From Pirellula sp. (lineage in GTDB: Bacteria; Planctomycetota; Planctomycetia; Pirellulales; PNKZ01), in contig PNKZ01000002.1 of assembly GCA_013822735.1 (NCBI GenBank), forward strand, positions 620,001 to 684,000: a stretch of DNA of 64,000 bases, read 5' to 3'. Positions 1-64,000 of the stretch are shown piece after piece. Made by a program: the position numbers and the translations under genes. The first letter of the stretch is position 1. Every line of letters starts with the position of its first letter. The notes beneath the pieces were generated by a model. The model was given only the letters and a program-made list of their open reading frames with translations. It had not been told where the DNA came from and did not search any database.

Positions 1-328
1 CTTCGAATTTCTGCACCTCGCGAAGGACGTCGGGCCGGCGCGCGGTCGTGGCGATGGGCGTCGGCTGCTCCCACGTCGCGCCGCCGTCGGTCGACCGCGA
101 AACCATGAGCACGTTCTTTCCCTTGTAGACCACGACGAGCGTGCCGTCGCGCGTGCGACAGATCGAGGGATGAATATGCCCGCCGATCTTTGCCGCTAAG
201 ATGGAAACCGGTTTCTCTTCGGCACGAAGGGTCCCGATCATCGACGTCGCAAACACCAGAGCGACGCAGGCAGTAGAAATCCGTTGCCGAGCGAGCAGCA
301 AGTGCGCCGGCGAATTCGGAGAAAACAT
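1..328 (-). CDS. Sialidase-like (BNR/Asp-box) secreted protein, 5' part only
   Basis: The minus strand opens with ATG at 328 and reads without a stop to the window edge, giving the first 109 residues of a longer protein. Residues 15-36 form a hydrophobic leader ending near LRAEE, a likely signal peptide. The mature part begins with a beta-rich stretch, and residues 77-86 (SRSTDGGATW) match the Asp-box SxDGGxTW of sialidases and other BNR-repeat propellers. Planctomycetes carry many secreted proteins of this kind, some true exo-sialidases and many of unknown specificity. The catalytic residues lie outside the window, so only the fold is supported. It is divergent from the sulfatase that starts at 440, which suggests a shared glycan-degradation locus. 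Confidence 0.75.
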   Translation of the reverse strand, partial: MFSPNSPAHLLLARQRISTACVALVFATSMIGTLRAEEKPVSILAAKIGGHIHPSICRTRDGTLVVVYKGKNVLMVSRSTDGGATWEQPTPIATTARRPDVLREVQKFE

Positions 329-439
329 AGCGGCAACCTCGAGGCGGGCGGTTGGTTGGGGTAGGCCGGTTGATTGTATCGGCCGCCATTGCGCGAGGAT
401 ACAATCGCTCGTTGCATCCGCTGTCGTTCTATCAAATCC

Positions 440-1963
440 ATGCAAGCCCGCTCCGCGTATATGCTTCTTTTCGCGCGCCACCATGCCGTCGCAGCGCTCA
501 TTCTGCTCGCGTTTTTGCACGTTGCCGCACCGTCGACGGCCGCCGAGCAAAAGCGTCCGAGTATTCTCTGGCTCATCGGCGAAAACCTCACGCATGATCT
601 CGGCTGCTACGGCGCGAAGAACGTGCGGACCCCGCACCTGGATCGGCTCGCCGCCGAAGGTCTGCGATTCACGAATTGTTTCGCCACGAACCCCGCCTGC
701 GCTCCGAGCCGTTCGGCGTTTTTCACCGGCATGTATCAAACGAGCACCGATACGCACCCGATGCGTTCGCACCGCAACGACGATTTTCGCCTCCCCGACG
801 GCGTGCGACCGGTTACGCATCGCCTCCGCGACGCAGGCTACTACTGCGCGAATCTCAAAACGCTCGACGGACGCGAGGTCGGCACGGGCAAGCTCGATCT
901 CAATTTCGTCAACGAGGGGCCGATCTACGAAGCCGGCTCCGACGATTGGTCGTCGCTCCTTCGCGATCGCCCGTTCTTCGCCGTGGTCAACGCGCTGGAA
1001 TCGGAGTACGACATTTACGATCGGCAATCGTGGAAGCATCCGCGCGTCGAGTGGGTCGGCGAGCGCGAACACGAAAAGATTGCGACGCCGGAAAGTGTGA
1101 CGCCGCCGCCGTACTATCCCGACCGGCCGCTTGTGCGCGAAGAATGGGCCCGCTACTTGAACTCCGTCTCCGGGATGGACAAGCGCTTCGGCCTCGTGCT
1201 TGAAAAACTCCGCGCCGACGAACGGCTCGACGACACGGTCGTAATCTTCTTCGGCGACAACGGCCGGCTCGAGCCGCGCGGCATCCACTGGTGCTACGAT
1301 TCCGGACTCCGCGTGCCGCTGGTCATTCGTTGGCCGAAAAACTTTCCTACACCGCCACAATGCGTGCCCGGCACGGTCTGCGGCGATCTCGTAAGCCTGC
1401 TCGACGTCACGGCCACGACGCTCATGATCGCCGGCATTACGCCGCCGCTCACAATGCAGGGGCACAACCTGCTCGGCGATCACATCGGCCCGGCGCGAAC
1501 GTATGCCTTCGCGGCCCGCGATCGCATTGACGAAACCGTGCAGCGGATCCGCTCCGTGCACGACCGGCGGTTTCATTACATTCGCACGATCAGCACGGGC
1601 CCGACGTTCGCGTCGCTCAATCGCTACAAGGAGAAGTGCTTCCCGATCCTCCCGCTGATGCGCGAGCTTCATGCTCGCGGCGAACTCACCGGCCCGCCGC
1701 GAGAACTCATGGAGCGCACCGGCCCGTGCGAAGAGCTGTACGATCTCCAGACCGACCCGCACGAAATCCGCAATCTCGCCGCGTCCGGCGAACCTGCGCA
1801 CGCCGCAGCCCTAGCACGACTGCGCGCCGCGCTGGATACTTGGATCGTCGAAACCGGCGACCGCGGCGCCGTGCCCGAGCCGGCCGCGGTCGTCGCCCCG
1901 TTCGCCCAAGAAATGCACGACTGGTTCGGCACGCCCGACTGGTGGCGAAAGACTGGAGACTAG
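440..1963 (+). CDS. Type I sulfatase, heparan N-sulfatase-like, secreted
   Basis: A 507-residue formylglycine-dependent sulfatase. The start at 440 puts a hydrophobic signal sequence at residues 9-34; an upstream in-frame ATG at 374 would add 22 charged residues. The sulfatase signature is visible: C87-A-P-S-R91 (CxPSR, where the Cys becomes formylglycine), the N-terminal metal site reading ENLTHDLGCYG around residue 48, and a C-terminal GDNG metal motif. The EN pair in place of the usual DD is seen in the N-sulfoglucosamine sulfohydrolase-like branch, which is the basis for that subfamily suggestion. The exact substrate cannot be read. No maturase (FGE or anSME) lies in the window. The stop codon sits in a short GGAGAC-rich repeat. 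Confidence 0.88.
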   Translation: MQARSAYMLLFARHHAVAALILLAFLHVAAPSTAAEQKRPSILWLIGENLTHDLGCYGAKNVRTPHLDRLAAEGLRFTNCFATNPACAPSRSAFFTGMYQTSTDTHPMRSHRNDDFRLPDGVRPVTHRLRDAGYYCANLKTLDGREVGTGKLDLNFVNEGPIYEAGSDDWSSLLRDRPFFAVVNALESEYDIYDRQSWKHPRVEWVGEREHEKIATPESVTPPPYYPDRPLVREEWARYLNSVSGMDKRFGLVLEKLRADERLDDTVVIFFGDNGRLEPRGIHWCYDSGLRVPLVIRWPKNFPTPPQCVPGTVCGDLVSLLDVTATTLMIAGITPPLTMQGHNLLGDHIGPARTYAFAARDRIDETVQRIRSVHDRRFHYIRTISTGPTFASLNRYKEKCFPILPLMRELHARGELTGPPRELMERTGPCEELYDLQTDPHEIRNLAASGEPAHAAALARLRAALDTWIVETGDRGAVPEPAAVVAPFAQEMHDWFGTPDWWRKTGD

Positions 1964-2010
1964 AGACCGGAGACATACGTTTCTCGCCACTCGCCACTCG
2001 CCACTCGCCA
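1951..2010 (+). repeat. GGAGAC-rich stretch followed by 7-bp tandem repeat
   Basis: The end of the sulfatase gene runs into a stretch with repeated GGAGAC words, then four perfect head-to-tail copies of CTCGCCA at 1983-2010, with degenerate relatives (ATCACTC) to about 2030. It is non-coding apart from the first few codons, which end the sulfatase. Low-complexity simple repeats of this sort vary easily between strains. Confidence 0.7.
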
Positions 2011-2044
2011 CACATCACTCATCACTCGCCAAATAAGCATCACC

Positions 2045-3115
2045 ATGCACCGCACCCCGCTCATCATCGTTGTTGCCGCGCTCGCCTTCGCCTCTACGCT
2101 CACGGCGGCCGAGCCTGCCTTGGTTTATTCCGATCCGCAGCCGCAACGTTATGAACTCACAGCTCGTGCGAGCGAGCTCGACCCGCGTGCGAAGCCGCAT
2201 CCGGAGATCGATTTCGTCTTCGAGAAGGCCGGCAAGCCCGCCGACACGGAGAAGGCGATGGTCGACACGCGCGTCGCGCCGCAAGGGAAGCTCGTCATCT
2301 GGTTGATGGGCTACAACCCGGCCCTGTTCGAGCGTATCTCGAGCTACGGACTGCACGCGATTCAGCCGCACTATGCCAACGGCTGGTTCGGCAAGCTCTC
2401 CAAGCTCGCTCCGGCCGACGACGACCAATACCTGGGCAATGTCCGCCTGGAAGCAGCCACCGGCCGCGACTTCAGCAAAGCGGTCGACATCCCCGAGCCC
2501 GACGGCATGAAGCAGCGCTCGCTCCACTTTGTGAAGTGGCTCGCCAAAGAAAACCCGCAAGCCGGCTGGCAGTACTTTCTCACGGACGATGCAAACGATC
2601 TCCGTTGGGATCGCGTGATCATGTCCGGCGCGTCGCACGGCAGCACGACGTCGGCCCGCTTCGCGATTCATCAGAAGGTGGATCGCGTCGTGATGTTCTG
2701 CGGTCCGCGGGATCAATACGACAAGTGGCAAGCTCTGCCGTCGGCCACGCCGACCAACCGCTTCTTCGGCTTCAGCCATGTGCTCGACGGCGGCTGGTCG
2801 GGCGACCATTACTGCCGCTCGTGGGAACTTTTGGGCCTAAACCAATACGGCCCGATCGTGAACGTCGACAAGTCGTCGCCGCCGTACGACAACACGCGCC
2901 GCCTGATCACCGACGCCGACGTGAAGAACGACGATAAACGAGCTCACAGTTGCGTGACGCCGGGCAAAGCCTCGATCAAAACGGCCGACGACAAACTCGC
3001 CCACGAAGCCGTGTGGCGTTACCTCTTCACGCACCCGACGGACGAAATCGGCGCACCGACGGCCGCCGACCCCGGCTGCGAAAAGAACCTGCAGGGCACG
3101 ACTGCGAAACGCTAA
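2045..3115 (+). CDS. Secreted BPSS1187-like alpha/beta-hydrolase-fold protein
   Basis: A 356-residue protein with a cleavable signal peptide (residues 1-22, ending LTAAEP). A nucleophile elbow G-A-S197-H-G sits at residues 195-199 after the strand RWDRVIMS, as in serine hydrolases, and an HxxxGG-poor N-terminal half with LVIWLMGYNP resembles the oxyanion region of alpha/beta hydrolases. The overall pattern matches the planctomycetal and proteobacterial BPSS1187 family as I recall it, whose substrate is unknown. A candidate catalytic His is in the C-terminal part (KLAHEAVW). It follows the sulfatase by 82 bp on the same strand, so the two may be cotranscribed, although the intervening simple repeats argue for caution. 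Confidence 0.65.
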   Translation: MHRTPLIIVVAALAFASTLTAAEPALVYSDPQPQRYELTARASELDPRAKPHPEIDFVFEKAGKPADTEKAMVDTRVAPQGKLVIWLMGYNPALFERISSYGLHAIQPHYANGWFGKLSKLAPADDDQYLGNVRLEAATGRDFSKAVDIPEPDGMKQRSLHFVKWLAKENPQAGWQYFLTDDANDLRWDRVIMSGASHGSTTSARFAIHQKVDRVVMFCGPRDQYDKWQALPSATPTNRFFGFSHVLDGGWSGDHYCRSWELLGLNQYGPIVNVDKSSPPYDNTRRLITDADVKNDDKRAHSCVTPGKASIKTADDKLAHEAVWRYLFTHPTDEIGAPTAADPGCEKNLQGTTAKR

Positions 3116-3182
3116 TCCGACACCTCGTTTGTCGTGCCATTGGCCGCCGTCGCGTAATCCGGCGACGTGGCGAGGCTGCCAA

Positions 3183-5171
3183 TTACTTTAAGTCGAGTTC
3201 GACGGCGCGGGCAGGCTTCACTTTCTTCGCCGGGTAATCCGGATGAAGGCCCGCCATGCGAGGCGTGATGGGCCGAACGGGGCCCGCATTCAGCGCCACG
3301 GGATTCGCCGCGAGCAGTTGCTCGATCTCCGACCAATTCTCCTTCACCTTCGCGGCCACTGCGGCATCTTTGGTTTTCCAGTAGCCGTCCATAAGCTTCA
3401 CGTTCTCGATGGTCAGCCGCGTATAGTCGAGTCCCGCTTGCACGAATGCGACACGTCGGGCATACACCGAATCAGGCGGCGCCGCGGCCTCGGCCCGATC
3501 GAGGCTCGCTTGCGATGCACCGAGCAGTTCCGGCGTGTAAAGCTTGGGAAAGCTAAACACGCCCGCCTCGCCGTCGGCTGCGGTAAACTTCATCCGCGCC
3601 GCTTCTAAAGTTTCGTAGTATTCGCGAACGTGCTTGGCGGCGGGCCCGAAGCCGCGCTCGTAGTAATCATCGAGCACGGCGGCTGCGTCGACCTGCGGAT
3701 TCCACACGAGCTGCGCCATCACGTAGTACTGCGGACCGAGCGTCGCCCAATGTTCCCACACGCCGTCGATGTAGATCCCTTCGCAATTCGCCGCCGCCAC
3801 GTCCTTCAAATCGCGGATGGTTTGTTGCGTCGATAGGTCGGGGAGGCCTTGTTGCCAACCGGCGGGGCTCCCGGTATTCGGCCGCCAAAGCATCGACGGG
3901 ACGATCCCGGCCCAACCCTCGAATTGTTTCCGATACGTGTCGCCGCGCGTCGAGCCGCGATCTACCAGACCCGTGCGCCCGTAGAAATTGGCGACGAGCG
4001 ACATGATCACCTGCTCGCTCGGGCGCGCTTTCACCGGCACGGGCCGTGAGTGGCCGTAGCTCAGCATGAGCACGCGGTAGTTCTTGTCCGGATACTTTTG
4101 CTTGAGCAGCTCGCCGAGCTTGTTGGCGAACGTCACGTCCCGGTCGCTCAGCGCCGGGTGAAGTTCATTTTGCTTAAACCAATTGAACATGCGCGGTTCG
4201 CCGTCGGGATGATCCCAGGCGCGACAATGTTCGCAGACGCAGTGGCCGCTGGCCCAGCCGTCGTTCGGCGACGCGTTGAAAAGTTCTAGATTCGGATCTT
4301 TCGCCAGTTGCGCCGCTACGTCTTCCAGCCAGAGCTCCCAGACCTTCGAGTTCGACATGCAAAGCTTGGCGTTGTGCGGGTTGGGAAAACCGCTGCGCGT
4401 GCCGTCGGGTTGCAACGCGAAGATCTCGGGATGCTTTTCGTGGTAGCGATCCCACCAATCGCCGAACCCGTGACCGCCGCTCATTTGCAACGAGTCGAGT
4501 TGCAGCCGTTGCCGCAGCGTCCAATCGTGCGACTTGCCGTAGCCGCCGTTACCCAGGGCCGAGTAATGAAACACGCCGCCGCGCGAGCGAATCTGCGGAT
4601 GGTGTCGACGCTCCTGCGCGGCGATGGCGATCCGCTCGCGGCGAACGACGTCCTCGCCGAGCTCGCGCGGCCACAACCAGCGAACGCCGAGTTGGTCTTG
4701 CAAGAACGTATAAACGGCGTTGACCGTTCCGTACTCTTGCTGTCTCCCTTCGATGGGGCCCTTGCCCCCTTCGACGTTGAGACGGGCCGGATCCCAGCGA
4801 TCGCGACCGGCGACGATCGCATGCTTCTCGCCGACCACGATCAGCGTTTCTTCCGGATGCTTAAACGCAAAGTCGGTCTGCGGAAACAGCTTCTTCACCG
4901 TCGGCTGATAACCGACCCACACGGCGCGTTCCGGCACGGGTTGCGGCGCTCCGTCGATGATCTCCGGCCGACGCCCGCAAATCTTTTCCACATAGTCGGC
5001 CAGTTCGACGGCCGCGGCGCGAGTTCGCGGCGGCGCGTCGGCAAACACCACGATCGGCGCCGGCGTTCCTCCCGCTTCCACCAACACAAAATCCTCGGCT
5101 GAAGCACCCTGCAACGTCAGGAGGCAAACCAAGAAGACGCCGGCCGACGACTTTCGTAACAGATCGCCCAT
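3183..5171 (-). CDS. DUF4838 domain-containing secreted protein
   Basis: A 662-residue protein with a signal peptide (hydrophobic residues 9-25, cleavage near GASAEDF). The N-terminal domain (about 26-130) contains VELADYVEKICGRRPEI, typical of the alpha-glucuronidase-like N-terminal fold found before DUF4838. The central part (about 190-500) has the DUF4838 features: a GHGFGDWWDRYHEKHPEIFAL-type segment, a CVCEHCRAWD cysteine-rich motif and a long Trp/Tyr-rich barrel region. These proteins are presumed polysaccharide-active enzymes and are common in Planctomycetes, Lentisphaerae and Bacteroidetes, but no activity is assigned here. It is convergent with the hydrolase ending at 3115. Confidence 0.8.
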   Translation of the reverse strand: MGDLLRKSSAGVFLVCLLTLQGASAEDFVLVEAGGTPAPIVVFADAPPRTRAAAVELADYVEKICGRRPEIIDGAPQPVPERAVWVGYQPTVKKLFPQTDFAFKHPEETLIVVGEKHAIVAGRDRWDPARLNVEGGKGPIEGRQQEYGTVNAVYTFLQDQLGVRWLWPRELGEDVVRRERIAIAAQERRHHPQIRSRGGVFHYSALGNGGYGKSHDWTLRQRLQLDSLQMSGGHGFGDWWDRYHEKHPEIFALQPDGTRSGFPNPHNAKLCMSNSKVWELWLEDVAAQLAKDPNLELFNASPNDGWASGHCVCEHCRAWDHPDGEPRMFNWFKQNELHPALSDRDVTFANKLGELLKQKYPDKNYRVLMLSYGHSRPVPVKARPSEQVIMSLVANFYGRTGLVDRGSTRGDTYRKQFEGWAGIVPSMLWRPNTGSPAGWQQGLPDLSTQQTIRDLKDVAAANCEGIYIDGVWEHWATLGPQYYVMAQLVWNPQVDAAAVLDDYYERGFGPAAKHVREYYETLEAARMKFTAADGEAGVFSFPKLYTPELLGASQASLDRAEAAAPPDSVYARRVAFVQAGLDYTRLTIENVKLMDGYWKTKDAAVAAKVKENWSEIEQLLAANPVALNAGPVRPITPRMAGLHPDYPAKKVKPARAVELDLK

Positions 5172-5415
5172 GATGGGTAGTTTCCGGTTGAGTTTCCGTT
5201 GCGCGTAGAACGAAAGCCGCGCCGACGCCGGCGAAGTTTCCCGCTCACGCTAGACCGACGCGCGGGCCGTCGTGAAAATTCTCACCGCAGCGGAGTTTTT
5301 CCGATTCTTCTTCCCGCGGGCCCTCCGCGCGTTCGTCCCCCGGCCCATCACCCCGGTTAATCAGCCCCTCGCACCGCGCGAGGCGCGTCGCACGTTTCAC
5401 GCGCCGTCGCTGCGT

Positions 5416-6579
5416 TTACTTCGCGCGGCGCTTCACTGCGTAGCCGTACGAAATCGGCCACGACGCGTCCTCGCCGAGTTCCTGCTGAGCCTTCAGCGCC
5501 CAGTACGGTTCGCGAAGCAGTTCGCGCGCGAGGAACACCAGATCGGCGTCCCCTCCGGTCACAATTTCGTTTGCGTAGTTCGCTTCGGTAATCAGGCCGA
5601 CCGCGCCGGTCATGATGCCGGCCTCGTTGCGAATCTTCCGCGCAAAGGTCACCTGATATCCCTTCGCGACGGGGATGCGTACCGTCGGCACCAAAGCGCC
5701 CGACGACACATGCACCAGATCCACGCCGAGTTCTTTCAATCCTCGGGCCAACACCACCGACTGCTCGCCGTCCCAGCCTCCTTCGGCCCAGTCGGTCGCC
5801 GAGATCCGCACAAATAGCGCCATGTCGTGAGGGATGCGCTTGCGAAGACGCTCGGCCACACGCAGCGTCAGCCGCATCCGGTTTTCCAAGCTGCCGCCGT
5901 ATTGGTCGGTTCGTTGGTTGCTCAAAGGCGAGAGGAACTCGTGCAACAAGTACCCGTGCGCCGCATGGATTTCAATCACGCGAAATCCGGCCCGCACGGC
6001 CCGATCTGCCGCGGCTTCGAAGGCCGCCACGATGCCGTCGATCCCCGCCTCGTCGAGCGGCGCCGGTACCGGGTCTCCCTCGGCAAACGGAATCGGGCTC
6101 GGTCCGACGACGGTCCATCCTCCGGCTGCGGGCGTCTTCAAACTGGCGCCGCCGACGAACGGCGGTTCACAGCTCGCCTTCCGTCCGGCATGCGCGAGTT
6201 GAATGCCCGCCACCGCCCCCTGCGAGTGCACGAAGCGCGCAATGCGCGCAAGCGGCTCCACATGCTGCTCCCCCCAGATGCCGAGGTCGCCGGGCGTGAT
6301 GCGGCCTTCGGGCGTCACGGCGGTCGCCTCGGCGATCACCAGCCCCACTCCCCCGACGGCCCGACTCCCGAGGTGCACCAAATGCCAATCGCTCGCCAGC
6401 CCGTCGACGGCGATGTACTGGCACATCGGCGCCATGCCGATCCGGTTACGAAACGTAACGCCGCGAATCGTCAGCGGGCTGAGCAGGTCGGTTTCCGGAA
6501 CTTCCCGATCATGATCGGTCCCCGCCCGGCAACCATGGGCCGCGCCCGACGCCGTTCGTTCTTCCATTTGCTCACTCAT
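5416..6579 (-). CDS. NADH:flavin oxidoreductase, Old Yellow Enzyme family (YqjM-like)
   Basis: A 387-residue FMN-dependent ene-reductase of the thermophilic-like/YqjM class. The start at 6579 is chosen because GGAGAG precedes it at good spacing. Visible family features are PMCQY (C53, the redox-tuning Cys equivalent to YqjM Cys26), HAAHGYLLHEFLSP with the substrate-binding His pair, the QRTDQYGGS loop and a C-terminal phosphate-binding MTGAVGLI region followed by LARELLREPYW. Such enzymes reduce alpha,beta-unsaturated carbonyl compounds with NAD(P)H and often serve in detoxification. It stands alone on the minus strand, 244 bp from the DUF4838 gene. Confidence 0.9.
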   Translation of the reverse strand: MSEQMEERTASGAAHGCRAGTDHDREVPETDLLSPLTIRGVTFRNRIGMAPMCQYIAVDGLASDWHLVHLGSRAVGGVGLVIAEATAVTPEGRITPGDLGIWGEQHVEPLARIARFVHSQGAVAGIQLAHAGRKASCEPPFVGGASLKTPAAGGWTVVGPSPIPFAEGDPVPAPLDEAGIDGIVAAFEAAADRAVRAGFRVIEIHAAHGYLLHEFLSPLSNQRTDQYGGSLENRMRLTLRVAERLRKRIPHDMALFVRISATDWAEGGWDGEQSVVLARGLKELGVDLVHVSSGALVPTVRIPVAKGYQVTFARKIRNEAGIMTGAVGLITEANYANEIVTGGDADLVFLARELLREPYWALKAQQELGEDASWPISYGYAVKRRAK

Positions 6580-6829
6580 CGAAGCTCTCCGAAAATCCCA
6601 GCTTGTTACCAAGGCCGATTACCAAAAATGCGAACGACGACGCGCGCGGGCGCATCCCCAGGGGGCGAACAACTGCGACGCGAATTGTACGAAAGCAAAG
6701 CAGTCGAGCCAAATGCGCCGGCTTTTGAAGCGCCGCGGCGGCGCGTAATTCGATCGTAGGGCCGACGCGAATCTTGCGACTCCCTGTGCCGCTGCCGGCT
6801 AGCCCGGCAGTGTCCGGCAATGCTTGTCG

Positions 6830-7079
6830 CGGGTGGCCCAGAGTGCTGTGCAATCTGGGTGTGCAAGAGGCATTGTCCTTTCACGTCGTCCACTCCCTCA
6901 GACCGCCGCACGAGCACGACGAGAGCTTGGTGACAATCACGTTATCGCCGGTCCGTCAATGATCGTCGCCGATCATACATGAACGAGCATGGCGCGGGCG
7001 CGACAATAACCGGCTTTGTCCCCGACGGGCTTTCCGCCTCCCGTAAACCCAGGTTGCCCAGCAACCTGGGCCACCCGCG
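6830..7079. repeat. Hairpin-ended intergenic element, copy 1
   Basis: The left edge reads CGGGTGGCCCA followed by an imperfect GTGC-rich hairpin; the right edge is a perfect 10-bp stem, CCCAGGTTGC (7048-7057), loop CCA, GCAACCTGGG (7061-7070), then CCACCCGCG. The edges are inverted copies of each other. Just inside the left edge is the word TGCAAGAGGC...CCTTTCA, shared with the copy at 8863. There is no gene inside. The rest of 6580-7385 holds the two hairpins listed next and nothing else that I can support. Confidence 0.7.
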
Positions 7080-7240
7080 CGTTACCCAAATATCTCAGCG
7101 TGCGTGTCCGTAAACGCGAGGCCATTCATGGAAGTCGCAATCACACTGTGGCCCCAAAACATGTTTTCGTCGTCGTAAAAGAAGTCGAGCATGTTTCCCG
7201 TTACGTTGACGGCATTAAGTGTCAACTTGCGTACGCAGGG

Positions 7241-7266
7241 TGGCACGGACAACTTGTTGTCCGTGC
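7241..7266. repeat. GGTGGCACGGACAAC hairpin
   Basis: Perfect 11-bp inverted repeat GCACGGACAAC (7243-7253) and GTTGTCCGTGC (7256-7266) with a 2-base centre, preceded by GGT. It pairs in opposite orientation with the related hairpin at 7333-7354. Confidence 0.7.
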
Positions 7267-7332
7267 GCCGCAAGGCGCAGAAAGCGAATCGTAAACTCTC
7301 ACGACTTTCAATCGCCTCTTGTCGCTACGCGA

Positions 7333-7361
7333 CCCGGACAACGAGTTGTCCGGGCCACCCC
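7333..7361. repeat. CCCGGACAAC hairpin followed by CCACCCC
   Basis: Perfect 10-bp inverted repeat CCCGGACAAC (7333-7342) and GTTGTCCGGG (7345-7354), followed by CCACCCCG. It lies just beyond the 3' end of the DUF6714-like gene and mirrors the hairpin at 7241, so the two may be the ends of one about 120-bp element. Confidence 0.7.
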
Positions 7362-7385
7362 GCGTGCAACGCTTGGTTCGTCCTA

Positions 7386-7937
7386 CTATGCTCGACGAAA
7401 CCTCTTAACAGCGGCGTCGATCCGATCAGATTCGTACCCATGATTCATGATGCTTCCGTAGAAGCGAATGCATTCAATGATCGCGGCACATTGGTCATTG
7501 GTCAATAATCGCGGGAAGTCGGTTGCGGAATATGACTCGTCGATTAAGCGACCAATGAAATCCTGATCGAACTCGCCCCTGAGTTCCGTCACAAGGAACG
7601 CCGGGGTGTGGAACCGCATGCCTTTGGCATCGAGGAAAGACGGTGCCGCATTGCAGTAGTTCAACTGGTCTGCGGGAATTTTCTGCCAATCGTGTTTTTC
7701 GTCGGTGGTGCGAAGCCGCGCCAATTCTTCGAGACCAGCATAGTCATCGATCCCGTCAGACTCGCGAAGTCCAATTCCGTCGTCTAGCTCGACACCGGCA
7801 AACGCCCGGCGAACCAAGTCAATCAGCTCGTCAGCCCGACGGCACTCGTTACGCCGAGCTTCGGCTTCCGCTATCGTGGAGCGGTCGTAACCGTTCGCCC
7901 GCATTTGCTCGATGTCGGCTGCAGTGATTCTTTTCAT
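7386..7937 (-). CDS. DUF6714-like protein of unknown function
   Basis: A 183-residue soluble protein starting at ATG 7937. The N-terminal 25 residues look like a small helical segment (ITAADIEQMRANGYDR). The body begins ELIDLVRRAFAGVELDDGIGLRESDGIDDYA, the pattern I associate with DUF6714: an acidic GIGLxExxxIDDYA motif followed by a DWxxIPxxxL motif (residues about 84-95, DWQKIPADQLNYC) and a PAFL segment. The family is short, cytoplasmic, without a known activity, and often found as an orphan near repeats or polymorphic loci. Here it is flanked by hairpin repeats on both sides. Base composition looks lower in GC than the housekeeping genes further on. Confidence 0.7.
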   Translation of the reverse strand: MKRITAADIEQMRANGYDRSTIAEAEARRNECRRADELIDLVRRAFAGVELDDGIGLRESDGIDDYAGLEELARLRTTDEKHDWQKIPADQLNYCNAAPSFLDAKGMRFHTPAFLVTELRGEFDQDFIGRLIDESYSATDFPRLLTNDQCAAIIECIRFYGSIMNHGYESDRIDAAVKRFRRA

Positions 7938-8114
7938 GGGCGACAAACGGCTGCCTTCAGCAGATCGCAGCCAATAGATTATCCACACCGCTGGACGTCA
8001 TCGCGATTCTGCTGCAAGGCTTTGTTCGGCATGCCTGGTTATCGCAGCCCGTCATGCCTCACGATGGCTTTCTATAAACGAATCCAGTTTAAAAGGCAGT
8101 TTAAAAGTTAAAAG

Positions 8115-8190
8115 GGGACATTCTACTTTTGTAAAACCAGCAGTTTAAAATGGGACATTCTACTTTTGTAAAACCAGAATGTCCCATTTT
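8115..8190. repeat. 26-bp direct repeat plus 15-bp inverted repeat, REP/IS-end-like
   Basis: The 26-bp word beginning GGGACATTCTACTTTTGT occurs twice, at 8115-8140 and 8152-8177. The second copy is part of a perfect 15-bp inverted repeat, AAAATGGGACATTCT (8147-8161) and AGAATGTCCCATTTT (8176-8190), around a 14-base loop. AT-rich GTTTAAAA words lie just upstream (8085-8110). No transposase gene is present. The structure resembles a REP element or an IS200/IS605-type end left behind. It occupies the 357-base gap 7938-8293, which holds no gene. Confidence 0.75.
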
Positions 8191-8293
8191 CCTTCACCCT
8201 TTTCCTTCATGCGCGGCGGCAGGCGAGACGTTGAATTTGCATACCCGAGTTAAGCCGCCGCGACAGGTGGAGCGACTGGTTCGACGACCATGC

Positions 8294-8686
8294 TCACAGC
8301 GGCGGACTGGGGAACTTACCATCATCGTACGCGCGCCAAAGTTGGTCCAAGAACGGATCATCCAGCCCCACGATTCGGCCGCGCACGATGAGATCAAAAT
8401 CGTCGGAGACATAACCGGCAATCTCGTGCTGCCCGGTTACCCGACTAACGGCCAAGAAGGATTCCCGGCGAATGTCCTCCGCTAATGCCCGAAGGTCCAC
8501 CGCTACCTTCGCATTTGCCCAGCGGCGCTCGACCTCCTCCGATAGATGGACCCAACTCCCATCAAATTCCTCGTTTCGGTCGCGGGAATCCAGCGCGGCA
8601 TCGGGATCGTGATCACTGAAATAGGCGGCTGGCAATAGCGAGTCCCCGGCGATCCGCCGCAGAATCGAGTTCAGCCATTCTTCCAC
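8294..8686 (-). CDS. Hypothetical small acidic protein
   Basis: A 130-residue protein that I do not recognise. It starts with GTG at 8686, preceded by AGGAGG four bases upstream, the best ribosome site in this stretch. The sequence is acidic and soluble, with no signal peptide or membrane segment. It contains WVHLSEEVERRW, a long helix-prone region (VAVDLRALAEDIRRESFLAV) and a C-terminal DDPFLDQLWRAYDDGKFPSPPL. It sits alone between two repeat-rich gaps, downstream of nothing on its strand except the 9028 lipoprotein. It could be an immunity-type or stress protein, but there is no direct evidence. Confidence 0.6.
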   Translation of the reverse strand: MEEWLNSILRRIAGDSLLPAAYFSDHDPDAALDSRDRNEEFDGSWVHLSEEVERRWANAKVAVDLRALAEDIRRESFLAVSRVTGQHEIAGYVSDDFDLIVRGRIVGLDDPFLDQLWRAYDDGKFPSPPL

Positions 8687-8862
8687 GTCGCCTCCTCCAC
8701 CGCCGTCGAACTATGTTGCTACGCAGTTTCTGTCTATCACCTATAGGCGGCAAGTTTGCAATCTATCACGCAGACGCGGTTTTGACGTAAGTCCCATTCT
8801 AGCCGATGCTTGCTGCCATTTCACGCGCCGCCGTGCTTGATAGATGGTTTCTTGATATCGGG

Positions 8863-9024
8863 CGGGTGGCCCAGGTTGCTTTTGCAACCTGGGATTGCAA
8901 GAGGCCGTGGCCTTTCAGTCTAGCTATTCCATCCGATCGCCGATGGGGCAACAGCAACCGCTTCCGGCCACGACTGTATCTGCCTCTCGGAGACCCAGGT
9001 TGCAAAAGCAACCTGGGCCACCCG
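8863..9024. repeat. Hairpin-ended intergenic element, copy 2 (about 160 bp)
   Basis: The left end is CGGGTGG then CCCAGGTTGC (8870-8879) TTTT GCAACCTGGG (8884-8893); the right end is CCCAGGTTGC (8994-9003) AAAA GCAACCTGGG (9008-9017) then CCACCCG. Both ends are perfect 10-bp stems, and the whole unit is bounded by inverted copies of CGGGTGGCCCAGGTTGC. The interior shares TGCAAGAGGC...CCTTTCA with copy 1. It ends 4 bp before the stop codon of the 9028 lipoprotein gene and fills most of the 341-base gap 8687-9027. Confidence 0.8.
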
Positions 9025-9027
9025 CGG

Positions 9028-9579
9028 TTACGAAATCCAGTTCATCTTGTCGACGGTGACCTGCCACACGCCGTTCTTACGCTCGAGACGATACGAGTTA
9101 CCCGAAGAACTCAAATTGGCCTCATAGTATCCGCCCGAGGCCTCGACGGTGTTCGCGTCGATCCATTTGAAAGCCTCTACATGGAATAAGAGACCGTCGC
9201 CGACTCGAAATTGCGAGCCGAGACGGACGGGTGGCGCGTGCCCGTCAAAGCGGTTGAGGAATGCGTCGTCCGGATCTTTGTCGTCGATCTGGATGAAATA
9301 AGCCTTGGCATTCTGTTGAGCGCCGGAGGCATTTCGTTTGAATTGATGGCGCAGGAGTGCCTCACGAACGGCTGCGTGCTCCACTTCCGAGGGTTCATAC
9401 TTCGGTCGGTCACTTTCGGCCGTCGGCGATGCTTTCAGCTTCGCCGAGTGCTGGTCGTCGAATGTCTTCGGTGCAGCGGTCGCTGCAGGAGGGCTCGCAG
9501 CCGAATCGACCGAGGGTATCCCTGCGCCGTCGCAAGAACTCAAGGTCACAGTGAAAAGAACGGCAACAACGTAACGCAT
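9028..9579 (-). CDS. Putative lipoprotein of unknown function
   Basis: A 183-residue protein starting at ATG 9579. The N-terminus MRYVVAVLF...LSSC16 is a lipoprotein signal with lipobox LSSC. A low-complexity Ala/Pro/Ser linker follows (about 17-60). The C-terminal domain (about 65-183) has AYFIQIDDKDPDDAFLNRF and a final beta-rich module, SSGNSYRLERKNGVWQVT, that resembles the small NTF2/cystatin-like domains which close many planctomycetal lipoproteins. No family was recognised. A longer in-frame reading to 9777 exists, but it passes through a hairpin repeat and lacks any leader, so the short start is preferred. Confidence 0.65.
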   Translation of the reverse strand: MRYVVAVLFTVTLSSCDGAGIPSVDSAASPPAATAAPKTFDDQHSAKLKASPTAESDRPKYEPSEVEHAAVREALLRHQFKRNASGAQQNAKAYFIQIDDKDPDDAFLNRFDGHAPPVRLGSQFRVGDGLLFHVEAFKWIDANTVEASGGYYEANLSSSGNSYRLERKNGVWQVTVDKMNWIS

Positions 9580-9718
9580 CGGAAGTTCGCCTAGTGGTGT
9601 ATGCGCCTCGCTTGCAGGGTATTCGTCGGCGGGCCGATTGTTTATTCCATTGTGCCGTCCGAGTGCGACGTCCGCCGGATGGTTCGAATGGGCCGAACGC
9701 TGTTGCTCAGTTGCTCGC

Positions 9719-9769
9719 GGCTGGCCCAAGTTGCTGTGCATCTGTTGCAAAAGCAACCTGGGCCACCCC
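9719..9769. repeat. Hairpin-ended intergenic element, copy 3 (compact)
   Basis: GGCCCAAGTTGC (9723-9734) and then GTTGC AAAA GCAACCTGGGCCACCCC (9744-9769). The same words as copies 1 and 2 are present, but with almost no interior. It lies between the DoxX gene and the lipoprotein gene. Confidence 0.65.
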
Positions 9770-9790
9770 GTGTGCATGACGAGTGAGTGC

Positions 9791-10201
9791 TTAGGCGGCT
9801 GAGGTTGTCCGGCGGCCGTCCAGGCTGCCTTTTCCGGGGCCGTTGGCGATGAGGTAGAGCATTGTGCCCATCATGCTGAGGTTCTTCATGAATTGGATCA
9901 TCTGCGCCTGTTGATCCGGGCCGGTGACGTTCCAGAAGGCGTGGAAGTAGTACGTGGCCAGGGCGAGGAACACCAAGAGCAACGCCGCGCCGAAGCGGGT
10001 GTAGAAGCCCAAGATCACCGAGACGCTGCCGAACAGCAGAAACACGATCGCCAACGCGAGCATCAAGCGCGGGCTCGGGACGCCGGCCGAGGTCATGTAA
10101 CCGACCACGCCGCTGAAGTTGGGGATTTTGTTGCCGACGGCGCTCATGAGAAAGATGGTGGCGATCATCACACGGCCGAGAATGGAGACGACGGATTGCA
10201 T
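9791..10201 (-). CDS. DoxX family membrane protein
   Basis: A 136-residue integral membrane protein with four hydrophobic segments (about 5-22, 45-66, 70-92, 105-120). The RxxxxxxFxxSxxxK opening (ILGRVMIATIFLMSAVGNK) and the central FGxxxxxLGFxTRxxA are typical of DoxX/SURF4-like proteins. Members act at the membrane in thiol or redox homeostasis and often accompany pirin or MarR genes. Downstream of the pirin gene with a 294-bp gap, it may be part of the same regulated group, though it could have its own promoter. Start ATG at 10201 with AGGA upstream. Confidence 0.85.
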   Translation of the reverse strand: MQSVVSILGRVMIATIFLMSAVGNKIPNFSGVVGYMTSAGVPSPRLMLALAIVFLLFGSVSVILGFYTRFGAALLLVFLALATYYFHAFWNVTGPDQQAQMIQFMKNLSMMGTMLYLIANGPGKGSLDGRRTTSAA

Positions 10202-10291
10202 CGGAGGGTTCCTGGTTCAGGGTTTGGGGTTCAGGGTTTAGTGGTTGACGAGTGGTGAGTGAATGGGATGCGATTGCAAATGGGTCATTGA

Positions 10292-10430
10292 AAAATGCAA
10301 ATTGCAAATTGAGGAAAAGGTGTTGCGGCTCGCTTGCGCCAATTTGCGATTTGCGATTTGCAATTCTCAATTTGCAATGGGTTCGTCACCCCTCACCCCC
10401 GGCCCCTCTCCCGCAAGGGGCGAGGGGAGT
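10292..10430. repeat. AT-rich inverted repeat and CCCCTC/GAGGGG hairpin between DoxX and pirin genes
   Basis: ATTGCAAATTGAG (10301-10313) and its exact reverse complement CTCAATTTGCAAT (10366-10378) bracket several ATTTGC words. Right after it, CCCCTCTCCCGCAAGGGG (10394-10411) and flanking CCCC/GGGG words form a GC-rich hairpin region to about 10430. This kind of non-coding sequence recurs in planctomycete intergenic DNA. Confidence 0.55.
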
Positions 10431-10495
10431 GATTGAGGAGGACGGCGGACCAGAGCAGACGGCGGGGATGAACCCCGCCGCTCGCTACGGACGGA

Positions 10496-11194
10496 TTACA
10501 GCAAGTCGAAGAGCATCACTTCCGCGCCGGATTCGCTCCGGAGTTTTAGTGACGTTTCTTCACTGACTGCGACGCCGTCGCCGGCTGCGACTTGGTGGCC
10601 GTTGACGGTGAGCGACCCGCGAAGCACTTGCAGCCACGCGTGACGCACGGGCAGCAGCTTGTACTCCAACTCCTGGCCGGCCGAGAGATTTGCCAAGAAG
10701 ATGCGGGCATCTTGGTGGATGAGCAGCGAACCTTCGGCGGCGTCGCGCGAGGCGACGAGTTGCCAACGGTTGCTGCGTCCCTCGGTCGGGAAGTTCTTCT
10801 GTTCGTAACTCGGCGTGAGCCCTTTCCGTTCGGGATAGAGCCAGATTTGGTACAGGTGGACGGGCTCGTCCTTCGAGGGATTGAACTCGCTGTGCGTGAT
10901 GCCGGTGCCGGCGGTCATCCGTTGGAACTCGCCCGGCCGCAGCACTTCGCCGTTGCCCATGGAGTCTTGATGCTCCAAGGCGCCGGAAAGGACGTACGTG
11001 ACGATCTCCATGTCTTCATGCGGATGCGTGCCGAACCCTTGGCCGGGTGCGACCCGATCTTCGTTCATGACGCGGAGAGCGCGGAAGCGGATGTGCTCGC
11101 GATCTTGATACGTGGAGAACGAAAAGGTGTGGTAGGTGTCGAGCCAACCGTGGTCGGCATGGCCGCGCTCGGCGGACTTGCGGATGGTGAACAT
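10496..11194 (-). CDS. Pirin family protein (quercetin dioxygenase-like bicupin)
   Basis: A 232-residue bicupin. The metal ligands of pirin/YhhW are all present: H57 and H59 in GTHPHEDMEIVTYV, H101 and E103 in GTGITHSEFNPS. The N-terminal cupin (about 10-130) is the conserved one; the C-terminal cupin is degenerate, as usual. Bacterial pirins of this length (YhhW type) show quercetin 2,3-dioxygenase activity in vitro and are often induced by redox-active compounds. A marR gene lies 194 bp upstream on the same strand and doxX follows downstream, which supports a role in redox or quinone stress. Confidence 0.9.
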   Translation of the reverse strand: MFTIRKSAERGHADHGWLDTYHTFSFSTYQDREHIRFRALRVMNEDRVAPGQGFGTHPHEDMEIVTYVLSGALEHQDSMGNGEVLRPGEFQRMTAGTGITHSEFNPSKDEPVHLYQIWLYPERKGLTPSYEQKNFPTEGRSNRWQLVASRDAAEGSLLIHQDARIFLANLSAGQELEYKLLPVRHAWLQVLRGSLTVNGHQVAAGDGVAVSEETSLKLRSESGAEVMLFDLL

Positions 11195-11334
11195 GTTTTG
11201 GGTGTCCTGTAGAGAAGCGGGTTTTTGTTCGTCGGCCGATCTGCAGAGTTGGATGCGGCCGGCGGCGGAATGGTTACAAGTGAATAGTTGATATGTGAGT
11301 TATTTGGGGCGAGCGGAGGGACGAGAGCCGGAGA

Positions 11335-11399
11335 CGTCAGTCGGGGGCGTCAGTCGGGGGCGTCAGTCGGGGGCGTCAGTCGGGGGCGTCAGTCGGGGG
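11335..11399. repeat. Tandem repeat, five perfect copies of a 13-bp unit
   Basis: The unit CGTCAGTCGGGGG is repeated head to tail five times without a mismatch (11335-11347, 11348-11360, 11361-11373, 11374-11386, 11387-11399). The stop codon of the marR gene (minus strand, 11389-11391) lies inside the last unit, so the array forms the 3' end of marR and the start of the marR-pirin spacer. Confidence 0.95.
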
Positions 11400-11871
11400 C
11401 GTCGTTCACGCGCTGCCGGGCTTTTTCGAGGAGCCGGCTGAGCTCTTTGAGTTCGGCCTTGGTGAGGTGGCCGACGAGGCGATGGTGGAGCTGGGAGACG
11501 GGCTCATCGAGCGACTTTAGCAGAGCAGTGCCTTTCTCCGTGAGCTCGACGTAGATGACGCGACGGTCTTCGGTGCTGCGATGACGGCCGATGAGGCTTT
11601 GTTGCTCGAGCCGATCGAGTAGGCCGGTCATGGCGGGCACGACCTGAATCATGCGCTCGGCAATCTCCTGGCAGGGGAGGGGCCGGCCCTCGCCGCGGAG
11701 GATGCGGAGGACGTTGTACTGCGAGGAGGTGAGGGCGTATTCGCGGAAGAGGCGGCCGAAACGATTGTCGAACTGGTCGTTAGTGCGGAGCAGATTCAGA
11801 ATCGCCTCTTGCTCGGGCGATTCGAACGGGCGGCGTTTTTTGAGTTCGTGCTGCAGGCCGGCGGGGGACAT
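11389..11871 (-). CDS. MarR family transcriptional regulator
   Basis: A 160-residue winged-helix regulator. Residues 45-110 carry the MarR DNA-binding domain: SSQYNVLRILRGEG, then LPCQEIAERM (recognition region), VPAMTGLLDRLEQQSLIGR and the wing STEDRRVIYVELTEKG. Flanking helices form the dimer interface. MarR proteins usually repress a neighbouring gene until a phenolic or oxidant ligand binds. A promoter with TTGACA and an inverted repeat TTACAT/ATGTAA lies 50-90 bp upstream of the start, consistent with autoregulation. The last four codons and the stop fall in a 13-bp tandem repeat, so the C-terminus could vary between strains. Confidence 0.9.
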   Translation of the reverse strand: MSPAGLQHELKKRRPFESPEQEAILNLLRTNDQFDNRFGRLFREYALTSSQYNVLRILRGEGRPLPCQEIAERMIQVVPAMTGLLDRLEQQSLIGRHRSTEDRRVIYVELTEKGTALLKSLDEPVSQLHHRLVGHLTKAELKELSRLLEKARQRVNDAPD

Positions 11872-11919
11872 ACGGGGCGGACCTCGGAGAAAATCGACCG
11901 AACGGGCGCGACGAATACG

Positions 11920-11960
11920 TTACATGGATATAGTTTATATGTAATCTATCGTCATGTCAA
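11920..11960 (-). promoter_or_regulatory. Promoter and candidate MarR operator
   Basis: On the minus strand TTGACA (11960-11955), a 17-base spacer and TAAACT (11937-11932) form a plausible sigma-70 promoter about 60 bp before the marR start. The inverted repeat TTACAT (11920-11925) / ATGTAA (11939-11944) brackets the -10 box, the place where an autoregulating MarR dimer would bind. Confidence 0.6.
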
Positions 11961-12083
11961 CGGATGGGCCTGCAGGAACTTCTGGATCGGCGTAAGCCCT
12001 TGATGTATAGTAGGTTCGGGCGTTATGGGGACGCCGCGAACGACAGGCTGATGCAGATCAGGTTCCAACCGGTGAGAGCACCT

Positions 12084-13148
12084 ATGTTGCGGAGCGGGCA
12101 GATGAGCACCAGGGCGGCGGCGTGGGCATGGGCGACGGCGATCGTGGTTGCGGGTTGCACGGAAGGGACGCCGGTCGCCGATCCGGCTGCGGCAACGCCG
12201 AGCGTTTTGAAGTCGGACGCCGAGAAGTCCGCCGAGGCCGACCTTGCGAGCCTGCCCGTGCCGAGCGGGGCCACGAAGGTGTTCGTCAGCGGCGACGTGG
12301 CGATGTACGCGACCGAGGCGTCGGTGAAGTCGACGCTGGACGAATGCGCGAAGCGACTCTCCGACGCCGGCTGGGAACCGTACGGAGCCGCCGGGGATTC
12401 ACGCTACTTCAAGCGCGGGCTGGTTCGGCTCAACGCGAATATCGTCAGCGCCGCTGCGCAAGGGGGCAAGACGATGCTCAGCTACACGCGGGAGAAGATG
12501 TCCGTCGATCTGCCGGCGCCGAGCGACGCCGAACAGTTGCAATATTCCAACACTACGACGCAACTCCATTTCGATTCGCCGAAGACGCTGGATGAGCTTT
12601 GCGACTTTTACCGCAGGGCGTTGGAGAAGGGGGGATGGAAGGCGACGACCGACCGTCCGCTGAAGTCGGGCTTTCGCGACGAGCTGATTTTCCGAAGTCC
12701 GACGAAAGCGATGCTGACGCTGAGCGTATCGGACTTTGAAGGGAAACGCCGTGTGACGTTGAAACATGAAACCGCCGAACAAGTGGCCGCGGCCGAGAAG
12801 CGATTTCAGGAGGAAAAGGCGAAGCGGGAAGCTAAGGAGAATATGCCTCTCCCGAAGCTCACGGTGGAATTGCCCTCTGCCGCCAAGGACGTGAAGACGT
12901 CGAAGGGGCGCGTCGAATTCGAGTTGCCTGCGGGCGAGGCGCGAGCATGCGTCGCCGGATGGCAGAAGTTCTTCGCAGCCGCAGGCTGGAAGGAACGCGT
13001 CACGACGTTGGAGAAAGTGGGCGGTTTGATCGCCTTTACGAAGGACGACCAAACCGTGACGGCCAGCTACACCGATCCGGGATTTATCGGGGCGGAAGTC
13101 TCGCTCCTAACGACCGGCGTGGAAGTCGAACCGCAGGTGAAAAAGTAG
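12084..13148 (+). CDS. Lipoprotein with three copies of an unknown domain
   Basis: A 354-residue protein. The start at 12084 (GGTGAG upstream) gives a leader ending in lipobox VAGC25. ATG 12102 with GGAG is an equally possible start. After a short linker, three related segments can be aligned by eye: about 50-140, 150-235 and 275-350. Each has a helix ending in a GW pair (LSDAGWEPYG, LEKGGWKAT, FAAAGWKERV), preceded by a run of acidic and aromatic residues and followed by two or three strands with a basic or Phe residue. A charged coiled segment (AAAEKRFQEEKAKREAKE) joins copies 2 and 3. I do not recognise the family. It is divergent from marR. Confidence 0.7.
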   Translation: MLRSGQMSTRAAAWAWATAIVVAGCTEGTPVADPAAATPSVLKSDAEKSAEADLASLPVPSGATKVFVSGDVAMYATEASVKSTLDECAKRLSDAGWEPYGAAGDSRYFKRGLVRLNANIVSAAAQGGKTMLSYTREKMSVDLPAPSDAEQLQYSNTTTQLHFDSPKTLDELCDFYRRALEKGGWKATTDRPLKSGFRDELIFRSPTKAMLTLSVSDFEGKRRVTLKHETAEQVAAAEKRFQEEKAKREAKENMPLPKLTVELPSAAKDVKTSKGRVEFELPAGEARACVAGWQKFFAAAGWKERVTTLEKVGGLIAFTKDDQTVTASYTDPGFIGAEVSLLTTGVEVEPQVKK

Positions 13149-13224
13149 CCGAACCGCGGGCCTTTTGCAGGTTCACGGCGGATTGATTCGGCTTGTTCAA
13201 CGCTGCGAATTTGACGCCGCGCGG

Positions 13225-13914
13225 CTATTCGACCTTGTCGCCGGCGGCAAGCTCGCGGATGCGAATGTTCTTCCAACGCACTTGGTAAGGGCCTGTGCCC
13301 GGCTTGATGCCGTGTACTTGCAGCCCAATGAAACCGGATGCGTCGGTCGCATCTTGGAAGTCGGCGCAGGGTACGCCGTTGACCCAAGAGCGGATGTGAT
13401 CCCCTTGGGCGACGATGCGATAGTGGTTCCACTCGCCGTTTTGGAACGCCTTGGCGGCCTCGGGCTTCTTGGCAAAGTCGTCGAACCATTTCGTGCCGCG
13501 TCCTTCATCCCAGAAATTGCCCGACACGCCGTCTTCCGCGCGGTCGATCTCACATTGATAGCCGTAGACTTCCCCTTTCTTCCGAATGCGCTTCGGGTTG
13601 GAAGCTTGGGGCGTGTCCTTCTCGTAGACGTGGCTGCGGATTTGCACGCCTGAATTGAGTTTCATGTCGCAAAGGACGTCGAATTCTAGTTCGAAGTCGC
13701 CATACGGTTCACGGCAAAGAAACGTGTTGGGGCTGCCGTCGACCGTGGTGCCGACGATCGTGCCGTCGACTACTTCGTACTTGGCCGCGCCGCCGCGCAC
13801 GGTCCAACCATCGAGAGTTTTGCCGTCAAAGAGAGCCAGCCAAGCCGGCTCGGCCGCCAAACTACATGAAGCGGCAAAGAAGGCGAGGGCGGTAGCGAGC
13901 GGGCGCATAAGCAT
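13225..13914 (-). CDS. DUF1080 (3-keto-disaccharide hydrolase-like) secreted protein
   Basis: A 229-residue protein with a signal peptide (residues 1-20, ending SLAAEP). The mature part is a single DUF1080 domain with the family's signature pieces: WLALFDGKTLDGW, YEVVDGTIVGT, NTFLCREPYGDFELEFDV, NSGVQIRSHV and GEWNHYRIVAQGDHIRSWVNG. The fold is a concanavalin-like jelly roll. Members with known activity act on 3-keto-glycosides, but most planctomycetal copies are uncharacterised. The C-terminus (RWKNIRIREL) ends the fold cleanly, so the protein is complete. An in-frame ATG two codons later is an alternative start. Confidence 0.88.
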   Translation of the reverse strand: MLMRPLATALAFFAASCSLAAEPAWLALFDGKTLDGWTVRGGAAKYEVVDGTIVGTTVDGSPNTFLCREPYGDFELEFDVLCDMKLNSGVQIRSHVYEKDTPQASNPKRIRKKGEVYGYQCEIDRAEDGVSGNFWDEGRGTKWFDDFAKKPEAAKAFQNGEWNHYRIVAQGDHIRSWVNGVPCADFQDATDASGFIGLQVHGIKPGTGPYQVRWKNIRIRELAAGDKVE

Positions 13915-14082
13915 GTGAGGATCTCAGTGAGAATGGCGGGGCGAACGAAGCGAGCGGCGGTGTTTGCAATGCGAACGTCGCCAGTGTAATCTCGCCCACG
14001 TCGTCCGCCAAACTTGCGTGCGCCGTGCCTCATGTCGTGCGGTGTTCGTTGTTCGCTTGCTTACTTATAGGAGATCTCGCAT

Positions 14083-14493
14083 ATGTCAACGGCTTGGAAA
14101 TCGCTCGGGGCACTGGCTTGTGGACTCGCGGCACTGGCGTTCGTGGTGCGCTCGCCCGCGGCATCGGCCGACGCGGCAGGCGAAAAAAAGGCGCCGCTAC
14201 GCCACGTGGTTTTCTTCAAGTTCAAGCCGGACACCGACGCGGCAACGCTTAGCAAGATAACGGACGCCTTCGCCGAGCTTCCGAAGAAGATTGATGCGAT
14301 TCAAGATTTCGAGTGGGGAACCGACGTTGGCGTGGAAGGCCTTTCGAAAGGCTTCACGCACTGCTTCTTGGTGACATTTGCCGACGCTAAGGGGCGTGAC
14401 GCCTACTTGCCGCACGCCGCACATGAAGAGTTTGTCACCCTGGTGAAGCCGCACCTGGAAGACGTGTGCGTCATCGACTACGTCGTGCGCTAG
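14083..14493 (+). CDS. Dabb (stress-responsive alpha/beta barrel) family protein with signal peptide
   Basis: A 136-residue protein preceded by AGGAG nine bases before ATG. Residues 1-32 form a signal peptide. The rest is one Dabb domain (about 41-136): LRHVVFFKFKPDT, then AELPKKIDAIQDFEWGTD, GLSKGFTHCFLVTF, and RDAYLPHAAHEEFV with the conserved HPxH-like pair, ending VCVIDYVVR. Dabb domains dimerise into ferredoxin-like barrels; biological roles range from stress proteins to ring-modifying enzymes. Exported versions are frequent in Planctomycetes and unstudied. Confidence 0.87.
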   Translation: MSTAWKSLGALACGLAALAFVVRSPAASADAAGEKKAPLRHVVFFKFKPDTDAATLSKITDAFAELPKKIDAIQDFEWGTDVGVEGLSKGFTHCFLVTFADAKGRDAYLPHAAHEEFVTLVKPHLEDVCVIDYVVR

Positions 14494-14506
14494 ATTTTGG
14501 AGTGCG

Positions 14507-15304
14507 CTACTTCGTTTCGAAGTCGACCAGTTCCATCTGCGTTCGGCGGATTAGTTGTCCGCCGACGTCGAATTCTTCCGACGTCTGGCTGACGACGCCG
14601 CCCGGGATTTCCGGGCAGCAAATGGCTTGCGTCGTGGTTTGGCCGCGAGGATGGTGCTGAACCGTTCGAACCTCCGCGACGGAGCGATTTCGCGCCAGAA
14701 TGCGTCGCTCCGAAGAAAGAGAGACCACGTTCATGACGGTTTCGCCAAGTTGCCGACTTGTCGCAACGTCGATGGTCGTCGTGACCTTTCGCATGACGAA
14801 GGGGGCGACTTGAGGGTTGACCCAAGTGGTAATGATTTGCCGACGGCCGCCGCTCGTGCTTTCCGTCTGTCGCACTTCACAAGGAATCACTTTCCCTTGG
14901 ATTGAGAGTGCTTCCACCGGAAGTTCTTTGGCAACGGATGCACCGTCGACAGGTTCGCCGAGGAGTCCTTGGCGAAGTTCTTGCGGCGGGCTTTGCAGCT
15001 TCCGATCGCCGATCTCCAGCGATGTTTGTACACGTAACGTGAGTCCGTTATCGTCGGCGTCGGCCAACGTCATCTTCGTTTCGCTGACGCTTCGGCCCAT
15101 GACCTGACCTTCGGGGTCGAGCGTTTCCATGCCTTGCCGCATCACGACCCAACTGCCGGGACGGAATCGGCCCCAGAGATGGTGACGTCGACCAAACTGT
15201 CCGGCGTCGGCCGCTTGCAGCGCGCATAAAAGTGCTACTGCTAGCAGCGTTAGACGCGTGCTCCAGATTCGCAAGACGTTAGAATTCGAATATCGACGCC
15301 GCAT
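14507..15304 (-). CDS. Secreted protein of unknown function
   Basis: A 265-residue protein. The start at 15304 is chosen because GAGGA lies just upstream; an upstream in-frame start adds 23 polar residues. A leader spans residues about 13-34 (RLTLLAVALLCALQAADA). The mature protein begins with a basic, His-rich segment (GRRHHLWGRFRPGSWV) and is then all-beta: LTLRVQTSLEI, VIPCEVRQTES, FVMRKVTTTID, CCPEIPGGVVSQTSEEF. It resembles the DUF3108-like or outer-membrane-associated beta proteins found in Planctomycetes, but I cannot name the family. It is convergent with the Dabb gene, 13 bp apart. Confidence 0.7.
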   Translation of the reverse strand: MRRRYSNSNVLRIWSTRLTLLAVALLCALQAADAGQFGRRHHLWGRFRPGSWVVMRQGMETLDPEGQVMGRSVSETKMTLADADDNGLTLRVQTSLEIGDRKLQSPPQELRQGLLGEPVDGASVAKELPVEALSIQGKVIPCEVRQTESTSGGRRQIITTWVNPQVAPFVMRKVTTTIDVATSRQLGETVMNVVSLSSERRILARNRSVAEVRTVQHHPRGQTTTQAICCPEIPGGVVSQTSEEFDVGGQLIRRTQMELVDFETK

Positions 15305-15593
15305 AGAGTCCTCAGTCAAACCCCCTATCTTATTGATTTTGGTGGTTTTGTGAATCCCTGGTGTCGATTCCACCCGCTCACAAGCCGGGCATTGTCGACG
15401 TAAGTTGTTGATTTACAACGTTGGGAAGCAAATTCCGACTTTGCCGTTGGATTCGCTAAGTCGCTTGAAACCAACCGGATACGGACACGCACGTGGCGAC
15501 TAAGGCGATGGGTCGAGGCGTCGCATGGAATTTAGAAATGTTGTGGAATTTTCTGCTGACGTAGCCACACGCAACGCAATGGGAGAGACATTC

Positions 15594-16520
15594 GTGAACA
15601 AATGGCTTCAGGTTTGGCTGTTCGCCGGAGTCGCGTTTGCCGCCGCTCAGGCGCTTGGGGCGCCGCCTGCGGAAGCGCCTGTGAGAGTCGACGATCCATT
15701 AGCAGCTATCAACGGTGAGTTTCGGTCCACGTACGCTCGTGTCCGCGCCGACGCCGTCGCCAAGACGCGGCCCATCATTCTCTTCGATGGGGAAAAGTTC
15801 ACGCTCCTGCAAGGAGAGCAACGAATTACATCGTCACTGGTGCCGGCAACATACCATCGACTCAAGGCCGCCGCACATTTTCAGTTGATGATCTTTCTGG
15901 AGTTTCAGGGAGGCGGCGCTGCACCGCGCCCGGCGTCAGACATCACCCGATGGCAATCGTGGCTTGCTCTCGCCGAGGCCGCCGCGACGGCCGACGCGAA
16001 CTTCGGACTGAGTGCCGAACAGCAAGCCGCTCAGCAAGAAATCCTGAGGCTCGGCAGAAGTTTTCTGTCCGAGGCAATTGAAAATCGCACGGCGACCCCG
16101 GAGGCGTTGCGCGAGTTCTGTGATACCGCGTCACCGCTGATCGAGCAGCATCTCACTTGGGCCGCCGAGATCGAGCTCGATCACTATCGTGGCGTGCTCG
16201 AAACGTGGCGAAAGGAACTCACCGGAGTTCAATGGGAGCAGCTGCGCGTCGTCGTGATGGGTTCGCAGATGCCGCGGCGCAACAATCGCGTCGTCCAACT
16301 CTTGGCCGCCATGCTCGGCGTCGCAGGAGAAGGAGACCGGATCATCTATGCGGAATCAATCTACGAGGAACCCCGGGCCTTGAGTTTACTGGGAACCCAT
16401 ATCATCGACGGGGCCGCCGGCGACGCATTCTTCGGCGATGCCGCACGCATGAGCCAAGACTTGCTCGCGCCCGCCGCGGCGGAATACGTGCGACGCCACT
16501 TTCCTAAGCCGTCGAAATAA
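15594..16520 (+). CDS. Exported alpha-helical protein of unknown function
   Basis: About 308 residues if translation starts at GTG 15594, which has GGGAGAG seven bases upstream and puts the signal peptide (NKWLQVWLFAGVAFAAAQALGAPP) at the N-terminus. ATG 15579 is the alternative. The mature part is mostly helical, with Gln/Glu/Ala-rich segments (SAEQQAAQQEILRLGRSFL) and a conserved-looking QWEQLRVVVMGSQMPRRNN followed by a YAESIYEEPRALSLLGTHIID segment. No catalytic motif or known domain was recognised. It may be a periplasmic binding or structural protein. Confidence 0.68.
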   Translation: MNKWLQVWLFAGVAFAAAQALGAPPAEAPVRVDDPLAAINGEFRSTYARVRADAVAKTRPIILFDGEKFTLLQGEQRITSSLVPATYHRLKAAAHFQLMIFLEFQGGGAAPRPASDITRWQSWLALAEAAATADANFGLSAEQQAAQQEILRLGRSFLSEAIENRTATPEALREFCDTASPLIEQHLTWAAEIELDHYRGVLETWRKELTGVQWEQLRVVVMGSQMPRRNNRVVQLLAAMLGVAGEGDRIIYAESIYEEPRALSLLGTHIIDGAAGDAFFGDAARMSQDLLAPAAAEYVRRHFPKPSK

Positions 16521-16544
16521 AAGGTGTCGCCGCACTTCGGGCCG

Positions 16545-16754
16545 CTACTTGGCCTTGGGCGGCACGTAGGTCTGCTCCGAGGCCGAAGGGAACGGATCGT
16601 TTTTGACCCGCTTCATGAAGGCCGCACTCGGCGGCGCAAGCACTTCCTTTTCCATGGCCGAGGGGGCGCTCAGGCTAGAGCAACCACAGGCAGCAACGAC
16701 GAAGCCGACGACGGTTGTCGCCACGAGCGGCGTGAGCATGGTTGCGCGACGCAT
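16545..16754 (-). CDS. Small lipoprotein
   Basis: A 69-residue protein with a basic N-terminus, a hydrophobic leader and lipobox VAAC23 (a second Cys at 25). The mature peptide is only about 46 residues, Pro/Lys-rich, with the segment PSAAFMKRVKNDPFPSA. This kind of short lipoprotein is frequent in Pirellulales and has no known function. It is convergent with the 15594 gene (24 bp gap) and follows the 16824 gene by 69 bp on the same strand. Confidence 0.7.
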   Translation of the reverse strand: MRRATMLTPLVATTVVGFVVAACGCSSLSAPSAMEKEVLAPPSAAFMKRVKNDPFPSASEQTYVPPKAK

Positions 16755-16823
16755 CGGTCTAACCCTGTTTTAAGTCGTCAAAGAAGCAGTGCCCAAGCAA
16801 TCGTCACGAGATCGACTTATCGA

Positions 16824-17267
16824 CTAGCGCGGACGCTCCTGCGAGAAGTACTCGTCGACGGTTGATGGGCCGCTCGGTTTCTTCGGCGCAAACAACGAGC
16901 CGAACATGCTTTGCTTCGGCTTGCTTTGCGAGGGAATCGCCGGATGCGAGCCAAGCTGAAATTGGCTTTGTTTCGGCTTCGACGTACGTAGCGGCTTTAG
17001 AGTTACTACGTCGACTGTGGATTTCCAGGCTTTCTTGGAGACGTCGGTCGTCGCCTTCCAGGAATTGGAAAGCGCGCGAGTCATGCTCCACGATGAACTG
17101 GGAGCCGAACTGGAACTCGTTCGCGTATAGTGCGGACTACGTTGCGTCGTCTCCGTCGTTTGCCAAAGGTTCCAGCCTTCGGCGCGGGCCGTGCAAGGCG
17201 CCGCAATTGCGAGGAGCACCGCAGAAAGCAAGACGCCGTCGAAGCCGAGAGCAACTGATCGCGACAT
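16824..17267 (-). CDS. Exported basic Ser/Lys-rich protein of unknown function
   Basis: A 147-residue protein starting at ATG 17267. Residues 8-28 form a signal peptide ending CTARAEG. The mature part starts WNLWQTTETTQRSP, then has a Ser-rich low-complexity run and a repeated K-rich helical stretch (LSNSWKATTDVSKKAWKSTVDVVTLKP), two SKPKQS words and a C-terminal STVDEYFSQERPR. It looks surface-exposed or cell-wall associated. A longer in-frame reading to 17447 lacks a leader and is not favoured. It likely shares a transcript with the small lipoprotein downstream. Confidence 0.65.
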   Translation of the reverse strand: MSRSVALGFDGVLLSAVLLAIAAPCTARAEGWNLWQTTETTQRSPHYTRTSSSSAPSSSWSMTRALSNSWKATTDVSKKAWKSTVDVVTLKPLRTSKPKQSQFQLGSHPAIPSQSKPKQSMFGSLFAPKKPSGPSTVDEYFSQERPR

Positions 17268-17508
17268 GATGATGAACTCCGCGAAATGTGACCAGCCGCA
17301 ACGGATTGCGCGGTTCGCCGGCCGAACTGTGTTTACCGCAGCGCGGCGCGAATACGAAGCAGGTAGGTCAGGCAAGTTGAGGGGGCGGGAGTTTGTCAAA
17401 ACCTTCCCGTTGCGTCTAGGGCGGTTTGCCCAAGTGAAGGGGCCCATTTAAGATGGCGTTTGCATTCCACAGATCTATGTCAAATCGTCCCCCTTCGCCG
17501 GCACACCT

Positions 17509-18321
17509 ATGCTGTCGCAACGTATTGGATTTCTCGGAGCCGGCAAGATGGCCGCGGCGCTGGCCGGCGGCTTCGTACGGGCCGGCCTCATCAAGCCGAC
17601 GGCGCTGAGCTATTACGATCCCTTTCCGGCTGCCGCCGATGCCTTTCAAAAGTCGGTCGGCGGGACGGCGGCGACAACCAATCGCGGCGTGGCGGCCGCG
17701 AGCGATATTCTCTTTCTCGCCGTGAAGCCGCAGCAGATCGCTGCCGTGGTCGGCGAATTGAAGGGGCATGCCTCGGGTAAGCTCGTCGTATCGGTCGCGG
17801 CCGGCGTAACCTTGCAAGCACTGCAACATGGCCTCGGTGAGGGCGTCCGTGTGGTGCGCGTGATGCCGAATACACCCTGCCTCGTCGGCAAAGGCGCCTC
17901 GGGCTTTGCGCTCGGGCACGGCGCCACGCCCGACGACGCTGCGATGGTCGAGCAACTTTTGAATTCCGTCGGTCGATCGTACCGGCTGGAAGAAAAGCTG
18001 CTCGACGCCGTGACGGGGCTCTCCGGTTCCGGTCCGGCGTTTGTGTATCTCATGATCGAAGCTCTGGGCGACGGTGGTGTACGCATGGGCCTGCCGCGCG
18101 ATGTGGCTCAAGGCCTCGCCGCGGCCACGGTCTTCGGCGCCGCCGCCATGGTGTTGGAGACCGGCGAACATCCCGCGGCGCTCAAGGATCAAGTCACCAG
18201 CCCAGGCGGAACGACGATCGCCGGCTTGCAAGCTTTGGAAATTGGGGCGGTGCGCGGCGACTTCATCGCCGCCGTGGAAGCGGCGACGCGCCGTTCGATC
18301 GAGTTGGGCAAGGGTGCGTAG
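17509..18321 (+). CDS. proC: Pyrroline-5-carboxylate reductase
   Basis: A 270-residue enzyme that reduces 1-pyrroline-5-carboxylate to proline with NAD(P)H in the last step of proline synthesis. The Rossmann motif GFLGAGKMAAAL is at residues 6-17, followed by ILFLAVKPQQ, VVRVMPNTPCLVGKGASGF and the C-terminal substrate and dimer region GLSGSGPAFVYLMIEALGDGGV (about 168-189), then TSPGGTTIAGL. Length and motif order are normal for ProC. It is monocistronic or leads the small 18449 gene 127 bp downstream. Confidence 0.97.
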   Translation: MLSQRIGFLGAGKMAAALAGGFVRAGLIKPTALSYYDPFPAAADAFQKSVGGTAATTNRGVAAASDILFLAVKPQQIAAVVGELKGHASGKLVVSVAAGVTLQALQHGLGEGVRVVRVMPNTPCLVGKGASGFALGHGATPDDAAMVEQLLNSVGRSYRLEEKLLDAVTGLSGSGPAFVYLMIEALGDGGVRMGLPRDVAQGLAAATVFGAAAMVLETGEHPAALKDQVTSPGGTTIAGLQALEIGAVRGDFIAAVEAATRRSIELGKGA

Positions 18322-18448
18322 ACGCTCGGGAAACCGCAGTTTCGCCGCTTCGAGCGCTGCAAAACCCGGGGCAAGCCTTGTCGATCCGGGGTGCGTACAA
18401 TACAAACGTCGGTTCTCCTTTGTTTCTTCGTTGCCAGGGCCCATCGCT

Positions 18449-18700
18449 ATGTCGGAAAACATGTTCGTCGTCGACGACAAGTTTATCCCGCTCTACCGTG
18501 TTCTTTGGATTGCCAAAACGCCTCACTATTGCGGCGAAGAAGACTGCGTCCGCGAAGGCTACTACGAGATTCGCCTGGAAGATGGGGAGTCGATTTGGGC
18601 TCGATTGGAAGAACGCGACGGCATGCTCGAGGCCTTGGAGACATGGTGCGGCGGAACCGACGAAGGGGGCGAACCGGGCAGCGGCGACGACTGGCGCTGA
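18449..18700 (+). CDS. Small conserved-looking hypothetical protein
   Basis: An 83-residue acidic protein, starting MSENMFVVDDKFIPLYRVLW. Two cysteines are near the centre (HYCGEEDCVREGYYEIRLEDGESIWARLEERDG) and one near the end (ETWCGG). The C-terminal tail is Gly/Asp/Glu-rich. Codon use matches its neighbours and it fits neatly between proC and the flavoprotein gene (27 bp gap), so it is likely real. I do not recognise a family. Confidence 0.65.
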   Translation: MSENMFVVDDKFIPLYRVLWIAKTPHYCGEEDCVREGYYEIRLEDGESIWARLEERDGMLEALETWCGGTDEGGEPGSGDDWR

Positions 18701-18727
18701 TCTTTCTCTCCTAAGCGGTCGCCGCGC

Positions 18728-19876
18728 ATGAACACGTACGACGCAGTCGTCGTCGGTTGTGGAGGAGTCGGCTCCGCGACATTGGCCCACCTGGCAAGCC
18801 GCGGCTTGCGTGTGCTCGGCATCGATCGCTTCGCGTCGCCCCACAATCGCGGCAGTTCGCATGGCCGAACGCGAATGATCCGCCAGGCCTACTTCGAGCA
18901 CCCGAGCTACGTGCCGCTGGTTTTGCGCGCCTATGATCTCTGGCACGAGTTGGAGCAGGCGACCGGGTCGCAACTCTATGAAGAGACCGGCCTCCTGGAG
19001 ATCGGACCGCCCGGCGGCGTCGTGGTGCCCGGCGTGCTGGCTTCCGCGAAGTTGCACGGATTGGATGTCGCGCAACTCTCCGCGACGGAGATCATGCGGC
19101 GCTATCCCGGCTTCCACGTTCCGGAAGGAATGGTCGGCGTCGTCGAACGTCGCGCCGGTTTTCTGCATGTCGAGCGCTGCGTCGACGCCTACTTGAGACA
19201 CGCGCAATGCCTCGGCGCGGAGTTCCATGTCGACGAAGCGGTGCAAACGTGGCGCGTCGACGGTTCCGAAGTCGTTGTGGAAACCGATCGGGCCAAGTAT
19301 CGCGCCGCGAGGCTCGTTCTCACGGCGGGACCTTGGGCCGGATCGTTGCTGGCCGATCTCGGCATTCCGCTCGAGGTTCGCCGCAAGCCGCAGTATTGGT
19401 TCGCTCCGACGACCGCCGATTACACGCTCGCGGCCGGCACGCCCGCGTTTCTCTATGAAACGGTCGACGACCAAGGTACACCGGCCGGCGTGTTCTACGG
19501 CTTCCCCGTCGTCGGCCCGGAAGGCTTGAAATGTGCCGAGCATAGCGGCGGCGCCCTGGTTACGGATCCGCTCGCGCTCGGGCAAGCGGTCGACGAAGCC
19601 GACTTGGCCCGCGTGCGGACGTTTCTGAATCGCTATCTCCGCGGCGTCACGACGACATTGGTCGATCATGCTCCTTGCATGTACACGATGTCGCCCGACG
19701 AGAACTTCCTCGTCGACCGACACCCGGCGCATCCACAAATCGTCTTCGCCGCCGGACTCTCCGGCCACGGCTTTAAGTTCGCAAGCGTACTCGGCAAAGC
19801 TCTTACAGAACTCGTCGTCGATGGCGCCACGTCGCTCCCCGTCGACTTTCTCGGAATCGGTCGGTTCCAGAAGTGA
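18728..19876 (+). CDS. FAD-dependent sarcosine / N-methyl-L-tryptophan oxidase-like enzyme
   Basis: A 382-residue amine oxidase of the DAO family, MSOX/MTOX branch. The dinucleotide motif VVVGCGGVGSATLAHLASRG is at residues 7-26, followed by GSSHGRTRMIRQAYFEHPSYVPL, which is diagnostic for N-methyl-tryptophan oxidase and monomeric sarcosine oxidase. C317 in HAPCMYTMSPDENF matches the Cys that carries covalent FAD in MSOX, and HGFKFASVLG follows near the end. The enzyme would demethylate an N-methyl amino acid, giving formaldehyde and hydrogen peroxide. The exact substrate is open; solA would be the closest named gene. No C1 genes lie nearby. Confidence 0.9.
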   Translation: MNTYDAVVVGCGGVGSATLAHLASRGLRVLGIDRFASPHNRGSSHGRTRMIRQAYFEHPSYVPLVLRAYDLWHELEQATGSQLYEETGLLEIGPPGGVVVPGVLASAKLHGLDVAQLSATEIMRRYPGFHVPEGMVGVVERRAGFLHVERCVDAYLRHAQCLGAEFHVDEAVQTWRVDGSEVVVETDRAKYRAARLVLTAGPWAGSLLADLGIPLEVRRKPQYWFAPTTADYTLAAGTPAFLYETVDDQGTPAGVFYGFPVVGPEGLKCAEHSGGALVTDPLALGQAVDEADLARVRTFLNRYLRGVTTTLVDHAPCMYTMSPDENFLVDRHPAHPQIVFAAGLSGHGFKFASVLGKALTELVVDGATSLPVDFLGIGRFQK

Positions 19877-19887
19877 TGCGCGACGGA

Positions 19888-20967
19888 CTACGGCTTCTGC
19901 ATCGCTTCAATATCGAGCAAGCCGCTTGTGCCGGTCGCCGGTTGTGGAAAACTGCGGCGCAGCTGGCCGCAGGCCGCGTCGATTTCGTCCCCCTTGCGCG
20001 TGCGAACCTGCACGTTGACGCCGCCGTCGCGAAGGATGTTGAGGAACTTCTCTTGCGCCCGCGTGGAGGGCGTCTTATACGGCAAGCCGGCGACCGTGTT
20101 GTAAGGAATGACGTTGAGCAAGGCGGTGCGGCCGCGCAAGAGCTCGACGAGTTCTTCGGCATGCTCGGGCCGATCGTTTAATTCGCCGAGCAACACATAT
20201 TCAAACGTGAGTCGGCGACCGTTGTCGGCGAAGAAGCGATCGGCCGCGGCTAGGATCGTCGCGATCGAAATGCCTTTATTTACCGGAACGATCTGATTGC
20301 GGAGTTCATCGTTCGGCGCATGCAGCGAGACGGCAAGATGGTAGTTGGTCTGCATTCCGGTCAGGCGATCGATGGCCGGCGGCAGTCCGACGGTCGAAAT
20401 CGTGATATGCCTACCGCCGATGCCGAGCCCTTCCGGCTTACCCGCCTGTTCGAGGGCCGGGAGTAAGCGATCGAGATTCGCCAACGGTTCGCCCATCCCC
20501 ATCACCACGATATTGCTCAGCCGTTCGTCGGCCGCCTGAATGCGATTCAACAGCAACATCTGTTCGAGGATTTCGCCGGTCGTCAAGTTGCGGGCCACAC
20601 CGTCGAGTCCGCTGGCGCAAAAGACGCACCCCATTGCGCAGCCGACTTGCGTGCTGATACAAATCGTCCGGCGTTTCCCTTCGCGTATCAGCACGCACTC
20701 GATGCGATGCCCGTCGGGCCATTGGAGGAGCAACTTCTCCGTGCCGTCTTCCGCCGTTTTGTGCGTGGTGATCGCCGACGAAAAAATGGTGAACTCGCCG
20801 GCGAGTCGTTCCCGCAGGTCCTTCGGCAAGTCGCTCATTTCGCCAAACGTGCCGGCCCGCTTTTCGTAGATCCACTTGTGAATCTGCGCGGCACGATACG
20901 CCGGCAGGCCTTGATCGGCGAGCCATTGTCGTAGTTCGGCGAGCGAGAGATTCAGCAAGTGTTGCAC
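19888..20967 (-). CDS. rlmN: Dual-specificity 23S rRNA/tRNA adenine C2-methyltransferase
   Basis: A radical SAM enzyme that methylates A2503 of 23S rRNA and A37 of several tRNAs. The SAM cluster motif is C110-AMG-C114-VF-C117; the catalytic second Cys is C333 in DAACGQLR near the C-terminus. GMGEPLAN and SLHAPND motifs of the family are present. I place the start at GTG 20967, because the encoded QHLLNLSLAELRQWL matches the normal N-terminal domain and yields 359 residues, the usual length. An upstream TTG at 21045 would add 26 residues; no strong Shine-Dalgarno decides it. It is divergent from the M20 peptidase. Confidence 0.96.
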   Translation of the reverse strand: MQHLLNLSLAELRQWLADQGLPAYRAAQIHKWIYEKRAGTFGEMSDLPKDLRERLAGEFTIFSSAITTHKTAEDGTEKLLLQWPDGHRIECVLIREGKRRTICISTQVGCAMGCVFCASGLDGVARNLTTGEILEQMLLLNRIQAADERLSNIVVMGMGEPLANLDRLLPALEQAGKPEGLGIGGRHITISTVGLPPAIDRLTGMQTNYHLAVSLHAPNDELRNQIVPVNKGISIATILAAADRFFADNGRRLTFEYVLLGELNDRPEHAEELVELLRGRTALLNVIPYNTVAGLPYKTPSTRAQEKFLNILRDGGVNVQVRTRKGDEIDAACGQLRRSFPQPATGTSGLLDIEAMQKP

Positions 20968-21156
20968 AGGTCGGTCGTCGCGAAAGTCGACGCACTCGGT
21001 TCGGAAGTAAGAATGAACTGATGTATTGTCCGGTCGGGCTCTCAAAAATCCAAGGCCCGAATTGGCCGCGCAACGTTTTGCGCACGATGCCGAAAACCGC
21101 TAGAATGCGAAAGTCGCCCGGAATGGGCTCTATCTCTTGCCAGTGGGATGTTCGTC

Positions 21157-22401
21157 ATGCCGCGTGAGAAAACTTCTTTGAAATCCAAGGCTTCCGTTGC
21201 CAAGCCTGCCGCGAAAGTGAGCGACGATTTCAACCCCGATCAGCCCCTCGACCTCGTCATGCGGCTGATGGCGGTGCCCGGCAAGAGCGGTGAAGAGGGC
21301 CGCGTCGTCGAGCTGATTCAGAAGGAGCTGAAGAAGGCCGGCGCAGATATGTCGCAGGTGCGCACCGACGACACGCCGAAGCGGTCGCCGCTGGGCGGAG
21401 AAGTCGGCAACCTCGTTTTCACGCTTCCCGGCACCCTTCCCGGCCCGCGGCGCATGCTGATGGCCCACATGGATACCGTGCCGCTATGCGTCGGCTCGCA
21501 GCCAGTGCGTAAGGGCGCCTTCGTCCACTCGGCCGATAAGACGACCGGCCTCGGAGCCGACGATCGCGCAGGCTGCGCGGTATTGCTTAACACGGCCATT
21601 GAAATCCTGCGCCGCAAGCTGCCGCATCCGCCGCTTACCTTCTTTTGGCCCGTGCAGGAAGAGGTCGGGCTGTTCGGCGCCCACCATGGCGACCTGAGCC
21701 TGCTCGGTAAACCGAAACTGGCGTTCAATTGGGACGGCGGCCCCGCGGAAAAGCTCACCATTGGCGCGACCGGCGCCTTTCGCATGCAGATCACGATCCA
21801 CGGCCTCGCGGCGCATGCGGGCAACTGTCCCGACAAGGGCGTGAGCGCCGTGACGATTGCCTCGCTGGCGATTGCCGATCTTCACAACAGCGGCTACCTC
21901 GGGCTCGTCCTGCGCAACGGTGTACGCGGCACCAGCAACGTCGGCGTGATCAACGGCGGCGCGGCGACCAACGTCATCACCGATCGCCTCGAGCTCCGGG
22001 CCGAATGCCGCAGCCACGATCCGAAGTTCCGCAAAGAGATTCTGTCGGCATTCCGTGCGGCGTTTGAAAAGGCCGCCGCTTCGGTAACCAGCACCGCGGG
22101 CAAGGCGGGCAAGGTGAAGTTCGAACATCGGCTCGATTACGATTCGTTCCTGCTCGCCGACGATGAACCGTGCGTCTTGGAAGCGGAGCGAGCCGTTGCG
22201 GCCGTGGGGCTCACGCCGATTCGCGCCGTGAGCAACGGCGGACTCGACGCCAATTGGCTGTCGGCCCGCGGCATTCCGACGGTTACTATGGGCTGCGGAC
22301 AGCAGAACGTGCACACCGTGAGCGAGCAGCTCGACGTGAAAGCGTTTCTGCACGCCTGCCGGATCGGCTTGAAGCTTGCCGCATCTTCGGCTTCGTCCTA
22401 A
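21157..22401 (+). CDS. M20 family metallopeptidase, PepT-like
   Basis: A 414-residue zinc aminopeptidase or tripeptidase-like protein. Metal-site motifs are visible: AHMDTVP (first His/Asp), LGADDRAGCAVLL (bridging Asp), EEVGLFGAHH (catalytic Glu pair), a dimerisation domain with ITIHGLAAHAG, and C-terminal GGLDANWLSARGIPTVTMGCGQQNVHT with the last His ligand. The family cleaves N-terminal residues from short peptides in the cytoplasm. ATG 21157 is preferred over 21148 because GGGAT stands six bases before it. The Lys/Ala-rich N-terminal tail (about 20 residues) is unusual but typical of planctomycete annotations. Confidence 0.9.
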   Translation: MPREKTSLKSKASVAKPAAKVSDDFNPDQPLDLVMRLMAVPGKSGEEGRVVELIQKELKKAGADMSQVRTDDTPKRSPLGGEVGNLVFTLPGTLPGPRRMLMAHMDTVPLCVGSQPVRKGAFVHSADKTTGLGADDRAGCAVLLNTAIEILRRKLPHPPLTFFWPVQEEVGLFGAHHGDLSLLGKPKLAFNWDGGPAEKLTIGATGAFRMQITIHGLAAHAGNCPDKGVSAVTIASLAIADLHNSGYLGLVLRNGVRGTSNVGVINGGAATNVITDRLELRAECRSHDPKFRKEILSAFRAAFEKAAASVTSTAGKAGKVKFEHRLDYDSFLLADDEPCVLEAERAVAAVGLTPIRAVSNGGLDANWLSARGIPTVTMGCGQQNVHTVSEQLDVKAFLHACRIGLKLAASSASS

Positions 22402-22419
22402 CTCTCGGAACCGCAGGCT

Positions 22420-22716
22420 ATGCAACTCGACGACGAAGTCTGCCTCTGCTTCCATGTGACGAAGCGTAAACTGCAAAACTTCCTCCGTGTGGAGAAGCCG
22501 CGGCGCGTCGCGCAGATGAGCGATTGCTTCGGCGCGGGGACCGGTTGCGGCTGGTGTCGAAAGTACATGACGGTGATGTTCGAAGCGCACCAAGCCGGCT
22601 CGGCCGCTCCGCAGGAAGATCCCGCCTCGCTCGACTACGCCAAGAATCGCGCGGCGTACATCAAATCCGGCGGCGGCACGCCTCCTCCCGGCGCCGCACC
22701 CATCGATCCGGCCTAA
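22420..22716 (+). CDS. BFD-like [2Fe-2S] ferredoxin domain protein
   Basis: A 98-residue protein. C8 and C10 (VCLCFHV) and C43-GW-C46 (GTGCGWC) reproduce the CxC...CxxC cluster pattern of bacterioferritin-associated ferredoxin and related (2Fe-2S)-binding domains; C36 is extra. The C-terminal half is a Pro/Gly-rich tail without a known role. BFD domains mobilise iron from bacterioferritin or act inside larger oxidoreductases. It sits 18 bp behind the peptidase gene and overlaps the convergent Rrf2 gene by 4 bp, which pairs an iron-sulfur protein with an iron-sulfur-type regulator. Confidence 0.85.
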   Translation: MQLDDEVCLCFHVTKRKLQNFLRVEKPRRVAQMSDCFGAGTGCGWCRKYMTVMFEAHQAGSAAPQEDPASLDYAKNRAAYIKSGGGTPPPGAAPIDPA

Positions 22717-23171
22717 GAAGCGTCGATGGCAGCCGGATGAGCCGCCGGCGGAAATTCGCAAAGCGGCACGCTCGGATTCGGGTCGGCCAGCACTTCTGCC
22801 AACGTCGTTTTGCCGAACGCTTCCTCGACGCTCTTCAGTGCATCGTCGAGCCGCCGATGCAACGGGCAGAGCCTGCTGCCGTGCGTGCTAATGCCGAGCG
22901 GGCAGGTGCGAATGCGACGTATCGGATCGACGGCGTTCACCACTTCAAGGATCGTCAGTTCCGTCGGCTTGCGGGCCAAGATAAAGCCGCCGCCGACGCC
23001 TCGCTGCGAGCTAAGCAACCCCGACTCGCTGAGTCCCTTGAGCACTTTCGAAAGATACGCCTGCGGTACTTTGGTGATCTCGGAAATCTGCCCGCTCGTA
23101 CGCGCCGCATCCGGATCGCCGGCCAAATACACGATGGCTCTCAAAGCGTATTCGACCGTTTGCGAAAACAT
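22713..23171 (-). CDS. Rrf2 family transcriptional regulator
   Basis: A 152-residue winged-helix regulator. ATG 23171 is preceded by GGAG, and the sequence MFSQTVEYALRAIVYLA is the classic Rrf2 N-terminus. The helix-turn-helix is VPQAYLSKVLKGLSESGLL, with the wing SSQRGVGGGFILAR. C-terminal Cys residues (RTCPLG...RLCPLH, plus a third in PLCEF) could ligate a cluster, although the spacing is not the exact IscR or NsrR pattern. Rrf2 proteins sense NO, iron or redox state. A longer reading upstream to 23240 is possible but would run across the promoter. Confidence 0.92.
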   Translation of the reverse strand: MFSQTVEYALRAIVYLAGDPDAARTSGQISEITKVPQAYLSKVLKGLSESGLLSSQRGVGGGFILARKPTELTILEVVNAVDPIRRIRTCPLGISTHGSRLCPLHRRLDDALKSVEEAFGKTTLAEVLADPNPSVPLCEFPPAAHPAAIDAS

Positions 23172-23202
23172 GCGGCAAGCTCCGGAAGATGGCAACTCCT
23201 CT

Positions 23203-23231
23203 ATTGTAGACCCGTTAGTCTCGTTTGCGAA
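23203..23231 (-). promoter_or_regulatory. Candidate promoter of the Rrf2 gene
   Basis: On the minus strand TTCGCA (23231-23226), a 17-base spacer and TACAAT (23208-23203) precede the start codon by about 32 bases. A short palindrome GAC-TAACGG-GTC lies in the spacer, a possible autoregulatory site. Confidence 0.45.
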
Positions 23232-23248
23232 GGGAAGCAAGCGCCGCG

Positions 23249-24161
23249 TTACCTGCTCAAATGCTTGCGAAAGAAGGCTAGCACCAGTTGCTTGGAGTCT
23301 TCCGTTTGAAACGCCGGGCCGCCGTGGCCGCCGCTCATAACTTGAAACGTCGAGGAAACGCCGGCCTTCGTCAACGCGTTGTGCAAACGCTCGCTCTGCT
23401 CCAGCGGCACCTGCGGATCGGCATCGCCGTGCATGATCAGAAACGGCGCATCGCCGGCGCTCGCTTGATAGAACGCGCTCGCTTGCCGGGCAAGCTCTGG
23501 TCGATCGCGCACGATGCCGCCGAGCAACTTAGCGCCGTTCGCCTTCGCCAAGTCGGCTTCCGTCTTGCCGGCGCTGAGCACGTTCGGCGGCATCGTCAAC
23601 AGATCGCTCGGTCCGTACCAATCGCAGACGGCTTGCACGCGCGACGACGTGGCTTCGTCGCTCGGCACGTCGAGCGTACCGAGCAGCGCGACCAAGTGTC
23701 CCCCCGCCGAGCCGCCCCACACGCCGATATGCTCGGCGTCGAAGCCCCGGGCCTTCGCCTCTTTACGCAGCCAACGAATCGCCTCGCGGCAATCGTCGAT
23801 CTGCGCCGGCCAGCGAGCTTCTTGGCTCAAGCGATAGTTGATGCTCGCCACGGCGAAACCTTCGGCCGCCAGAAAGGTCGCCGGGCAACGATCTTTGCTC
23901 CCCGCGCTCCAACCGCCCCCGTGAACCCACACGACCACGGGCAGCGGCCCCTCGCTCGCCTTCTCCGGCAAATACAAATCGAGCAACATCCGCTGCTCCC
24001 CCCGGCGTGCATATTCGAGATCGCGCTCGACACGCACGCCGACGGGCAACGCCGCGGCCTTCTTCGCTTTCGATTTGTCGGCTTGGGGAGCCTGCGCCGT
24101 CGCGAACTCGCAAACAAGTGCGAGCACGATGCAGCAGAAGGAGGCTCGAAACGGCACGGAG

Positions 24162-24175
<14 letters not shown>
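23249..24175 (-). CDS. Secreted alpha/beta-hydrolase (BD-FAE / hormone-sensitive-lipase-like esterase)
   Basis: A 308-residue exported hydrolase with signal peptide (residues 1-27, ending FATAQA). The oxyanion motif HGGGW, the nucleophile elbow G-G-S-A-G-G (GVWGGSAGGH), an acid residue in MHGDADPQVPLEQS and the catalytic His in MSGGHGGPAF complete the triad. Family members release acyl or feruloyl groups from polysaccharides. The gene starts 14 bp inside the end of the Gfo/Idh/MocA gene on the same strand, so the two are translationally coupled and probably act on the same carbohydrate. Confidence 0.9.
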
Positions 24176-25490
<1,315 letters not shown>

Positions 25491-25530
25491 GGCAAAGGTT
25501 CCTAAGTAGTTCTGAAAGTCCAAGTATTTC

Positions 25531-25560
25531 ATTGAGCCCCGGAGCTTGTCTCCGGGAGTT
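25531..25560. repeat. CCCGGAG/CTCCGGG hairpin
   Basis: CCCGGAG (25538-25544), loop CTTGT, CTCCGGG (25550-25556) followed by AGTTTTT. The same hairpin with conserved flanks recurs in opposite orientation at 49075-49100. Here the T run makes it a possible terminator for plus-strand transcription, but no plus-strand gene ends nearby. Confidence 0.6.
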
Positions 25561-25594
25561 TTTCCACGAACGATTCTGCATCGCTCGCAACGAG

Positions 25595-25728
25595 ACTTAC
25601 GTCAATTCCCCGAACCGCCCACTGCGCAGATAACTCGATCTATCTGCGCACCCCTTGTGGGTTTTGGGGTTGTGCGCAGATAGCCTGAGTTATCTGCGCA
25701 ATGACGTGCTCAAAAAATCGACGTAAGT
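25595..25728. repeat. Nested inverted-repeat element with four TGCGCAGATA words
   Basis: Outer arms ACTTACGTC (25595-25603) and GACGTAAGT (25720-25728). Inside are two 28-base blocks, 25623-25650 and 25673-25700, which are reverse complements of each other at 25 of 28 positions. Each block is itself a palindrome, TGCGCAGATA - 8 bases - TATCTGCGCA. The centre is a T/G-rich 22-base spacer. No reading frame crosses it in a convincing way. The remainder of the gap 25491-25914 shows nothing else. Confidence 0.85.
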
Positions 25729-25914
25729 CAAGAAAATCGCGCTCGCCGACGGACCCGATTTCGAACGTTTTCGCGCGGCCCGGCCGCACACATTCGGTCA
25801 ATCCGATCGATCGGCAGAACAACAATTTCCCGCCGCCACGTTAGCGCGCCAAGCGCCGAGAAGCAAGGACGTTTTTGGCCGGCCCAGATATGTGCTTGTC
25901 GACTTACCTATCGC

Positions 25915-27501
25915 TTAAGCAATCCACTCATCAATCACCTTGCCCGCCACGCCGGTCAGGCGTTGGTCGAGGCCTTGGAAGCGGTGGGTGAGTTTCAGGT
26001 GGTCGATGCCGAAGAGCTTGAGTAGCGTGGCGTGGAAGTCGTTCACGTGGACCGGCTTCTCGGTGATCGACCAGCCGATCTCGTCGGTCGCGCCGTAGGT
26101 GAGGCCCCCCTTCGCGCCGCCGCCCGCCATCCAGAGGCTAAAGGCGTTCGGGTGGTGGTCGCGGCCGGTGGCGTTCGGATTGCCGCCGCGGTTTTCGCCG
26201 AGCGGCGTCCGGCCGAACTCGCCCGCGAATACGACGAGCGTTTCGTCGAGCAGGCCGCGCTGTTTGAGATCTTTCAAGAGCGCCGCGACCGGTTGATCGG
26301 CCATGCCGCAGTTGTGGCCGAGTTCTTTGTCGAGGCCCGAATGGTGATCCCACGAAGCATGGAAGAGGCTCACGAACCGCACCCCGCGTTCGACAAGCCG
26401 TCGTGCGAGAAGGCAGTTCGTGGCGAATTGCTTGTATTGCCCCGGCCCGCCGCCGCGTGAGGCCTTAATCTCCGGCTCTTTGCGATTGATGCCGTAGGCG
26501 TCGATCGTCTCTTGGGTCTCGTCGCTCAAGTCAATCAGTTCCGGCGCGGCCGACTGCATGCGGAAAGCGAGCTCATAGCTGGCGATGCGGCTGGCGATTT
26601 CCGGATCGTGCATCTGCTCGAGCCGTTCGTTGTTCAGGTCGCGGGCGACGTCGAGCCCCAGACGCTGCAGCTCCGGCGGCAGGCCGGCGGGGTTCGACAG
26701 GTTCAGCACCGGGTCGCCTTGATTGCGGAACATGACCCCCGCATACATCGAGGGCAAGAACCCGGAAGCCCACAGCGAAGCGCCGCCGCTGGTGCCGCGA
26801 CCGGCCGAGAGCACGACGTAGCCGGGCAGGTCTTGCGATTCGCTCCCCAGGCCGTACGTGAGCCAGGCACCCATCGTCGGAATGCCGAAGAAGGGGCGGC
26901 CCGCCAGCAGGCTCAGTTGTGCCGGATGGTGGTTGAACTGGTCCGTGTGCATCGAGCGGACCATCAAGATATCGTCGGCGCACGTGGCGATGTGCGGCAT
27001 GAAGTCGCTGAACTCCATCCCGCATTCGCCGTGCTTCTTAAACTTCCGGTTCGAGCCCATCAGCACGGCCGTTTCCTTCTTGATGAAGGCGAAACGGACG
27101 TTCTTCGTCATCGATTCAGGCAGCGGTTTGCCGTTGAGCTCGTTGAGCTTCGGCTTCGGGTCGTAAAGATCGATCTGGCTCGGCGCCCCTTCGAGGAAAA
27201 TGAAGATGCACTTCTTCGCCTTGCCGGGAAAGTGCGACGGCTTCGGGGCGAGCGGGTTGATTGCCGCGGCGGCATCGTCTTCGGCCGTAGACTTGGTCGG
27301 CTTGGTATGGCCGTCGCGTGCGAGCAAGTCGGCGAGCGCCGCCACGCCGAGGCCGTAGCCGGCTTGGCCGAGAAAATGGCGCCGCGATTGCGCCTGCGCC
27401 GCGGCTTGCCAAGCCGCCGGATCGCGCAATAGTTCGGCCATCATCCGCGCATCTTGCGGGCAGTTGTGCACAGAATTGTCGAGCAGTGAATGGTCGGTCA
27501 T
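25915..27501 (-). CDS. DUF1501 domain-containing protein, Tat-exported
   Basis: A 528-residue protein of the sulfatase/alkaline phosphatase-like DUF1501 family. A twin-arginine motif (QSRRHFLGQAGYG) occurs at about residues 38-50, after an N-terminal extension. Family landmarks include FIFLEGAPSQIDLYDPKP, FSDFMPHIATCADDILMVRSMHTDQFNHHPAQ, LARRLVERGVRFVSLFHASWDHHSGLD and VVFAGEFGRTPLGENRGGN...GRDHHP, with His and Asp residues suited to metal binding. Planctomycetes hold dozens of DUF1501 genes, nearly always next to a DUF1549/DUF1553 gene. That is the case here: the partner ends 5 bp upstream. The role is unproven, probably surface carbohydrate metabolism. Confidence 0.95.
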   Translation of the reverse strand: MTDHSLLDNSVHNCPQDARMMAELLRDPAAWQAAAQAQSRRHFLGQAGYGLGVAALADLLARDGHTKPTKSTAEDDAAAAINPLAPKPSHFPGKAKKCIFIFLEGAPSQIDLYDPKPKLNELNGKPLPESMTKNVRFAFIKKETAVLMGSNRKFKKHGECGMEFSDFMPHIATCADDILMVRSMHTDQFNHHPAQLSLLAGRPFFGIPTMGAWLTYGLGSESQDLPGYVVLSAGRGTSGGASLWASGFLPSMYAGVMFRNQGDPVLNLSNPAGLPPELQRLGLDVARDLNNERLEQMHDPEIASRIASYELAFRMQSAAPELIDLSDETQETIDAYGINRKEPEIKASRGGGPGQYKQFATNCLLARRLVERGVRFVSLFHASWDHHSGLDKELGHNCGMADQPVAALLKDLKQRGLLDETLVVFAGEFGRTPLGENRGGNPNATGRDHHPNAFSLWMAGGGAKGGLTYGATDEIGWSITEKPVHVNDFHATLLKLFGIDHLKLTHRFQGLDQRLTGVAGKVIDEWIA

Positions 27502-27506
27502 GGCGG

Positions 27507-30500
27507 TTACTCTCGCGTAATAAATTCGTCGAGGTTCAAGAGCACGCGCACCGTGGCGGTCCAGGCGGCGGCTTCGGCGTTCGGAACCGTCGGCGAAGTA
27601 AATCGCCCGATCATTTCCTCCGCCTCTTCCGGATGATCGCGATAGTAGGCTCGCGCATTGTCGAGCAGAGTATCGAGCCGATCGAGTTCGTCGGCACGCG
27701 GCGTGCGGGCTAAGCAGTAACGCATCGCTGCGGCCAGCCGGGCCGTGTCGACTGCTTGCGGTTTCGCTCCCGCCGGCGCCGGTTCCTCCGTCAACAATCG
27801 CTTCGCCAGCGCCTGCGACGCTTCGACGAAGCTTTCGTTATTTAAAAGCGTCAGGGCCTGCAGCGGCGTGTTCGACACCGTACGGTTGACGCACGCCACG
27901 TTCGCATCCGGGCAATCGAAGGTCATCAGCGTCGGATGCGGAATCGTCCGTTTGAAGAACGTATACATGCCGCGGCGGTAGCGATCTTCTCCCTTGCTGT
28001 CGGTCCAACTAAACGAACCGGCGTAGCTCAGCTTCGCCAATTCCGGCGGCATCGGCGGGAAAACGCTGGGGCCGCCGATCTTCGGGCTTAAGAGTCCCGC
28101 CGAACAAAGGGCTAAGTCGCGCACGACTTCCCCTTCGACGCGCAACCGATTCTGACGCGCCAGTAGCACGTTCTGCGGATCGATGTCGACAAGCTCCGGA
28201 CGATGGGCCGACGACTGGCGATACGTGGCCGACATGAGGATGGTCTTGAGCAACGCCTTGGTGCTCCACTTCAGATCGCGCTGGTATTGGCCGGCGAGCC
28301 AATCGAGCAATTCGGGATGCGACGGCAAATCGCCCCGCGCGCCAAAATCGTTAACGCTGCGCACGATCCCGATGCCGAACAATCGCGCCCAAATCTGATT
28401 GACGACCACGCGCGGCGTGAGCGGGTTTTCACGACTCACGAGCCATTGTGCTAAGTCGAGCCGATTGGAGCGGGTCTTCTGTTTCTCCGTCGCAGAGGAA
28501 TTGCCGGTCGATACAAACTGTGCCGATACGCCGCCGGTCGAACCAACCGCGTCTGACTTCATCGCAGGCTGGGCGTCGGCCGAGGCCTTGGGGAGCACGT
28601 GCAAGGTCGCCGGCGTCAGCACTTCGGCCGGCGAGAGGAAGTCGCCGCGCTCGAAACGGTAGGTCTTGCGGCCGCGGATCGAAGTGGCGATCGTTCGCAC
28701 CGGCATCATCTGCGCTTTGAACTCGGCAAGCGTCGCTTCAATCTCTTTTTGGAGCTTGGCAACCTCCGGATCGAGACTGATGTAAAAGTTGAACAACGTC
28801 GCTCGGGTCAGCGCGATGCGCTTCTCCGGATATTGCCGCAATGCCGCCGCGACATCGGGCGGCAGATGCAATTCGCGGGCGTCGCCGGTGACGCCCCGCA
28901 GTTTGAAGCGATTGAGCGTGTGCTGCGATCCGTACGCTTGCTCGATCACGACCTGCAACTGTTCGCCTTTCGCGAACGTGACGCGTTCCGTCGTCCGCAC
29001 CTGCAGCCAATGGTCGGCATCGACCTTCGGCAACACGGCCCAACCCTTTTTCTTATTCGGCGTGTCGGTAAGTACGTCGGTCGCTTTAAAGCCCGACTGT
29101 TCGAAATCGGCGGTCGCCCGTTGCAGCGGAATGGCGCGCAGCAGCTTGCCGTTCGCATCTACCACATTGGCGCGCAGGTTCGTGATGACGAAATTGCCGT
29201 TCTTGGAGTTGCCGGCTCCCTTAGCTTTAGCGGCACCCGTTTCACCGGCGGCCCTGTCGGGAAGCGTATCGAGCCGCAGTCCGGTAAGTTCCGGCGGCAG
29301 CCCGGCAATGGTAAGCGTGTAGGTGTCGGTCGGCGCCGGCTGTGCGTCGGGCTTGGGCTCGGCGGTGAAGATGTTGAGCTTCTTCTGCTCCGTGAAGGCC
29401 AGACCGCTATCGGTGGTGACGGCGATCTCGGTGAAGTGGACATACCCCATCTTCGTGTTCGGCTGCGTTTCCACGAGCTCGCGTTGTTCGTCTTCCCACT
29501 TGGCCTGCAGCGGCGCGAGTTCCCGCTTGCGCTTCTCGAGCGCCTGCTCTAGCGGTTGCAATTTCTTTTCGAGCGCGACGGCGTCCGTAGCTTTCACCGG
29601 CAATCGCATGAGCACCTCGTCCGCGTCGTTGTAAAACGCGAACATCTGGTAGTACTCGGCTTGCGAGATCTCGTCGTACTTGTGGTTGTGGCACTTGGCG
29701 CAACCGAGCGTGAGCCCGAGCCACACGGTGCCGAGCGTATCGGTGCGGTCGAACACGGCGTTGACGCGATATTCTTCCTGGTCGACGCCCCCTTCTTCGT
29801 TCGTGAGCGTCTGGCGATTGAAGGCCGTGGCGATCTTTTGGCTCGGCGTCGGATTGGGAAGTAGGTCACCGGCGAGTTGCTCGATCGTGAACCGGTCGAA
29901 CGGCATGTCGGTGTTGTAGGCGTTGATCACCCAATCGCGAAACACGTACGCGTCGGGTCGGGCGCGGTCTTTTTCATAACCGTCGCTATCGGCGTAGCGG
30001 GCCATGTCGAGCCAATGGCGGCCCCAGCGTTCGCCGAAGTGGGGCGAGGCGAGCAGTCGATCGACCAGAGACTCGTACGCATCGGGGGATTGATCGTGGA
30101 CGAACGCTTCGACCTCTTCCGGCTTGGGGAGGAGACCGAGCAAGTCGAAGTAGAGTCGTTTTACGAGCGTCTCGCGCGCCGCTTCCGGCGACGGCGCAAT
30201 ATCCTTGGCTTCGAGCTTGCTGACGATAAACGCATCGATCGGGTTGCGCACGGCCGCCAAGTTCTTTACTTTCGGCGGCGCGCCGAGCGCGAGCGGACGA
30301 TAGGCCCAATGCGTTTGGTAGGGCGCTCCTTCGGCGATCCAGGCTTTAAAGATGTCGACCTCGGCCGGCGTGAGCGGTTTGCCTTCCGGCGGCATGCGCA
30401 CATCTTCGTCGTGGCTCGTGATGCGCGCGAGCAACTCGCTCGCTTCCGGTTTGCCGGGCACGATGCCGACGCTGCCGCTTTCCAGTTCCTTGAGCGCCGA

Positions 30501-30737
30501 CTTCCGGTCGAGCAGGTTTAGCCCCCCTTCGGCTTTGTCGGGGCCGTGGCATTGCAGGCAATGCTCGGCCAAGAGCGGTTTGATCTGCCGCTCAAAGCGA
30601 TGTTCGGGCGCAACGTCGCCGGCCGAAGCCTTGGGCGCCGCCGAGGCGGAGAACGGAACGGTCGTGACCGCCGCGCAGGCCAAACCGACGAAGGCAACGA
30701 CGACGAGGCAAAGCCGACATGATTGTCGACGAACCAT
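27507..30737 (-). CDS. PSD1 and planctomycete cytochrome C (DUF1549/DUF1553) protein
   Basis: A 1076-residue exported protein. ATG 30737 has GGGAG eight bases upstream and opens a signal peptide (to about residue 36). Domains in order: planctomycete cytochrome c with haem motif C60-LQ-C63-H64; DUF1549 (about 140-350) containing PSPEAARETLVKRLYFDLLG and HFGERWGRHWLDMARYADSDG; a long middle region with coiled and beta segments; DUF1553 (about 780-1060) starting RLDLAQWLVSRENPLTPRVVVNQIW. These large proteins accompany DUF1501 genes and are thought to be membrane- or periplasm-associated oxidoreductase or hydrolase complexes. No function has been shown. Confidence 0.95.
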   Translation of the reverse strand: MVRRQSCRLCLVVVAFVGLACAAVTTVPFSASAAPKASAGDVAPEHRFERQIKPLLAEHCLQCHGPDKAEGGLNLLDRKSALKELESGSVGIVPGKPEASELLARITSHDEDVRMPPEGKPLTPAEVDIFKAWIAEGAPYQTHWAYRPLALGAPPKVKNLAAVRNPIDAFIVSKLEAKDIAPSPEAARETLVKRLYFDLLGLLPKPEEVEAFVHDQSPDAYESLVDRLLASPHFGERWGRHWLDMARYADSDGYEKDRARPDAYVFRDWVINAYNTDMPFDRFTIEQLAGDLLPNPTPSQKIATAFNRQTLTNEEGGVDQEEYRVNAVFDRTDTLGTVWLGLTLGCAKCHNHKYDEISQAEYYQMFAFYNDADEVLMRLPVKATDAVALEKKLQPLEQALEKRKRELAPLQAKWEDEQRELVETQPNTKMGYVHFTEIAVTTDSGLAFTEQKKLNIFTAEPKPDAQPAPTDTYTLTIAGLPPELTGLRLDTLPDRAAGETGAAKAKGAGNSKNGNFVITNLRANVVDANGKLLRAIPLQRATADFEQSGFKATDVLTDTPNKKKGWAVLPKVDADHWLQVRTTERVTFAKGEQLQVVIEQAYGSQHTLNRFKLRGVTGDARELHLPPDVAAALRQYPEKRIALTRATLFNFYISLDPEVAKLQKEIEATLAEFKAQMMPVRTIATSIRGRKTYRFERGDFLSPAEVLTPATLHVLPKASADAQPAMKSDAVGSTGGVSAQFVSTGNSSATEKQKTRSNRLDLAQWLVSRENPLTPRVVVNQIWARLFGIGIVRSVNDFGARGDLPSHPELLDWLAGQYQRDLKWSTKALLKTILMSATYRQSSAHRPELVDIDPQNVLLARQNRLRVEGEVVRDLALCSAGLLSPKIGGPSVFPPMPPELAKLSYAGSFSWTDSKGEDRYRRGMYTFFKRTIPHPTLMTFDCPDANVACVNRTVSNTPLQALTLLNNESFVEASQALAKRLLTEEPAPAGAKPQAVDTARLAAAMRYCLARTPRADELDRLDTLLDNARAYYRDHPEEAEEMIGRFTSPTVPNAEAAAWTATVRVLLNLDEFITRE

Positions 30738-30917
30738 ATGCGATACTCCCAAGGAAAATTCGGGGTACCGGAGGAACAGCCACCGCGGAGGCAGGAGGGA
30801 GGGTGCGGTGCAGGAGAGCTAGGCCGGTAGTGCCATTTTGAGGTCGAAACGACGCGAAAGTCAAGCGAGATCGCGTCGCCGCGAAAAGCCGACGGGTGGA
30901 ATCGGCGGCGCTCGATC

Positions 30918-30926
30918 TGTTATAAA
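30918..30926 (+). promoter_or_regulatory. Candidate extended -10 promoter for the 30985 gene
   Basis: TGTTATAAA (30918-30926) reads as an extended -10 (TGn-TATAAA) about 59 bases before the start codon at 30985. No good -35 box is visible at 17 bases. Confidence 0.35.
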
Positions 30927-30984
30927 GGGCCGCTCGATCCACGAGTCGTTATCGCACGTCGTCTTACCCATCTGAGTCGCCGCT

Positions 30985-32274
30985 ATGTCCGAATTGCTTC
31001 GCACCCGCATTTTCGACGCTCTGCATGCCCTCGCGATCGTCGACCCGCACACGCACATCAATCCGCATGCTCCGGCTTCGACGACGTTGGTCGATATTCT
31101 CGGCTATCACTATTACACCGAACTTGCCCACTCGGCCGGCATGCCGAAGGCGCAGATCGAAGAGCCCGGCCTCGACCCGCGCGAGAAAACGCGTCGCATT
31201 ATCTCGGGCCTGGGGCCGATTGAAAATACGATTCAGTACAGCTGGTTCATGGAGATCGCTCGGGAGTTCTTCGGCTTTAAAGAAGAGCTCGTCACGACGA
31301 AGAATTGGGAAGGGCTTTACGACGCGGCGCTTACGAAGATGCAGTCGGCCGATTGGGCCGGCCAAGTGCTGAAACAAAGCAAGCTTGAAGCAGTGTTTCT
31401 CACGAACGACTTCGACGACCCGCTCGAAGGGTTTGATACGAAGACCTACGTGCCGTGCTTGCGGACCGATGACTTAGTGTTTCACCTCGGCAAGCCGGAG
31501 GTGCGGGCCCGACTGGAAAAGGCGACCAAGATCGCGGCCGGCTCCGCTGCAAAGCTGCGCGAAGCGCTCGGCGCGCTCTTTAAGCACTTTAAGGCCCGCG
31601 GGGCTCGGGCTTGCGCAATTTCGTTGCCGCCGGAGTTTGCCCCGGTACGCGTGGAAGCGGCCGCTGCGGAGACCGCATTGCAGGCAGTGTTAAAAGAGGG
31701 CGTGAATGCGCCTGCCGAACGTCGTCGCGACTTGTCGAACTTCGTCTTCTGGACGCTGGCCGAGTATTGCGTCGAGTTCAAACTGCCGTTCGATTTGATG
31801 ATCGGCGTCAATCGGGCCGTGTATCCCGCAGGCGTGTTTCAGGGCATGGACTTGTACGACAGTCGGGTCTCGCTGATTCAATACAAGGAACTGTTCAACG
31901 CCTTCCCGCAGGTGACGTTCCCGGTCTCGGTGCTTTCGAGTTTCACGAATCAAGAGCTTGCCAGCTATGCCTGGATCTTCCCGAACGTGGTGACCAACGG
32001 TCACTGGTGGTACTCGAACACGCCGACGTTCATCGAGCACGATTCGGCGGCCCGCATGGAGGCCGTACCCCGCACGAAGCAGGTGGGCTACTACAGCGAC
32101 ATGTACAAGCTGGAGTTCGCCCTGCCGAAGTTTGCGATGTATAAGCGCATCCTCGCGAAGATTCTCGCGGAGCGCTATGTCGTCGACCGCGGTTGGAGCG
32201 AAGAGCGAGCCGTGGCGTTCGGCACGGAAATCCTCCGCGACAACACGCGGCGGATTTTCTACAAAGACGAGTAA
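30985..32274 (+). CDS. Glucuronate isomerase-like (UxaC superfamily) protein
   Basis: A 429-residue cytoplasmic protein of the amidohydrolase-like TIM-barrel superfamily. The N-terminal metal motif DPHTHINPH (H22, H24) is present, together with LTNDFDDPLEGFDTKTYVPCLRTDDLVFH, which corresponds to the VxxTDDPxxxL...FRPD region of UxaC, and the C-terminal GHWWYSNTPTFIEHD segment. It is shorter than classical UxaC (about 470 residues) and quite divergent, so the substrate may differ from glucuronate or galacturonate. The gene is alone on the plus strand, divergent from the PSD1 gene, in a carbohydrate-related neighbourhood. Confidence 0.75.
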   Translation: MSELLRTRIFDALHALAIVDPHTHINPHAPASTTLVDILGYHYYTELAHSAGMPKAQIEEPGLDPREKTRRIISGLGPIENTIQYSWFMEIAREFFGFKEELVTTKNWEGLYDAALTKMQSADWAGQVLKQSKLEAVFLTNDFDDPLEGFDTKTYVPCLRTDDLVFHLGKPEVRARLEKATKIAAGSAAKLREALGALFKHFKARGARACAISLPPEFAPVRVEAAAAETALQAVLKEGVNAPAERRRDLSNFVFWTLAEYCVEFKLPFDLMIGVNRAVYPAGVFQGMDLYDSRVSLIQYKELFNAFPQVTFPVSVLSSFTNQELASYAWIFPNVVTNGHWWYSNTPTFIEHDSAARMEAVPRTKQVGYYSDMYKLEFALPKFAMYKRILAKILAERYVVDRGWSEERAVAFGTEILRDNTRRIFYKDE

Positions 32275-32289
32275 TCCGCGGCGAGCGGC

Positions 32290-32916
32290 CTAAGCCGCCG
32301 CTCGGCTCACCGTAGTGCCGCGGTTTTCTTGAAAGCCGGCGTCGTACTTGTCCCCGCTTACCGACAGTTGGAACGTCGGTTTGCGGCCGGAGTCGAAGAG
32401 GTACGAGAATCGCTGCACGGCTCCTTCCGGGTCTTCCGCGTAGGCGCGCTGAAAAGCCATCGCTTCGTCGGCGGCGCGCAGAAAGTCGGCCTTCGCATTC
32501 ACTTCAACAAAGTCATCGCGCAAACTCGGTTCGTCGACGAAGAGTTGCTCGATCTGGGCCTTCTGCGGATGATCGCCCGCGACGCGCACTTTACCTTCGG
32601 CGTCGGTTTGCAATTGAAACGGCGGCGATGTTTCGATGCCTGCTTTGGTAAATTTCACCTGCAGTCGACTTTCGAGGCCGGCGAGTTTCTGTTCGTAGTC
32701 GCGTCGCATGTCGGCGACCTCGAGCGGTTCGGCGTTCCATTGCAGCAGTTCCGCCGTGCGGGCCGCTTGCTTGCCGCGCGCAACGGGCGATAGCGAGAGT
32801 TCGTCGCCATCGGTGTTCGTCGTCTCTTCACCGCCCGACGACGTCGACCCGCTCGCCAAATCGAGAAGTCGGCGCGCCGCCGATTGCACGGCGCCGGTCT
32901 GTCCTTGAATCTTCAT
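32290..32916 (-). CDS. Hypothetical protein with helical C-terminal domain
   Basis: A 208-residue soluble protein, ATG at 32916, no signal peptide. The N-terminal 50 residues are Ser/Thr/Glu-rich and disordered (SGSTSSGGEETTNTDGDELSLSP). A charged helix follows (VADMRRDYEQKLAGLESRLQVKF), and then a domain with FQLQTDAEGKVRVAGDHPQKAQIEQLF and NAKADFLRAADEAMAFQRAYAEDPEGAVQRF. The opening motif LSLSPVARGK resembles short linker motifs in flagellar-associated proteins, but that is only an impression. It is convergent with the 30985 gene, 15 bp apart. Confidence 0.65.
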   Translation of the reverse strand: MKIQGQTGAVQSAARRLLDLASGSTSSGGEETTNTDGDELSLSPVARGKQAARTAELLQWNAEPLEVADMRRDYEQKLAGLESRLQVKFTKAGIETSPPFQLQTDAEGKVRVAGDHPQKAQIEQLFVDEPSLRDDFVEVNAKADFLRAADEAMAFQRAYAEDPEGAVQRFSYLFDSGRKPTFQLSVSGDKYDAGFQENRGTTVSRAAA

Positions 32917-33008
32917 GCCCGCCCTCGGTCCGATCGTACGACGAAGTAATTCGGGGCGACCGTAACGCCTCCCCTGAACTCGTCATCGACCTGAAGGGTC
33001 GGGAAAGA

Positions 33009-34034
33009 TCAACCGATTGTTACGGTTGTAGCGTCACGCTCGCCGGCACTGCGGGCGGAGACTGCAGAGTGACCGGATTCCGACCTCGCGTCTTGAGGCA
33101 ACCATTGCGAACCGATGCGCGGATCGGCCAAGCTCGGAAGCATATCGATGAATGCGCGACGGTAATTCGGATATACCGTTTCCGATTCGCCTCCTTCCTC
33201 GGTCAGCACGCCGGTGAACTTCGGTAGTGAGTGTTGCGGCATGGCGGCGTATGCATGATGTACCCCATGATATCCGATGTTGAACATCGTAAACGTGTAG
33301 AGCTTACCGAGCGGGTCGACATGTACGACCGAACGCGATAGGCCGGCGGGCGTAGTTCCCATCAGGCCCATATGTTCGATGTACTTGCGCAGCGCATACA
33401 TGCTGCCGGTGACAAGCGCGGGCAGTACGTAAAGCCAAAGCAGGAGGTTCCAAGTTCCGAGCCAGACGGTCACCGCAAGCATCGCTCCCCAAAAGGCGAT
33501 CATCGAGGCAAGCTCGAGGCGAATGCGTCGTCGTGCGGAAGCCGAATGAATTGGCGACGAATTGCGTGCGAAGGCGGTCCAGAAGAGCGTGGCGTCGTAA
33601 AACATGCCGAAGCAAAGTTCACCCGCGGCCGCGCCGCAACGGAGCCAGCGCGGCGTCTTCGTGTCGACAAACGGCCAGAGTTGTTCGTCTTTCTCCGTCC
33701 CTAAATAGGCGTGATGCGTGCTATGCACATTGCGGAATAAAGACAAACCGTTCAGGTGGAAGTTACCGATGATGATGCCGACCGTTTCATTAAGCCAGCG
33801 CGGCGGACAAAGCACGCCATGGGCCGCTTCGTGAAATGCCATCAACTGCGAATGCATGAAATGCGCGGCAAGCAACACGCCTAGGGCCGCAAGCCAGTAG
33901 CGCTCTTGAGTCAACGACCAGTACGTGAGGACTTCCGCGGCAAACAAGCAGCCCGTGAATAGCAGCCAAAGTCGGAACGTGGTCCAGTTTGGGCGATGGG
34001 CTTCGATCAAAAGTTCCTTCGATGGATCAAACAT
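33009..34034 (-). CDS. Membrane fatty acid desaturase
   Basis: A 341-residue integral membrane di-iron enzyme. The three His boxes are H-E-A-A-H (residues about 69-73, AFHEAAHG), H-S-T-H-H (VHSTHHAYLG) and H-G-V-H-H (GYHGVHHAYA), in the usual order, with pairs of hydrophobic segments before box 1 and between boxes 2 and 3. The enzyme inserts a double bond into acyl chains or acts on a related lipid substrate such as a carotenoid. ATG 34034 is used; the longer reading starts with TTG. The C-terminal 35 residues are Ser/Arg-rich and probably unstructured. Confidence 0.9.
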   Translation of the reverse strand: MFDPSKELLIEAHRPNWTTFRLWLLFTGCLFAAEVLTYWSLTQERYWLAALGVLLAAHFMHSQLMAFHEAAHGVLCPPRWLNETVGIIIGNFHLNGLSLFRNVHSTHHAYLGTEKDEQLWPFVDTKTPRWLRCGAAAGELCFGMFYDATLFWTAFARNSSPIHSASARRRIRLELASMIAFWGAMLAVTVWLGTWNLLLWLYVLPALVTGSMYALRKYIEHMGLMGTTPAGLSRSVVHVDPLGKLYTFTMFNIGYHGVHHAYAAMPQHSLPKFTGVLTEEGGESETVYPNYRRAFIDMLPSLADPRIGSQWLPQDARSESGHSAVSARSAGERDATTVTIG

Positions 34035-34378
34035 AGCGGGCAAATGCTCCCTTACGCTGCGACCCTAACCCCTAGCTCGTATGCTAACGAATGTCACGCG
34101 ACGCGAAATAGTTGATTGGGATTCGCGCACGTGATTTGAAAACAGCGGCGTCGAATTGACGTATCGGCGAATCATTACGACGACGCGACGGCGACGAACT
34201 CGATCATATTTCGAACGACCGAGTCGACAGAGCGGGCTCAAAGATTCGCCAATCGGCAAGGTTTTCCAGGCGTCGTCCCGCGTTTCTTGCCGGTACGGGA
34301 AACGGCGGGTATGCTGATATGACCCTGCCTTGACTCCTTTCGCCAGTTCAACACTCGCTCGTTTTACGGAGCCCCGCC
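34035..34378. other. Intergenic region between divergent genes, nothing specific seen
   Basis: This 344-base gap lies between the desaturase (minus) and the Gfo/Idh/MocA gene (plus). I see no gene, no repeat and no convincing promoter, only scattered AT-rich words such as TTGACT at 34332. Both promoters must lie here. Confidence 0.5.
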
Positions 34379-35824
34379 ATGAGTCGTTTCGGTCGTCGTC
34401 GTTTTCTCGAAGGTTCGATGTTTGCCGCGGCCGCAGCCGTCGGCGCCGGGCCGGTGGTTAATCTCTATGCCGACGACAAGCAAAGCGGCGGCCCGAACGA
34501 TCGATTGAACACGGCCATCGTCGGCGTCAATGGACGCGGCAACAGCCACATCGCCGGTTTCGGCAATCGTAAAGATACGCCGATCACGTGGATCGTCGAT
34601 TGCGACACGGCGGTCGGCCAAAAGAAAGTCGATTCGATCGCCAAGAAGCAGGGCTTCGCGCCGAAGTTCACGACCGACATGCGCGAGATGCTCGAAGACA
34701 AAGAAGTCGACATCGTCAGCATCGCTACGCCGAACCACTGGCACTCGCTCGGCGCCATCTGGGCGATTCAAGCGGGCAAAGACGTCTACGTCGAAAAGCC
34801 GGTCAGCCACAACGTGAGCGAAGGGCGTCGCGTCGTGGAAGCCGCGCGGAAGTACAACAAGATCTGCCAGACCGGCACGCAATGTCGTTCGATGCCCGGT
34901 TCGCAACAAGGTATCGAGTACGTGAAGTCCGGCAAGATCGGCGACGTGAAGATCGCCCGCGGCCTTTGCTACAAGACGCGTAAGTCGATCGGCCCGCGCG
35001 GCACGTACGAAGTGCCGGCCTCGGTCGACTACAACATTTGGGCCGGTCCCGCGCCGATGGACCCGCTGACCCGTCCGAAATTCCACTACGACTGGCATTG
35101 GCAATGGCAAGCCGGCAACGGCGACTTGGGCAATCAAGGCATTCACCAAGTCGACGTCGCCCGCTGGGGACTCGGCGTGAACGAACTTTGCAAGGGCGTG
35201 ATGAGCTACGGCGGTCGGGTCGGCTATGAAGACGCCGGCGAAACCGCCAACACGCAAGTTTGCCAATTCGACTACGGCGATAAGCAACTCATCTTCGAAG
35301 TCCGCGGCCTCAACACCGACACGTACCGCGGCGCGAAGGTCGGCAATGTGTTCCACGGCACGACCGGCTACGTCGTGCTGACGAGCTACGATTCGGGAGC
35401 CGCTTTCGATCTCGAAGGCAACAAGGTTGCGGAGTTCAAAGGCAAGGGGGACCAAGCCCACTTCGACAACTTCGTCAACGCCGTACGCAGCCGCAACTAC
35501 AAGGAACTCACGGCCGACATCGAAGAAGGCCACCTCTCGAGCGCGTTGTGCCACTTGGCCAATATCTCGATGCGGCTCGGCTCGTCGATGCCGATTGCCG
35601 ACGTGAAGGCCAAGCTCTCGGGAGACGCTCTGCTCGAGACGAACGAACGCTTTGTGAAGCACTTGGAAGAGAACAACGTTTCGCCGAGCACGGAAATTCT
35701 GTGCGGCGTGACGTTGGCGCTCGATCCGAAAACCGAGAAGTTCGTGAACAACTCGCAAGCCGACGCGATGCTGACCCGCGAATATCGGGCCCCGTTCGTG
35801 GTGCCCGCCGCCGGCCAAGTGTAA
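34379..35824 (+). CDS. Gfo/Idh/MocA family oxidoreductase, Tat-exported
   Basis: A 481-residue protein with a twin-arginine leader (MSRFGRRRFLEGSMFAAAAAV). The NAD(P) fold starts NTAIVGVNGRGNSHIAGF, followed by WIVDCDTAVG, VDIVSIATPNHWHSLGAIWAIQAGKDVYVEKPVSHN with the family EKP motif, and the C-terminal domain with GNQGIHQVDVARWGLG. It represents the exported planctomycetal clade, longer than cytoplasmic inositol dehydrogenases. The substrate is unknown. A clear Rho-independent terminator follows 46 bp after the stop. Confidence 0.94.
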   Translation: MSRFGRRRFLEGSMFAAAAAVGAGPVVNLYADDKQSGGPNDRLNTAIVGVNGRGNSHIAGFGNRKDTPITWIVDCDTAVGQKKVDSIAKKQGFAPKFTTDMREMLEDKEVDIVSIATPNHWHSLGAIWAIQAGKDVYVEKPVSHNVSEGRRVVEAARKYNKICQTGTQCRSMPGSQQGIEYVKSGKIGDVKIARGLCYKTRKSIGPRGTYEVPASVDYNIWAGPAPMDPLTRPKFHYDWHWQWQAGNGDLGNQGIHQVDVARWGLGVNELCKGVMSYGGRVGYEDAGETANTQVCQFDYGDKQLIFEVRGLNTDTYRGAKVGNVFHGTTGYVVLTSYDSGAAFDLEGNKVAEFKGKGDQAHFDNFVNAVRSRNYKELTADIEEGHLSSALCHLANISMRLGSSMPIADVKAKLSGDALLETNERFVKHLEENNVSPSTEILCGVTLALDPKTEKFVNNSQADAMLTREYRAPFVVPAAGQV

Positions 35825-35870
35825 GCAAAACGCTTCGTCAATCGACGTTGAATACTGCAACGCCTATTTA

Positions 35871-35899
35871 GCCCCCGGCCCACGGCCGGGGGCTTTTTT
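35871..35899 (+). terminator. Rho-independent terminator
   Basis: GCCCCCGGCC (35871-35880), loop CAC, GGCCGGGGGC (35884-35893) and six T residues (35894-35899). It ends the 34379 gene and, by symmetry of the stem, may also help the convergent gene ending at 35912. Confidence 0.9.
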
Positions 35900-35911
35900 C
35901 GTGCGCTCGCA

Positions 35912-36913
35912 CTAAGAACTCATCCCGCTCGATTGCAACAACGCCGCATGCACGGCCAAGTCGTGCTCGGCGGAATAGTCGGGCTGCTTCTCGCCGCGCA
36001 CCACGGCGGCGAACTCGCGGAGGTCGCGAATCTGCAACACGGCCGCCGGAATATTGTGCCGTTCCCAGGTCTTCGTCGCAACGTTTAGCACGTCGATCGG
36101 TTGCACGGCGTTGTTCGCCAAATGGCCGCTGCCGAGGTGCGGGATGATGATCGCTCCTTCGGTGCCGTAGACTTCAATCCGCCGCTGATCGGGCGTCACC
36201 TCAAGTGCGGGAACTTCTACAATGCCCACGGCGCGCTCGAAACCGAAGACCGCGACGCCGTTGTCGACGAAGTCGCCGGTGCGCGTCGGATGGTAGTGCC
36301 CGAGAATACTCTTGATCTCGCGCGGCGGCCCGAGAATTGAACACATGAAGTCGATCGTGTGCCCGGCCATTTCAAAGAAGATGCCTCCGGCGTACGCACC
36401 GAGCGTTTCGACATGCTCTTCATAAAGCGGCAGGTCTTTCGGCAGCCGAGCGCGAAATTCGTAAATGTGCCCGAGATCGCCTCGTTTGGCGCGCTTGAGC
36501 ATCTCTTCCACGGCGGACATGTAGCGGAAGAGATAAGCCAGCTGCAGATGCACGCCGTTTTGACGAGCCAGCGCAAACGTGGCTTGCGCTTCTTCCAATG
36601 TTGTACCTGCCGGCTTCTCGACCAGGGCCGGCAGTTTCCGCTCGAGTGCGCAGCGCGCCAGGGCGAGATTATCGGCGACGATCCCTTCGACGACGACCCC
36701 GTCGAGCGGATACGCGAACACCTCCGCCATCGTTTCGCAGACCTTCAAGTTCGGCAGGATGCCGGACCATTCGCCCTTGCGCCGTTCGGCGAGCGTCAGG
36801 TCGGGATCCCAGCAGCAGACGAGTTCGAATTCTTCCGGATTTGCCGCAATTTGCCGAGCCATGCCCGGTGCATGCGGATGCCAAAGGCCGAGCATTGCGA
36901 GACGAAAAGGCAT
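35912..36913 (-). CDS. Gfo/Idh/MocA family oxidoreductase, cytoplasmic
   Basis: A 333-residue protein with no export signal, starting MPFRLAMLGLWHPHAPGM, so the nucleotide-binding glycine loop is altered (GLWHPHAPG rather than GxGxxG). The family motif appears as LVEKPAGTTLEEAQ, and the C-terminal domain contains AGGIFFEMAGHTIDFMCSILG with the usual His. Length is typical of dehydrogenases acting on sugars or inositols. It is head-to-tail with nadA (61 bp gap), though a functional link is not evident. Confidence 0.88.
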   Translation of the reverse strand: MPFRLAMLGLWHPHAPGMARQIAANPEEFELVCCWDPDLTLAERRKGEWSGILPNLKVCETMAEVFAYPLDGVVVEGIVADNLALARCALERKLPALVEKPAGTTLEEAQATFALARQNGVHLQLAYLFRYMSAVEEMLKRAKRGDLGHIYEFRARLPKDLPLYEEHVETLGAYAGGIFFEMAGHTIDFMCSILGPPREIKSILGHYHPTRTGDFVDNGVAVFGFERAVGIVEVPALEVTPDQRRIEVYGTEGAIIIPHLGSGHLANNAVQPIDVLNVATKTWERHNIPAAVLQIRDLREFAAVVRGEKQPDYSAEHDLAVHAALLQSSGMSS

Positions 36914-36973
36914 GAGGCTTGAGGGGAAGGCGGAAGGGAAAGAGAAGAAGAAAACCAGAGAGGCGGCGCTTAA

Positions 36974-38119
36974 TTACTTTACGTCGAGCATGCGCTCGAG
37001 CGCGGCGAGCGACCAGCGGGTGGTTTCGTCGTCGACGCGGACGATGTTCACCGGGGTGCCGGCTTCAAGATTTTCGAGGCTCCAGCAGAGATGCGCCAGG
37101 TCGATGCGATACATCGTGGCGCACATGCAAACGAACGGCGAAAGAAAATGAATCTCTTGCTCGGGATGTTCCTTCTTTAGCCGGTTGACGAGATGGAGTT
37201 CCGTGCCGATCACCCACTTCGTACCCGGCGGCGCCGCTTCCACTTCGCGAATGATCTTGCCGGTCGAGCCGAACACGTCGGCCATCGCCACCACTTCGCG
37301 CGAGCATTCGGGGTGCACCAGCACCTTGATGCCGGGATACTTATTGCGAAACAAGTCGACGTGCTCCGGCTTGAACACCGCGTGCACGCTGCAATGCCCC
37401 TGCCAGAGTAAGACTTTGGAATCGCGAATCGCTTCGACCGTGTTGCCGCCGAGTTCTTCGGCATGCGGATTCCAAACCGGCATCTGCGTGAGGGGCACGC
37501 CCATTTGGAAGGCCGTGTTCCGCCCGAGGTGTTGATCAGGGAAGAACAACACTCGGCTGCGCCGCGCGAACGCCCATTTCAACACGGCGGCCGCATTGCT
37601 CGATGTGCAAACGATGCCGCCGTGCCGACCGCAGAACGCTTTGAGCGAGGCGGCGGAGTTGATATACGTGACCGGCGTAATGTCGCCGGTGTCGATGACC
37701 TCGCCAAGTTCGCTCCAGGCGTTTTCGACTTGCTCAATGCCCGCCATATCGGCCATGGAGCAACCGGCGGCCATATCGGGCAGGACGACCGGGACGCGCA
37801 ATCCGTTCCGCTCGGCGAGGCGCTCCGGTCGATTGACGAGCATATCGGCCGTTTCCGCCATGAAGTGCACGCCGCAGAACGCGATCTGCCGGCATTCCGT
37901 GTTAGCTGCCGCCATCTGGCTCAGCTGGTAGCTGTCGCCCGTCAGATCGGCCAGCGCAATCACTTCGTCTTGCTGGTAGTGATGCCCGAGAATCAGCAAT
38001 TGTTTGCCGAGGCGCGCTTTGACGGCGCGAATACGTTCGGCCAGGACCGCATTGTCCAGCGAACGATAGGGCTTCAGTTCCGAACTCGGCTGTTTCGCTT
38101 CCAACTCGACAACGGACAT
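36974..38119 (-). CDS. nadA: Quinolinate synthase A
   Basis: A 381-residue enzyme that condenses iminoaspartate with dihydroxyacetone phosphate to quinolinate in NAD synthesis, using an oxygen-sensitive [4Fe-4S] cluster. The three cluster cysteines sit in AFCGVHFMAETADM, HPECSREVV and FVCMCATMYR. GHHYQQDEV near residue 45 and TYINSAASLKAFCGRHGGIVCTSSNA are further NadA hallmarks. ATG 38119 is chosen because the following SVVELEAK... gives the standard N-terminus; the longer reading to 38197 is Arg-rich and implausible. No nadB or nadC lies nearby. Confidence 0.96.
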   Translation of the reverse strand: MSVVELEAKQPSSELKPYRSLDNAVLAERIRAVKARLGKQLLILGHHYQQDEVIALADLTGDSYQLSQMAAANTECRQIAFCGVHFMAETADMLVNRPERLAERNGLRVPVVLPDMAAGCSMADMAGIEQVENAWSELGEVIDTGDITPVTYINSAASLKAFCGRHGGIVCTSSNAAAVLKWAFARRSRVLFFPDQHLGRNTAFQMGVPLTQMPVWNPHAEELGGNTVEAIRDSKVLLWQGHCSVHAVFKPEHVDLFRNKYPGIKVLVHPECSREVVAMADVFGSTGKIIREVEAAPPGTKWVIGTELHLVNRLKKEHPEQEIHFLSPFVCMCATMYRIDLAHLCWSLENLEAGTPVNIVRVDDETTRWSLAALERMLDVK

Positions 38120-38352
38120 TGCGGCCAACCTTCCCGGGCGTCGTAGTTGCTCATTTCCAGCAAGTGGAGGGCGGGCGACGCGTGACGAGCCCTTCACTGC
38201 GGCAATTATAGTCGCTTCGTGCCGGCGGGGCCGGCGGGCAAGTGCCGGTTAGGAAAACCTTGCGTTCTCGGCAAAGTATCCGGCCTGTACCGTCCGATGA
38301 ACATTCGATAGCGCACCGTCGCGTTAGATTCCTGCCGAGGAGCCGGCAACGC

Positions 38353-39315
38353 ATGCCCGAACTTAATTCGTCGATCGCCGCGGAAGTGCTCGCCGCCTGC
38401 AAGGCTGGTGCGAGCGAGCTTGCGCAAGGACTCGGCCGAATCTTCGGCGCCGATCCAAGCGTGGAAGTCGGCGAGCCGGGGCCGTTGTCGATCGATGCTT
38501 TGGCCGAGGAGCTTTCGGGGCCGGGCCTCGCCGTGTTGCTCACCGTCGGGACGGCGTCGGCCGTCGCCGTGCTGCCGGAATCGAGCGGACTCTTGCCGGC
38601 GTGGTATGCGGCGCCCGATCCTACCGGCGTCAGCAAGCTTGCGACGTTCGCGCAAGAAGCGAGCCTGCTGCTGCTGCCCGAGTCGCTCATGGCGGAAGAG
38701 TTCCGCTGCCAGCGTGTCGACGACATCACGGCCGCGCTGCGACGCGCCGGTCCCGCTGCCGACGCAAATGCACTGCCGATAACGTTAAAGGCTGCGGACG
38801 GCCGCACGACGACGCTTCACCTGATCTTTTCGTTCTCCGCCGGCGACCAACTTTTTGCGGCGGCAGCCTGGTCGGCGACAATCGCCCCGACTGCATCGGC
38901 CCCTGCTGCGCCGACCGCCGCGGAAGAGCCGCCGCGTGAAAAGCCGGCCGGCGTCCTGCGCGGCGAAGCGGCAGTTCGCGCCGCGGCAACTGCCGGAGCA
39001 TCGCCGGCCGTACCGACTCGTCCGACGCATACGCTCAATGACCTACCGAGTTACACGAAGAGCCTGCTTCGTATTCAGGTTCCCGTGATGGTGACGCTCG
39101 CTTCCAAGAAGCATCAGGTCTCGACGATTCTTGAAATCGGGCCCGGCACGATTTTGCAGTTCAAAAAGTCGTGCGATCAGTTGCTGGAACTCGAAGTCAA
39201 CGGCCACGCGATCGGCGTCGGCGAAGCGGTCAAGGTCGGCGAGAAGTTCGGCCTTCGCGTGACGTCGCTCACACTTCCCGGCGAGCGTTTTACGCCGCTG
39301 GGGAAAGCTTCATAG
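38353..39315 (+). CDS. FliN/SpoA-domain protein with unusual N-terminal domain
   Basis: A 320-residue protein. The C-terminal 85 residues are a SpoA/FliN domain: SLLRIQVPVMVTLASKKHQVSTILEIGPGTILQF...LELEVNGHAIGVGEAVKVGEKFGLRVTSL, the C-ring protein of the flagellar motor switch. An Ala/Pro-rich linker (about 185-235) joins it to an N-terminal domain (1-180) with CheC/FliM-middle-like spacing (ELAQGLGRIFGAD, LLTVGTASAVAVLPESS). The architecture recalls FliY of Firmicutes. No other flagellar gene is in the window. ATG 38353 is the first start with a credible N-terminus. Confidence 0.82.
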   Translation: MPELNSSIAAEVLAACKAGASELAQGLGRIFGADPSVEVGEPGPLSIDALAEELSGPGLAVLLTVGTASAVAVLPESSGLLPAWYAAPDPTGVSKLATFAQEASLLLLPESLMAEEFRCQRVDDITAALRRAGPAADANALPITLKAADGRTTTLHLIFSFSAGDQLFAAAAWSATIAPTASAPAAPTAAEEPPREKPAGVLRGEAAVRAAATAGASPAVPTRPTHTLNDLPSYTKSLLRIQVPVMVTLASKKHQVSTILEIGPGTILQFKKSCDQLLELEVNGHAIGVGEAVKVGEKFGLRVTSLTLPGERFTPLGKAS

Positions 39316-39493
39316 CGACGCAATTCGCGTAGATCGCCGGCTGGTCGCCCCTGGTAGCAACCGTGCCGCAGTCGGTAGACTAAACCGTGCGGTCGGCCGC
39401 GCCTGCCGCGAACCTGAGCGAGCATCGCCTGTCGTAGCTTGTTCCTACGTCGTGCCGCCGCTCGTTGTCGCCTGATACTTATCTGAGCCGTCG

Positions 39494-40075
39494 ATGATTC
39501 TGCTGATCGATAACTACGATTCGTTTACGTACAACCTCGTGCAGCGGCTGGGAGAAATTGATCCCGGCGTGCAACTCGAGGTGCACCGCAACGATCAGAT
39601 TACGCTCGATGAGATCGCCGCGCGCAAGCCCAGCCGCATCATCGTCTCGCCCGGGCCTTGCACGCCGAAAGAAGCAGGCGTTTCCTGCGACGTCATCCAG
39701 CGGTTCTACAAAGAGATGCCGATCCTCGGCGTATGTCTCGGGCATCAGTCGATCGGCTATTCTTTCGGGGCCGATATTGTTCGCGCCAAGCGATTGATGC
39801 ACGGTAAGACCGACCAGATTGCGCACGACGGTCGGGGCATCTTTGCGGGAATTGAGAGCCCGATGCAGGCCACGCGTTATCACAGCCTCGTGATTCGCCC
39901 CGGCACGCTCCACGCCGACTTTGAAGAGTGCGCCTGGGCCGACGGCCCCGACGGCGTGAAAGAGATCATGGGGGTCCGGCACAAGAAGTATCCTTTGCAC
40001 GGCGTGCAATTTCATCCGGAAAGCTTTCTCACGACGCACGGCATCGAAATGTTGAAATCGTTTCTCACGATGTGA
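39494..40075 (+). CDS. pabA: Anthranilate / aminodeoxychorismate synthase glutamine amidotransferase subunit
   Basis: A 193-residue class I glutamine amidotransferase. The opening ILLIDNYDSFTYNLVQ is typical of TrpG/PabA; the nucleophile is C81 in GVCLGHQSIG; the His-Glu pair is in VQFHPESF near the C-terminus. It supplies ammonia to anthranilate synthase (tryptophan) or aminodeoxychorismate synthase (folate); many bacteria use one subunit for both, and the sequence alone does not separate them. The synthase partner is not in the window. moeA starts 5 bp after its stop, so the two are cotranscribed. Confidence 0.92.
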   Translation: MILLIDNYDSFTYNLVQRLGEIDPGVQLEVHRNDQITLDEIAARKPSRIIVSPGPCTPKEAGVSCDVIQRFYKEMPILGVCLGHQSIGYSFGADIVRAKRLMHGKTDQIAHDGRGIFAGIESPMQATRYHSLVIRPGTLHADFEECAWADGPDGVKEIMGVRHKKYPLHGVQFHPESFLTTHGIEMLKSFLTM

Positions 40076-40080
40076 ACACG

Positions 40081-41304
40081 ATGCTCTCTGTTGCTGAAGC
40101 GCTGGAACTCATTCGCGCAAACGTGTCGCAGCTTCCGCCGCGTCGCATGGCGCTTGCCGAAGTTGGCGGTTGCCGTCTTGCTGAAGCCGTGGTGAGCGAC
40201 GTCGATTCGCCGCCGCATGACAAGACTGCCGTCGACGGGTATGCCATTCAGTTTGCCGATCTACGCAACGGTTGTGCCGACTTGCGCTTGCTCGAAGAAG
40301 TGACGGCCGGTGCGCTGCCGACCTATGACGTCGGTCCGGGCACGACGACGCGCATCATGACCGGTGCTCCGCTGCCAATGGGAGCCGATGCCGTCGTAAT
40401 GGTCGAACGATCCTCGCAACCCGGCCCCGACGTTGTTCGCCTGGAAGAACCGCGGGCCAAGCTGGGGCAAAACATTGTGCGACGCGGCACGGTCATGCGC
40501 AAGGGCGATGTGGTTCTGAAAGCGGAGCATTTGATCACACCGGCGGTCGTCGGACTGCTGGCCGAGGCCGGCTGCGCTAGCCCGCTCGTCGTTCCGCGTC
40601 CGCGTGCGACGGTGCTGGCTACCGGGAACGAACTCGTGCCGTGCCGCGAAGTGCCGCGGCCCGGCCAGATACGCAACTCGAACGGTCCGCTGCTCGTGGC
40701 ATCGTTGCGGCAAGCGGGTGCCGAGGAACTCGACCTCGGCATTGCCCGCGACGATCGCGTGGCACTTCGCGACAAGATCGGGCAAGGTCTCGACGCCGAC
40801 CTTCTTATTCTGTCCGGCGGCGTTTCGGCAGGTGTCCTCGATCTAGTGCCCGGCGTGTTGGCGGAGTTGGGCGTGCGCGAGGTGTTTCATAAGGTGAGCC
40901 TCAAGCCGGGGAAGCCGCTTTGGTTTGGCGTGTGGACCTCGCCGGCGGGAATCGTGAAGCCGGTGTTCGGATTGCCTGGGAATCCTGTGAGTACGCTCGT
41001 CTGCTTCGAACTCTTCGTGCGACCGGCACTCGTGCGAATGGCCGGCGGCGTTGCGACAAGCCCGCCGACTTTCGCCGCCCGCCTTTCTGAGCCGTTCATG
41101 CAACGCGGTGACCGGCCGACGTATTGGCCCGGCCGTTGCGACGTTGCCGAAGCCGGCGCTACCGGCCGCGAAGTGACGCCGCTCCGCTGGCAAGGCTCGG
41201 GCGATTTGCGAACCCTTGTCGACGCCGATTGCCTGATTTGCTTTCCCTCCGGCAATTGTCAGTATGCGGCAGGCGATGATGTTACGGTGCGCCGCTTGCA
41301 TTGA
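40081..41304 (+). CDS. moeA: Molybdopterin molybdenumtransferase
   Basis: A 407-residue enzyme that inserts molybdate into adenylated molybdopterin. Motifs include DKTAVDGYAI (N-terminal domain), TGAPLPMGADAVVMVE, the MoCF-fold segments ATGNELV and LSGGVSAGVLD, and FGLPGNPVSTLVCFELFVRP near the end. Domain order and length match MoeA. Start ATG 40081 lies 5 bp after pabA, and no earlier start gives a normal N-terminus. A molybdoenzyme must exist elsewhere in the genome; none is in the window. Confidence 0.96.
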   Translation: MLSVAEALELIRANVSQLPPRRMALAEVGGCRLAEAVVSDVDSPPHDKTAVDGYAIQFADLRNGCADLRLLEEVTAGALPTYDVGPGTTTRIMTGAPLPMGADAVVMVERSSQPGPDVVRLEEPRAKLGQNIVRRGTVMRKGDVVLKAEHLITPAVVGLLAEAGCASPLVVPRPRATVLATGNELVPCREVPRPGQIRNSNGPLLVASLRQAGAEELDLGIARDDRVALRDKIGQGLDADLLILSGGVSAGVLDLVPGVLAELGVREVFHKVSLKPGKPLWFGVWTSPAGIVKPVFGLPGNPVSTLVCFELFVRPALVRMAGGVATSPPTFAARLSEPFMQRGDRPTYWPGRCDVAEAGATGREVTPLRWQGSGDLRTLVDADCLICFPSGNCQYAAGDDVTVRRLH

Positions 41305-41365
41305 GCCGTTTGGGGCGACGTTCGGCATTTACAGCCGCCGGCGTCCGGCGTACCTTTGCCGGCCT

Positions 41366-43063
41366 ATGAATCGCTCCGCCGCCAATGCCGTTGCCAAGGA
41401 AACCGCGCCGTCGCCGCAAGCGAGTAGGGCGTCGTGGGGCATGCGCCTCTGCACCTTTGCCGCCGACCGCACCCTGCAAATTGCGCTGGTTGGTTCGCTA
41501 CTCTTGTTTGCCTCGTTGCCGCCGCTCGGCATGAGTCTGCTGGCTTGGATTGCACCGGTACCGTGGTTTTGGTTGGCTCGGCAGCGCGAGCTCCCCGGGC
41601 CGCGCCCGTACCTTGCACTCGACGTCGCCGGGCTCGCCTTTTGGCTGGCCGTCAACCACTGGCTCTGCATGCCGCATTGGGCCACGAGCTTCGGCTGGAT
41701 CGCCCTGTGTATCTACCACGCCGTGTTGCCGCCGATCGTCGTCGGCCTCGCTCGTGTTGCTCGCAGTCGGTTCGGGCTCAACATCGTCGTCACCGGGCCT
41801 GTGCTGTGGGTGGCGTTCGACGAGGCTCGCGCGTATCTCTTCACCGGTTTCAGCATGGCCAGCCTTTGCCATAGCCAATATCGCGTGCCGACGGTGATCC
41901 AATTCGCCGACGTTTGCGGGGAGTTCGGCGTTACGTTCTTCATGGCCTTGTTCGCCGCCGGCATCGCGCAAGCTTTGCCGACTCGCGACGATCGCCGCTT
42001 CCGCTTCGCGCCGCTCCTTGCGTCGGTCGCGGCCCTCTGCACGTTGCTCGGCTACGGTACCGTGCGGCTGCAGCACGATCCGAACAACTTCGCGCCGGGT
42101 CCGAAGATTGCGTTAATCCAAGGCTCCATCGATAGCGAATTCAAATACGACCCGACCAAGCCGAAGCTTATCTACGACCACTACGTGGAGCTCTCGCGAC
42201 AGGCCTTGGCCGCCGATCCTTCGATGCAGTTGGTCGTCTGGCCTGAGACGATGTTCCCCTTCCCGTGGATGCTGTTTCGCGACGACGCGGCTCCTGCCGC
42301 CGACGCCGACTATACGCTGGCCGACATGCGTGAGCGGTCGGAGAACTTCCGCAATCTCGTGGCTGCCACGGCCCGTTCGCTCGATCGACCGCTGCTGTTG
42401 GGTATTTCCACCACCATCGTCGGCCCGGGCATTTTCGAAGGTTACAACTCCGCACTCTTTGTCGACCGCACGGGCGAGGCGGGCCTGCGGTACGACAAGC
42501 AACATCGCGTGATCTTCGGCGAGTATGTGCCGCTGGCCAAGGCGTTCCCGTTCCTTTACAAGCTCACGCCGCTTACCGGCGGCACCGAGGCCGGCACGGA
42601 AGCCAAGTCATTCGAGTTTGCCGGAGCGCGGCTCTCGCCGAGCATCTGCTACGAGACGGCGCTGGCTCGCGTCATCCGTCGCCAGGTTGCCGAGCTGCGC
42701 GACCGCGGCGAAGAGCCCGACGTCTTGGTCAACGTTACCAACGACGGCTGGTTCTGGGGTTCCAGCGAGCTCGACTTGCATCTGGCCTGCGCCGTCTTTA
42801 GGGCCGTCGAGATGCGTAAGCCGCTGGTCGTTGCGGCCAACACCGGGTTCTCGGCCCATATCGATTCCGACGGCCGCATCCTGGCCCAAGGCCCTCGCCA
42901 GGCGACCGGGTTCATCAACGCGGCCACGCAGATCGATCGCCGCCGGAGCCCGTACCTTGCGTATGGCGACTGGCTCGCGCAAGCCTGCTTCTTCGCCGCC
43001 GTCTGTTTGGGAATCATCGGGCTCTACGACCGCCGCCGGCTCGCGAAGGCCGGCGCATCCTGA
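41366..43063 (+). CDS. lnt: Apolipoprotein N-acyltransferase
   Basis: A 565-residue inner-membrane enzyme that adds the third acyl chain to bacterial lipoproteins. Five or six hydrophobic segments fill residues 30-230. The periplasmic nitrilase-like domain follows (about 240-535), with the catalytic triad: Glu in VVWPETMFPF, Lys in the DKQHRVIFGEYVPL region and Cys in SPSICYETALARV. A last membrane helix (FFAAVCLGIIGLY) closes the protein. Several lipoproteins are encoded in the window, consistent with an active Lnt pathway. The gene starts 61 bp after moeA. Confidence 0.95.
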   Translation: MNRSAANAVAKETAPSPQASRASWGMRLCTFAADRTLQIALVGSLLLFASLPPLGMSLLAWIAPVPWFWLARQRELPGPRPYLALDVAGLAFWLAVNHWLCMPHWATSFGWIALCIYHAVLPPIVVGLARVARSRFGLNIVVTGPVLWVAFDEARAYLFTGFSMASLCHSQYRVPTVIQFADVCGEFGVTFFMALFAAGIAQALPTRDDRRFRFAPLLASVAALCTLLGYGTVRLQHDPNNFAPGPKIALIQGSIDSEFKYDPTKPKLIYDHYVELSRQALAADPSMQLVVWPETMFPFPWMLFRDDAAPAADADYTLADMRERSENFRNLVAATARSLDRPLLLGISTTIVGPGIFEGYNSALFVDRTGEAGLRYDKQHRVIFGEYVPLAKAFPFLYKLTPLTGGTEAGTEAKSFEFAGARLSPSICYETALARVIRRQVAELRDRGEEPDVLVNVTNDGWFWGSSELDLHLACAVFRAVEMRKPLVVAANTGFSAHIDSDGRILAQGPRQATGFINAATQIDRRRSPYLAYGDWLAQACFFAAVCLGIIGLYDRRRLAKAGAS

Positions 43064-43232
43064 TATGCGTCAGCTCGGCGATGCCGGTCCGTCGCAAATC
43101 TCGGCCATTTTCGTTTGAAAGGGGCCTTTCGTTCCCGCGTCACGTCGCGATTTGGCCGGGGGCCTAAACCCCTCAAATGTCCTACACTCAACGCCCCCGT
43201 TTCGCCATCTTCGCGAATTTGAACGCATTTTG

Positions 43233-43262
43233 TTGACTATGCCTTTTCGGCGAAGTTATACT
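43233..43262 (+). promoter_or_regulatory. Near-consensus sigma-70 promoter
   Basis: TTGACT (43233-43238), an 18-base spacer and TATACT (43257-43262). It lies about 220 bp before the 43483 gene, which would give a long 5' leader. The rest of the gap 43064-43482 shows no gene; a GC-rich stretch at 43150-43175 may end the lnt transcript. Confidence 0.75.
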
Positions 43263-43482
43263 CGTACGGTTGGATAAGAGTCCTATCTCGTTATCTAGCC
43301 GTTGGTTCGGTCATTTCAATTAAGGCGGATTTGCGGGCCGTAGCGATCATGCTGCAGGTTTCCGTACACTCCGCCTCCGGTATCTAGGCCGGGCACGATC
43401 TCGCAAGTTATCGTCGTTGTCAGGTGGAGCGTCTTCGAGTTTCGCGGTTACGCCTAACGCGGAATCGATTTGAGGAAGAGCC

Positions 43483-44322
43483 ATGAATCTGTTCGGCAAG
43501 ATCTTAGTCGCTTTAAATTTGGTCATGAGCCTCGTGTTCATGGGCTTTGCCGTGGCGGTTTACTCCACGCACCAAAACTGGCGCGACGTCGTCGATCGTG
43601 ATCCGAAAAACGAATCGCTGCCGCTCAAGCCGCGCGGGCTCGTGTATCAAGTGCAAGACCTGCTCGATAAGAATCTCGAGCTCGGCAGAAAGATCGACGC
43701 GCTCAAGGCCGAAGTCTCGCAAGAGAAGAAGCTGCGCGAAGTGAGCTTGGCCGTCTTGGAGACCGAGAAGGAAAAGCTGACGAAAGACATCGCCGCCAAG
43801 ACCCAAGAAATCACCGACATCACTGCCGATAAGTCGAAGACCACGGCCGCCATCGAAGCCCTGACGGCCGAAGTCGGTAAGAAGTCGGTGGAGTTGGAAA
43901 CGATTTCCGCCAACCTCGAAGCGAAGAGCGCTCAAGTGCAAGAAATGCACGAGAAGATCGTCGATTATCAAGGAAAGCTCGCGCAGGCCGGCGCCACGCT
44001 CGCTCAGTTGCAGAACCAAGTGAAAGACATGCTCGCCGAAAAACTGCGGGTCACGCAGGTGGCGCAATCGCCGAAGATCGACGGCGTCGTTCGCGCGGCG
44101 ACCAAAGACCTTGTCGAAATCTCGCTCGGCTCCGACGACGGCGTCGCACGCGGCCAAACCATGTTCGTCTATCGCCCCGGCGCCAACGCCGCCGCGACGA
44201 AGCTGATCGGCCGCATCGAAATCCTGCAGACCACGGCCGACGTGTCGGTCGGTAAGGTCATTCCCGAGTACAGCAAGGGCATCATCGAGAAGGACGACCG
44301 TGTCGCAACTAGATTCAACTAA
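43483..44322 (+). CDS. Membrane-anchored coiled-coil protein with C-terminal beta domain, MreC-like layout
   Basis: A 279-residue protein behind a strong GAGGAAGAG ribosome site. Residues 6-27 form one membrane helix, residues about 58-190 a long Lys/Glu/Ala coiled coil, and residues 198-278 a beta-rich domain with DLVEISLGSDDGVARGQTMFVY and a closing IIEKDDRV. The last domain resembles the beta modules that end FlgT-, CsgG- or MreC-type proteins (lGsddGv..G...vyr). The topology, helix-coil-beta in the periplasm, is that of MreC, but I do not recognise a named family. It overlaps the next gene by 23 bp and must be coupled to it. Confidence 0.8.
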   Translation: MNLFGKILVALNLVMSLVFMGFAVAVYSTHQNWRDVVDRDPKNESLPLKPRGLVYQVQDLLDKNLELGRKIDALKAEVSQEKKLREVSLAVLETEKEKLTKDIAAKTQEITDITADKSKTTAAIEALTAEVGKKSVELETISANLEAKSAQVQEMHEKIVDYQGKLAQAGATLAQLQNQVKDMLAEKLRVTQVAQSPKIDGVVRAATKDLVEISLGSDDGVARGQTMFVYRPGANAAATKLIGRIEILQTTADVSVGKVIPEYSKGIIEKDDRVATRFN

Positions 44323-44782
44323 CGTCGGCGGCATCTACGAAGAGAAGCCGGGCAGCAACATCTACACGGCGCTGTTGGGCATTGCGTTCATGGCGCTCTG
44401 CGTCGCCAGCGCGCTCTTGGCGATGGAGCTGCAAGACTACGAATTCGACACCAAGGCCGTGAACGCCAAGAAGGTCGTCGTCCCGACGCAAGGTCGCTTG
44501 CCCACGCCGCCGGTCGTCGAAGGCGCTCCGGCCGACGGCACGGACCCCAACGCCGTCGTTCCGGACGTGACGCCGCCTGATCCCAACGCCGCTCCGGCCG
44601 CGCCTGCGGCGGCGCCGGTCGACCCGAACGCCATGCCTGCCGCTCCAGGCGCACCTGCCGCACCGGCAGCCCCCGCGGCCATCGACCCGAACGCCGCTCC
44701 GGGCGCAGTCCCCGGTATTCCGGCGCCGGTCGTTCCTGTTCCCGCGGTTCCCGGCGCCGCTCCGGCGACGCCCGCTCCGTAA
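44300..44782 (+). CDS. Single-pass membrane protein with Pro/Ala-rich tail
   Basis: A 160-residue protein starting with GTG 44300, inside the end of the preceding gene, with GAGAAGG upstream. A 20-residue cytoplasmic segment (SNVGGIYEEKPGS-like) is followed by a membrane helix (about 22-43) and a short charged stretch. The tail from about residue 65 is almost only Pro, Ala, Val and Gly, with four DPNA words (at TDPNAV, PDPNAA, VDPNAM, IDPNAA). Such tails span the periplasm or cell envelope. The overlap and shared topology suggest a partner of the coiled-coil protein. GC content here is very high. Confidence 0.72.
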   Translation: MSQLDSTNVGGIYEEKPGSNIYTALLGIAFMALCVASALLAMELQDYEFDTKAVNAKKVVVPTQGRLPTPPVVEGAPADGTDPNAVVPDVTPPDPNAAPAAPAAAPVDPNAMPAAPGAPAAPAAPAAIDPNAAPGAVPGIPAPVVPVPAVPGAAPATPAP

Positions 44783-44922
44783 GCTTGCGACGAGTCGGGC
44801 TCGCCCGACGTCGCGACTCTCTCGTCGGGTTGCATTGCGCCCGTCCGCCGTCGATACTCTGGCGCATCCCGAGCGCGACCGTGCGCGCTCGATTCTCACC
44901 GTCTCGCGCCCAGGAGGTAGTC

Positions 44923-45144
44923 GTGCATCGCGTGAAGTTCTTCAAGGGAGTGGAAAGCGAACTCTCGCAGCTCGAAACGCAAATGAATGCGTGGCTGGCG
45001 GAGTCGGGCGCCCGGGTCGTGCAGATCTTCGGCAACATCGCCCCGCAAAGCATCCCGCCGACGGCCAAACATTCGGGCCTCTCGACGACGGAATTCGCGC
45101 CGAGCGACGTGATGATCGTCGTGCTGTACGAAAAGGGACACTAA
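44923..45144 (+). CDS. Small protein of unknown function
   Basis: A 73-residue protein. The start is GTG 44923, set by a perfect AGGAGG (44911-44916) at good spacing. The sequence VHRVKFFKGVESELSQLETQMNAWLAESG then VVQIFGNIAPQS and a C-terminal SDVMIVVLYEKGH predicts a compact alpha/beta fold: helix then two strands. It is soluble and without a signal. It resembles a family of 60-75 residue proteins I believe occurs in Pirellulales, but I know of no function. It ends 69 bp before the first of a series of GC hairpins. Confidence 0.72.
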   Translation: MHRVKFFKGVESELSQLETQMNAWLAESGARVVQIFGNIAPQSIPPTAKHSGLSTTEFAPSDVMIVVLYEKGH

Positions 45145-45212
45145 GAGCGCGCGGCAAGCCGCCGCCCATTTCCCCTGCGGCGACATCGCGCGAGACGCGC
45201 GGCCCCACATTA

Positions 45213-45235
45213 GCCCCCGGCGCGCCGCCGGGGGC
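45213..45235. repeat. GC hairpin, family copy 1 (variant loop)
   Basis: GCCCCCGGCG (45213-45222), loop CGC, CGCCGGGGGC (45226-45235). Stem identical to the copies at 45331, 45699 and 47173; loop and left flank differ. Confidence 0.85.
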
Positions 45236-45330
45236 AAAGTACGCCGTTACTTCAAGACGGCGCGCGTCGATGTTCGAAGTCGAATCATGTCGCGAATTGT
45301 GTCTCACATCTGCGCGAGAGAACGCCGCTT

Positions 45331-45353
45331 GCCCCCGGCGGCTCGCCGGGGGC
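45331..45353. repeat. GC hairpin, family copy 2
   Basis: GCCCCCGGCG (45331-45340), loop GCT, CGCCGGGGGC (45344-45353). It is preceded by GAGAACGCCGCTT, a flank shared with the copy at 47173, and ends 7 bases before the start of the 45361 gene. Confidence 0.88.
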
Positions 45354-45360
45354 TAAAACG

Positions 45361-45588
45361 TTGGAGTACGTGTTCATTTTCGTTTGGGCGGCGTTGGGTG
45401 CGGCGATTTCGTTGCTGCACTTGCTGTTTCCTGCGAGGGCGCGTCAGCTCCATAACGAACTTCGCCGGTTGCGGACCGTGTGGGGCGACCCGCGCGATGT
45501 CGAATACTCGGACACGACCCTGCGCTTGATCGGCGTCGCCTTGGCGGTCATGGTCGTTTTCGGGGTGTCCGAATTCTTGAACCGATAG
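45361..45588 (+). CDS. Small membrane protein with two transmembrane segments
   Basis: A 75-residue protein starting with TTG 45361, or GTG 45370. Two hydrophobic helices (residues about 4-22 and 53-72) flank a basic cytoplasmic loop (ARARQLHNELRRLRTVWGDPRDVEY). The distribution of charges fits the positive-inside rule for a hairpin membrane protein. The start lies directly behind a GC hairpin, so initiation may be affected by it. I do not recognise the family. No Shine-Dalgarno is obvious. Confidence 0.55.
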   Translation: MEYVFIFVWAALGAAISLLHLLFPARARQLHNELRRLRTVWGDPRDVEYSDTTLRLIGVALAVMVVFGVSEFLNR

Positions 45589-45698
45589 CGGCAAACGGAA
45601 ACGTCCTGGGATTTGCCGTGACTTACCACTGCGGCCAACGCTGCGGGTGCATTCGTCGTGATGGTTTTTTTCAGCTAGTTTGAGAAAGAGCGTCGCCT

Positions 45699-45721
45699 GC
45701 CCCCGGCGGCTCGCCGGGGGC
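45699..45721. repeat. GC hairpin, family copy 3
   Basis: GCCCCCGGCG (45699-45708), loop GCT, CGCCGGGGGC (45712-45721), then TCATGATGTGC. Located between the small membrane protein and the LRR gene. Confidence 0.88.
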
Positions 45722-45819
45722 TCATGATGTGCATTGCGAGCGAGAACGGGTTGCCCACAGGATCTGGGTTCCACGAGACTCTTGGTCGTCATTGAGGATT
45801 TTCGACCTAGCGGCAATTA

Positions 45820-46803
45820 ATGACGACCATAGACGCACTTCCGCCGCCTCGCAAACGTCAATGGTTCCAGTTCCGTCTGCGAACCCTCTTGATGCTGATG
45901 ATCTGTGTCAGCATTTCGCTGGCTTGGTTTATCCGCGAACGGAATCGAATGGAATTTCGTCAGTCCATCGCAAAGGGCATCGGATGCAGTCTACTCTCCG
46001 AAAATCAATGGAACCTGCGCAATTTGCAAAAAGCGCTCGCGGAGAGTGGTGGACGCTCGATGGATTCCAAAGACTCGCTCGTTCAGCCGGCTTGGCACAG
46101 ATATCTGTTCGGCCCGGACGATCTGTTGCGATGCAATCAGTTCCATTCGTTCCGTCGCGATTTGGGCGACGATCATCTAGCGGAACTTTCGAGTTGTCCG
46201 CATCTGATACACGTCTCCTTGACGTCACCAAGAGTCACAGCCGCAGGTTTGAAACACCTTCCGAGAATCCCCAACCTTGATCTACTGGTGTTGCACGACG
46301 TCGCGGTGAGCGACGAAGGGATGACTTACATTGGACAGTGCACGAAACTCAGGATGCTTTCGCTGCGCAAGACCGGCGTCACGGACTTGGGACTTTCAAG
46401 AATTGGCGGCCTCGCGGAGCTGGATCGACTAAGTCTCGGTTCGACACAAATCACTGACAAGGGACTACCCGTCCTTCACGAACTGAAGAAGCTTAAATAC
46501 CTTTCCCTTGATCGAACCAATGTGGGCGATCAGGGGCTAGCTGCCATTGGCGCTATGCATCAACTTCAAAGCCTGGACCTCTCGTTTACCGCTGTTACCG
46601 ATGCCGGGCTGGAGCAGCTGAAATCACTTCACAATCTCAGCTCCCTGGAACTGAATGGAACTGATGTGACGGACGCCGGCATATTGCACCTCGAGTTGCT
46701 GAAGCGTCTCGGCACAGTTGGTCTCCGACAAACAATCGTCACCGAAATCGGGGCAGGCCGCCTCAGTAAGGCCCTTCAGACTGAGAGCGTGATATTAGAA
46801 TGA
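45820..46803 (+). CDS. Membrane-anchored leucine-rich repeat protein
   Basis: A 327-residue protein. The N-terminus WFQFRLRTLLMLMICVSISLAWF is the basic segment plus membrane helix common to many planctomycete surface proteins. Residues about 125-320 hold seven or eight leucine-rich repeats of roughly 24 residues, for example LDLLVLHDVAVSDEGMTYIG, LRMLSLRKTGVTDLGLSRIG, LKYLSLDRTNVGDQGLAAIG and LQSLDLSFTAVTDAGLEQL. The repeats will form a protein-binding solenoid outside the membrane. The partner is unknown. Its base composition is visibly less GC-rich than prfC or pst genes, as often for this class. Confidence 0.88.
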   Translation: MTTIDALPPPRKRQWFQFRLRTLLMLMICVSISLAWFIRERNRMEFRQSIAKGIGCSLLSENQWNLRNLQKALAESGGRSMDSKDSLVQPAWHRYLFGPDDLLRCNQFHSFRRDLGDDHLAELSSCPHLIHVSLTSPRVTAAGLKHLPRIPNLDLLVLHDVAVSDEGMTYIGQCTKLRMLSLRKTGVTDLGLSRIGGLAELDRLSLGSTQITDKGLPVLHELKKLKYLSLDRTNVGDQGLAAIGAMHQLQSLDLSFTAVTDAGLEQLKSLHNLSSLELNGTDVTDAGILHLELLKRLGTVGLRQTIVTEIGAGRLSKALQTESVILE

Positions 46804-46924
46804 TTTTGCGGCAGGGCCGTGCCCTACTGGCAACTCGGATTTCCGTTGTGGTGCGCGCGTGTTCCGTAAGTGTTTTTCTGCCCAGTATCGGTTCTTGCCT
46901 TCGGTTGAATGGCAGAGTTTCCTT

Positions 46925-47057
46925 AAGCCCGGCCTATCGGGCCGGGTGTTGATTGTCGCGCGACGAATTCGCGTCCCTTCGGGGCTACGGGCCGATATCT
47001 ACGCTCGATCCCCAGGCCCGCCGGCCTGGGGTCAGGGAAATTCGGCCGTTGGCCGAA
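46925..47057. repeat. Array of three different GC-rich palindromes
   Basis: CCCGGCC-TATCG-GGCCGGG (46928-46946), CCCCAGGCC-CGCC-GGCCTGGGG (47010-47031) and TTCGGCC-GTT-GGCCGAA (47041-47057). They lie in the 566-base gap between the LRR gene and prfC, which holds no gene. Confidence 0.75.
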
Positions 47058-47172
47058 CGAACCGAGCCGGAGGTAGGGCACTCTGCAGTTTTTCGCATGC
47101 GACGATGCACGTGGTTTTATGGCGAATCTCGTCTGTATTGTTTCTCGCGGTTTGCGCGCAAGAACGCCGATT

Positions 47173-47195
47173 GCCCCCGGCGGCTCGCCGGGGGC
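47173..47195. repeat. GC hairpin, family copy 4
   Basis: GCCCCCGGCG (47173-47182), loop GCT, CGCCGGGGGC (47186-47195), preceded by AAGAACGCCGATT and followed by TCATGGGGTGC. Stem and loop are identical to copies 2 and 3. Confidence 0.88.
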
Positions 47196-47369
47196 TCATG
47201 GGGTGCTGCGTCGAGGACGATCGTTTGCGAACTCGGCTTCGCGACGCGGGAATAGGCCTTGGCGGGGAAATGGAAATCGGGAATAGTTGGTGATTCCTCA
47301 CGCGTTGTTTCCATTGCCGCTTCGCTGATCGGCCCGTCTCGTTATTGTCGTTCGTCTGCAAGCATCCCT

Positions 47370-49019
47370 ATGGCCGATTCAGAACTTACGCAGGAAGTGT
47401 CGCGGCGGCGGACGTTTGCCATTATTTCGCATCCGGATGCGGGCAAGACCACGCTCACCGAGAAGCTGCTGCTCTACGGCGGTCGGGTCGACATTGCCGG
47501 CAGCGTCCGCGGTCGCAAAACGCAACGGGCCGCCACGAGCGATTGGATGGAGCTCGAACGTCAGCGCGGCATCTCCGTGAGTTCGACGGTGTTGCCGTTC
47601 GAATACGAAGGGTATCACGTCAACCTGCTCGATACGCCGGGGCACCATGACTTCAGCGAAGATACGTATCGCACGCTGATGGCCGCCGACTGCGCGGTGA
47701 TGGTCATCGATCTCGCCAAGGGAGTCGAAGCGCAAACGGAGAAGCTGTTTCGCGTGTGCGCGTTGCGGAAGATTCCGGTCATCACGTTCATCAACAAAGT
47801 CGATCGGGCCGGACAGCATCCGCTGACCGTCATCGGCGAAATCGAAGCCAAGCTCGGCATCGCCGTGCGGCCGCAGAATTGGCCGATCGGCAGCGGCGCG
47901 GATTTTTGCGGCGTCGTCGACACGGTGACGGAGACCGCGGAATTCTTCGAAGAGCGCGACGGGCAACGTCGCATCGTGGGGAAATCGATACCGCTCGCCG
48001 AATTATCGGCCCAGAACATTCATCCGAAGATCGTCGCCGCCGTCACCGAAGAAGTCGAGCTGCTGCGCTCGGAAGGAACGACGCTCGATCGGGCGGAGTT
48101 TCTCAGCGGCGGCGTCACGCCGGCTTACTTCGGCAGCGCTCTGACGAACTACGGCGTCTCGCACTTCTTAGAAGGCTTCCTCAAGCTCTGCCCGCCGCCG
48201 ACCGCGCGCCGGAGCGACATCGGGAACATCGATGCGTATCGGCCCGAGTTTTCCGGGTTCGTCTTTAAGATCCAAGCGAATCTCGATCCGCAGCATCGCG
48301 ACCGGATCGCCTTCATTCGCATTTGCTCCGGCAAGTTTGTACGCGACATGGACGTTCGCCATCCGCGGACCGGCAAGACGATTCGACTGCGCCGGGCCCA
48401 TCGGGTGTTCGGCCGCGAGCGCGAAACGGTCGACGAAGCGTACGCCGGCGACATCATCGGACTGATCAACCCGGGCGAGTTTCATCTGGGCGACACGATC
48501 TGCACCGGTCCGCTGGTGAACCTGGAGCCGTTGCCGCAGTTTTCGCCGGAATACTTCGCCGTGTTGCGCACGTCGGATACGACTCGGCGGAAGCAATTCG
48601 AACGAGGGCTCGAACAGCTCATCGAAGAAGGAGCGATTCAAAAGTTCATGGACCCCAGCGCCGTGCGTAGCGATCCGCTGCTCGCATCCGTGGGAGAACT
48701 CCAGTTCGACGTCGTCCGCTTTCGCTTAGAAACGGAATACAACACCAAGACGCATCAGGATTGGTTGCCCTACAAGGTGACGCGCTGGATCATGTCGTCG
48801 AACGTGGAACTCCACGAAATCCGGCTCCCGACCACGGCCAAGATCGTACGCGACCAATACGGCCACGACGCGGTACTGTTTCAATCTGCCTGGGACGCGG
48901 AATACTACCAGCGCCAGAATCCGGGCGTGGTGTTTAGCGCCGTGCGCATGGCCGCGCCGACGGCTACCGGCGCCGATGATATCGGAACTTCCGAGCAGTC
49001 GGAAATCCGCACCGCCTAG
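47370..49019 (+). CDS. prfC: Peptide chain release factor 3
   Basis: A 549-residue translational GTPase that recycles RF1 and RF2 from the ribosome. G-domain motifs are SHPDAGKTT (G1), the RGISVSST switch region (G2), DTPGHHDFSEDTYR (G3) and FINKVDR (G4). Domain 2 contains FVFKIQANLDPQHRDRIAFIRICSGKF, typical for RF3 rather than EF-G. The length is slightly above the E. coli protein. ATG 47370 fits the family N-terminus (ELTQEVSRRRTFAIISHPD); earlier in-frame codons run through a repeat-rich gap and are rejected. Confidence 0.97.
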   Translation: MADSELTQEVSRRRTFAIISHPDAGKTTLTEKLLLYGGRVDIAGSVRGRKTQRAATSDWMELERQRGISVSSTVLPFEYEGYHVNLLDTPGHHDFSEDTYRTLMAADCAVMVIDLAKGVEAQTEKLFRVCALRKIPVITFINKVDRAGQHPLTVIGEIEAKLGIAVRPQNWPIGSGADFCGVVDTVTETAEFFEERDGQRRIVGKSIPLAELSAQNIHPKIVAAVTEEVELLRSEGTTLDRAEFLSGGVTPAYFGSALTNYGVSHFLEGFLKLCPPPTARRSDIGNIDAYRPEFSGFVFKIQANLDPQHRDRIAFIRICSGKFVRDMDVRHPRTGKTIRLRRAHRVFGRERETVDEAYAGDIIGLINPGEFHLGDTICTGPLVNLEPLPQFSPEYFAVLRTSDTTRRKQFERGLEQLIEEGAIQKFMDPSAVRSDPLLASVGELQFDVVRFRLETEYNTKTHQDWLPYKVTRWIMSSNVELHEIRLPTTAKIVRDQYGHDAVLFQSAWDAEYYQRQNPGVVFSAVRMAAPTATGADDIGTSEQSEIRTA

Positions 49020-49074
49020 CCGGACGCTCGCTGCTGCGAACGCGCGATGGGTTCGCAGAGCGCTTCATGCGATA

Positions 49075-49100
49075 GCTCCCGGAGACTAGCTCCGGGGCTA
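49075..49100. repeat. CCCGGAG/CTCCGGG hairpin, second copy
   Basis: TAG then CTCCCGGAG, CCCGGAG (49078-49084), loop ACTAG, CTCCGGG (49090-49096), then GCTA. It is the same element as at 25531-25560 in opposite orientation. It follows prfC by 58 bp and could act as its terminator, but there is no T run. Confidence 0.6.
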
Positions 49101-49135
49101 AATGGTGAGGAAGCGGAAGCTCCACGTCTTCATGA

Positions 49136-49327
49136 CTATGGCTTCTTGCCGCCCTTGTAGTATTGCTTCTGTCGTTCGATTTCGTCGTCGCGGTCGTGCG
49201 GCGGTTCGGCATTGGCCTGCGTGCCGAGCGGGCGTACCGGATGTTGATTGAACGGGGCATCCGGGGAAGTTTCGCAGGTGTCGCTCGAGCATTTCTCGCG
49301 CGTGTCGCCCTTCGTATCGTCAGTCAT
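49136..49327 (-). CDS. Small hydrophilic protein with two cysteines
   Basis: A 63-residue protein with a good ribosome site (AAAGGAG eight bases before ATG 49327). It is highly charged, Asp/Lys/Pro-rich, with C13 and C18 (REKCSSDTCETSP) and a C-terminal DDEIERQKQYYKGGKKP. There is no signal, membrane segment or recognisable domain. It could be a small stress or nucleic-acid-associated protein; nothing more can be said. Confidence 0.6.
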   Translation of the reverse strand: MTDDTKGDTREKCSSDTCETSPDAPFNQHPVRPLGTQANAEPPHDRDDEIERQKQYYKGGKKP

Positions 49328-49650
49328 GGCGAACTCCTTTAAGTAAGACGCAACGCTCCTCTTAGGGAGCAAATGCGATGCCGCCTGCTGCCGGCTCGCA
49401 GGCGACACGGCTCGCAGTCGACACATCGAGACGAACGAAAACTTCTCGCGCACTCGTCGCCGCTTGGGTACGCGGTGTGCTATCGAAGTGCGCTATCGAC
49501 ACCGGTAGGTCGTGCGACCGGCAGGCCGTCTCGTTGCGCGAAGCGTCGCGCCACGGCGCCGGTTGCAGTCGAGCCGGCTTGGCTGCCCGCCGGTCAACAT
49601 AGCGGCCGAAGAATCACTAAACCATTCACGTTTCGCTGAGGCTATTTGCC
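49328..49650. other. Intergenic region, nothing specific seen
   Basis: A 323-base gap between the small minus-strand gene and the plus-strand FAD-Rieske gene. It must contain both promoters. I see no repeat, RNA gene or reliable promoter. Confidence 0.5.
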
Positions 49651-51258
49651 ATGAAGCCCGAACCATTTTGGAAACGCTCGGCCTTGAAGCGTTTTCCCGC
49701 TCCGAAGCGTGCCGCGCCATTCGATGTGGTCGTGATCGGCGGCGGAATCACCGGGCTGACGACCGCCTATCTGCTGAAGCAGGCCGGGAAGAGAGTGGCC
49801 GTGCTCGAGCGCGATCGGATCGGTTCGGGAGATACCGGCTATACCACGGCGCATCTGACGTACGTAACGGACCTGCGGGCCGCGGAACTTGTCGACACCT
49901 TCGGCCTGCCGGCGGCCCGACTGGTGTGGCAAGCGGGCGCCACGGCGATCGACGCGATTGAGGGAATTGTCGCGGATGAAAGAGTTGAGTGTGATTTTCG
50001 CCGCGTGCCGGGATACCTGCATGCTCCGCGGAAAAAGAAGCGTGACGAACGCGCGGCGTTGGAGAAGGACGTCGACGCCGCGCGGCAGATGGGATTCGCC
50101 GTGCGCTACCTGCCGCAGGCGCCGCTTTTTGATTGCGAGGGGATTCGTTTTCCGGACCAGGCGAAGTTTGATCCGTTGAAATACTTGGCAGGCTTGGCCG
50201 CGGCGGTCGACGGCGACGGAAGTCAGGTGTTTGAAAATGCGGAAGTCGACGAGGTGAGCGACGAGCCGCTGCATGTGACGGTGAAGAAGCACAAGTTGAC
50301 GACCGATTACGTCGTGATTGCGACGCATGTGCCGCTGATGGGGAAAACCGGAATGATGAGTGCGGCGCTCTTTCAGACGAAGCTTTACTCGTATTCGTCG
50401 TATGCAATTGGGGCGAAAGTGCCCCACGGTCGGTTGCCCGAGGCTTGCTTCTGGGACACGGCCGATCCGTACCACTATTTGCGCGTGGAAGCGGGGGCGA
50501 AGCACGACTATGTGATTTACGGGGGCCATGATCACAAGACGGGACAGGTAACCGATACGCAGCCGCGGTTCGATTCGTTGGCGAGCGAGCTGCGCGAGAT
50601 CGTGCCGGGAGCGGTGCCCGATAGGCAATGGTCGGGCCAGGTGGTGGAGACGAACGACGGGTTGCCGTATATCGGCGAGAGCGCCGTGAATCAGTTCGTC
50701 GCGACGGGCTTCAGCGGCAACGGGATGACCTTCGGCACCGTGGCCGCGCTGATGGCGCGCGACGCCGTACTGAAGCGCGACAACCCGTGGAAGAAGCTGT
50801 TCGCCGTCGATCGAAAAAAATTGCGCGGCGGCACTTGGGACTATCTCACGGAGAACATCGACTTTCCGTATTACTACCTCAAAGATCGGTTGCTCAAGCC
50901 GGCCGACACTTCGGCGCGCGGCATTGCGCCGGGCTGCGGCAAAGTGATTGAGATCGGCGGCGAGCACGTGGCGTGCGCGCGCGACGACGAGGGAACGCTC
51001 CACCAAGTCTCCGCGGTTTGCACCCACATGGGGTGCCTCGTGCGTTTCAACGACGCGGAGCATACCTGGGACTGCCCGTGCCACGGCTCGCGCTTTCATC
51101 TCGACGGCAAGGTGCTCGCGGGGCCGGCCGAAACGCCGCTGGAGCCGGTGAAGGGAGCGGCGAAGTCGAAGGCGAAGCCGAAGACCACGGCGAACGGCGC
51201 GAGCTCGACGCGCAAGGTGACAAAGAAGCCGTCGCAGAAGGCGAAGAGCCGGAGTTAG
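49651..51258 (+). CDS. FAD-dependent oxidoreductase fused to a Rieske [2Fe-2S] domain
   Basis: A 535-residue protein. The N-terminal DAO-type FAD domain begins VVVIGGGITGLTTAYLL (residues about 26-42), with ERDRIGSGDTGYTTAHLTY and a C-terminal FAD loop VATGFSGNGMTFGT. The C-terminal Rieske domain (about 425-500) has C457-T-H459 and C475-PC-H478 (CTHMGC, CPCHGSRF), the complete 2Cys-2His site. This architecture is known from YhfW-like proteins with unknown electron acceptor. The last 35 residues are a Lys/Ser/Ala-rich basic tail, which is odd for a cytoplasmic flavoprotein. No electron-transfer partner is adjacent. Confidence 0.92.
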   Translation: MKPEPFWKRSALKRFPAPKRAAPFDVVVIGGGITGLTTAYLLKQAGKRVAVLERDRIGSGDTGYTTAHLTYVTDLRAAELVDTFGLPAARLVWQAGATAIDAIEGIVADERVECDFRRVPGYLHAPRKKKRDERAALEKDVDAARQMGFAVRYLPQAPLFDCEGIRFPDQAKFDPLKYLAGLAAAVDGDGSQVFENAEVDEVSDEPLHVTVKKHKLTTDYVVIATHVPLMGKTGMMSAALFQTKLYSYSSYAIGAKVPHGRLPEACFWDTADPYHYLRVEAGAKHDYVIYGGHDHKTGQVTDTQPRFDSLASELREIVPGAVPDRQWSGQVVETNDGLPYIGESAVNQFVATGFSGNGMTFGTVAALMARDAVLKRDNPWKKLFAVDRKKLRGGTWDYLTENIDFPYYYLKDRLLKPADTSARGIAPGCGKVIEIGGEHVACARDDEGTLHQVSAVCTHMGCLVRFNDAEHTWDCPCHGSRFHLDGKVLAGPAETPLEPVKGAAKSKAKPKTTANGASSTRKVTKKPSQKAKSRS

Positions 51259-51300
51259 CCGCGAACCATTCACGAGGCGCGGTGTGCGACGGAAACGAAA

Positions 51301-51335
51301 AAAGCCCGGCCTAAACTTGAGTTCGACGGGGCTTT
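51301..51335. terminator. Possible bidirectional terminator between convergent genes
   Basis: AAAGCCC (51301-51307) and GGGCTTT (51329-51335) can pair over a 21-base loop, with A residues on the left and T residues on the right. It lies between the FAD-Rieske and pstB stop codons. The stem is short. Confidence 0.35.
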
Positions 51336-51367
51336 GTGTCGGTGCGCCGACTTTCGCGGGGGAACGA

Positions 51368-52198
51368 TTAGCTAAACTCGCCGCTCAGGTAGTCTTTGGT
51401 GTGTTTTTCGAGCGGGTTTTCGAAAAGTTCGTCGGTCTTGCGATACTCGACCAAATAGCCGGTGCGGCCTCCCTTGGTGGTGTCGACGTACATGAATGCG
51501 GTGGAATCGGCGACCCGTTTGGCCTGTTGCAAGTTGTGCGTCACGATGGCGATGGTGAAGCGCTCCTTGAGTTCCTTCATGAGGTCTTCAATGCGGCGCG
51601 TGGCGATCGGATCGAGGGCCGAGCACGGTTCGTCCATCAGCAGGACTTCGGGATCGGTGGCGATGGCGCGGGCGATGCAGAGCCGCTGTTGCTGGCCGCC
51701 GGAGAGCGAAAGGCCGCTGGCTCGCAGCTTGTCTTTCACTTCGTCCCACAGGGCCGCGCCGCGGAGCGATTGCTCGACCTTTTCCGCCACGCTTCCTTTG
51801 AAGCGATTGATTCGCAAACCGAAGGCGACGTTATTGTAAATGCTCATTGCAAACGGATTCGGCTGCTGGAACACCATGCCGATGTAGCGACGCACGGCGA
51901 CCGGATCGACGCCGGGGTGGTAGATGTCCTTGCCGCGGTAGTGGACATATCCTTCGAAGCTGAAACCGCGCACCAAATCGTTCATGCGGTTGATGCAGCG
52001 GAGAGCGGTGCTTTTGCCGCACCCGGAAGGGCCGATGAAGGCGGTGATGGTCTTCTTGCGGATCGGAATGTGCGCATCACGGACGGCGAAAAACTTTCCG
52101 TAGTGGAGCCTGTCGATTTTGCAATCGATGACGATATCCGACGTTTCGCCGTTCTTATGTTGCGGCGCGGCGGTGACCATGGTTGGCGTTCCTGTCAT
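51368..52198 (-). CDS. pstB: Phosphate ABC transporter, ATP-binding protein
   Basis: A 276-residue ATPase of the high-affinity phosphate importer. Walker A is [10 protein letters not shown], the signature [14 protein letters not shown], Walker [14 protein letters not shown] and the switch His in IVTHNLQQA. The Q-loop [15 protein letters not shown] is that of PstB. The start at 52198 overlaps the pstA stop as ATGA, so translation is coupled; ATG 52180 with AGGA upstream is the alternative. Genes run pstS-pstC-pstA-pstB on the minus strand, and no phoU follows. Confidence 0.96.
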
Positions 52199-53109
52199 TT
52201 GACACTTCGACGTGAGAATGCTTGGCCGATCAGGTTGAGAACGAGCACGATCATCACCAGCACGAGCGACGCGGACCAAGCCAACTCGACCTGATTCTCG
52301 GCAGGGCTGCCGGAGAAGTTGTAAATCAACACGGCGAGCGAGGCGGTCCGCTGCATGAGATCGAGAGAGCCGTCTTCAAACAACCAATAGCGGCTGAACA
52401 AGGCGGTGAAGATGAGCGGCGCCGTTTCGCCTGCGGCGCGGGCCACGGCGAGCATGACGCCCGTTAGGATGCCCGGCATAGCCGAGGGGAGCAGCACGCG
52501 GCAAGTGAGCTGCGTGGTGGTGCAGCCGATGCCGATGGCCGCTTCGCGCATGCGGCTCGGCACCATGCGGATGGCTTCTTCGGACGTGAGAATGATCGTC
52601 GGCAGCATGAGGATGGCCAGCGCGATGCCGCCCGCGGGAGCGGAAAACGTGCCGGTGACCAACACCACGGCGCCGTAGGCGAAGACGCCCGCCAAGATCG
52701 ACGGGAAGCCGGTCAGCAGCTTGGCGCAGAAGCGCACGGCGGACGAGGTGCGCGAATTCGGCGAGATTTCCGCGAGAAACACGGCGGCCAAGACGCCGAA
52801 CGGAATGGCGATCAACGCCGCGATGCCGACCATCACCAGCGTGCCGAGGATGGCATTGCCGAAGCCGCCGCCGGCCACGCCCGGAGCGGGCGGCGATTGC
52901 GTGAACAATTCCCAGCTCAAGCGTTTGCCGCCGCGATAAATGAGCATCGCCAACACGGAAACCAGCGGCAACATGGCGATGAGCGTCAGCGAGCCGGTGA
53001 CGAAGCTCATACTCGCGCTGAAGAAGGCCCGAGGCGTGTAGATCGACCGCTCGAGATCCGGCAGGTCCACCCCTTCGAAGAGGTCTCGATGGGAGATTTC
53101 GGCGGTCAT
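52195..53109 (-). CDS. pstA: Phosphate ABC transporter permease PstA
   Basis: A 304-residue membrane permease with six hydrophobic segments. The EAA-type cytoplasmic loop is [41 protein letters not shown]. The N-terminal 35 residues are a cytoplasmic extension. Start (ATG 53109) and stop overlap their neighbours as ATGA at both ends, so pstC, pstA and pstB form one coupled operon. Confidence 0.95.
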
Positions 53110-54089
53110 TTCGAAACTCCCGACAGCCGGGAAGCCGTCTTATTCAAGATCGCCGCGCCCAAGCAATTCACCATCAGCGTGATGAGCAGCAGCACGAGCG
53201 CCGCATACATCAACACTTGGCGTTCTTCCGCGCCGGCCTCCGGGAAGTGATTCGCCAAGAGTGCCGCCAACGTGTTTCCCGGCGAGAACAACGAGACGCT
53301 CAAGCGATTGGCGTTGCCGACCAGCATGGCCAGCGCCATCGTCTCGCCGAGTGCGCGACCGAAGCCGAGCACGATCGAGCCGAAGATGCCGGTCGACGCC
53401 GTCGGCACGATGACGCCGAGAATCGCTTCCCAGCGGGTCGCACCGAGTCCGACGGCCGCTTCCTTCAACTTATGCGGCACCGAAACCAATGCGTCGCGCG
53501 AGATCGCCGACACCGTGGGAAGAATCATAATCGCCAACACGAGCGAAGCCGGCAGCATGCCGGGCCCGCTGAGGGGCGTGCTAAACAGCGGAATCGCCCC
53601 GAAGTTTTCGTGCAGCCAATTCGCGGCCGGCCGAATCATCGGAATGACGACGAAGATTCCCCACAAACCGTACACCACGCTGGGAATGGCCGCGAGCAGT
53701 TCAATGATGTTCTTGGCGATCAGTTCCAACTTCGGCGGGAGGAAATCCTGACTCAGGAAGATGGCAATGGCCACGCCGAACACCGAGCCGATGAGAATTC
53801 CGAGAATGCTGCTGTAGAGCGTTCCCCAAATCTCCGGCAGGATGCCGAACTCCCCGCGGTTTAGATCCCACGTCGTCGACGTGATGAGACTCGTTCCGTG
53901 TTCTTGAATCGCCGGAGCGGCAACTTTGCCGATTTCATAGATAATGAAAACGACCAGCAGAATCGTCAGCCAGGCGAACGCCACGGTCGAGCCGCGGAAG
54001 AAACGATCGACGAAGCGATCGAATCCTTGCGGCGGCCTAATGATCCGATTCGGCTCGGCCGGACCGGATTCGAACAACTGACTTGACAT
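53106..54089 (-). CDS. pstC: Phosphate ABC transporter permease PstC
   Basis: A 327-residue membrane permease with six segments after a cytoplasmic N-terminus. The loop DALVSVPHKLKEAAVGLGATRWEAILGVIVPTASTGIFG is the conserved EAA motif, followed by the PstC-typical GRALGETMALAMLVGN. It forms the channel with PstA. The start is 52 bp after the pstS stop, and its own stop overlaps pstA by 4 bp. Confidence 0.96.
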   Translation of the reverse strand: MSSQLFESGPAEPNRIIRPPQGFDRFVDRFFRGSTVAFAWLTILLVVFIIYEIGKVAAPAIQEHGTSLITSTTWDLNRGEFGILPEIWGTLYSSILGILIGSVFGVAIAIFLSQDFLPPKLELIAKNIIELLAAIPSVVYGLWGIFVVIPMIRPAANWLHENFGAIPLFSTPLSGPGMLPASLVLAIMILPTVSAISRDALVSVPHKLKEAAVGLGATRWEAILGVIVPTASTGIFGSIVLGFGRALGETMALAMLVGNANRLSVSLFSPGNTLAALLANHFPEAGAEERQVLMYAALVLLLITLMVNCLGAAILNKTASRLSGVSK

Positions 54090-54141
54090 ACAAAGTCGGC
54101 TCGCTGGATGGTCGCGATTCGGGAAACTGCCGCGCCGCGCA

Positions 54142-55185
54142 CTACGGCTTGATGTCGTCGACCTTCGCGAGAATCTTGGTCGTGACGTCGGTCGGCAGCG
54201 GAATGTAGCCGAGCTCTTCGCTCACCTTTTGGCCGTCCCCCAAACCGTAGCGAATTACGTCCTTCAACGTCTTGGCCTTCGCGGCATCCTTGTACGTCTT
54301 GTAGGCCAGCAACCAGGTGTACGTGACGATCGGGTACGATTCCTTGCCCGACGGGTCCGGCACCCACGCGAGGAGATTGTCCGGCATCGGAGCCGAGGCC
54401 AGCGCGACTTGTGCCGATTTGGTGTTGGCGACCACGAACGCGCCATCCTTGTTTTCCAAGGCAGCCCCCATCAAACCGGACGACTTCAAGAAGCCGTACT
54501 CGACATAACCGATTGCGCCCGGCGTGCTCTTCACTTGAGCGGCGACGCCGTCGTTCTTCTTGCCGCCGACGCCGACCTTCCAATTCACCGATTTGCCCGT
54601 TCCCGGGCCGTTTTTCCAATCGGCGCTCACGGCCGACAAGTGTTGCGTGAAGACGAACGTCGTTCCGCTGCTATCGGCGCGATAAACCGGTGTGATCGTA
54701 AGATCGGGCAGCGACACTCCGGCATTCGACTTGGCGATGGCCGGATCGTTCCACTTCGTAATCTTGCCGAGGAAGATGCCGACATAGGCTTCTCGCGACA
54801 GCTTCAGGCCTTCCGGGGCGCCCGGCACGTTGTAAGCCAGCACGATACTGCCGGCGGTCATCGGCAGCATGACCACGCCGCCGTCAACCTTCTTCACTTC
54901 ATCTTCCGTCATCGCCGCGTCGCTGGCGGCGAAGTCGACCGTCTTCTCGATCAAAGCATTGATACCGCCGCCGCTTCCCACCGCCTGATAATCAATCGCG
55001 GCGCCCGGATGGGCTTTGCAGTAATCCGCGAACCAGCGTTGATAAAGCGGATCGGGAAAGCTGGCTCCCGAACCGGCCAATTTTGCACTCTCCACTTTGG
55101 CGCCGGACGGATCCGATTTTGAACACGCGACGACCAAGCTGCACGTTGCGAGCAAGCCGAAAATGAAGGCGCGACGCAGGCTCAT
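54142..55185 (-). CDS. pstS: Phosphate-binding lipoprotein PstS
   Basis: A 347-residue periplasmic substrate-binding protein. ATG 55185 has GGAG five bases upstream. The leader ends with lipobox VVAC21. Phosphate-binding residues are visible in GSGASFPDPLYQRW, QAVGSGGGI, DFAASDAAMTEDE and YRADSSGTTFVFTQHLS, the PstS pattern. As a lipoprotein it would be membrane-anchored rather than free. It heads the pst operon; a candidate Pho box lies about 135 bp upstream. Confidence 0.96.
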   Translation of the reverse strand: MSLRRAFIFGLLATCSLVVACSKSDPSGAKVESAKLAGSGASFPDPLYQRWFADYCKAHPGAAIDYQAVGSGGGINALIEKTVDFAASDAAMTEDEVKKVDGGVVMLPMTAGSIVLAYNVPGAPEGLKLSREAYVGIFLGKITKWNDPAIAKSNAGVSLPDLTITPVYRADSSGTTFVFTQHLSAVSADWKNGPGTGKSVNWKVGVGGKKNDGVAAQVKSTPGAIGYVEYGFLKSSGLMGAALENKDGAFVVANTKSAQVALASAPMPDNLLAWVPDPSGKESYPIVTYTWLLAYKTYKDAAKAKTLKDVIRYGLGDGQKVSEELGYIPLPTDVTTKILAKVDDIKP

Positions 55186-55319
55186 AGTAACTCCGCGATG
55201 TCGAACAAAATGAGTAATGAGGAGCGACGTATTCTGAACAAGGCCCGTCGTATCCGCCATGAGCGACACGTCGATTTACGAGATTCTCACAGTCGTCCGA
55301 CGGTTCTTCGCGCGTAGTT

Positions 55320-55359
55320 GTTAGAGATGCGTTAGCGCCGTGTAACGGCCCTGTTTGCA
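55320..55359. promoter_or_regulatory. Candidate Pho box: four heptads at exact 11-bp spacing
   Basis: GTTAGAG (55320), GTTAGCG (55331), GTAACGG (55342) and GTTTGCA (55353) begin exactly 11 bp apart. PhoB/PhoP-type regulators bind direct repeats with one 11-bp helical turn. The array lies between divergent pstS and ppk, about 100 bp from ppk and 135 bp from pstS. No clear -10 box can be assigned. Confidence 0.5.
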
Positions 55360-55460
55360 AGTTAAGGGTTTGCAAGATTTATGCATGCGGGGCAGACTTT
55401 TCGCTTGATGTGCATCATCCTTGAGCCCTCTCACTCCATCCTTCCGGTTGCCGCTTCGCT

Positions 55461-57572
55461 ATGAATTCCGAACTCGCTTCGCCCGTCGCCGGCGGCGTCT
55501 ATCGAGACCGCGATTTGGCTTGGTTGGAATTCAATCGTCGCGTGCTTCATGAAGCGATCGACGAGCGCAATCCGCTTTTAGAACGCGTCAAGTTTCTCGC
55601 CATCGCGGGAAATAATCTCGACGAGTTCACCATGAAGCGCGTCGGCGCATTGAAACAAAAAGCGGCTACGCAAATCGGCGACGCCGGCGCCGCGACGCGA
55701 TTTCTGGAACTGCGCGCCAGCATGCTGAAGTTGCTCGCGCAGCAGGCCGAACTCTGGACGAAGGTGTTGCTGCCCGAGCTGGCCAAGCACGGCATTCAAA
55801 TTGTCGGCGTCGACGAACTCTCCGAAGAGCAAGCCGTTTTTGCGCGCGAGTTCTTTCGCAGCAAAGTCTTTCCGATTCTGACGCCCCTCTCGGTCGACCC
55901 CGGCCATCCGTTTCCGATTATCTCCAATCTGTCGACGTCGCTCGGAGTGATGCTGCGAAATCCCGAAACGGAATCGCGCTCCTTCGCGCGGATCAAGGTT
56001 CCCTCGACGCTTCCGCAGTTGATCCTCTTGCCGAACGATCCGAGCGGAGCGCCGGGCGAGCGTCGCTTTTTGCGCCTCGTCGATTTGATTCGGCAGCACC
56101 TGGGGGCGCTGTTCCCCGGGATGATTCTCGCCGACGTGATGTCGTTTCGTATTACGCGCGGCGTGGGCGTCGATCTCGAAGATGACGAAGCCTACGAGAG
56201 CGTCGCCGAATACGTCGAGGAAGAAATCCGCCAGCGACGCTTTGAGCGCGTCGTCCGCCTCGAATATGCCGGCGGCGGAAGCGCGGAGATGTTGTCGTTG
56301 TTGCTTTCCAAATTGGAACTCACGGAAAGCGACGCCTTCGAAATGCCGGCCGAGCTCGACTACACCGACCTGTTCGCGATCGCCGGATTGCCGATCGCAG
56401 AATTGCGCGAAAAGCCGTGGCATCCCGTCGTTCCGCCGGCAGTGGAAGGGCGCGAGACCGACTTGTTTTCCGTCATTCGTTCCGGCGATCTGCTCGTGCA
56501 TCATCCGTACGAAAGCTTCGAGATGACGGTCGAGAACTTCATTCGCCGCGCGGCGGCCGATCCGAAAGTCGTGGCGCTCAAGATGACGGTCTACCGCGTC
56601 GGGGCCGACACCCCGTTTCTCGACGCCCTCATCGCGGCCGCCGAAGCAGGCAAGGAAGTCGCTTGCCTGGTGGAAGTGACCGCCAGTTTCGACGAGCGCC
56701 AAAACCTCGACCTCGCGCAGATGCTCGAGAAGGCCGGCGTTCATGTGGTCTACGGCATGGTCGGCTTGAAAACGCATTGCAAGACGGCGCTCGTCGTGCG
56801 CGAGGAGGAAGACGGGCTCCGCTGCTACGCGCACGTCGGCACCGGCAACTACCATGTGAAAACCGCGCGGCATTATACCGATCTCGGATTGTTCACGTGC
56901 GATCCGATGGTGACCGACGACGTCGTTCACTTGTTTCATTATCTCACCGGGCTCTCGCTGAAGCGCAACTACGCCAAGCTATTGATCGCGCCGATGAACA
57001 TGCGCGATCGCTTCCTCACGATGATTCGCGAAGAGACGGCGCATCACGTCGCCGGCCGGCCCGCCAAGATCATCGCTAAGATGAATCAGTTGGAAGACCG
57101 CGAGATCTGCGAGGCACTCATCGAAGCCTCGCGCGCCGGGCTGGAGATTGAGCTGATCGTGCGCGGGCTTTGCGTGCTGAATCCCGGCATCGCGGGAAGC
57201 ACGGAAACGATTAAGGTCACCTCCGTGATCGGCCGGTTTTTAGAACACTCGCGCGTGTTCTACTTCCGCAACGGCGCGGCCGAGCCGGAAGAGGGGAAGT
57301 TCTTCATTGGTTCGGCCGATTGGATGCATCGCAACCTTTCGGGCCGCGTCGAGGCCGTCGTCCCCATTGAGAACGAAGCGCACCGCCGTCGGCTGTGGAA
57401 ACTGCTGACGACCATGCTGAACGACCGGCGACAAGCCTGGGAGATGCAAAGCGACGGCACCTATCTTCAGCGCAAGCCCGACGACGGTGACGGCGACGGT
57501 GCTTTAGGCTCGCACCAAGTGTTTATGGCCGCCGCGTCTCCCGGGGGTGGCGCAGGCTCGCGAACTCTTTAA
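55461..57572 (+). CDS. ppk: Polyphosphate kinase 1
   Basis: A 703-residue enzyme that makes polyphosphate from ATP. The N-terminal domain starts DLAWLEFNRRVLHEA and contains FLAIAGNNLDEFTMKRVGALK; the head domain follows; the catalytic domains have YAHVGTGNYHVKTARHYTDLGLFT with the autophosphorylated His, and ICEALIEASRAGLEIELIVRG and LEHSRVFYFRNG with the second conserved His. Length is normal for PPK1. Divergent from pstS, it is likely co-regulated by phosphate. The last codon overlaps the convergent sulfatase gene by 4 bp. Confidence 0.97.
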   Translation: MNSELASPVAGGVYRDRDLAWLEFNRRVLHEAIDERNPLLERVKFLAIAGNNLDEFTMKRVGALKQKAATQIGDAGAATRFLELRASMLKLLAQQAELWTKVLLPELAKHGIQIVGVDELSEEQAVFAREFFRSKVFPILTPLSVDPGHPFPIISNLSTSLGVMLRNPETESRSFARIKVPSTLPQLILLPNDPSGAPGERRFLRLVDLIRQHLGALFPGMILADVMSFRITRGVGVDLEDDEAYESVAEYVEEEIRQRRFERVVRLEYAGGGSAEMLSLLLSKLELTESDAFEMPAELDYTDLFAIAGLPIAELREKPWHPVVPPAVEGRETDLFSVIRSGDLLVHHPYESFEMTVENFIRRAAADPKVVALKMTVYRVGADTPFLDALIAAAEAGKEVACLVEVTASFDERQNLDLAQMLEKAGVHVVYGMVGLKTHCKTALVVREEEDGLRCYAHVGTGNYHVKTARHYTDLGLFTCDPMVTDDVVHLFHYLTGLSLKRNYAKLLIAPMNMRDRFLTMIREETAHHVAGRPAKIIAKMNQLEDREICEALIEASRAGLEIELIVRGLCVLNPGIAGSTETIKVTSVIGRFLEHSRVFYFRNGAAEPEEGKFFIGSADWMHRNLSGRVEAVVPIENEAHRRRLWKLLTTMLNDRRQAWEMQSDGTYLQRKPDDGDGDGALGSHQVFMAAASPGGGAGSRTL

Positions 57573-58978
57573 TCGTCTCCTTTGGAGAGAGGCTTCGCTC
57601 GGATCGCGTCTTCGGTCGGCAGCCATTGGCGCAATTCGGCAATCACCGCGACCGACTCAGGCCGGTCCGCCAAATTGGTCCGCTCGAGCGGGTCTTGGTC
57701 GTGGTCGTAGAGCTCTTCCGAACCGTCGGCGTAGCGAATGTATCGCCAGCGATCGTTGCGGAGCGCATGGTTCTGGTAGCCTGCCGTCGTGAGAGCGGGG
57801 CGCTCCCAAGCGACCGACGGATCACGGCAAAGCGGAGCGATGCTCACGCCGTCCACGTTTGGGTTCGGCGGCAGGTGGGCGAGTTCGAGCAATGTCGGAT
57901 AGATGTCGACGAGGCTGACGGGATGCGTGCAAAGCTTCCCGGAGACGACGCCCGGGCCCGCCACGACCAGCGGAGTTTGGGCCGACTCTTCCCAGAGCGT
58001 TCCTTTCGACCAATGATTCTTTTCGCCGAAGTGATACCCATGGTCGCCGCAAACGACGACCACGGTGTTGTCGCGATGCGGGCTTGCCTCGAGCGCGTTT
58101 AAGATGCGGCCGACACAATCGTCGGCGTAGCGTGAAGCGGCGAGATACGCTGCGATCAGTTCCTTGCGCCGTTTGATTAGTTCATCATCGCCGCGATGTC
58201 GCTTCTCGCGAGCCGCTTTCGGTAAGCCCGCGCTTTCATCCGCCGCTAGGTCGGTGATTTTAATTTCGTCCGCGGAGAATAGATCGAAGTATTCCTGCGG
58301 CACGTACCAAGGAGTGTGCGGCTTGACGATACCGCAGGCCAAGAAGAACGGCTTGTCGTGCGACTTCGCGAGAAACTCCGCCGCCCAACCGGCGAGCTGC
58401 CAATCTTCCGTATCTTCTTTGCTTTCGGGGAATGCGCCCCAATCGTGCTTGCCGACGCCGTTCAGCGGTAGGCTTTCCTTCGGCGGCCTCGGCCCATGTC
58501 CGTTGCGTCGCGTCGCGGCGCCTTCCGTGACGTCCCACACTTCTTTGCCGACGGTCGACCCGAACGATGCGGCAAACAGCTTTCCGGCGCCGGCGGTGAG
58601 GTAGCCGCGGTCGTGGAAGTAGCCGGGGAGCGACGTGGCGCGCTCCAGGGCGTTTCCGGGCGACAGCCGACCTTGATCGTTGTCGTAAACGCCGCTGGTC
58701 GAGGGGCGCAGGCCGGAGAAGATCGCCGAGCGTGAAGGATTGCAAACCGGTGCGGCGCATTGGGCGTGGGCAAAGGTCAGCCCGCGCTGCGCCAACTTCG
58801 CGAGATTGGGAGAAGCCGGTTCCTTGGCCAAGTCGCGTTTTAAGGCAAACGAGTTTTGATCGTCGAGCACGATCATCACCACGTTTACCTTCGACGGTTC
58901 GGCGGCGCTCGCGCTGGCCGAAGCGACGCCCCCGAGGCAGACGACGAGACTCGCGATCCGCACGAAATGGCCGTTCAT
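57569..58978 (-). CDS. Type I sulfatase, iduronate-2-sulfatase-like, secreted
   Basis: A 469-residue exported sulfatase with a signal peptide (residues 1-26, ending SASAAEP). The metal and active-site signature: D39-D40 in VMIVLDDQNSF, the formylglycine motif C79-N-P-S-R83, and GDHGYHFGEKNHWSKGTLWEES, which is characteristic of the iduronate-2-sulfatase/choline-sulfatase-like branch. The protein appears complete. It would act on sulfated polysaccharides such as those of algae. It is followed downstream on the same strand by nothing, being convergent with ppk; the PQQ propeller gene lies 42 bp upstream and may share the transcript. Confidence 0.92.
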   Translation of the reverse strand: MNGHFVRIASLVVCLGGVASASASAAEPSKVNVVMIVLDDQNSFALKRDLAKEPASPNLAKLAQRGLTFAHAQCAAPVCNPSRSAIFSGLRPSTSGVYDNDQGRLSPGNALERATSLPGYFHDRGYLTAGAGKLFAASFGSTVGKEVWDVTEGAATRRNGHGPRPPKESLPLNGVGKHDWGAFPESKEDTEDWQLAGWAAEFLAKSHDKPFFLACGIVKPHTPWYVPQEYFDLFSADEIKITDLAADESAGLPKAAREKRHRGDDELIKRRKELIAAYLAASRYADDCVGRILNALEASPHRDNTVVVVCGDHGYHFGEKNHWSKGTLWEESAQTPLVVAGPGVVSGKLCTHPVSLVDIYPTLLELAHLPPNPNVDGVSIAPLCRDPSVAWERPALTTAGYQNHALRNDRWRYIRYADGSEELYDHDQDPLERTNLADRPESVAVIAELRQWLPTEDAIRAKPLSKGDD

Positions 58979-59020
58979 GGATTCCGCCTCCGCGTAGGGT
59001 GTACGTGGCTAGGGCGAGTG

Positions 59021-60298
59021 TTACTCCGCCGCGATGCAAAAGAGATGCTTTTCACCTCGGATCAGCAGCCGGCCGGCGACGGGAATGGGAGAACCGATGA
59101 CGGACTCTCCCATGTCGTTCTCCGCAAGAACTTCGAATTTGTCTCCGGCGATGCTCGCGACGAACACGGCGCCGTCTTCCCGCGGCGCGAAGAGCTTGTC
59201 ACCGGCGATCAGCGGCGAAGAGTAGAAGTTCGTGCGATGCTTCGGGAAGGCTCCTTCCCAAACGGTCTTGCCGGTCGCGGGATCGATGCTTGCGACTTCG
59301 CCGCGGTCGCGAACCAGAATCACTCGCCCTTTGTAGACGGCGGGCGTGGGAACAAACGTGCCGAGGTCGTCGCGCTTCCAAATGTGGTTGGTCGCGGTGA
59401 CGTCGCCGGTGCCCGTGAGCCGGATGCCGTAGAGCCGCGGAATTCCCCGATCGTTGCGGCCGTACGCGATAACGGCCATATCGCCGACGATCACCGGCGT
59501 CGCGATGGCGGGCCAGAGCTTATTGCCGTCGGGATTGAAGTTGCCGCACGACCAAGTCATCTGCCCGTCGGAAGCGTTGTGAATGGTCAGATGCTCGGCG
59601 CCCCAAATGAGGATCGATTCCTTGCCTTGATGTTGCATCACGACCGGCGTGGAATAGCCATGATCGCATTCCGTCGGCACAGTATAGTTGCGCGCGATTT
59701 TCCAAGCGATCTCGCCCGTCCGCTTGTCGAAGGCCGCGAGCCACGATTCCCCTTGATGCATGCGCGCCATCACCACATATTTTTCGGTGAGCACCGGCGA
59801 CGTGCCGTGGTCCCAGAACAAAGTGTCGGGCCCGAACCGCTCGACAAGATTCGTCTTCCAGCGGATCTTGCCGTCGAGCTCAACGGCCGCCAGCGCGCCG
59901 CTCTTGAAAAACACGAACACCGCTTCGCCGTCGGTGATCGGCGAGGCATTGCTGCCTGAGCCGTTGCGATGCTTGCCGGGATTCTCGGAGTCGAACACGG
60001 TTCGCCATTTCTCCTTACCGTCGACGCCGAAGCTCAGGAGTGCGTCCTTGCCGTCGGCGGGGGACGTGAGATAGATCGTGTCGTGAAGCAGGATCGGCGT
60101 CGAGCATCCGCGGCCTGGTAGATCGGCGCGCCAGAGATACTTTTCAGCCCCGAACTTCACGGGGAAGTTGCCCTGCTCGACGCTGCCGCTCCCGAGCGGG
60201 CCTCGCCAGGATCGCCAATCCGAAGAGTCGGCGGCGATGCCGCACTGCACGGAGTAGAAAAGCATCCAAGCCGCGGCGATGAGAACGTTGCGTGGCAT
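59021..60298 (-). CDS. PQQ-like beta-propeller repeat protein, secreted
   Basis: A 425-residue protein. ATG 60298 opens a signal peptide (NVLIAAAWMLFYSVQCGIAADS). The rest is an eight-bladed quinoprotein-like propeller: WRSWRGPLGSG, LWRADLPGRGCSTPILLHDTIYL, ALAAVELDGKIRWKTNLV, VASIDPATGKTVWEGAFPKH and similar blades, with the W-docking motif AxDxxTGxxxW. No PQQ-binding residues can be claimed; most planctomycetal copies are probably scaffold or binding proteins. It precedes the sulfatase by 42 bp on the same strand. Confidence 0.9.
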   Translation of the reverse strand: MPRNVLIAAAWMLFYSVQCGIAADSSDWRSWRGPLGSGSVEQGNFPVKFGAEKYLWRADLPGRGCSTPILLHDTIYLTSPADGKDALLSFGVDGKEKWRTVFDSENPGKHRNGSGSNASPITDGEAVFVFFKSGALAAVELDGKIRWKTNLVERFGPDTLFWDHGTSPVLTEKYVVMARMHQGESWLAAFDKRTGEIAWKIARNYTVPTECDHGYSTPVVMQHQGKESILIWGAEHLTIHNASDGQMTWSCGNFNPDGNKLWPAIATPVIVGDMAVIAYGRNDRGIPRLYGIRLTGTGDVTATNHIWKRDDLGTFVPTPAVYKGRVILVRDRGEVASIDPATGKTVWEGAFPKHRTNFYSSPLIAGDKLFAPREDGAVFVASIAGDKFEVLAENDMGESVIGSPIPVAGRLLIRGEKHLFCIAAE

Positions 60299-60493
60299 CG
60301 AGTCGAAATTCCTATCAGTGAGTATTGCGCAGCGGACGGACAATAATCGGGCGACTTCGCCGAGTTGCCAAAGCCGCTCCATGATTATGACCAAGACATC
60401 TGCGAGATACGAGATGGTTTGGTCGCCTGAGACTCGCGTCTTTCGAACGAAACCCTGGTCGACGACCACGTTGAGTCGTTGTTCCAGCTTCCG

Positions 60494-60805
60494 TTACTTC
60501 CAGAAAGCCCCCATCAGCTTGAGTACGCACAACAACCCTAGGCCGAGAAGAACAGCCCCGAGGAGAAACTTGCGTAAGTCGTCCGGCGTTGCAACTTCGC
60601 CGGTCGACGTTACCGGGTTTTCGCGAAACTCGTACCAGCGCGCCAACAAGATCAATGCCAAAATCGTGAGGTACGCAATGTCGTGCGGCAAGAACCAGCC
60701 GGCCCCGCGGTGAGCGATGCTAATTCCGAGAAGTATCAGAATGGCCGGACCGATCAGTAACCAAAACATTCGCGCAAAGCCGGCAAGTTCGGAAGGGGCA
60801 CTCAT
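60494..60805 (-). CDS. Small membrane protein with three transmembrane segments
   Basis: A 103-residue protein with GGAG upstream of ATG 60805. Hydrophobic segments span about 12-30, 41-56 and 80-99, and a polar loop (RWYEFRENPVTSTGEVATPDDLRKF) connects the second and third. It looks like a small planctomycetal inner-membrane protein; no family was recognised. It lies 195 bp upstream of the PQQ propeller gene on the same strand. Confidence 0.68.
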   Translation of the reverse strand: MSAPSELAGFARMFWLLIGPAILILLGISIAHRGAGWFLPHDIAYLTILALILLARWYEFRENPVTSTGEVATPDDLRKFLLGAVLLGLGLLCVLKLMGAFWK

Positions 60806-60914
60806 GAATAAGCTCCAAAGTGGAAACGGCGGCGCAGCCGACGAGAAGCGTCGGCGACGAAACAGGGAGAGAGGCTCAGCAGAAGGACTAGCGCACGTTC
60901 GTGTCCGCTAGAGG

Positions 60915-61066
60915 CGACCGAGAGTCGAAGCTCTCGGTCGGCGCGTCACCAACCACCGCCGTTGGTGATGAAGAGCTTGAGATAAAGCTCGTGTTCCGAT
61001 GTCGTATTGACGCGGTAGTTTTGCGACATGATAAGCCTGTTTCGCGGTCGCTGTTCCCCTTATCAT
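60915..61066. other. Three-hairpin region, possible structured RNA
   Basis: Three perfect inverted repeats in a row: CGACCGAGAG/CTCTCGGTCG (60915-60940), TCACCAAC/GTTGGTGA (60946-60968) and ATGATAAG/CTTATCAT (61028-61066). A 27-codon minus-strand reading frame lies between and across them. It occupies the 427-base gap between the small membrane protein and the antiporter gene; the rest of that gap shows nothing. Confidence 0.5.
60946..61029 (-). CDS. Candidate 27-residue micropeptide
   Basis: ATG 61029 to TGA 60946. The peptide begins MSQNYRVNTTSEHELYLK and ends LFITNGGGW, without a membrane segment. In-frame stops stand shortly upstream, and no strong Shine-Dalgarno is seen. Its start codon overlaps one arm of an 8-bp inverted repeat, and its stop lies in another. 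It could be a leader peptide, a small protein or a chance frame in a structured RNA. Confidence 0.3.
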   Translation of the reverse strand: MSQNYRVNTTSEHELYLKLFITNGGGW

Positions 61067-61232
61067 ACCCCGAGTGCGGCGGCCGGACCAATCATCGACT
61101 GCAGTTCCCTCGACGCCTCGGGGCGGATAACCGCTCGATTTCCCCGGCAATGCGCGATTCCTCTCGCCTCCACATGAGAAAGTTGATCACGCGAGACACG
61201 AATCGGTACGCACTCACTTCGGAGCGAGAGTC

Positions 61233-62504
61233 ATGCAGCCGACCGCGATTCAGATTCTCGCCACAACGCTCTTCGCGCTGGCGGTAGTGCATACCTTCGC
61301 AGTGCCGTACTTTGCCCGTTGGGCGCACCGATATCCGAAAGGTTCGATCCCCGAGAACGCACTTCACTTTCTCGCGGAGACCGAGGTCGTATTCGGTCTG
61401 TGGGCGTCGGTGCTGTTCGTCGGCATTGCCGTCATCGAACGGTCCGTCGGCGCCGCAGTACGTTATATCGAAGGGCTGAACTTCACCGAGGCGAAGTTCG
61501 TGCTCGTCGTGATGGTCGTGGCGGCGACGCGACCCGTGGTAAGTCTGGCGGAAAAGTTTCTGGAAACTTTGGCGAGAGCCTTGCCCATGCGAAAGGGACC
61601 GGCTTTTTACCTGACGGCATTATCGGTCGGACCGTTGCTCGGTTCGATCATCACGGAACCGGCGGCGATGACCTTGCTGGCGATTTTACTGAAACGCCGG
61701 TATTTCGATCACGGTATCAGTCGGCGGTTTGCCTATGCGACGCTCGGTCTGCTGTTCGTGAACGTGTCGATCGGCGGAACCCTCACGCATTTTGCCGCGC
61801 CTCCGGTGTTAATGGTCGCCAACACGTGGGGCTGGGATACGCCGTTTATGCTCAAACATTTCGGTTGGCGAGCGGTGATTAGCACGGTCGTTTCCACGCT
61901 GATGATCGCCTTTGTTTTTCGCCGCGACTTAACGGCGTTGGAGCCTGTCGAAACTCGCAGCGGTAGCGTGCCGATCTGGCTCACGATTCTGCACCTCTTG
62001 TTTCTCGCCGCCGTCGTCGCTTTCGCCCACCATCCCGACGTCTTTTTCGGCGTTCTGATGCTCTTTCTCGGACTGACGACGGCCACGCGGGAGTATCAGG
62101 ACAACTTAAAGTTACGCGAAGGGCTCCTTGTCGGCTTTTTCCTCGCCGGATTGGTTACGCTCGGCAGCCTTCAGGAATACTGGCTCCGGCCGCTCATTGG
62201 GAGCCTTGGCGGCGCATCGTTATTCTTTGGCGCAATTTCGCTCACCGCCATTACGGATAATGCCGCGCTGACTTATCTCGGATCGCTTGTCGAGGGAATC
62301 TCTCCCGATTTAAAGTATGCACTTGTCGCCGGCGCAGTCGCGGGAGGCGGTCTCACCGTCATCGCCAATGCTCCGAATCCTGCCGGGGTAGGCATTCTGC
62401 AAACGGCCAAGGCGTTTGAAAACGGCGGAATCAGTCCGCTCCGGCTCTTTGTCGGAGCGCTCGCGCCTACATTGGTTGCCATCGTCTGCTTTTGGTTTAT
62501 CTAG
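61233..62504 (+). CDS. Putative Na+/H+ antiporter (PF07399-like family)
   Basis: A 423-residue membrane protein with 10-12 hydrophobic segments, behind GGAGCGAG. It matches the small family of putative Na+/H+ antiporters as I recall it: FAVPYFARWAHRYPKGSIPENALHFLAETEVVFGLWA near the N-terminus, TEPAAMTLLAILLKRRYFD, GGTLTHFAAPPVLMVANTWGWDT in the middle and SLTAITDNAALTYLGSLVEG, VAGGGLTVIANAPNPAGVGIL at the end. The TDNA and NAPNP motifs in facing helices resemble ion-binding sites of the IT superfamily. Transport activity is inferred, not shown. Confidence 0.85.
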   Translation: MQPTAIQILATTLFALAVVHTFAVPYFARWAHRYPKGSIPENALHFLAETEVVFGLWASVLFVGIAVIERSVGAAVRYIEGLNFTEAKFVLVVMVVAATRPVVSLAEKFLETLARALPMRKGPAFYLTALSVGPLLGSIITEPAAMTLLAILLKRRYFDHGISRRFAYATLGLLFVNVSIGGTLTHFAAPPVLMVANTWGWDTPFMLKHFGWRAVISTVVSTLMIAFVFRRDLTALEPVETRSGSVPIWLTILHLLFLAAVVAFAHHPDVFFGVLMLFLGLTTATREYQDNLKLREGLLVGFFLAGLVTLGSLQEYWLRPLIGSLGGASLFFGAISLTAITDNAALTYLGSLVEGISPDLKYALVAGAVAGGGLTVIANAPNPAGVGILQTAKAFENGGISPLRLFVGALAPTLVAIVCFWFI

Positions 62505-62525
62505 TTCGAATTGAGAAATGGGAAC

Positions 62526-63311
62526 ATGAAGATCAACTTTGCCCTCGTCGTCGCCTTGTGCTTGGCTACATTTGCCGAGTTGCCTGCCGCGGAACCGGTT
62601 AAGCCCAAGGCCGCCGTGGCTAAGCTGCCCGCGGTGCCCGCCGAGTCGATCGCCAAGAAGGCCGAGCTTCTCTTCTCCGACGACTTCCAAGCGGCGACGC
62701 CTGCGAAGGAGTGGCATCGGGTCGTGCCGACGTTCGCCTTCGAAAACGGGGCGCTCAAAGGATCGCAAACGCGCGACGTGACCATCCCCGCCGCCGACGG
62801 TAAGCCGGAAATCAGGGCCCATGCCGCCGTGCACGGCTTGGAGATTCCGACCAAAGACTGCGTCGTCGAATGTCGCATCAAGTTCGACGGCGCGACGATG
62901 ATCGACGTCGAGTTTGACGATCGCAAATATACCGGCGCCCATTACGGACACCTTTGCCGCGCGCAGGTCCGTCTCAACGGCGTGACGATCATTGACGAAC
63001 GCGACGGCAACATGCGTAACGATATTCGCGAAATGCGCAACGACCCGACGAAGAAGGCCGAAGTCGCAAAGCTCCTCGTCGGTCGGCAGGTGACGTATCC
63101 GGCCAAGCTGGAGGCAGGTCGGTGGTATGTGTTGGTTGTCGAAACCGTCGGCGAAGAAATGCGCGTGACCATCGACGGCGCGCCCGCCGCCTATCTGAAA
63201 TCTTCCGGCATCGCCCACGCCACGAAGTCGAAGATCGAACTCGGCGTCGCCGGCAAAGACGGCTGGTTCGACGATGTGAAAGTGTGGAACGCGGCGCCGA
63301 TTAACCCGTAG
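62526..63311 (+). CDS. Secreted LamG/DUF1080-like jelly-roll protein
   Basis: A 261-residue protein with a signal peptide (residues 1-22, ending LPAAEP) and a Lys/Pro/Ala linker to about residue 45. The main domain (about 48-258) is a concanavalin-like fold: ELLFSDDFQAATPAKEWHRV, FAFENGALKGSQ, DCVVECRIKFDGATMIDVEFDD, LEAGRWYVLVVETVGEEMRVTIDGA and a closing KIELGVAGKDGWFDDVKVW. It is related to DUF1080 proteins but lacks some of their motifs. It follows the antiporter gene by 21 bp. ATG 62526 is used over an earlier TTG. Confidence 0.8.
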   Translation: MKINFALVVALCLATFAELPAAEPVKPKAAVAKLPAVPAESIAKKAELLFSDDFQAATPAKEWHRVVPTFAFENGALKGSQTRDVTIPAADGKPEIRAHAAVHGLEIPTKDCVVECRIKFDGATMIDVEFDDRKYTGAHYGHLCRAQVRLNGVTIIDERDGNMRNDIREMRNDPTKKAEVAKLLVGRQVTYPAKLEAGRWYVLVVETVGEEMRVTIDGAPAAYLKSSGIAHATKSKIELGVAGKDGWFDDVKVWNAAPINP

Positions 63312-63360
63312 TCGAGTGGCGTACCTAAACGCCGTGAATGCGGTCAGCCTGCCACGGAGT

Positions 63361-64000
63361 CTACCGAAACACGCCGGCGTCGTAAGCCGGCCAGAATTGC
63401 GCCGGCAGGCCTTTTTGTTCCATCGACGGGCCGATCTCTTGGCAGCGAGGCAAAGTTCGCGCCGCTTCGATGCCCGTGGTGATCTTGCCCGGCGTGAAGA
63501 CGAGTCGCGTCAGCGGCAGGCCGGCGATCGGCGTCAGATCGGTTACGTCGCAGCCCGCCATGTTCAACCGCTCCAGTTTCAAGAGCCGTCGCACGACGGC
63601 GATGCTCCGCACTTTCGTTCCTTCGATCGTCAGCGAGATGAGCGGCGAGCCGGCCAGCGATTCGATATCGTCGATCGGGGCGTTATTGAGCCAGAGTTCG
63701 TGCAGCGGAGCCCGTTGCAGCGGACCGATGTCGCGCACCTGCGTGTTCGACAGCCGCACTTCGCTGAGCGGCATCCCGTGCAACGGTCCGAGGTCGGCCA
63801 CCGGCGTGTCGTTGAGCGAAATCGCCGTGAGCTTCATCCCTCGGAGGGGTCGTAAGTCGGTGAGCGGGTTTTCTTCGGCGTAAAAAGCCCGCAGTGGTTG
63901 ACCGGTAAGAGGGCTGAGGTCGGTGACGCCCGTCGCTCTCAGATCGATCGCTAACAAAAGATCGTTTTCGAACTGCGCCTGCGCCTTGCCGTTGTAGTTC
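63361..64000 (-). CDS. Leucine-rich repeat protein, 3' part only
   Basis: The frame is open from the window edge to the stop at 63361, giving 212 C-terminal residues. It contains about six short repeats of the planctomycete LSPL type: LRATGVTDLSPLTGQPLRAF, ENPLTDLRPLRGMKLTAI, NDTPVADLGPLHGMPLSEV, NTQVRDIGPLQRAPLHEL and others, followed by a closing segment with EQKGLPAQFWPAYDAGVF. Proteins with this ending are often protein kinases or large secreted LRR proteins whose N-terminus lies further upstream, here beyond the window. Confidence 0.85.
   Translation of the reverse strand, partial: NYNGKAQAQFENDLLLAIDLRATGVTDLSPLTGQPLRAFYAEENPLTDLRPLRGMKLTAISLNDTPVADLGPLHGMPLSEVRLSNTQVRDIGPLQRAPLHELWLNNAPIDDIESLAGSPLISLTIEGTKVRSIAVVRRLLKLERLNMAGCDVTDLTPIAGLPLTRLVFTPGKITTGIEAARTLPRCQEIGPSMEQKGLPAQFWPAYDAGVFR

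Follow-up and report, generated by a model that had tools for sequence, protein, structure and literature searches.

The pstS–ppk locus and its 11-bp repeats

The window, by which we mean the whole stretch of 64,000 nucleotides that was analysed, carries a phosphate importer operon on the minus strand and a polyphosphate kinase gene divergent from it. The phosphate-binding protein is encoded by pstS (54142..55185), which matches TIGR00975 with 376.1 bits at a cut-off of 205 and for which an in-frame GTG at 55269 is an alternative start candidate. It is followed on the same strand by the permease genes pstC (53106..54089) and pstA (52195..53109) and by the ATPase gene pstB (51368..52279), matched above the NCBIfam cut-offs by TIGR02138, TIGR00974 and TIGR00972, respectively. 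The open reading frame of pstB begins with a TTG that overlaps pstA, and the true start lies probably further in. On the plus strand, ppk (55461..57572) encodes polyphosphate kinase 1 (Ppk1) and matches TIGR03705 above the NCBIfam cut-off. The intergenic region between pstS and ppk spans 55186-55460, 275 bp. Downstream of pstB, on the opposite strand, lies a gene for a FAD-dependent oxidoreductase with a C-terminal Rieske-like part (49651-51258).

A match to the window PstS is found in only two of the seven genomes of the family, the window's own genome (G000) and its congener G006; G004 and G005, two of the genus's four genomes, give none, so even congeners differ in carrying the pst–ppk pair. 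Of 28 pstS loci whose flanks extend over about 1.5 kb, G000 and G006 alone show the divergent arrangement. Both genomes also hold a second ppk copy, which in G000 lies at G000:C10:177694 and is 42% identical to the window gene. Across 80 ppk loci in named genomes, seven have a match to pst, phoU or a phoR-like gene in their flanks and none is divergent with pstS. The closest named relative of the window ppk comes from a Planctomycetia MAG (63% identity). In four of these seven loci, of Competibacteraceae type (L218, L220, L226 and L229), a 55%-identical ppk stands just downstream of pstB-pstS on the same strand, and a contig titled as a Klebsiella pneumoniae MAG (L274) carries a ppk 51% identical to that of the window, a title that looks doubtful.

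The first-pass annotation had pointed out four heptads in this divergent promoter region that start exactly 11 bp apart, and both the coordinates and the spacing hold. On the plus strand they read GTTAGAG (55320-55326), GTTAGCG (55331-55337), GTAACGG (55342-55348) and GTTTGCA (55353-55359). In the direction of pstS, on the minus strand, the array reads TGCAAAC-AGGG-CCGTTAC-ACGG-CGCTAAC-GCAT-CTCTAAC, and we list it as a four-unit candidate Pho-box array (55318..55359) with 11-bp units and its strongest pair at 55318-55337. Direct repeats of 7+4 bp are the known kind of PhoB/PhoP box, and with at least two head-to-tail 7-bp half-sites on an 11-bp period as the definition of a Pho box, the array is one by its layout. 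The 9-bp word GTTTGCAAG, repeated directly and perfectly at a distance of 15 bp (55353-55376), overlaps the last unit of the array.

We assessed the phasing without any motif by summing the pairwise identities over the four heptads. At period 11 the sum is 25/42, compared with at most 21 at periods 8-10 and 12-14. A value of 25/42 is reached at a fraction of 3.1e-4 of window positions. The region would thus be expected to contain 0.07 arrays of this kind, which makes self-similarity by itself suggestive, not decisive, as evidence for real sites. Counting both strands, the 64 kb contain two runs of four GT words spaced by 11 bp, and the array is one of them.

A second candidate Pho-box site, absent from the first-pass annotation, lies on the plus strand at 55273..55292 (ATTTACGAGATTCTCACA), with TTTAC followed 11 bp on by CTCAC; on the minus strand it reads GTGAGAA-TCTC-GTAAATC. 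It is located within a block that aligns between the window and G006. The letters of the array do not align base for base with G006, and from this direct alignment we initially read the array as not conserved there. A motif search overturned this reading, as it finds both sites in the pstS–ppk region of G006 in the same order and on the same strands, so that for the array the motif alone recurs at the same place. A scan of the intergenic region for sigma-70 promoters and terminators gave no matches, and neither of the two window sites is followed by a recognisable -10 element. In G006, CATTAT stands at the right distance behind the array.

Recurrence of the motif at pstS, phoB, phoU and ppk

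The first-pass annotation had made its Pho-box proposal depend on finding the 11-bp periodicity upstream of orthologous pst operons, and phased repeats do recur there in both the order and the class. A search for the window PstS in the order gave a match in 65 of 296 genomes, and TIGR00975 had a match in 240 of 347 genomes of the class, in 87 of them above the cut-off. From the order we used 28 pstS upstream regions, which had been read by eye beforehand (30 loci less the weak matches L051 and L052). Pairs of GTKAR stand 11 bp apart in 11 of these, 12 bp apart in six and 22 bp apart in four, with every other spacing between 5 and 40 occurring in at most three; shuffled sequences give a mean of 0.2 and a maximum of 2 at 11 bp (200 trials). 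The held-out set comprised 52 pstS upstream regions of the class from the upper part of the match list, two of them (L083 and L098) shortened by contig ends. Here the pairs are 11 bp apart in 12/52 and 22 bp apart in 8/52, other spacings from 4 to 30 reach at most 3, and shuffles at 11 bp have a mean of 0.5 and a maximum of 3 (100 trials).

When 78 pstS upstream regions, the window genome and G006 excluded, were analysed by expectation-maximisation with random starting seeds, the best motif was the 11-bp tandem GTGAAGa-TTtg-GTGAAGa and shifted forms of it (15.9 bits); the motifs ranked next look like PstS coding sequence. The best site of this class motif exceeds 10 bits in 67 of 80 pstS upstream regions, 78 of which formed the training set, and several regions are without any. 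Of these best sites, 48 lie on one strand and 19 on the other, the orientation varying among lineages. In the window, the two highest intergenic scores of the class motif are 9.8 bits at 55273-55290 (0.016 expected, rank 4 in the window) and 7.95 bits at 55320-55337 (0.07 expected, rank 17). In the G006 region, its two best sites lie at the corresponding places with 15.6 and 9.4 bits.

A lineage form of the motif, CTAACA-N5-CTAACA, was trained on the pstS and phoB promoters of genomes whose PhoB carries the DVQ-type recognition helix described below, genomes that were picked by helix type after the boxes had been seen by eye. With 17 training sequences, G006 included and the window genome left out, the array takes rank 1 with 18.2 bits and the second site rank 2 with 12.5 bits over both strands of the window. 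With 14 sequences from outside the genus, four of them having weak sites (L041, L045, L133 and L134), the array again ranks first (14.1 bits) and the second site third (12.4 bits). The same genus-free motif has its two best sites in the pstS–ppk region of G006 at L021:7095 (-) and 7035 (+), the counterparts of the array and the second site, which rank 1 and 3 in 10.5 kb. Of 2000 shuffled versions of the region, 0.75% attain the array score and 2.8% the score of the second site. With the motif from 17 sequences, a four-unit chain puts the array first in the window and a three-unit chain puts it third. At period 11 the top-scoring chain of four units in the region attains 27.5, as against at most 7.7 at periods 8-10 and 12-15; at period 8, the best intergenic site, with 7.7, is also the top of the window for that period. 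Because the lineage motif gives high scores within a coding sequence (16.7 bits at L022:19713) and downstream of a PhoD-like domain (17.7 bits at L211:2804) as well, its score alone is not specific. The lineage form bears out the earlier remark that the repeat words differ from the Escherichia coli consensus.

The repeats extend beyond pst to phoB promoters and to some ppk genes. Upstream of phoB in the window genome stands a three-unit box, GTGAGCA-ATCG-ATTAGCA-TTCG-ATGAGCT. The pattern RTKAR-N6-RTKAR-N6-RTKAR has three matches in the whole of G000 (one backwards) and four in G006 (two backwards), and in each genome one of them lies 110-150 bp upstream of phoB. Among 30 phoB upstream regions of the class, the own genome included, the motif trained on pstS reaches 12 bits in 10 (shuffles: mean 1.16, maximum 5 in 200 trials) and 14 bits in eight (shuffles: mean 0.38, maximum 3). 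Over 40 phoB loci, with the own genome and a G006 paralogue included, 16 reach 12 bits as a raw count. In five of seven phoB promoters of the lineage, a -10 candidate (TGCTAYC) follows about 10 bp downstream of the box, which places the box in the -35 position. In G000 and G006 the word is TATCAA, eight bases behind the box within TGCTATCAA, and at the same place we find TGCTACC in L161 and L162 and TGCTACG in L132; no -10-like word was seen behind the box in L131 and L133. The window genome also has a box upstream of phoU, CTAATGCATTTCTCACAT.

With the lineage motif, no box was found at the phoD loci or at the second phoU-like gene examined, and phoX was not found in G000 or G006. Two further groups of class-motif sites were discounted: L023:3591 and 3566, close to the second ppk, lie by eye in or beside a CheX-like gene, and L007:2612 precedes by eye a small BON-domain-like protein. 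Another of the four G006 matches to the triple pattern belongs to an array of five 11-bp units, CTAACATAAATCTGGCTCAGTTCTCACGCTGATCTAACACAAGTCTAACAT (G006:C122, L129:1479-1530). The gene immediately behind it encodes a small secreted protein of unknown function, which has no match in the six other genomes of the family and which is a candidate for a new Pho target.

For ppk, we used 27 loci with planctomycete titles and sufficient flank, L216, L249 and L268 being left out for too little flank. Five of the upstream regions (L213, L214, L217, L227 and L259) contain a site of at least 14 bits by one motif or the other, class or lineage, compared with a mean of 0.1 and a maximum of 1 in 200 shuffling trials. 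The other 22 have no 14-bit site; L282 and L290 come to 10.5 and 10.3 bits. Since 0.1 such regions would be expected and the open reading frames upstream of the five box-bearing genes are by eye not phosphate-like, the count favours ppk as a recurrent predicted Pho target in the phylum, though a strong box is missing from the majority of the ppk promoters examined.

The PhoB-family regulator and its recognition helix

The candidate regulator is a PhoB-family response regulator at G000:C7:8872-9555 (L022:8872-9555). Its best NCBIfam match is TIGR02154 (PhoB) with 248.7 bits, which lies below the equivalog cut-off of 296.2. A PhoR-type kinase adjoins it (L022:9615-11078; best matches PnpS and PhoR, both below their cut-offs), and orthologues are linked to pst. 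In G000 phoB does not adjoin pst. In G042, G164, G204, G140, G216, G110 and G082, phoB lies within a few kb of pstS on one contig, and in G042, whose PhoB is 72% identical, the end of a histidine kinase gene directly precedes pstS. A PhoB query finds a single match in G000 at E <= 1e-40. A second PhoB-like regulator, 55% identical, is present in G006 (L178, G006:C36:65542-66219), with an own box upstream, GTTAGGG-TTTC-GTGAGCG (14.6 bits).

The recognition helix of the window-genome PhoB is ERSVDVQVAGLRKK, a type common to part of the order; in the other planctomycetes examined, the helix is mostly ER-T-I-D-V-H...LR. Comparing helix and half-site in 37 genomes, we find G at heptad position 5 in 11/17 scored half-sites of the DVQ group versus 2/39 of the DVH group (Fisher p = 5e-6), and A in 6 and 37, respectively. 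These figures count G140 in the DVQ group, its helix being DVL; without it the group has 11 G and 5 A (11/16, p = 2e-6). Position 3 of the heptad does not differ by helix type (p = 0.13). Because the counts ignore shared ancestry, the association between helix and position 5 may reflect a single evolutionary change.

These observations lead us to a wider proposal, for which we consider the chances even. The class-wide box CTTCAC-N5-CTTCAC would be read by a PhoB with the helix DVHxxx[LI]R, and in the present lineage regulator and operator would have changed together, to CTAACA-N5-CTAACA read by DVQxxx[LI]R, with pst, ppk, phoU and phoB under one control.

Predicted joint control of uptake and storage, and related systems

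We propose that the organism's own PhoB uses both the array and the site at about 55274 as operators (Pho boxes), through which the divergent pstSCAB and ppk would be activated under phosphate limitation, and we assign this reading a probability of about 0.8. Phosphate limitation would yield phosphorylated PhoB, which would bind head to tail with one protomer per 11-bp unit and activate both promoters, and this shared control would couple phosphate uptake to polyphosphate storage. Binding by PhoB, activation, the response to phosphate, the assignment of each site to a promoter and the joint control of uptake and storage are what we infer from sequence. The first-pass suggestion of a planctomycete Pho box gains support from the recurrence of the motif at pstS, phoB, phoU and some ppk genes and from the sites in G006.

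The boxes could also serve pstSCAB alone, with ppk merely located on the other side. In the array, CTAAC is on the strand that points to pstS, just as it points to phoB in phoB promoters, most ppk upstream regions examined (22/27) are without a strong box, and the divergent arrangement is confined to G000 and G006 among the 28 pstS loci that have flanks of about 1.5 kb. Against this stand the presence of two sites on opposite strands in both of these genomes and the boxes at 5/27 ppk upstream regions elsewhere, where 0.1 would be expected and where the neighbouring open reading frames are by eye not phosphate-like. We hold a function restricted to pstSCAB to be unlikely, though not negligible, relative to joint control of both genes.

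Direct repeats of 11 bp are common in the OmpR/PhoB family, and the genome contains eight matches to the Trans_reg_C domain, two of which were compared with NCBIfam, so that another family member unrelated to phosphate might use the repeats. The occurrence of the motif at pstS, phoB, phoU and ppk speaks against this, as do the adjacency of PhoB to pst in several relatives, the sole match to PhoB in G000 at E <= 1e-40 and the change of the half-site with the PhoB helix, and we judge such a regulator improbable. A chance origin of the phasing would fit the 0.07 arrays expected in the region without a motif, the lack of letter-by-letter alignment in G006 and the shuffled regions that attain the lineage score of the array (0.75% of 2000 trials). 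It is hard to reconcile with an independently trained motif for which the array is the top site of the whole window (about 128,000 positions) and which also picks out the corresponding two sites in G006, and we regard it as very improbable.

Several systems with a comparable layout have been described. In Streptomyces, 11-nt direct repeat units lie upstream of pstS and ppk, and a pstSCAB-ppk supercluster is under PhoP (PMC7866108). The likeness extends to boxes at both genes, the clustering of uptake and polyphosphate genes and the single regulator (PMC7866108). In contrast to Streptomyces, pstS and ppk are divergent here and share one intergenic region, and the half-site given for Streptomyces is GTTCACC (PMC4415409) as opposed to CTAAC/CTCAC here. 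The boxes of cyanobacterial SphR consist of at least three tandem repeats every 11 bp (8 bp and a 3-bp linker) with the consensus CTTAACCT, which among these systems is nearest in letters to CTAACA-N5-CTAACA (PMC1906773). SphR belongs to another phylum, however, and the regulator here is a different PhoB, with the helix DVQVAGLR. The PhoB box of E. coli is described as two head-to-tail units of 11 nt in the -35 position, each with seven conserved bases and four that are less conserved (PMC4415409). The unit layout is the same, as is the -35 position of the box at the phoB promoters here, whereas the half-site CTGTCAT (PMC4415409) differs from the words of this lineage. Mycobacterium tuberculosis PhoP, for which direct repeats of a 7-bp motif with a 4-bp spacer are reported (PMC4832192), shares the repeat layout but has other words and another regulon. 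The induction of ppk by phosphate starvation is treated as general knowledge in a review (PMC4415409).

Within the PVC superphylum, a 21-bp ChIP-Seq consensus, (T/A)NTNAA(G/A)AAANTGN(T/A)AAATTT, is given for PhoB of Waddlia (PMC4989314), and by our own reading it partly matches the class motif GTGAAGa-TTtg-GTGAAGa at an 11-bp offset. The regulon of Waddlia PhoB is proposed to be a specialised chlamydial one, and the authors name the planctomycete PhoB regulon as yet to be defined (PMC4989314). We found no earlier report of a planctomycete Pho box in a literature search that reached few subscription papers; the half-site of this lineage and its connection with an altered recognition helix appear to be new. 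A usable motif would make the phosphate regulon predictable across a phylum in which genetics is hard, and the motif suggests a coupling of phosphate uptake and polyphosphate storage in planctomycetes. It would also offer an example from nature in which a response regulator and its operator have changed in concert.

Elsewhere in the window, two further repeats are present. A perfect 13-bp tandem repeat, CGTCAGTCGGGGG, occurs in 5.3 copies at 11335-11403, and the 18-mer TTTTACAAAAGTAGAATG occurs twice, 37 bp apart, at 8118-8173.
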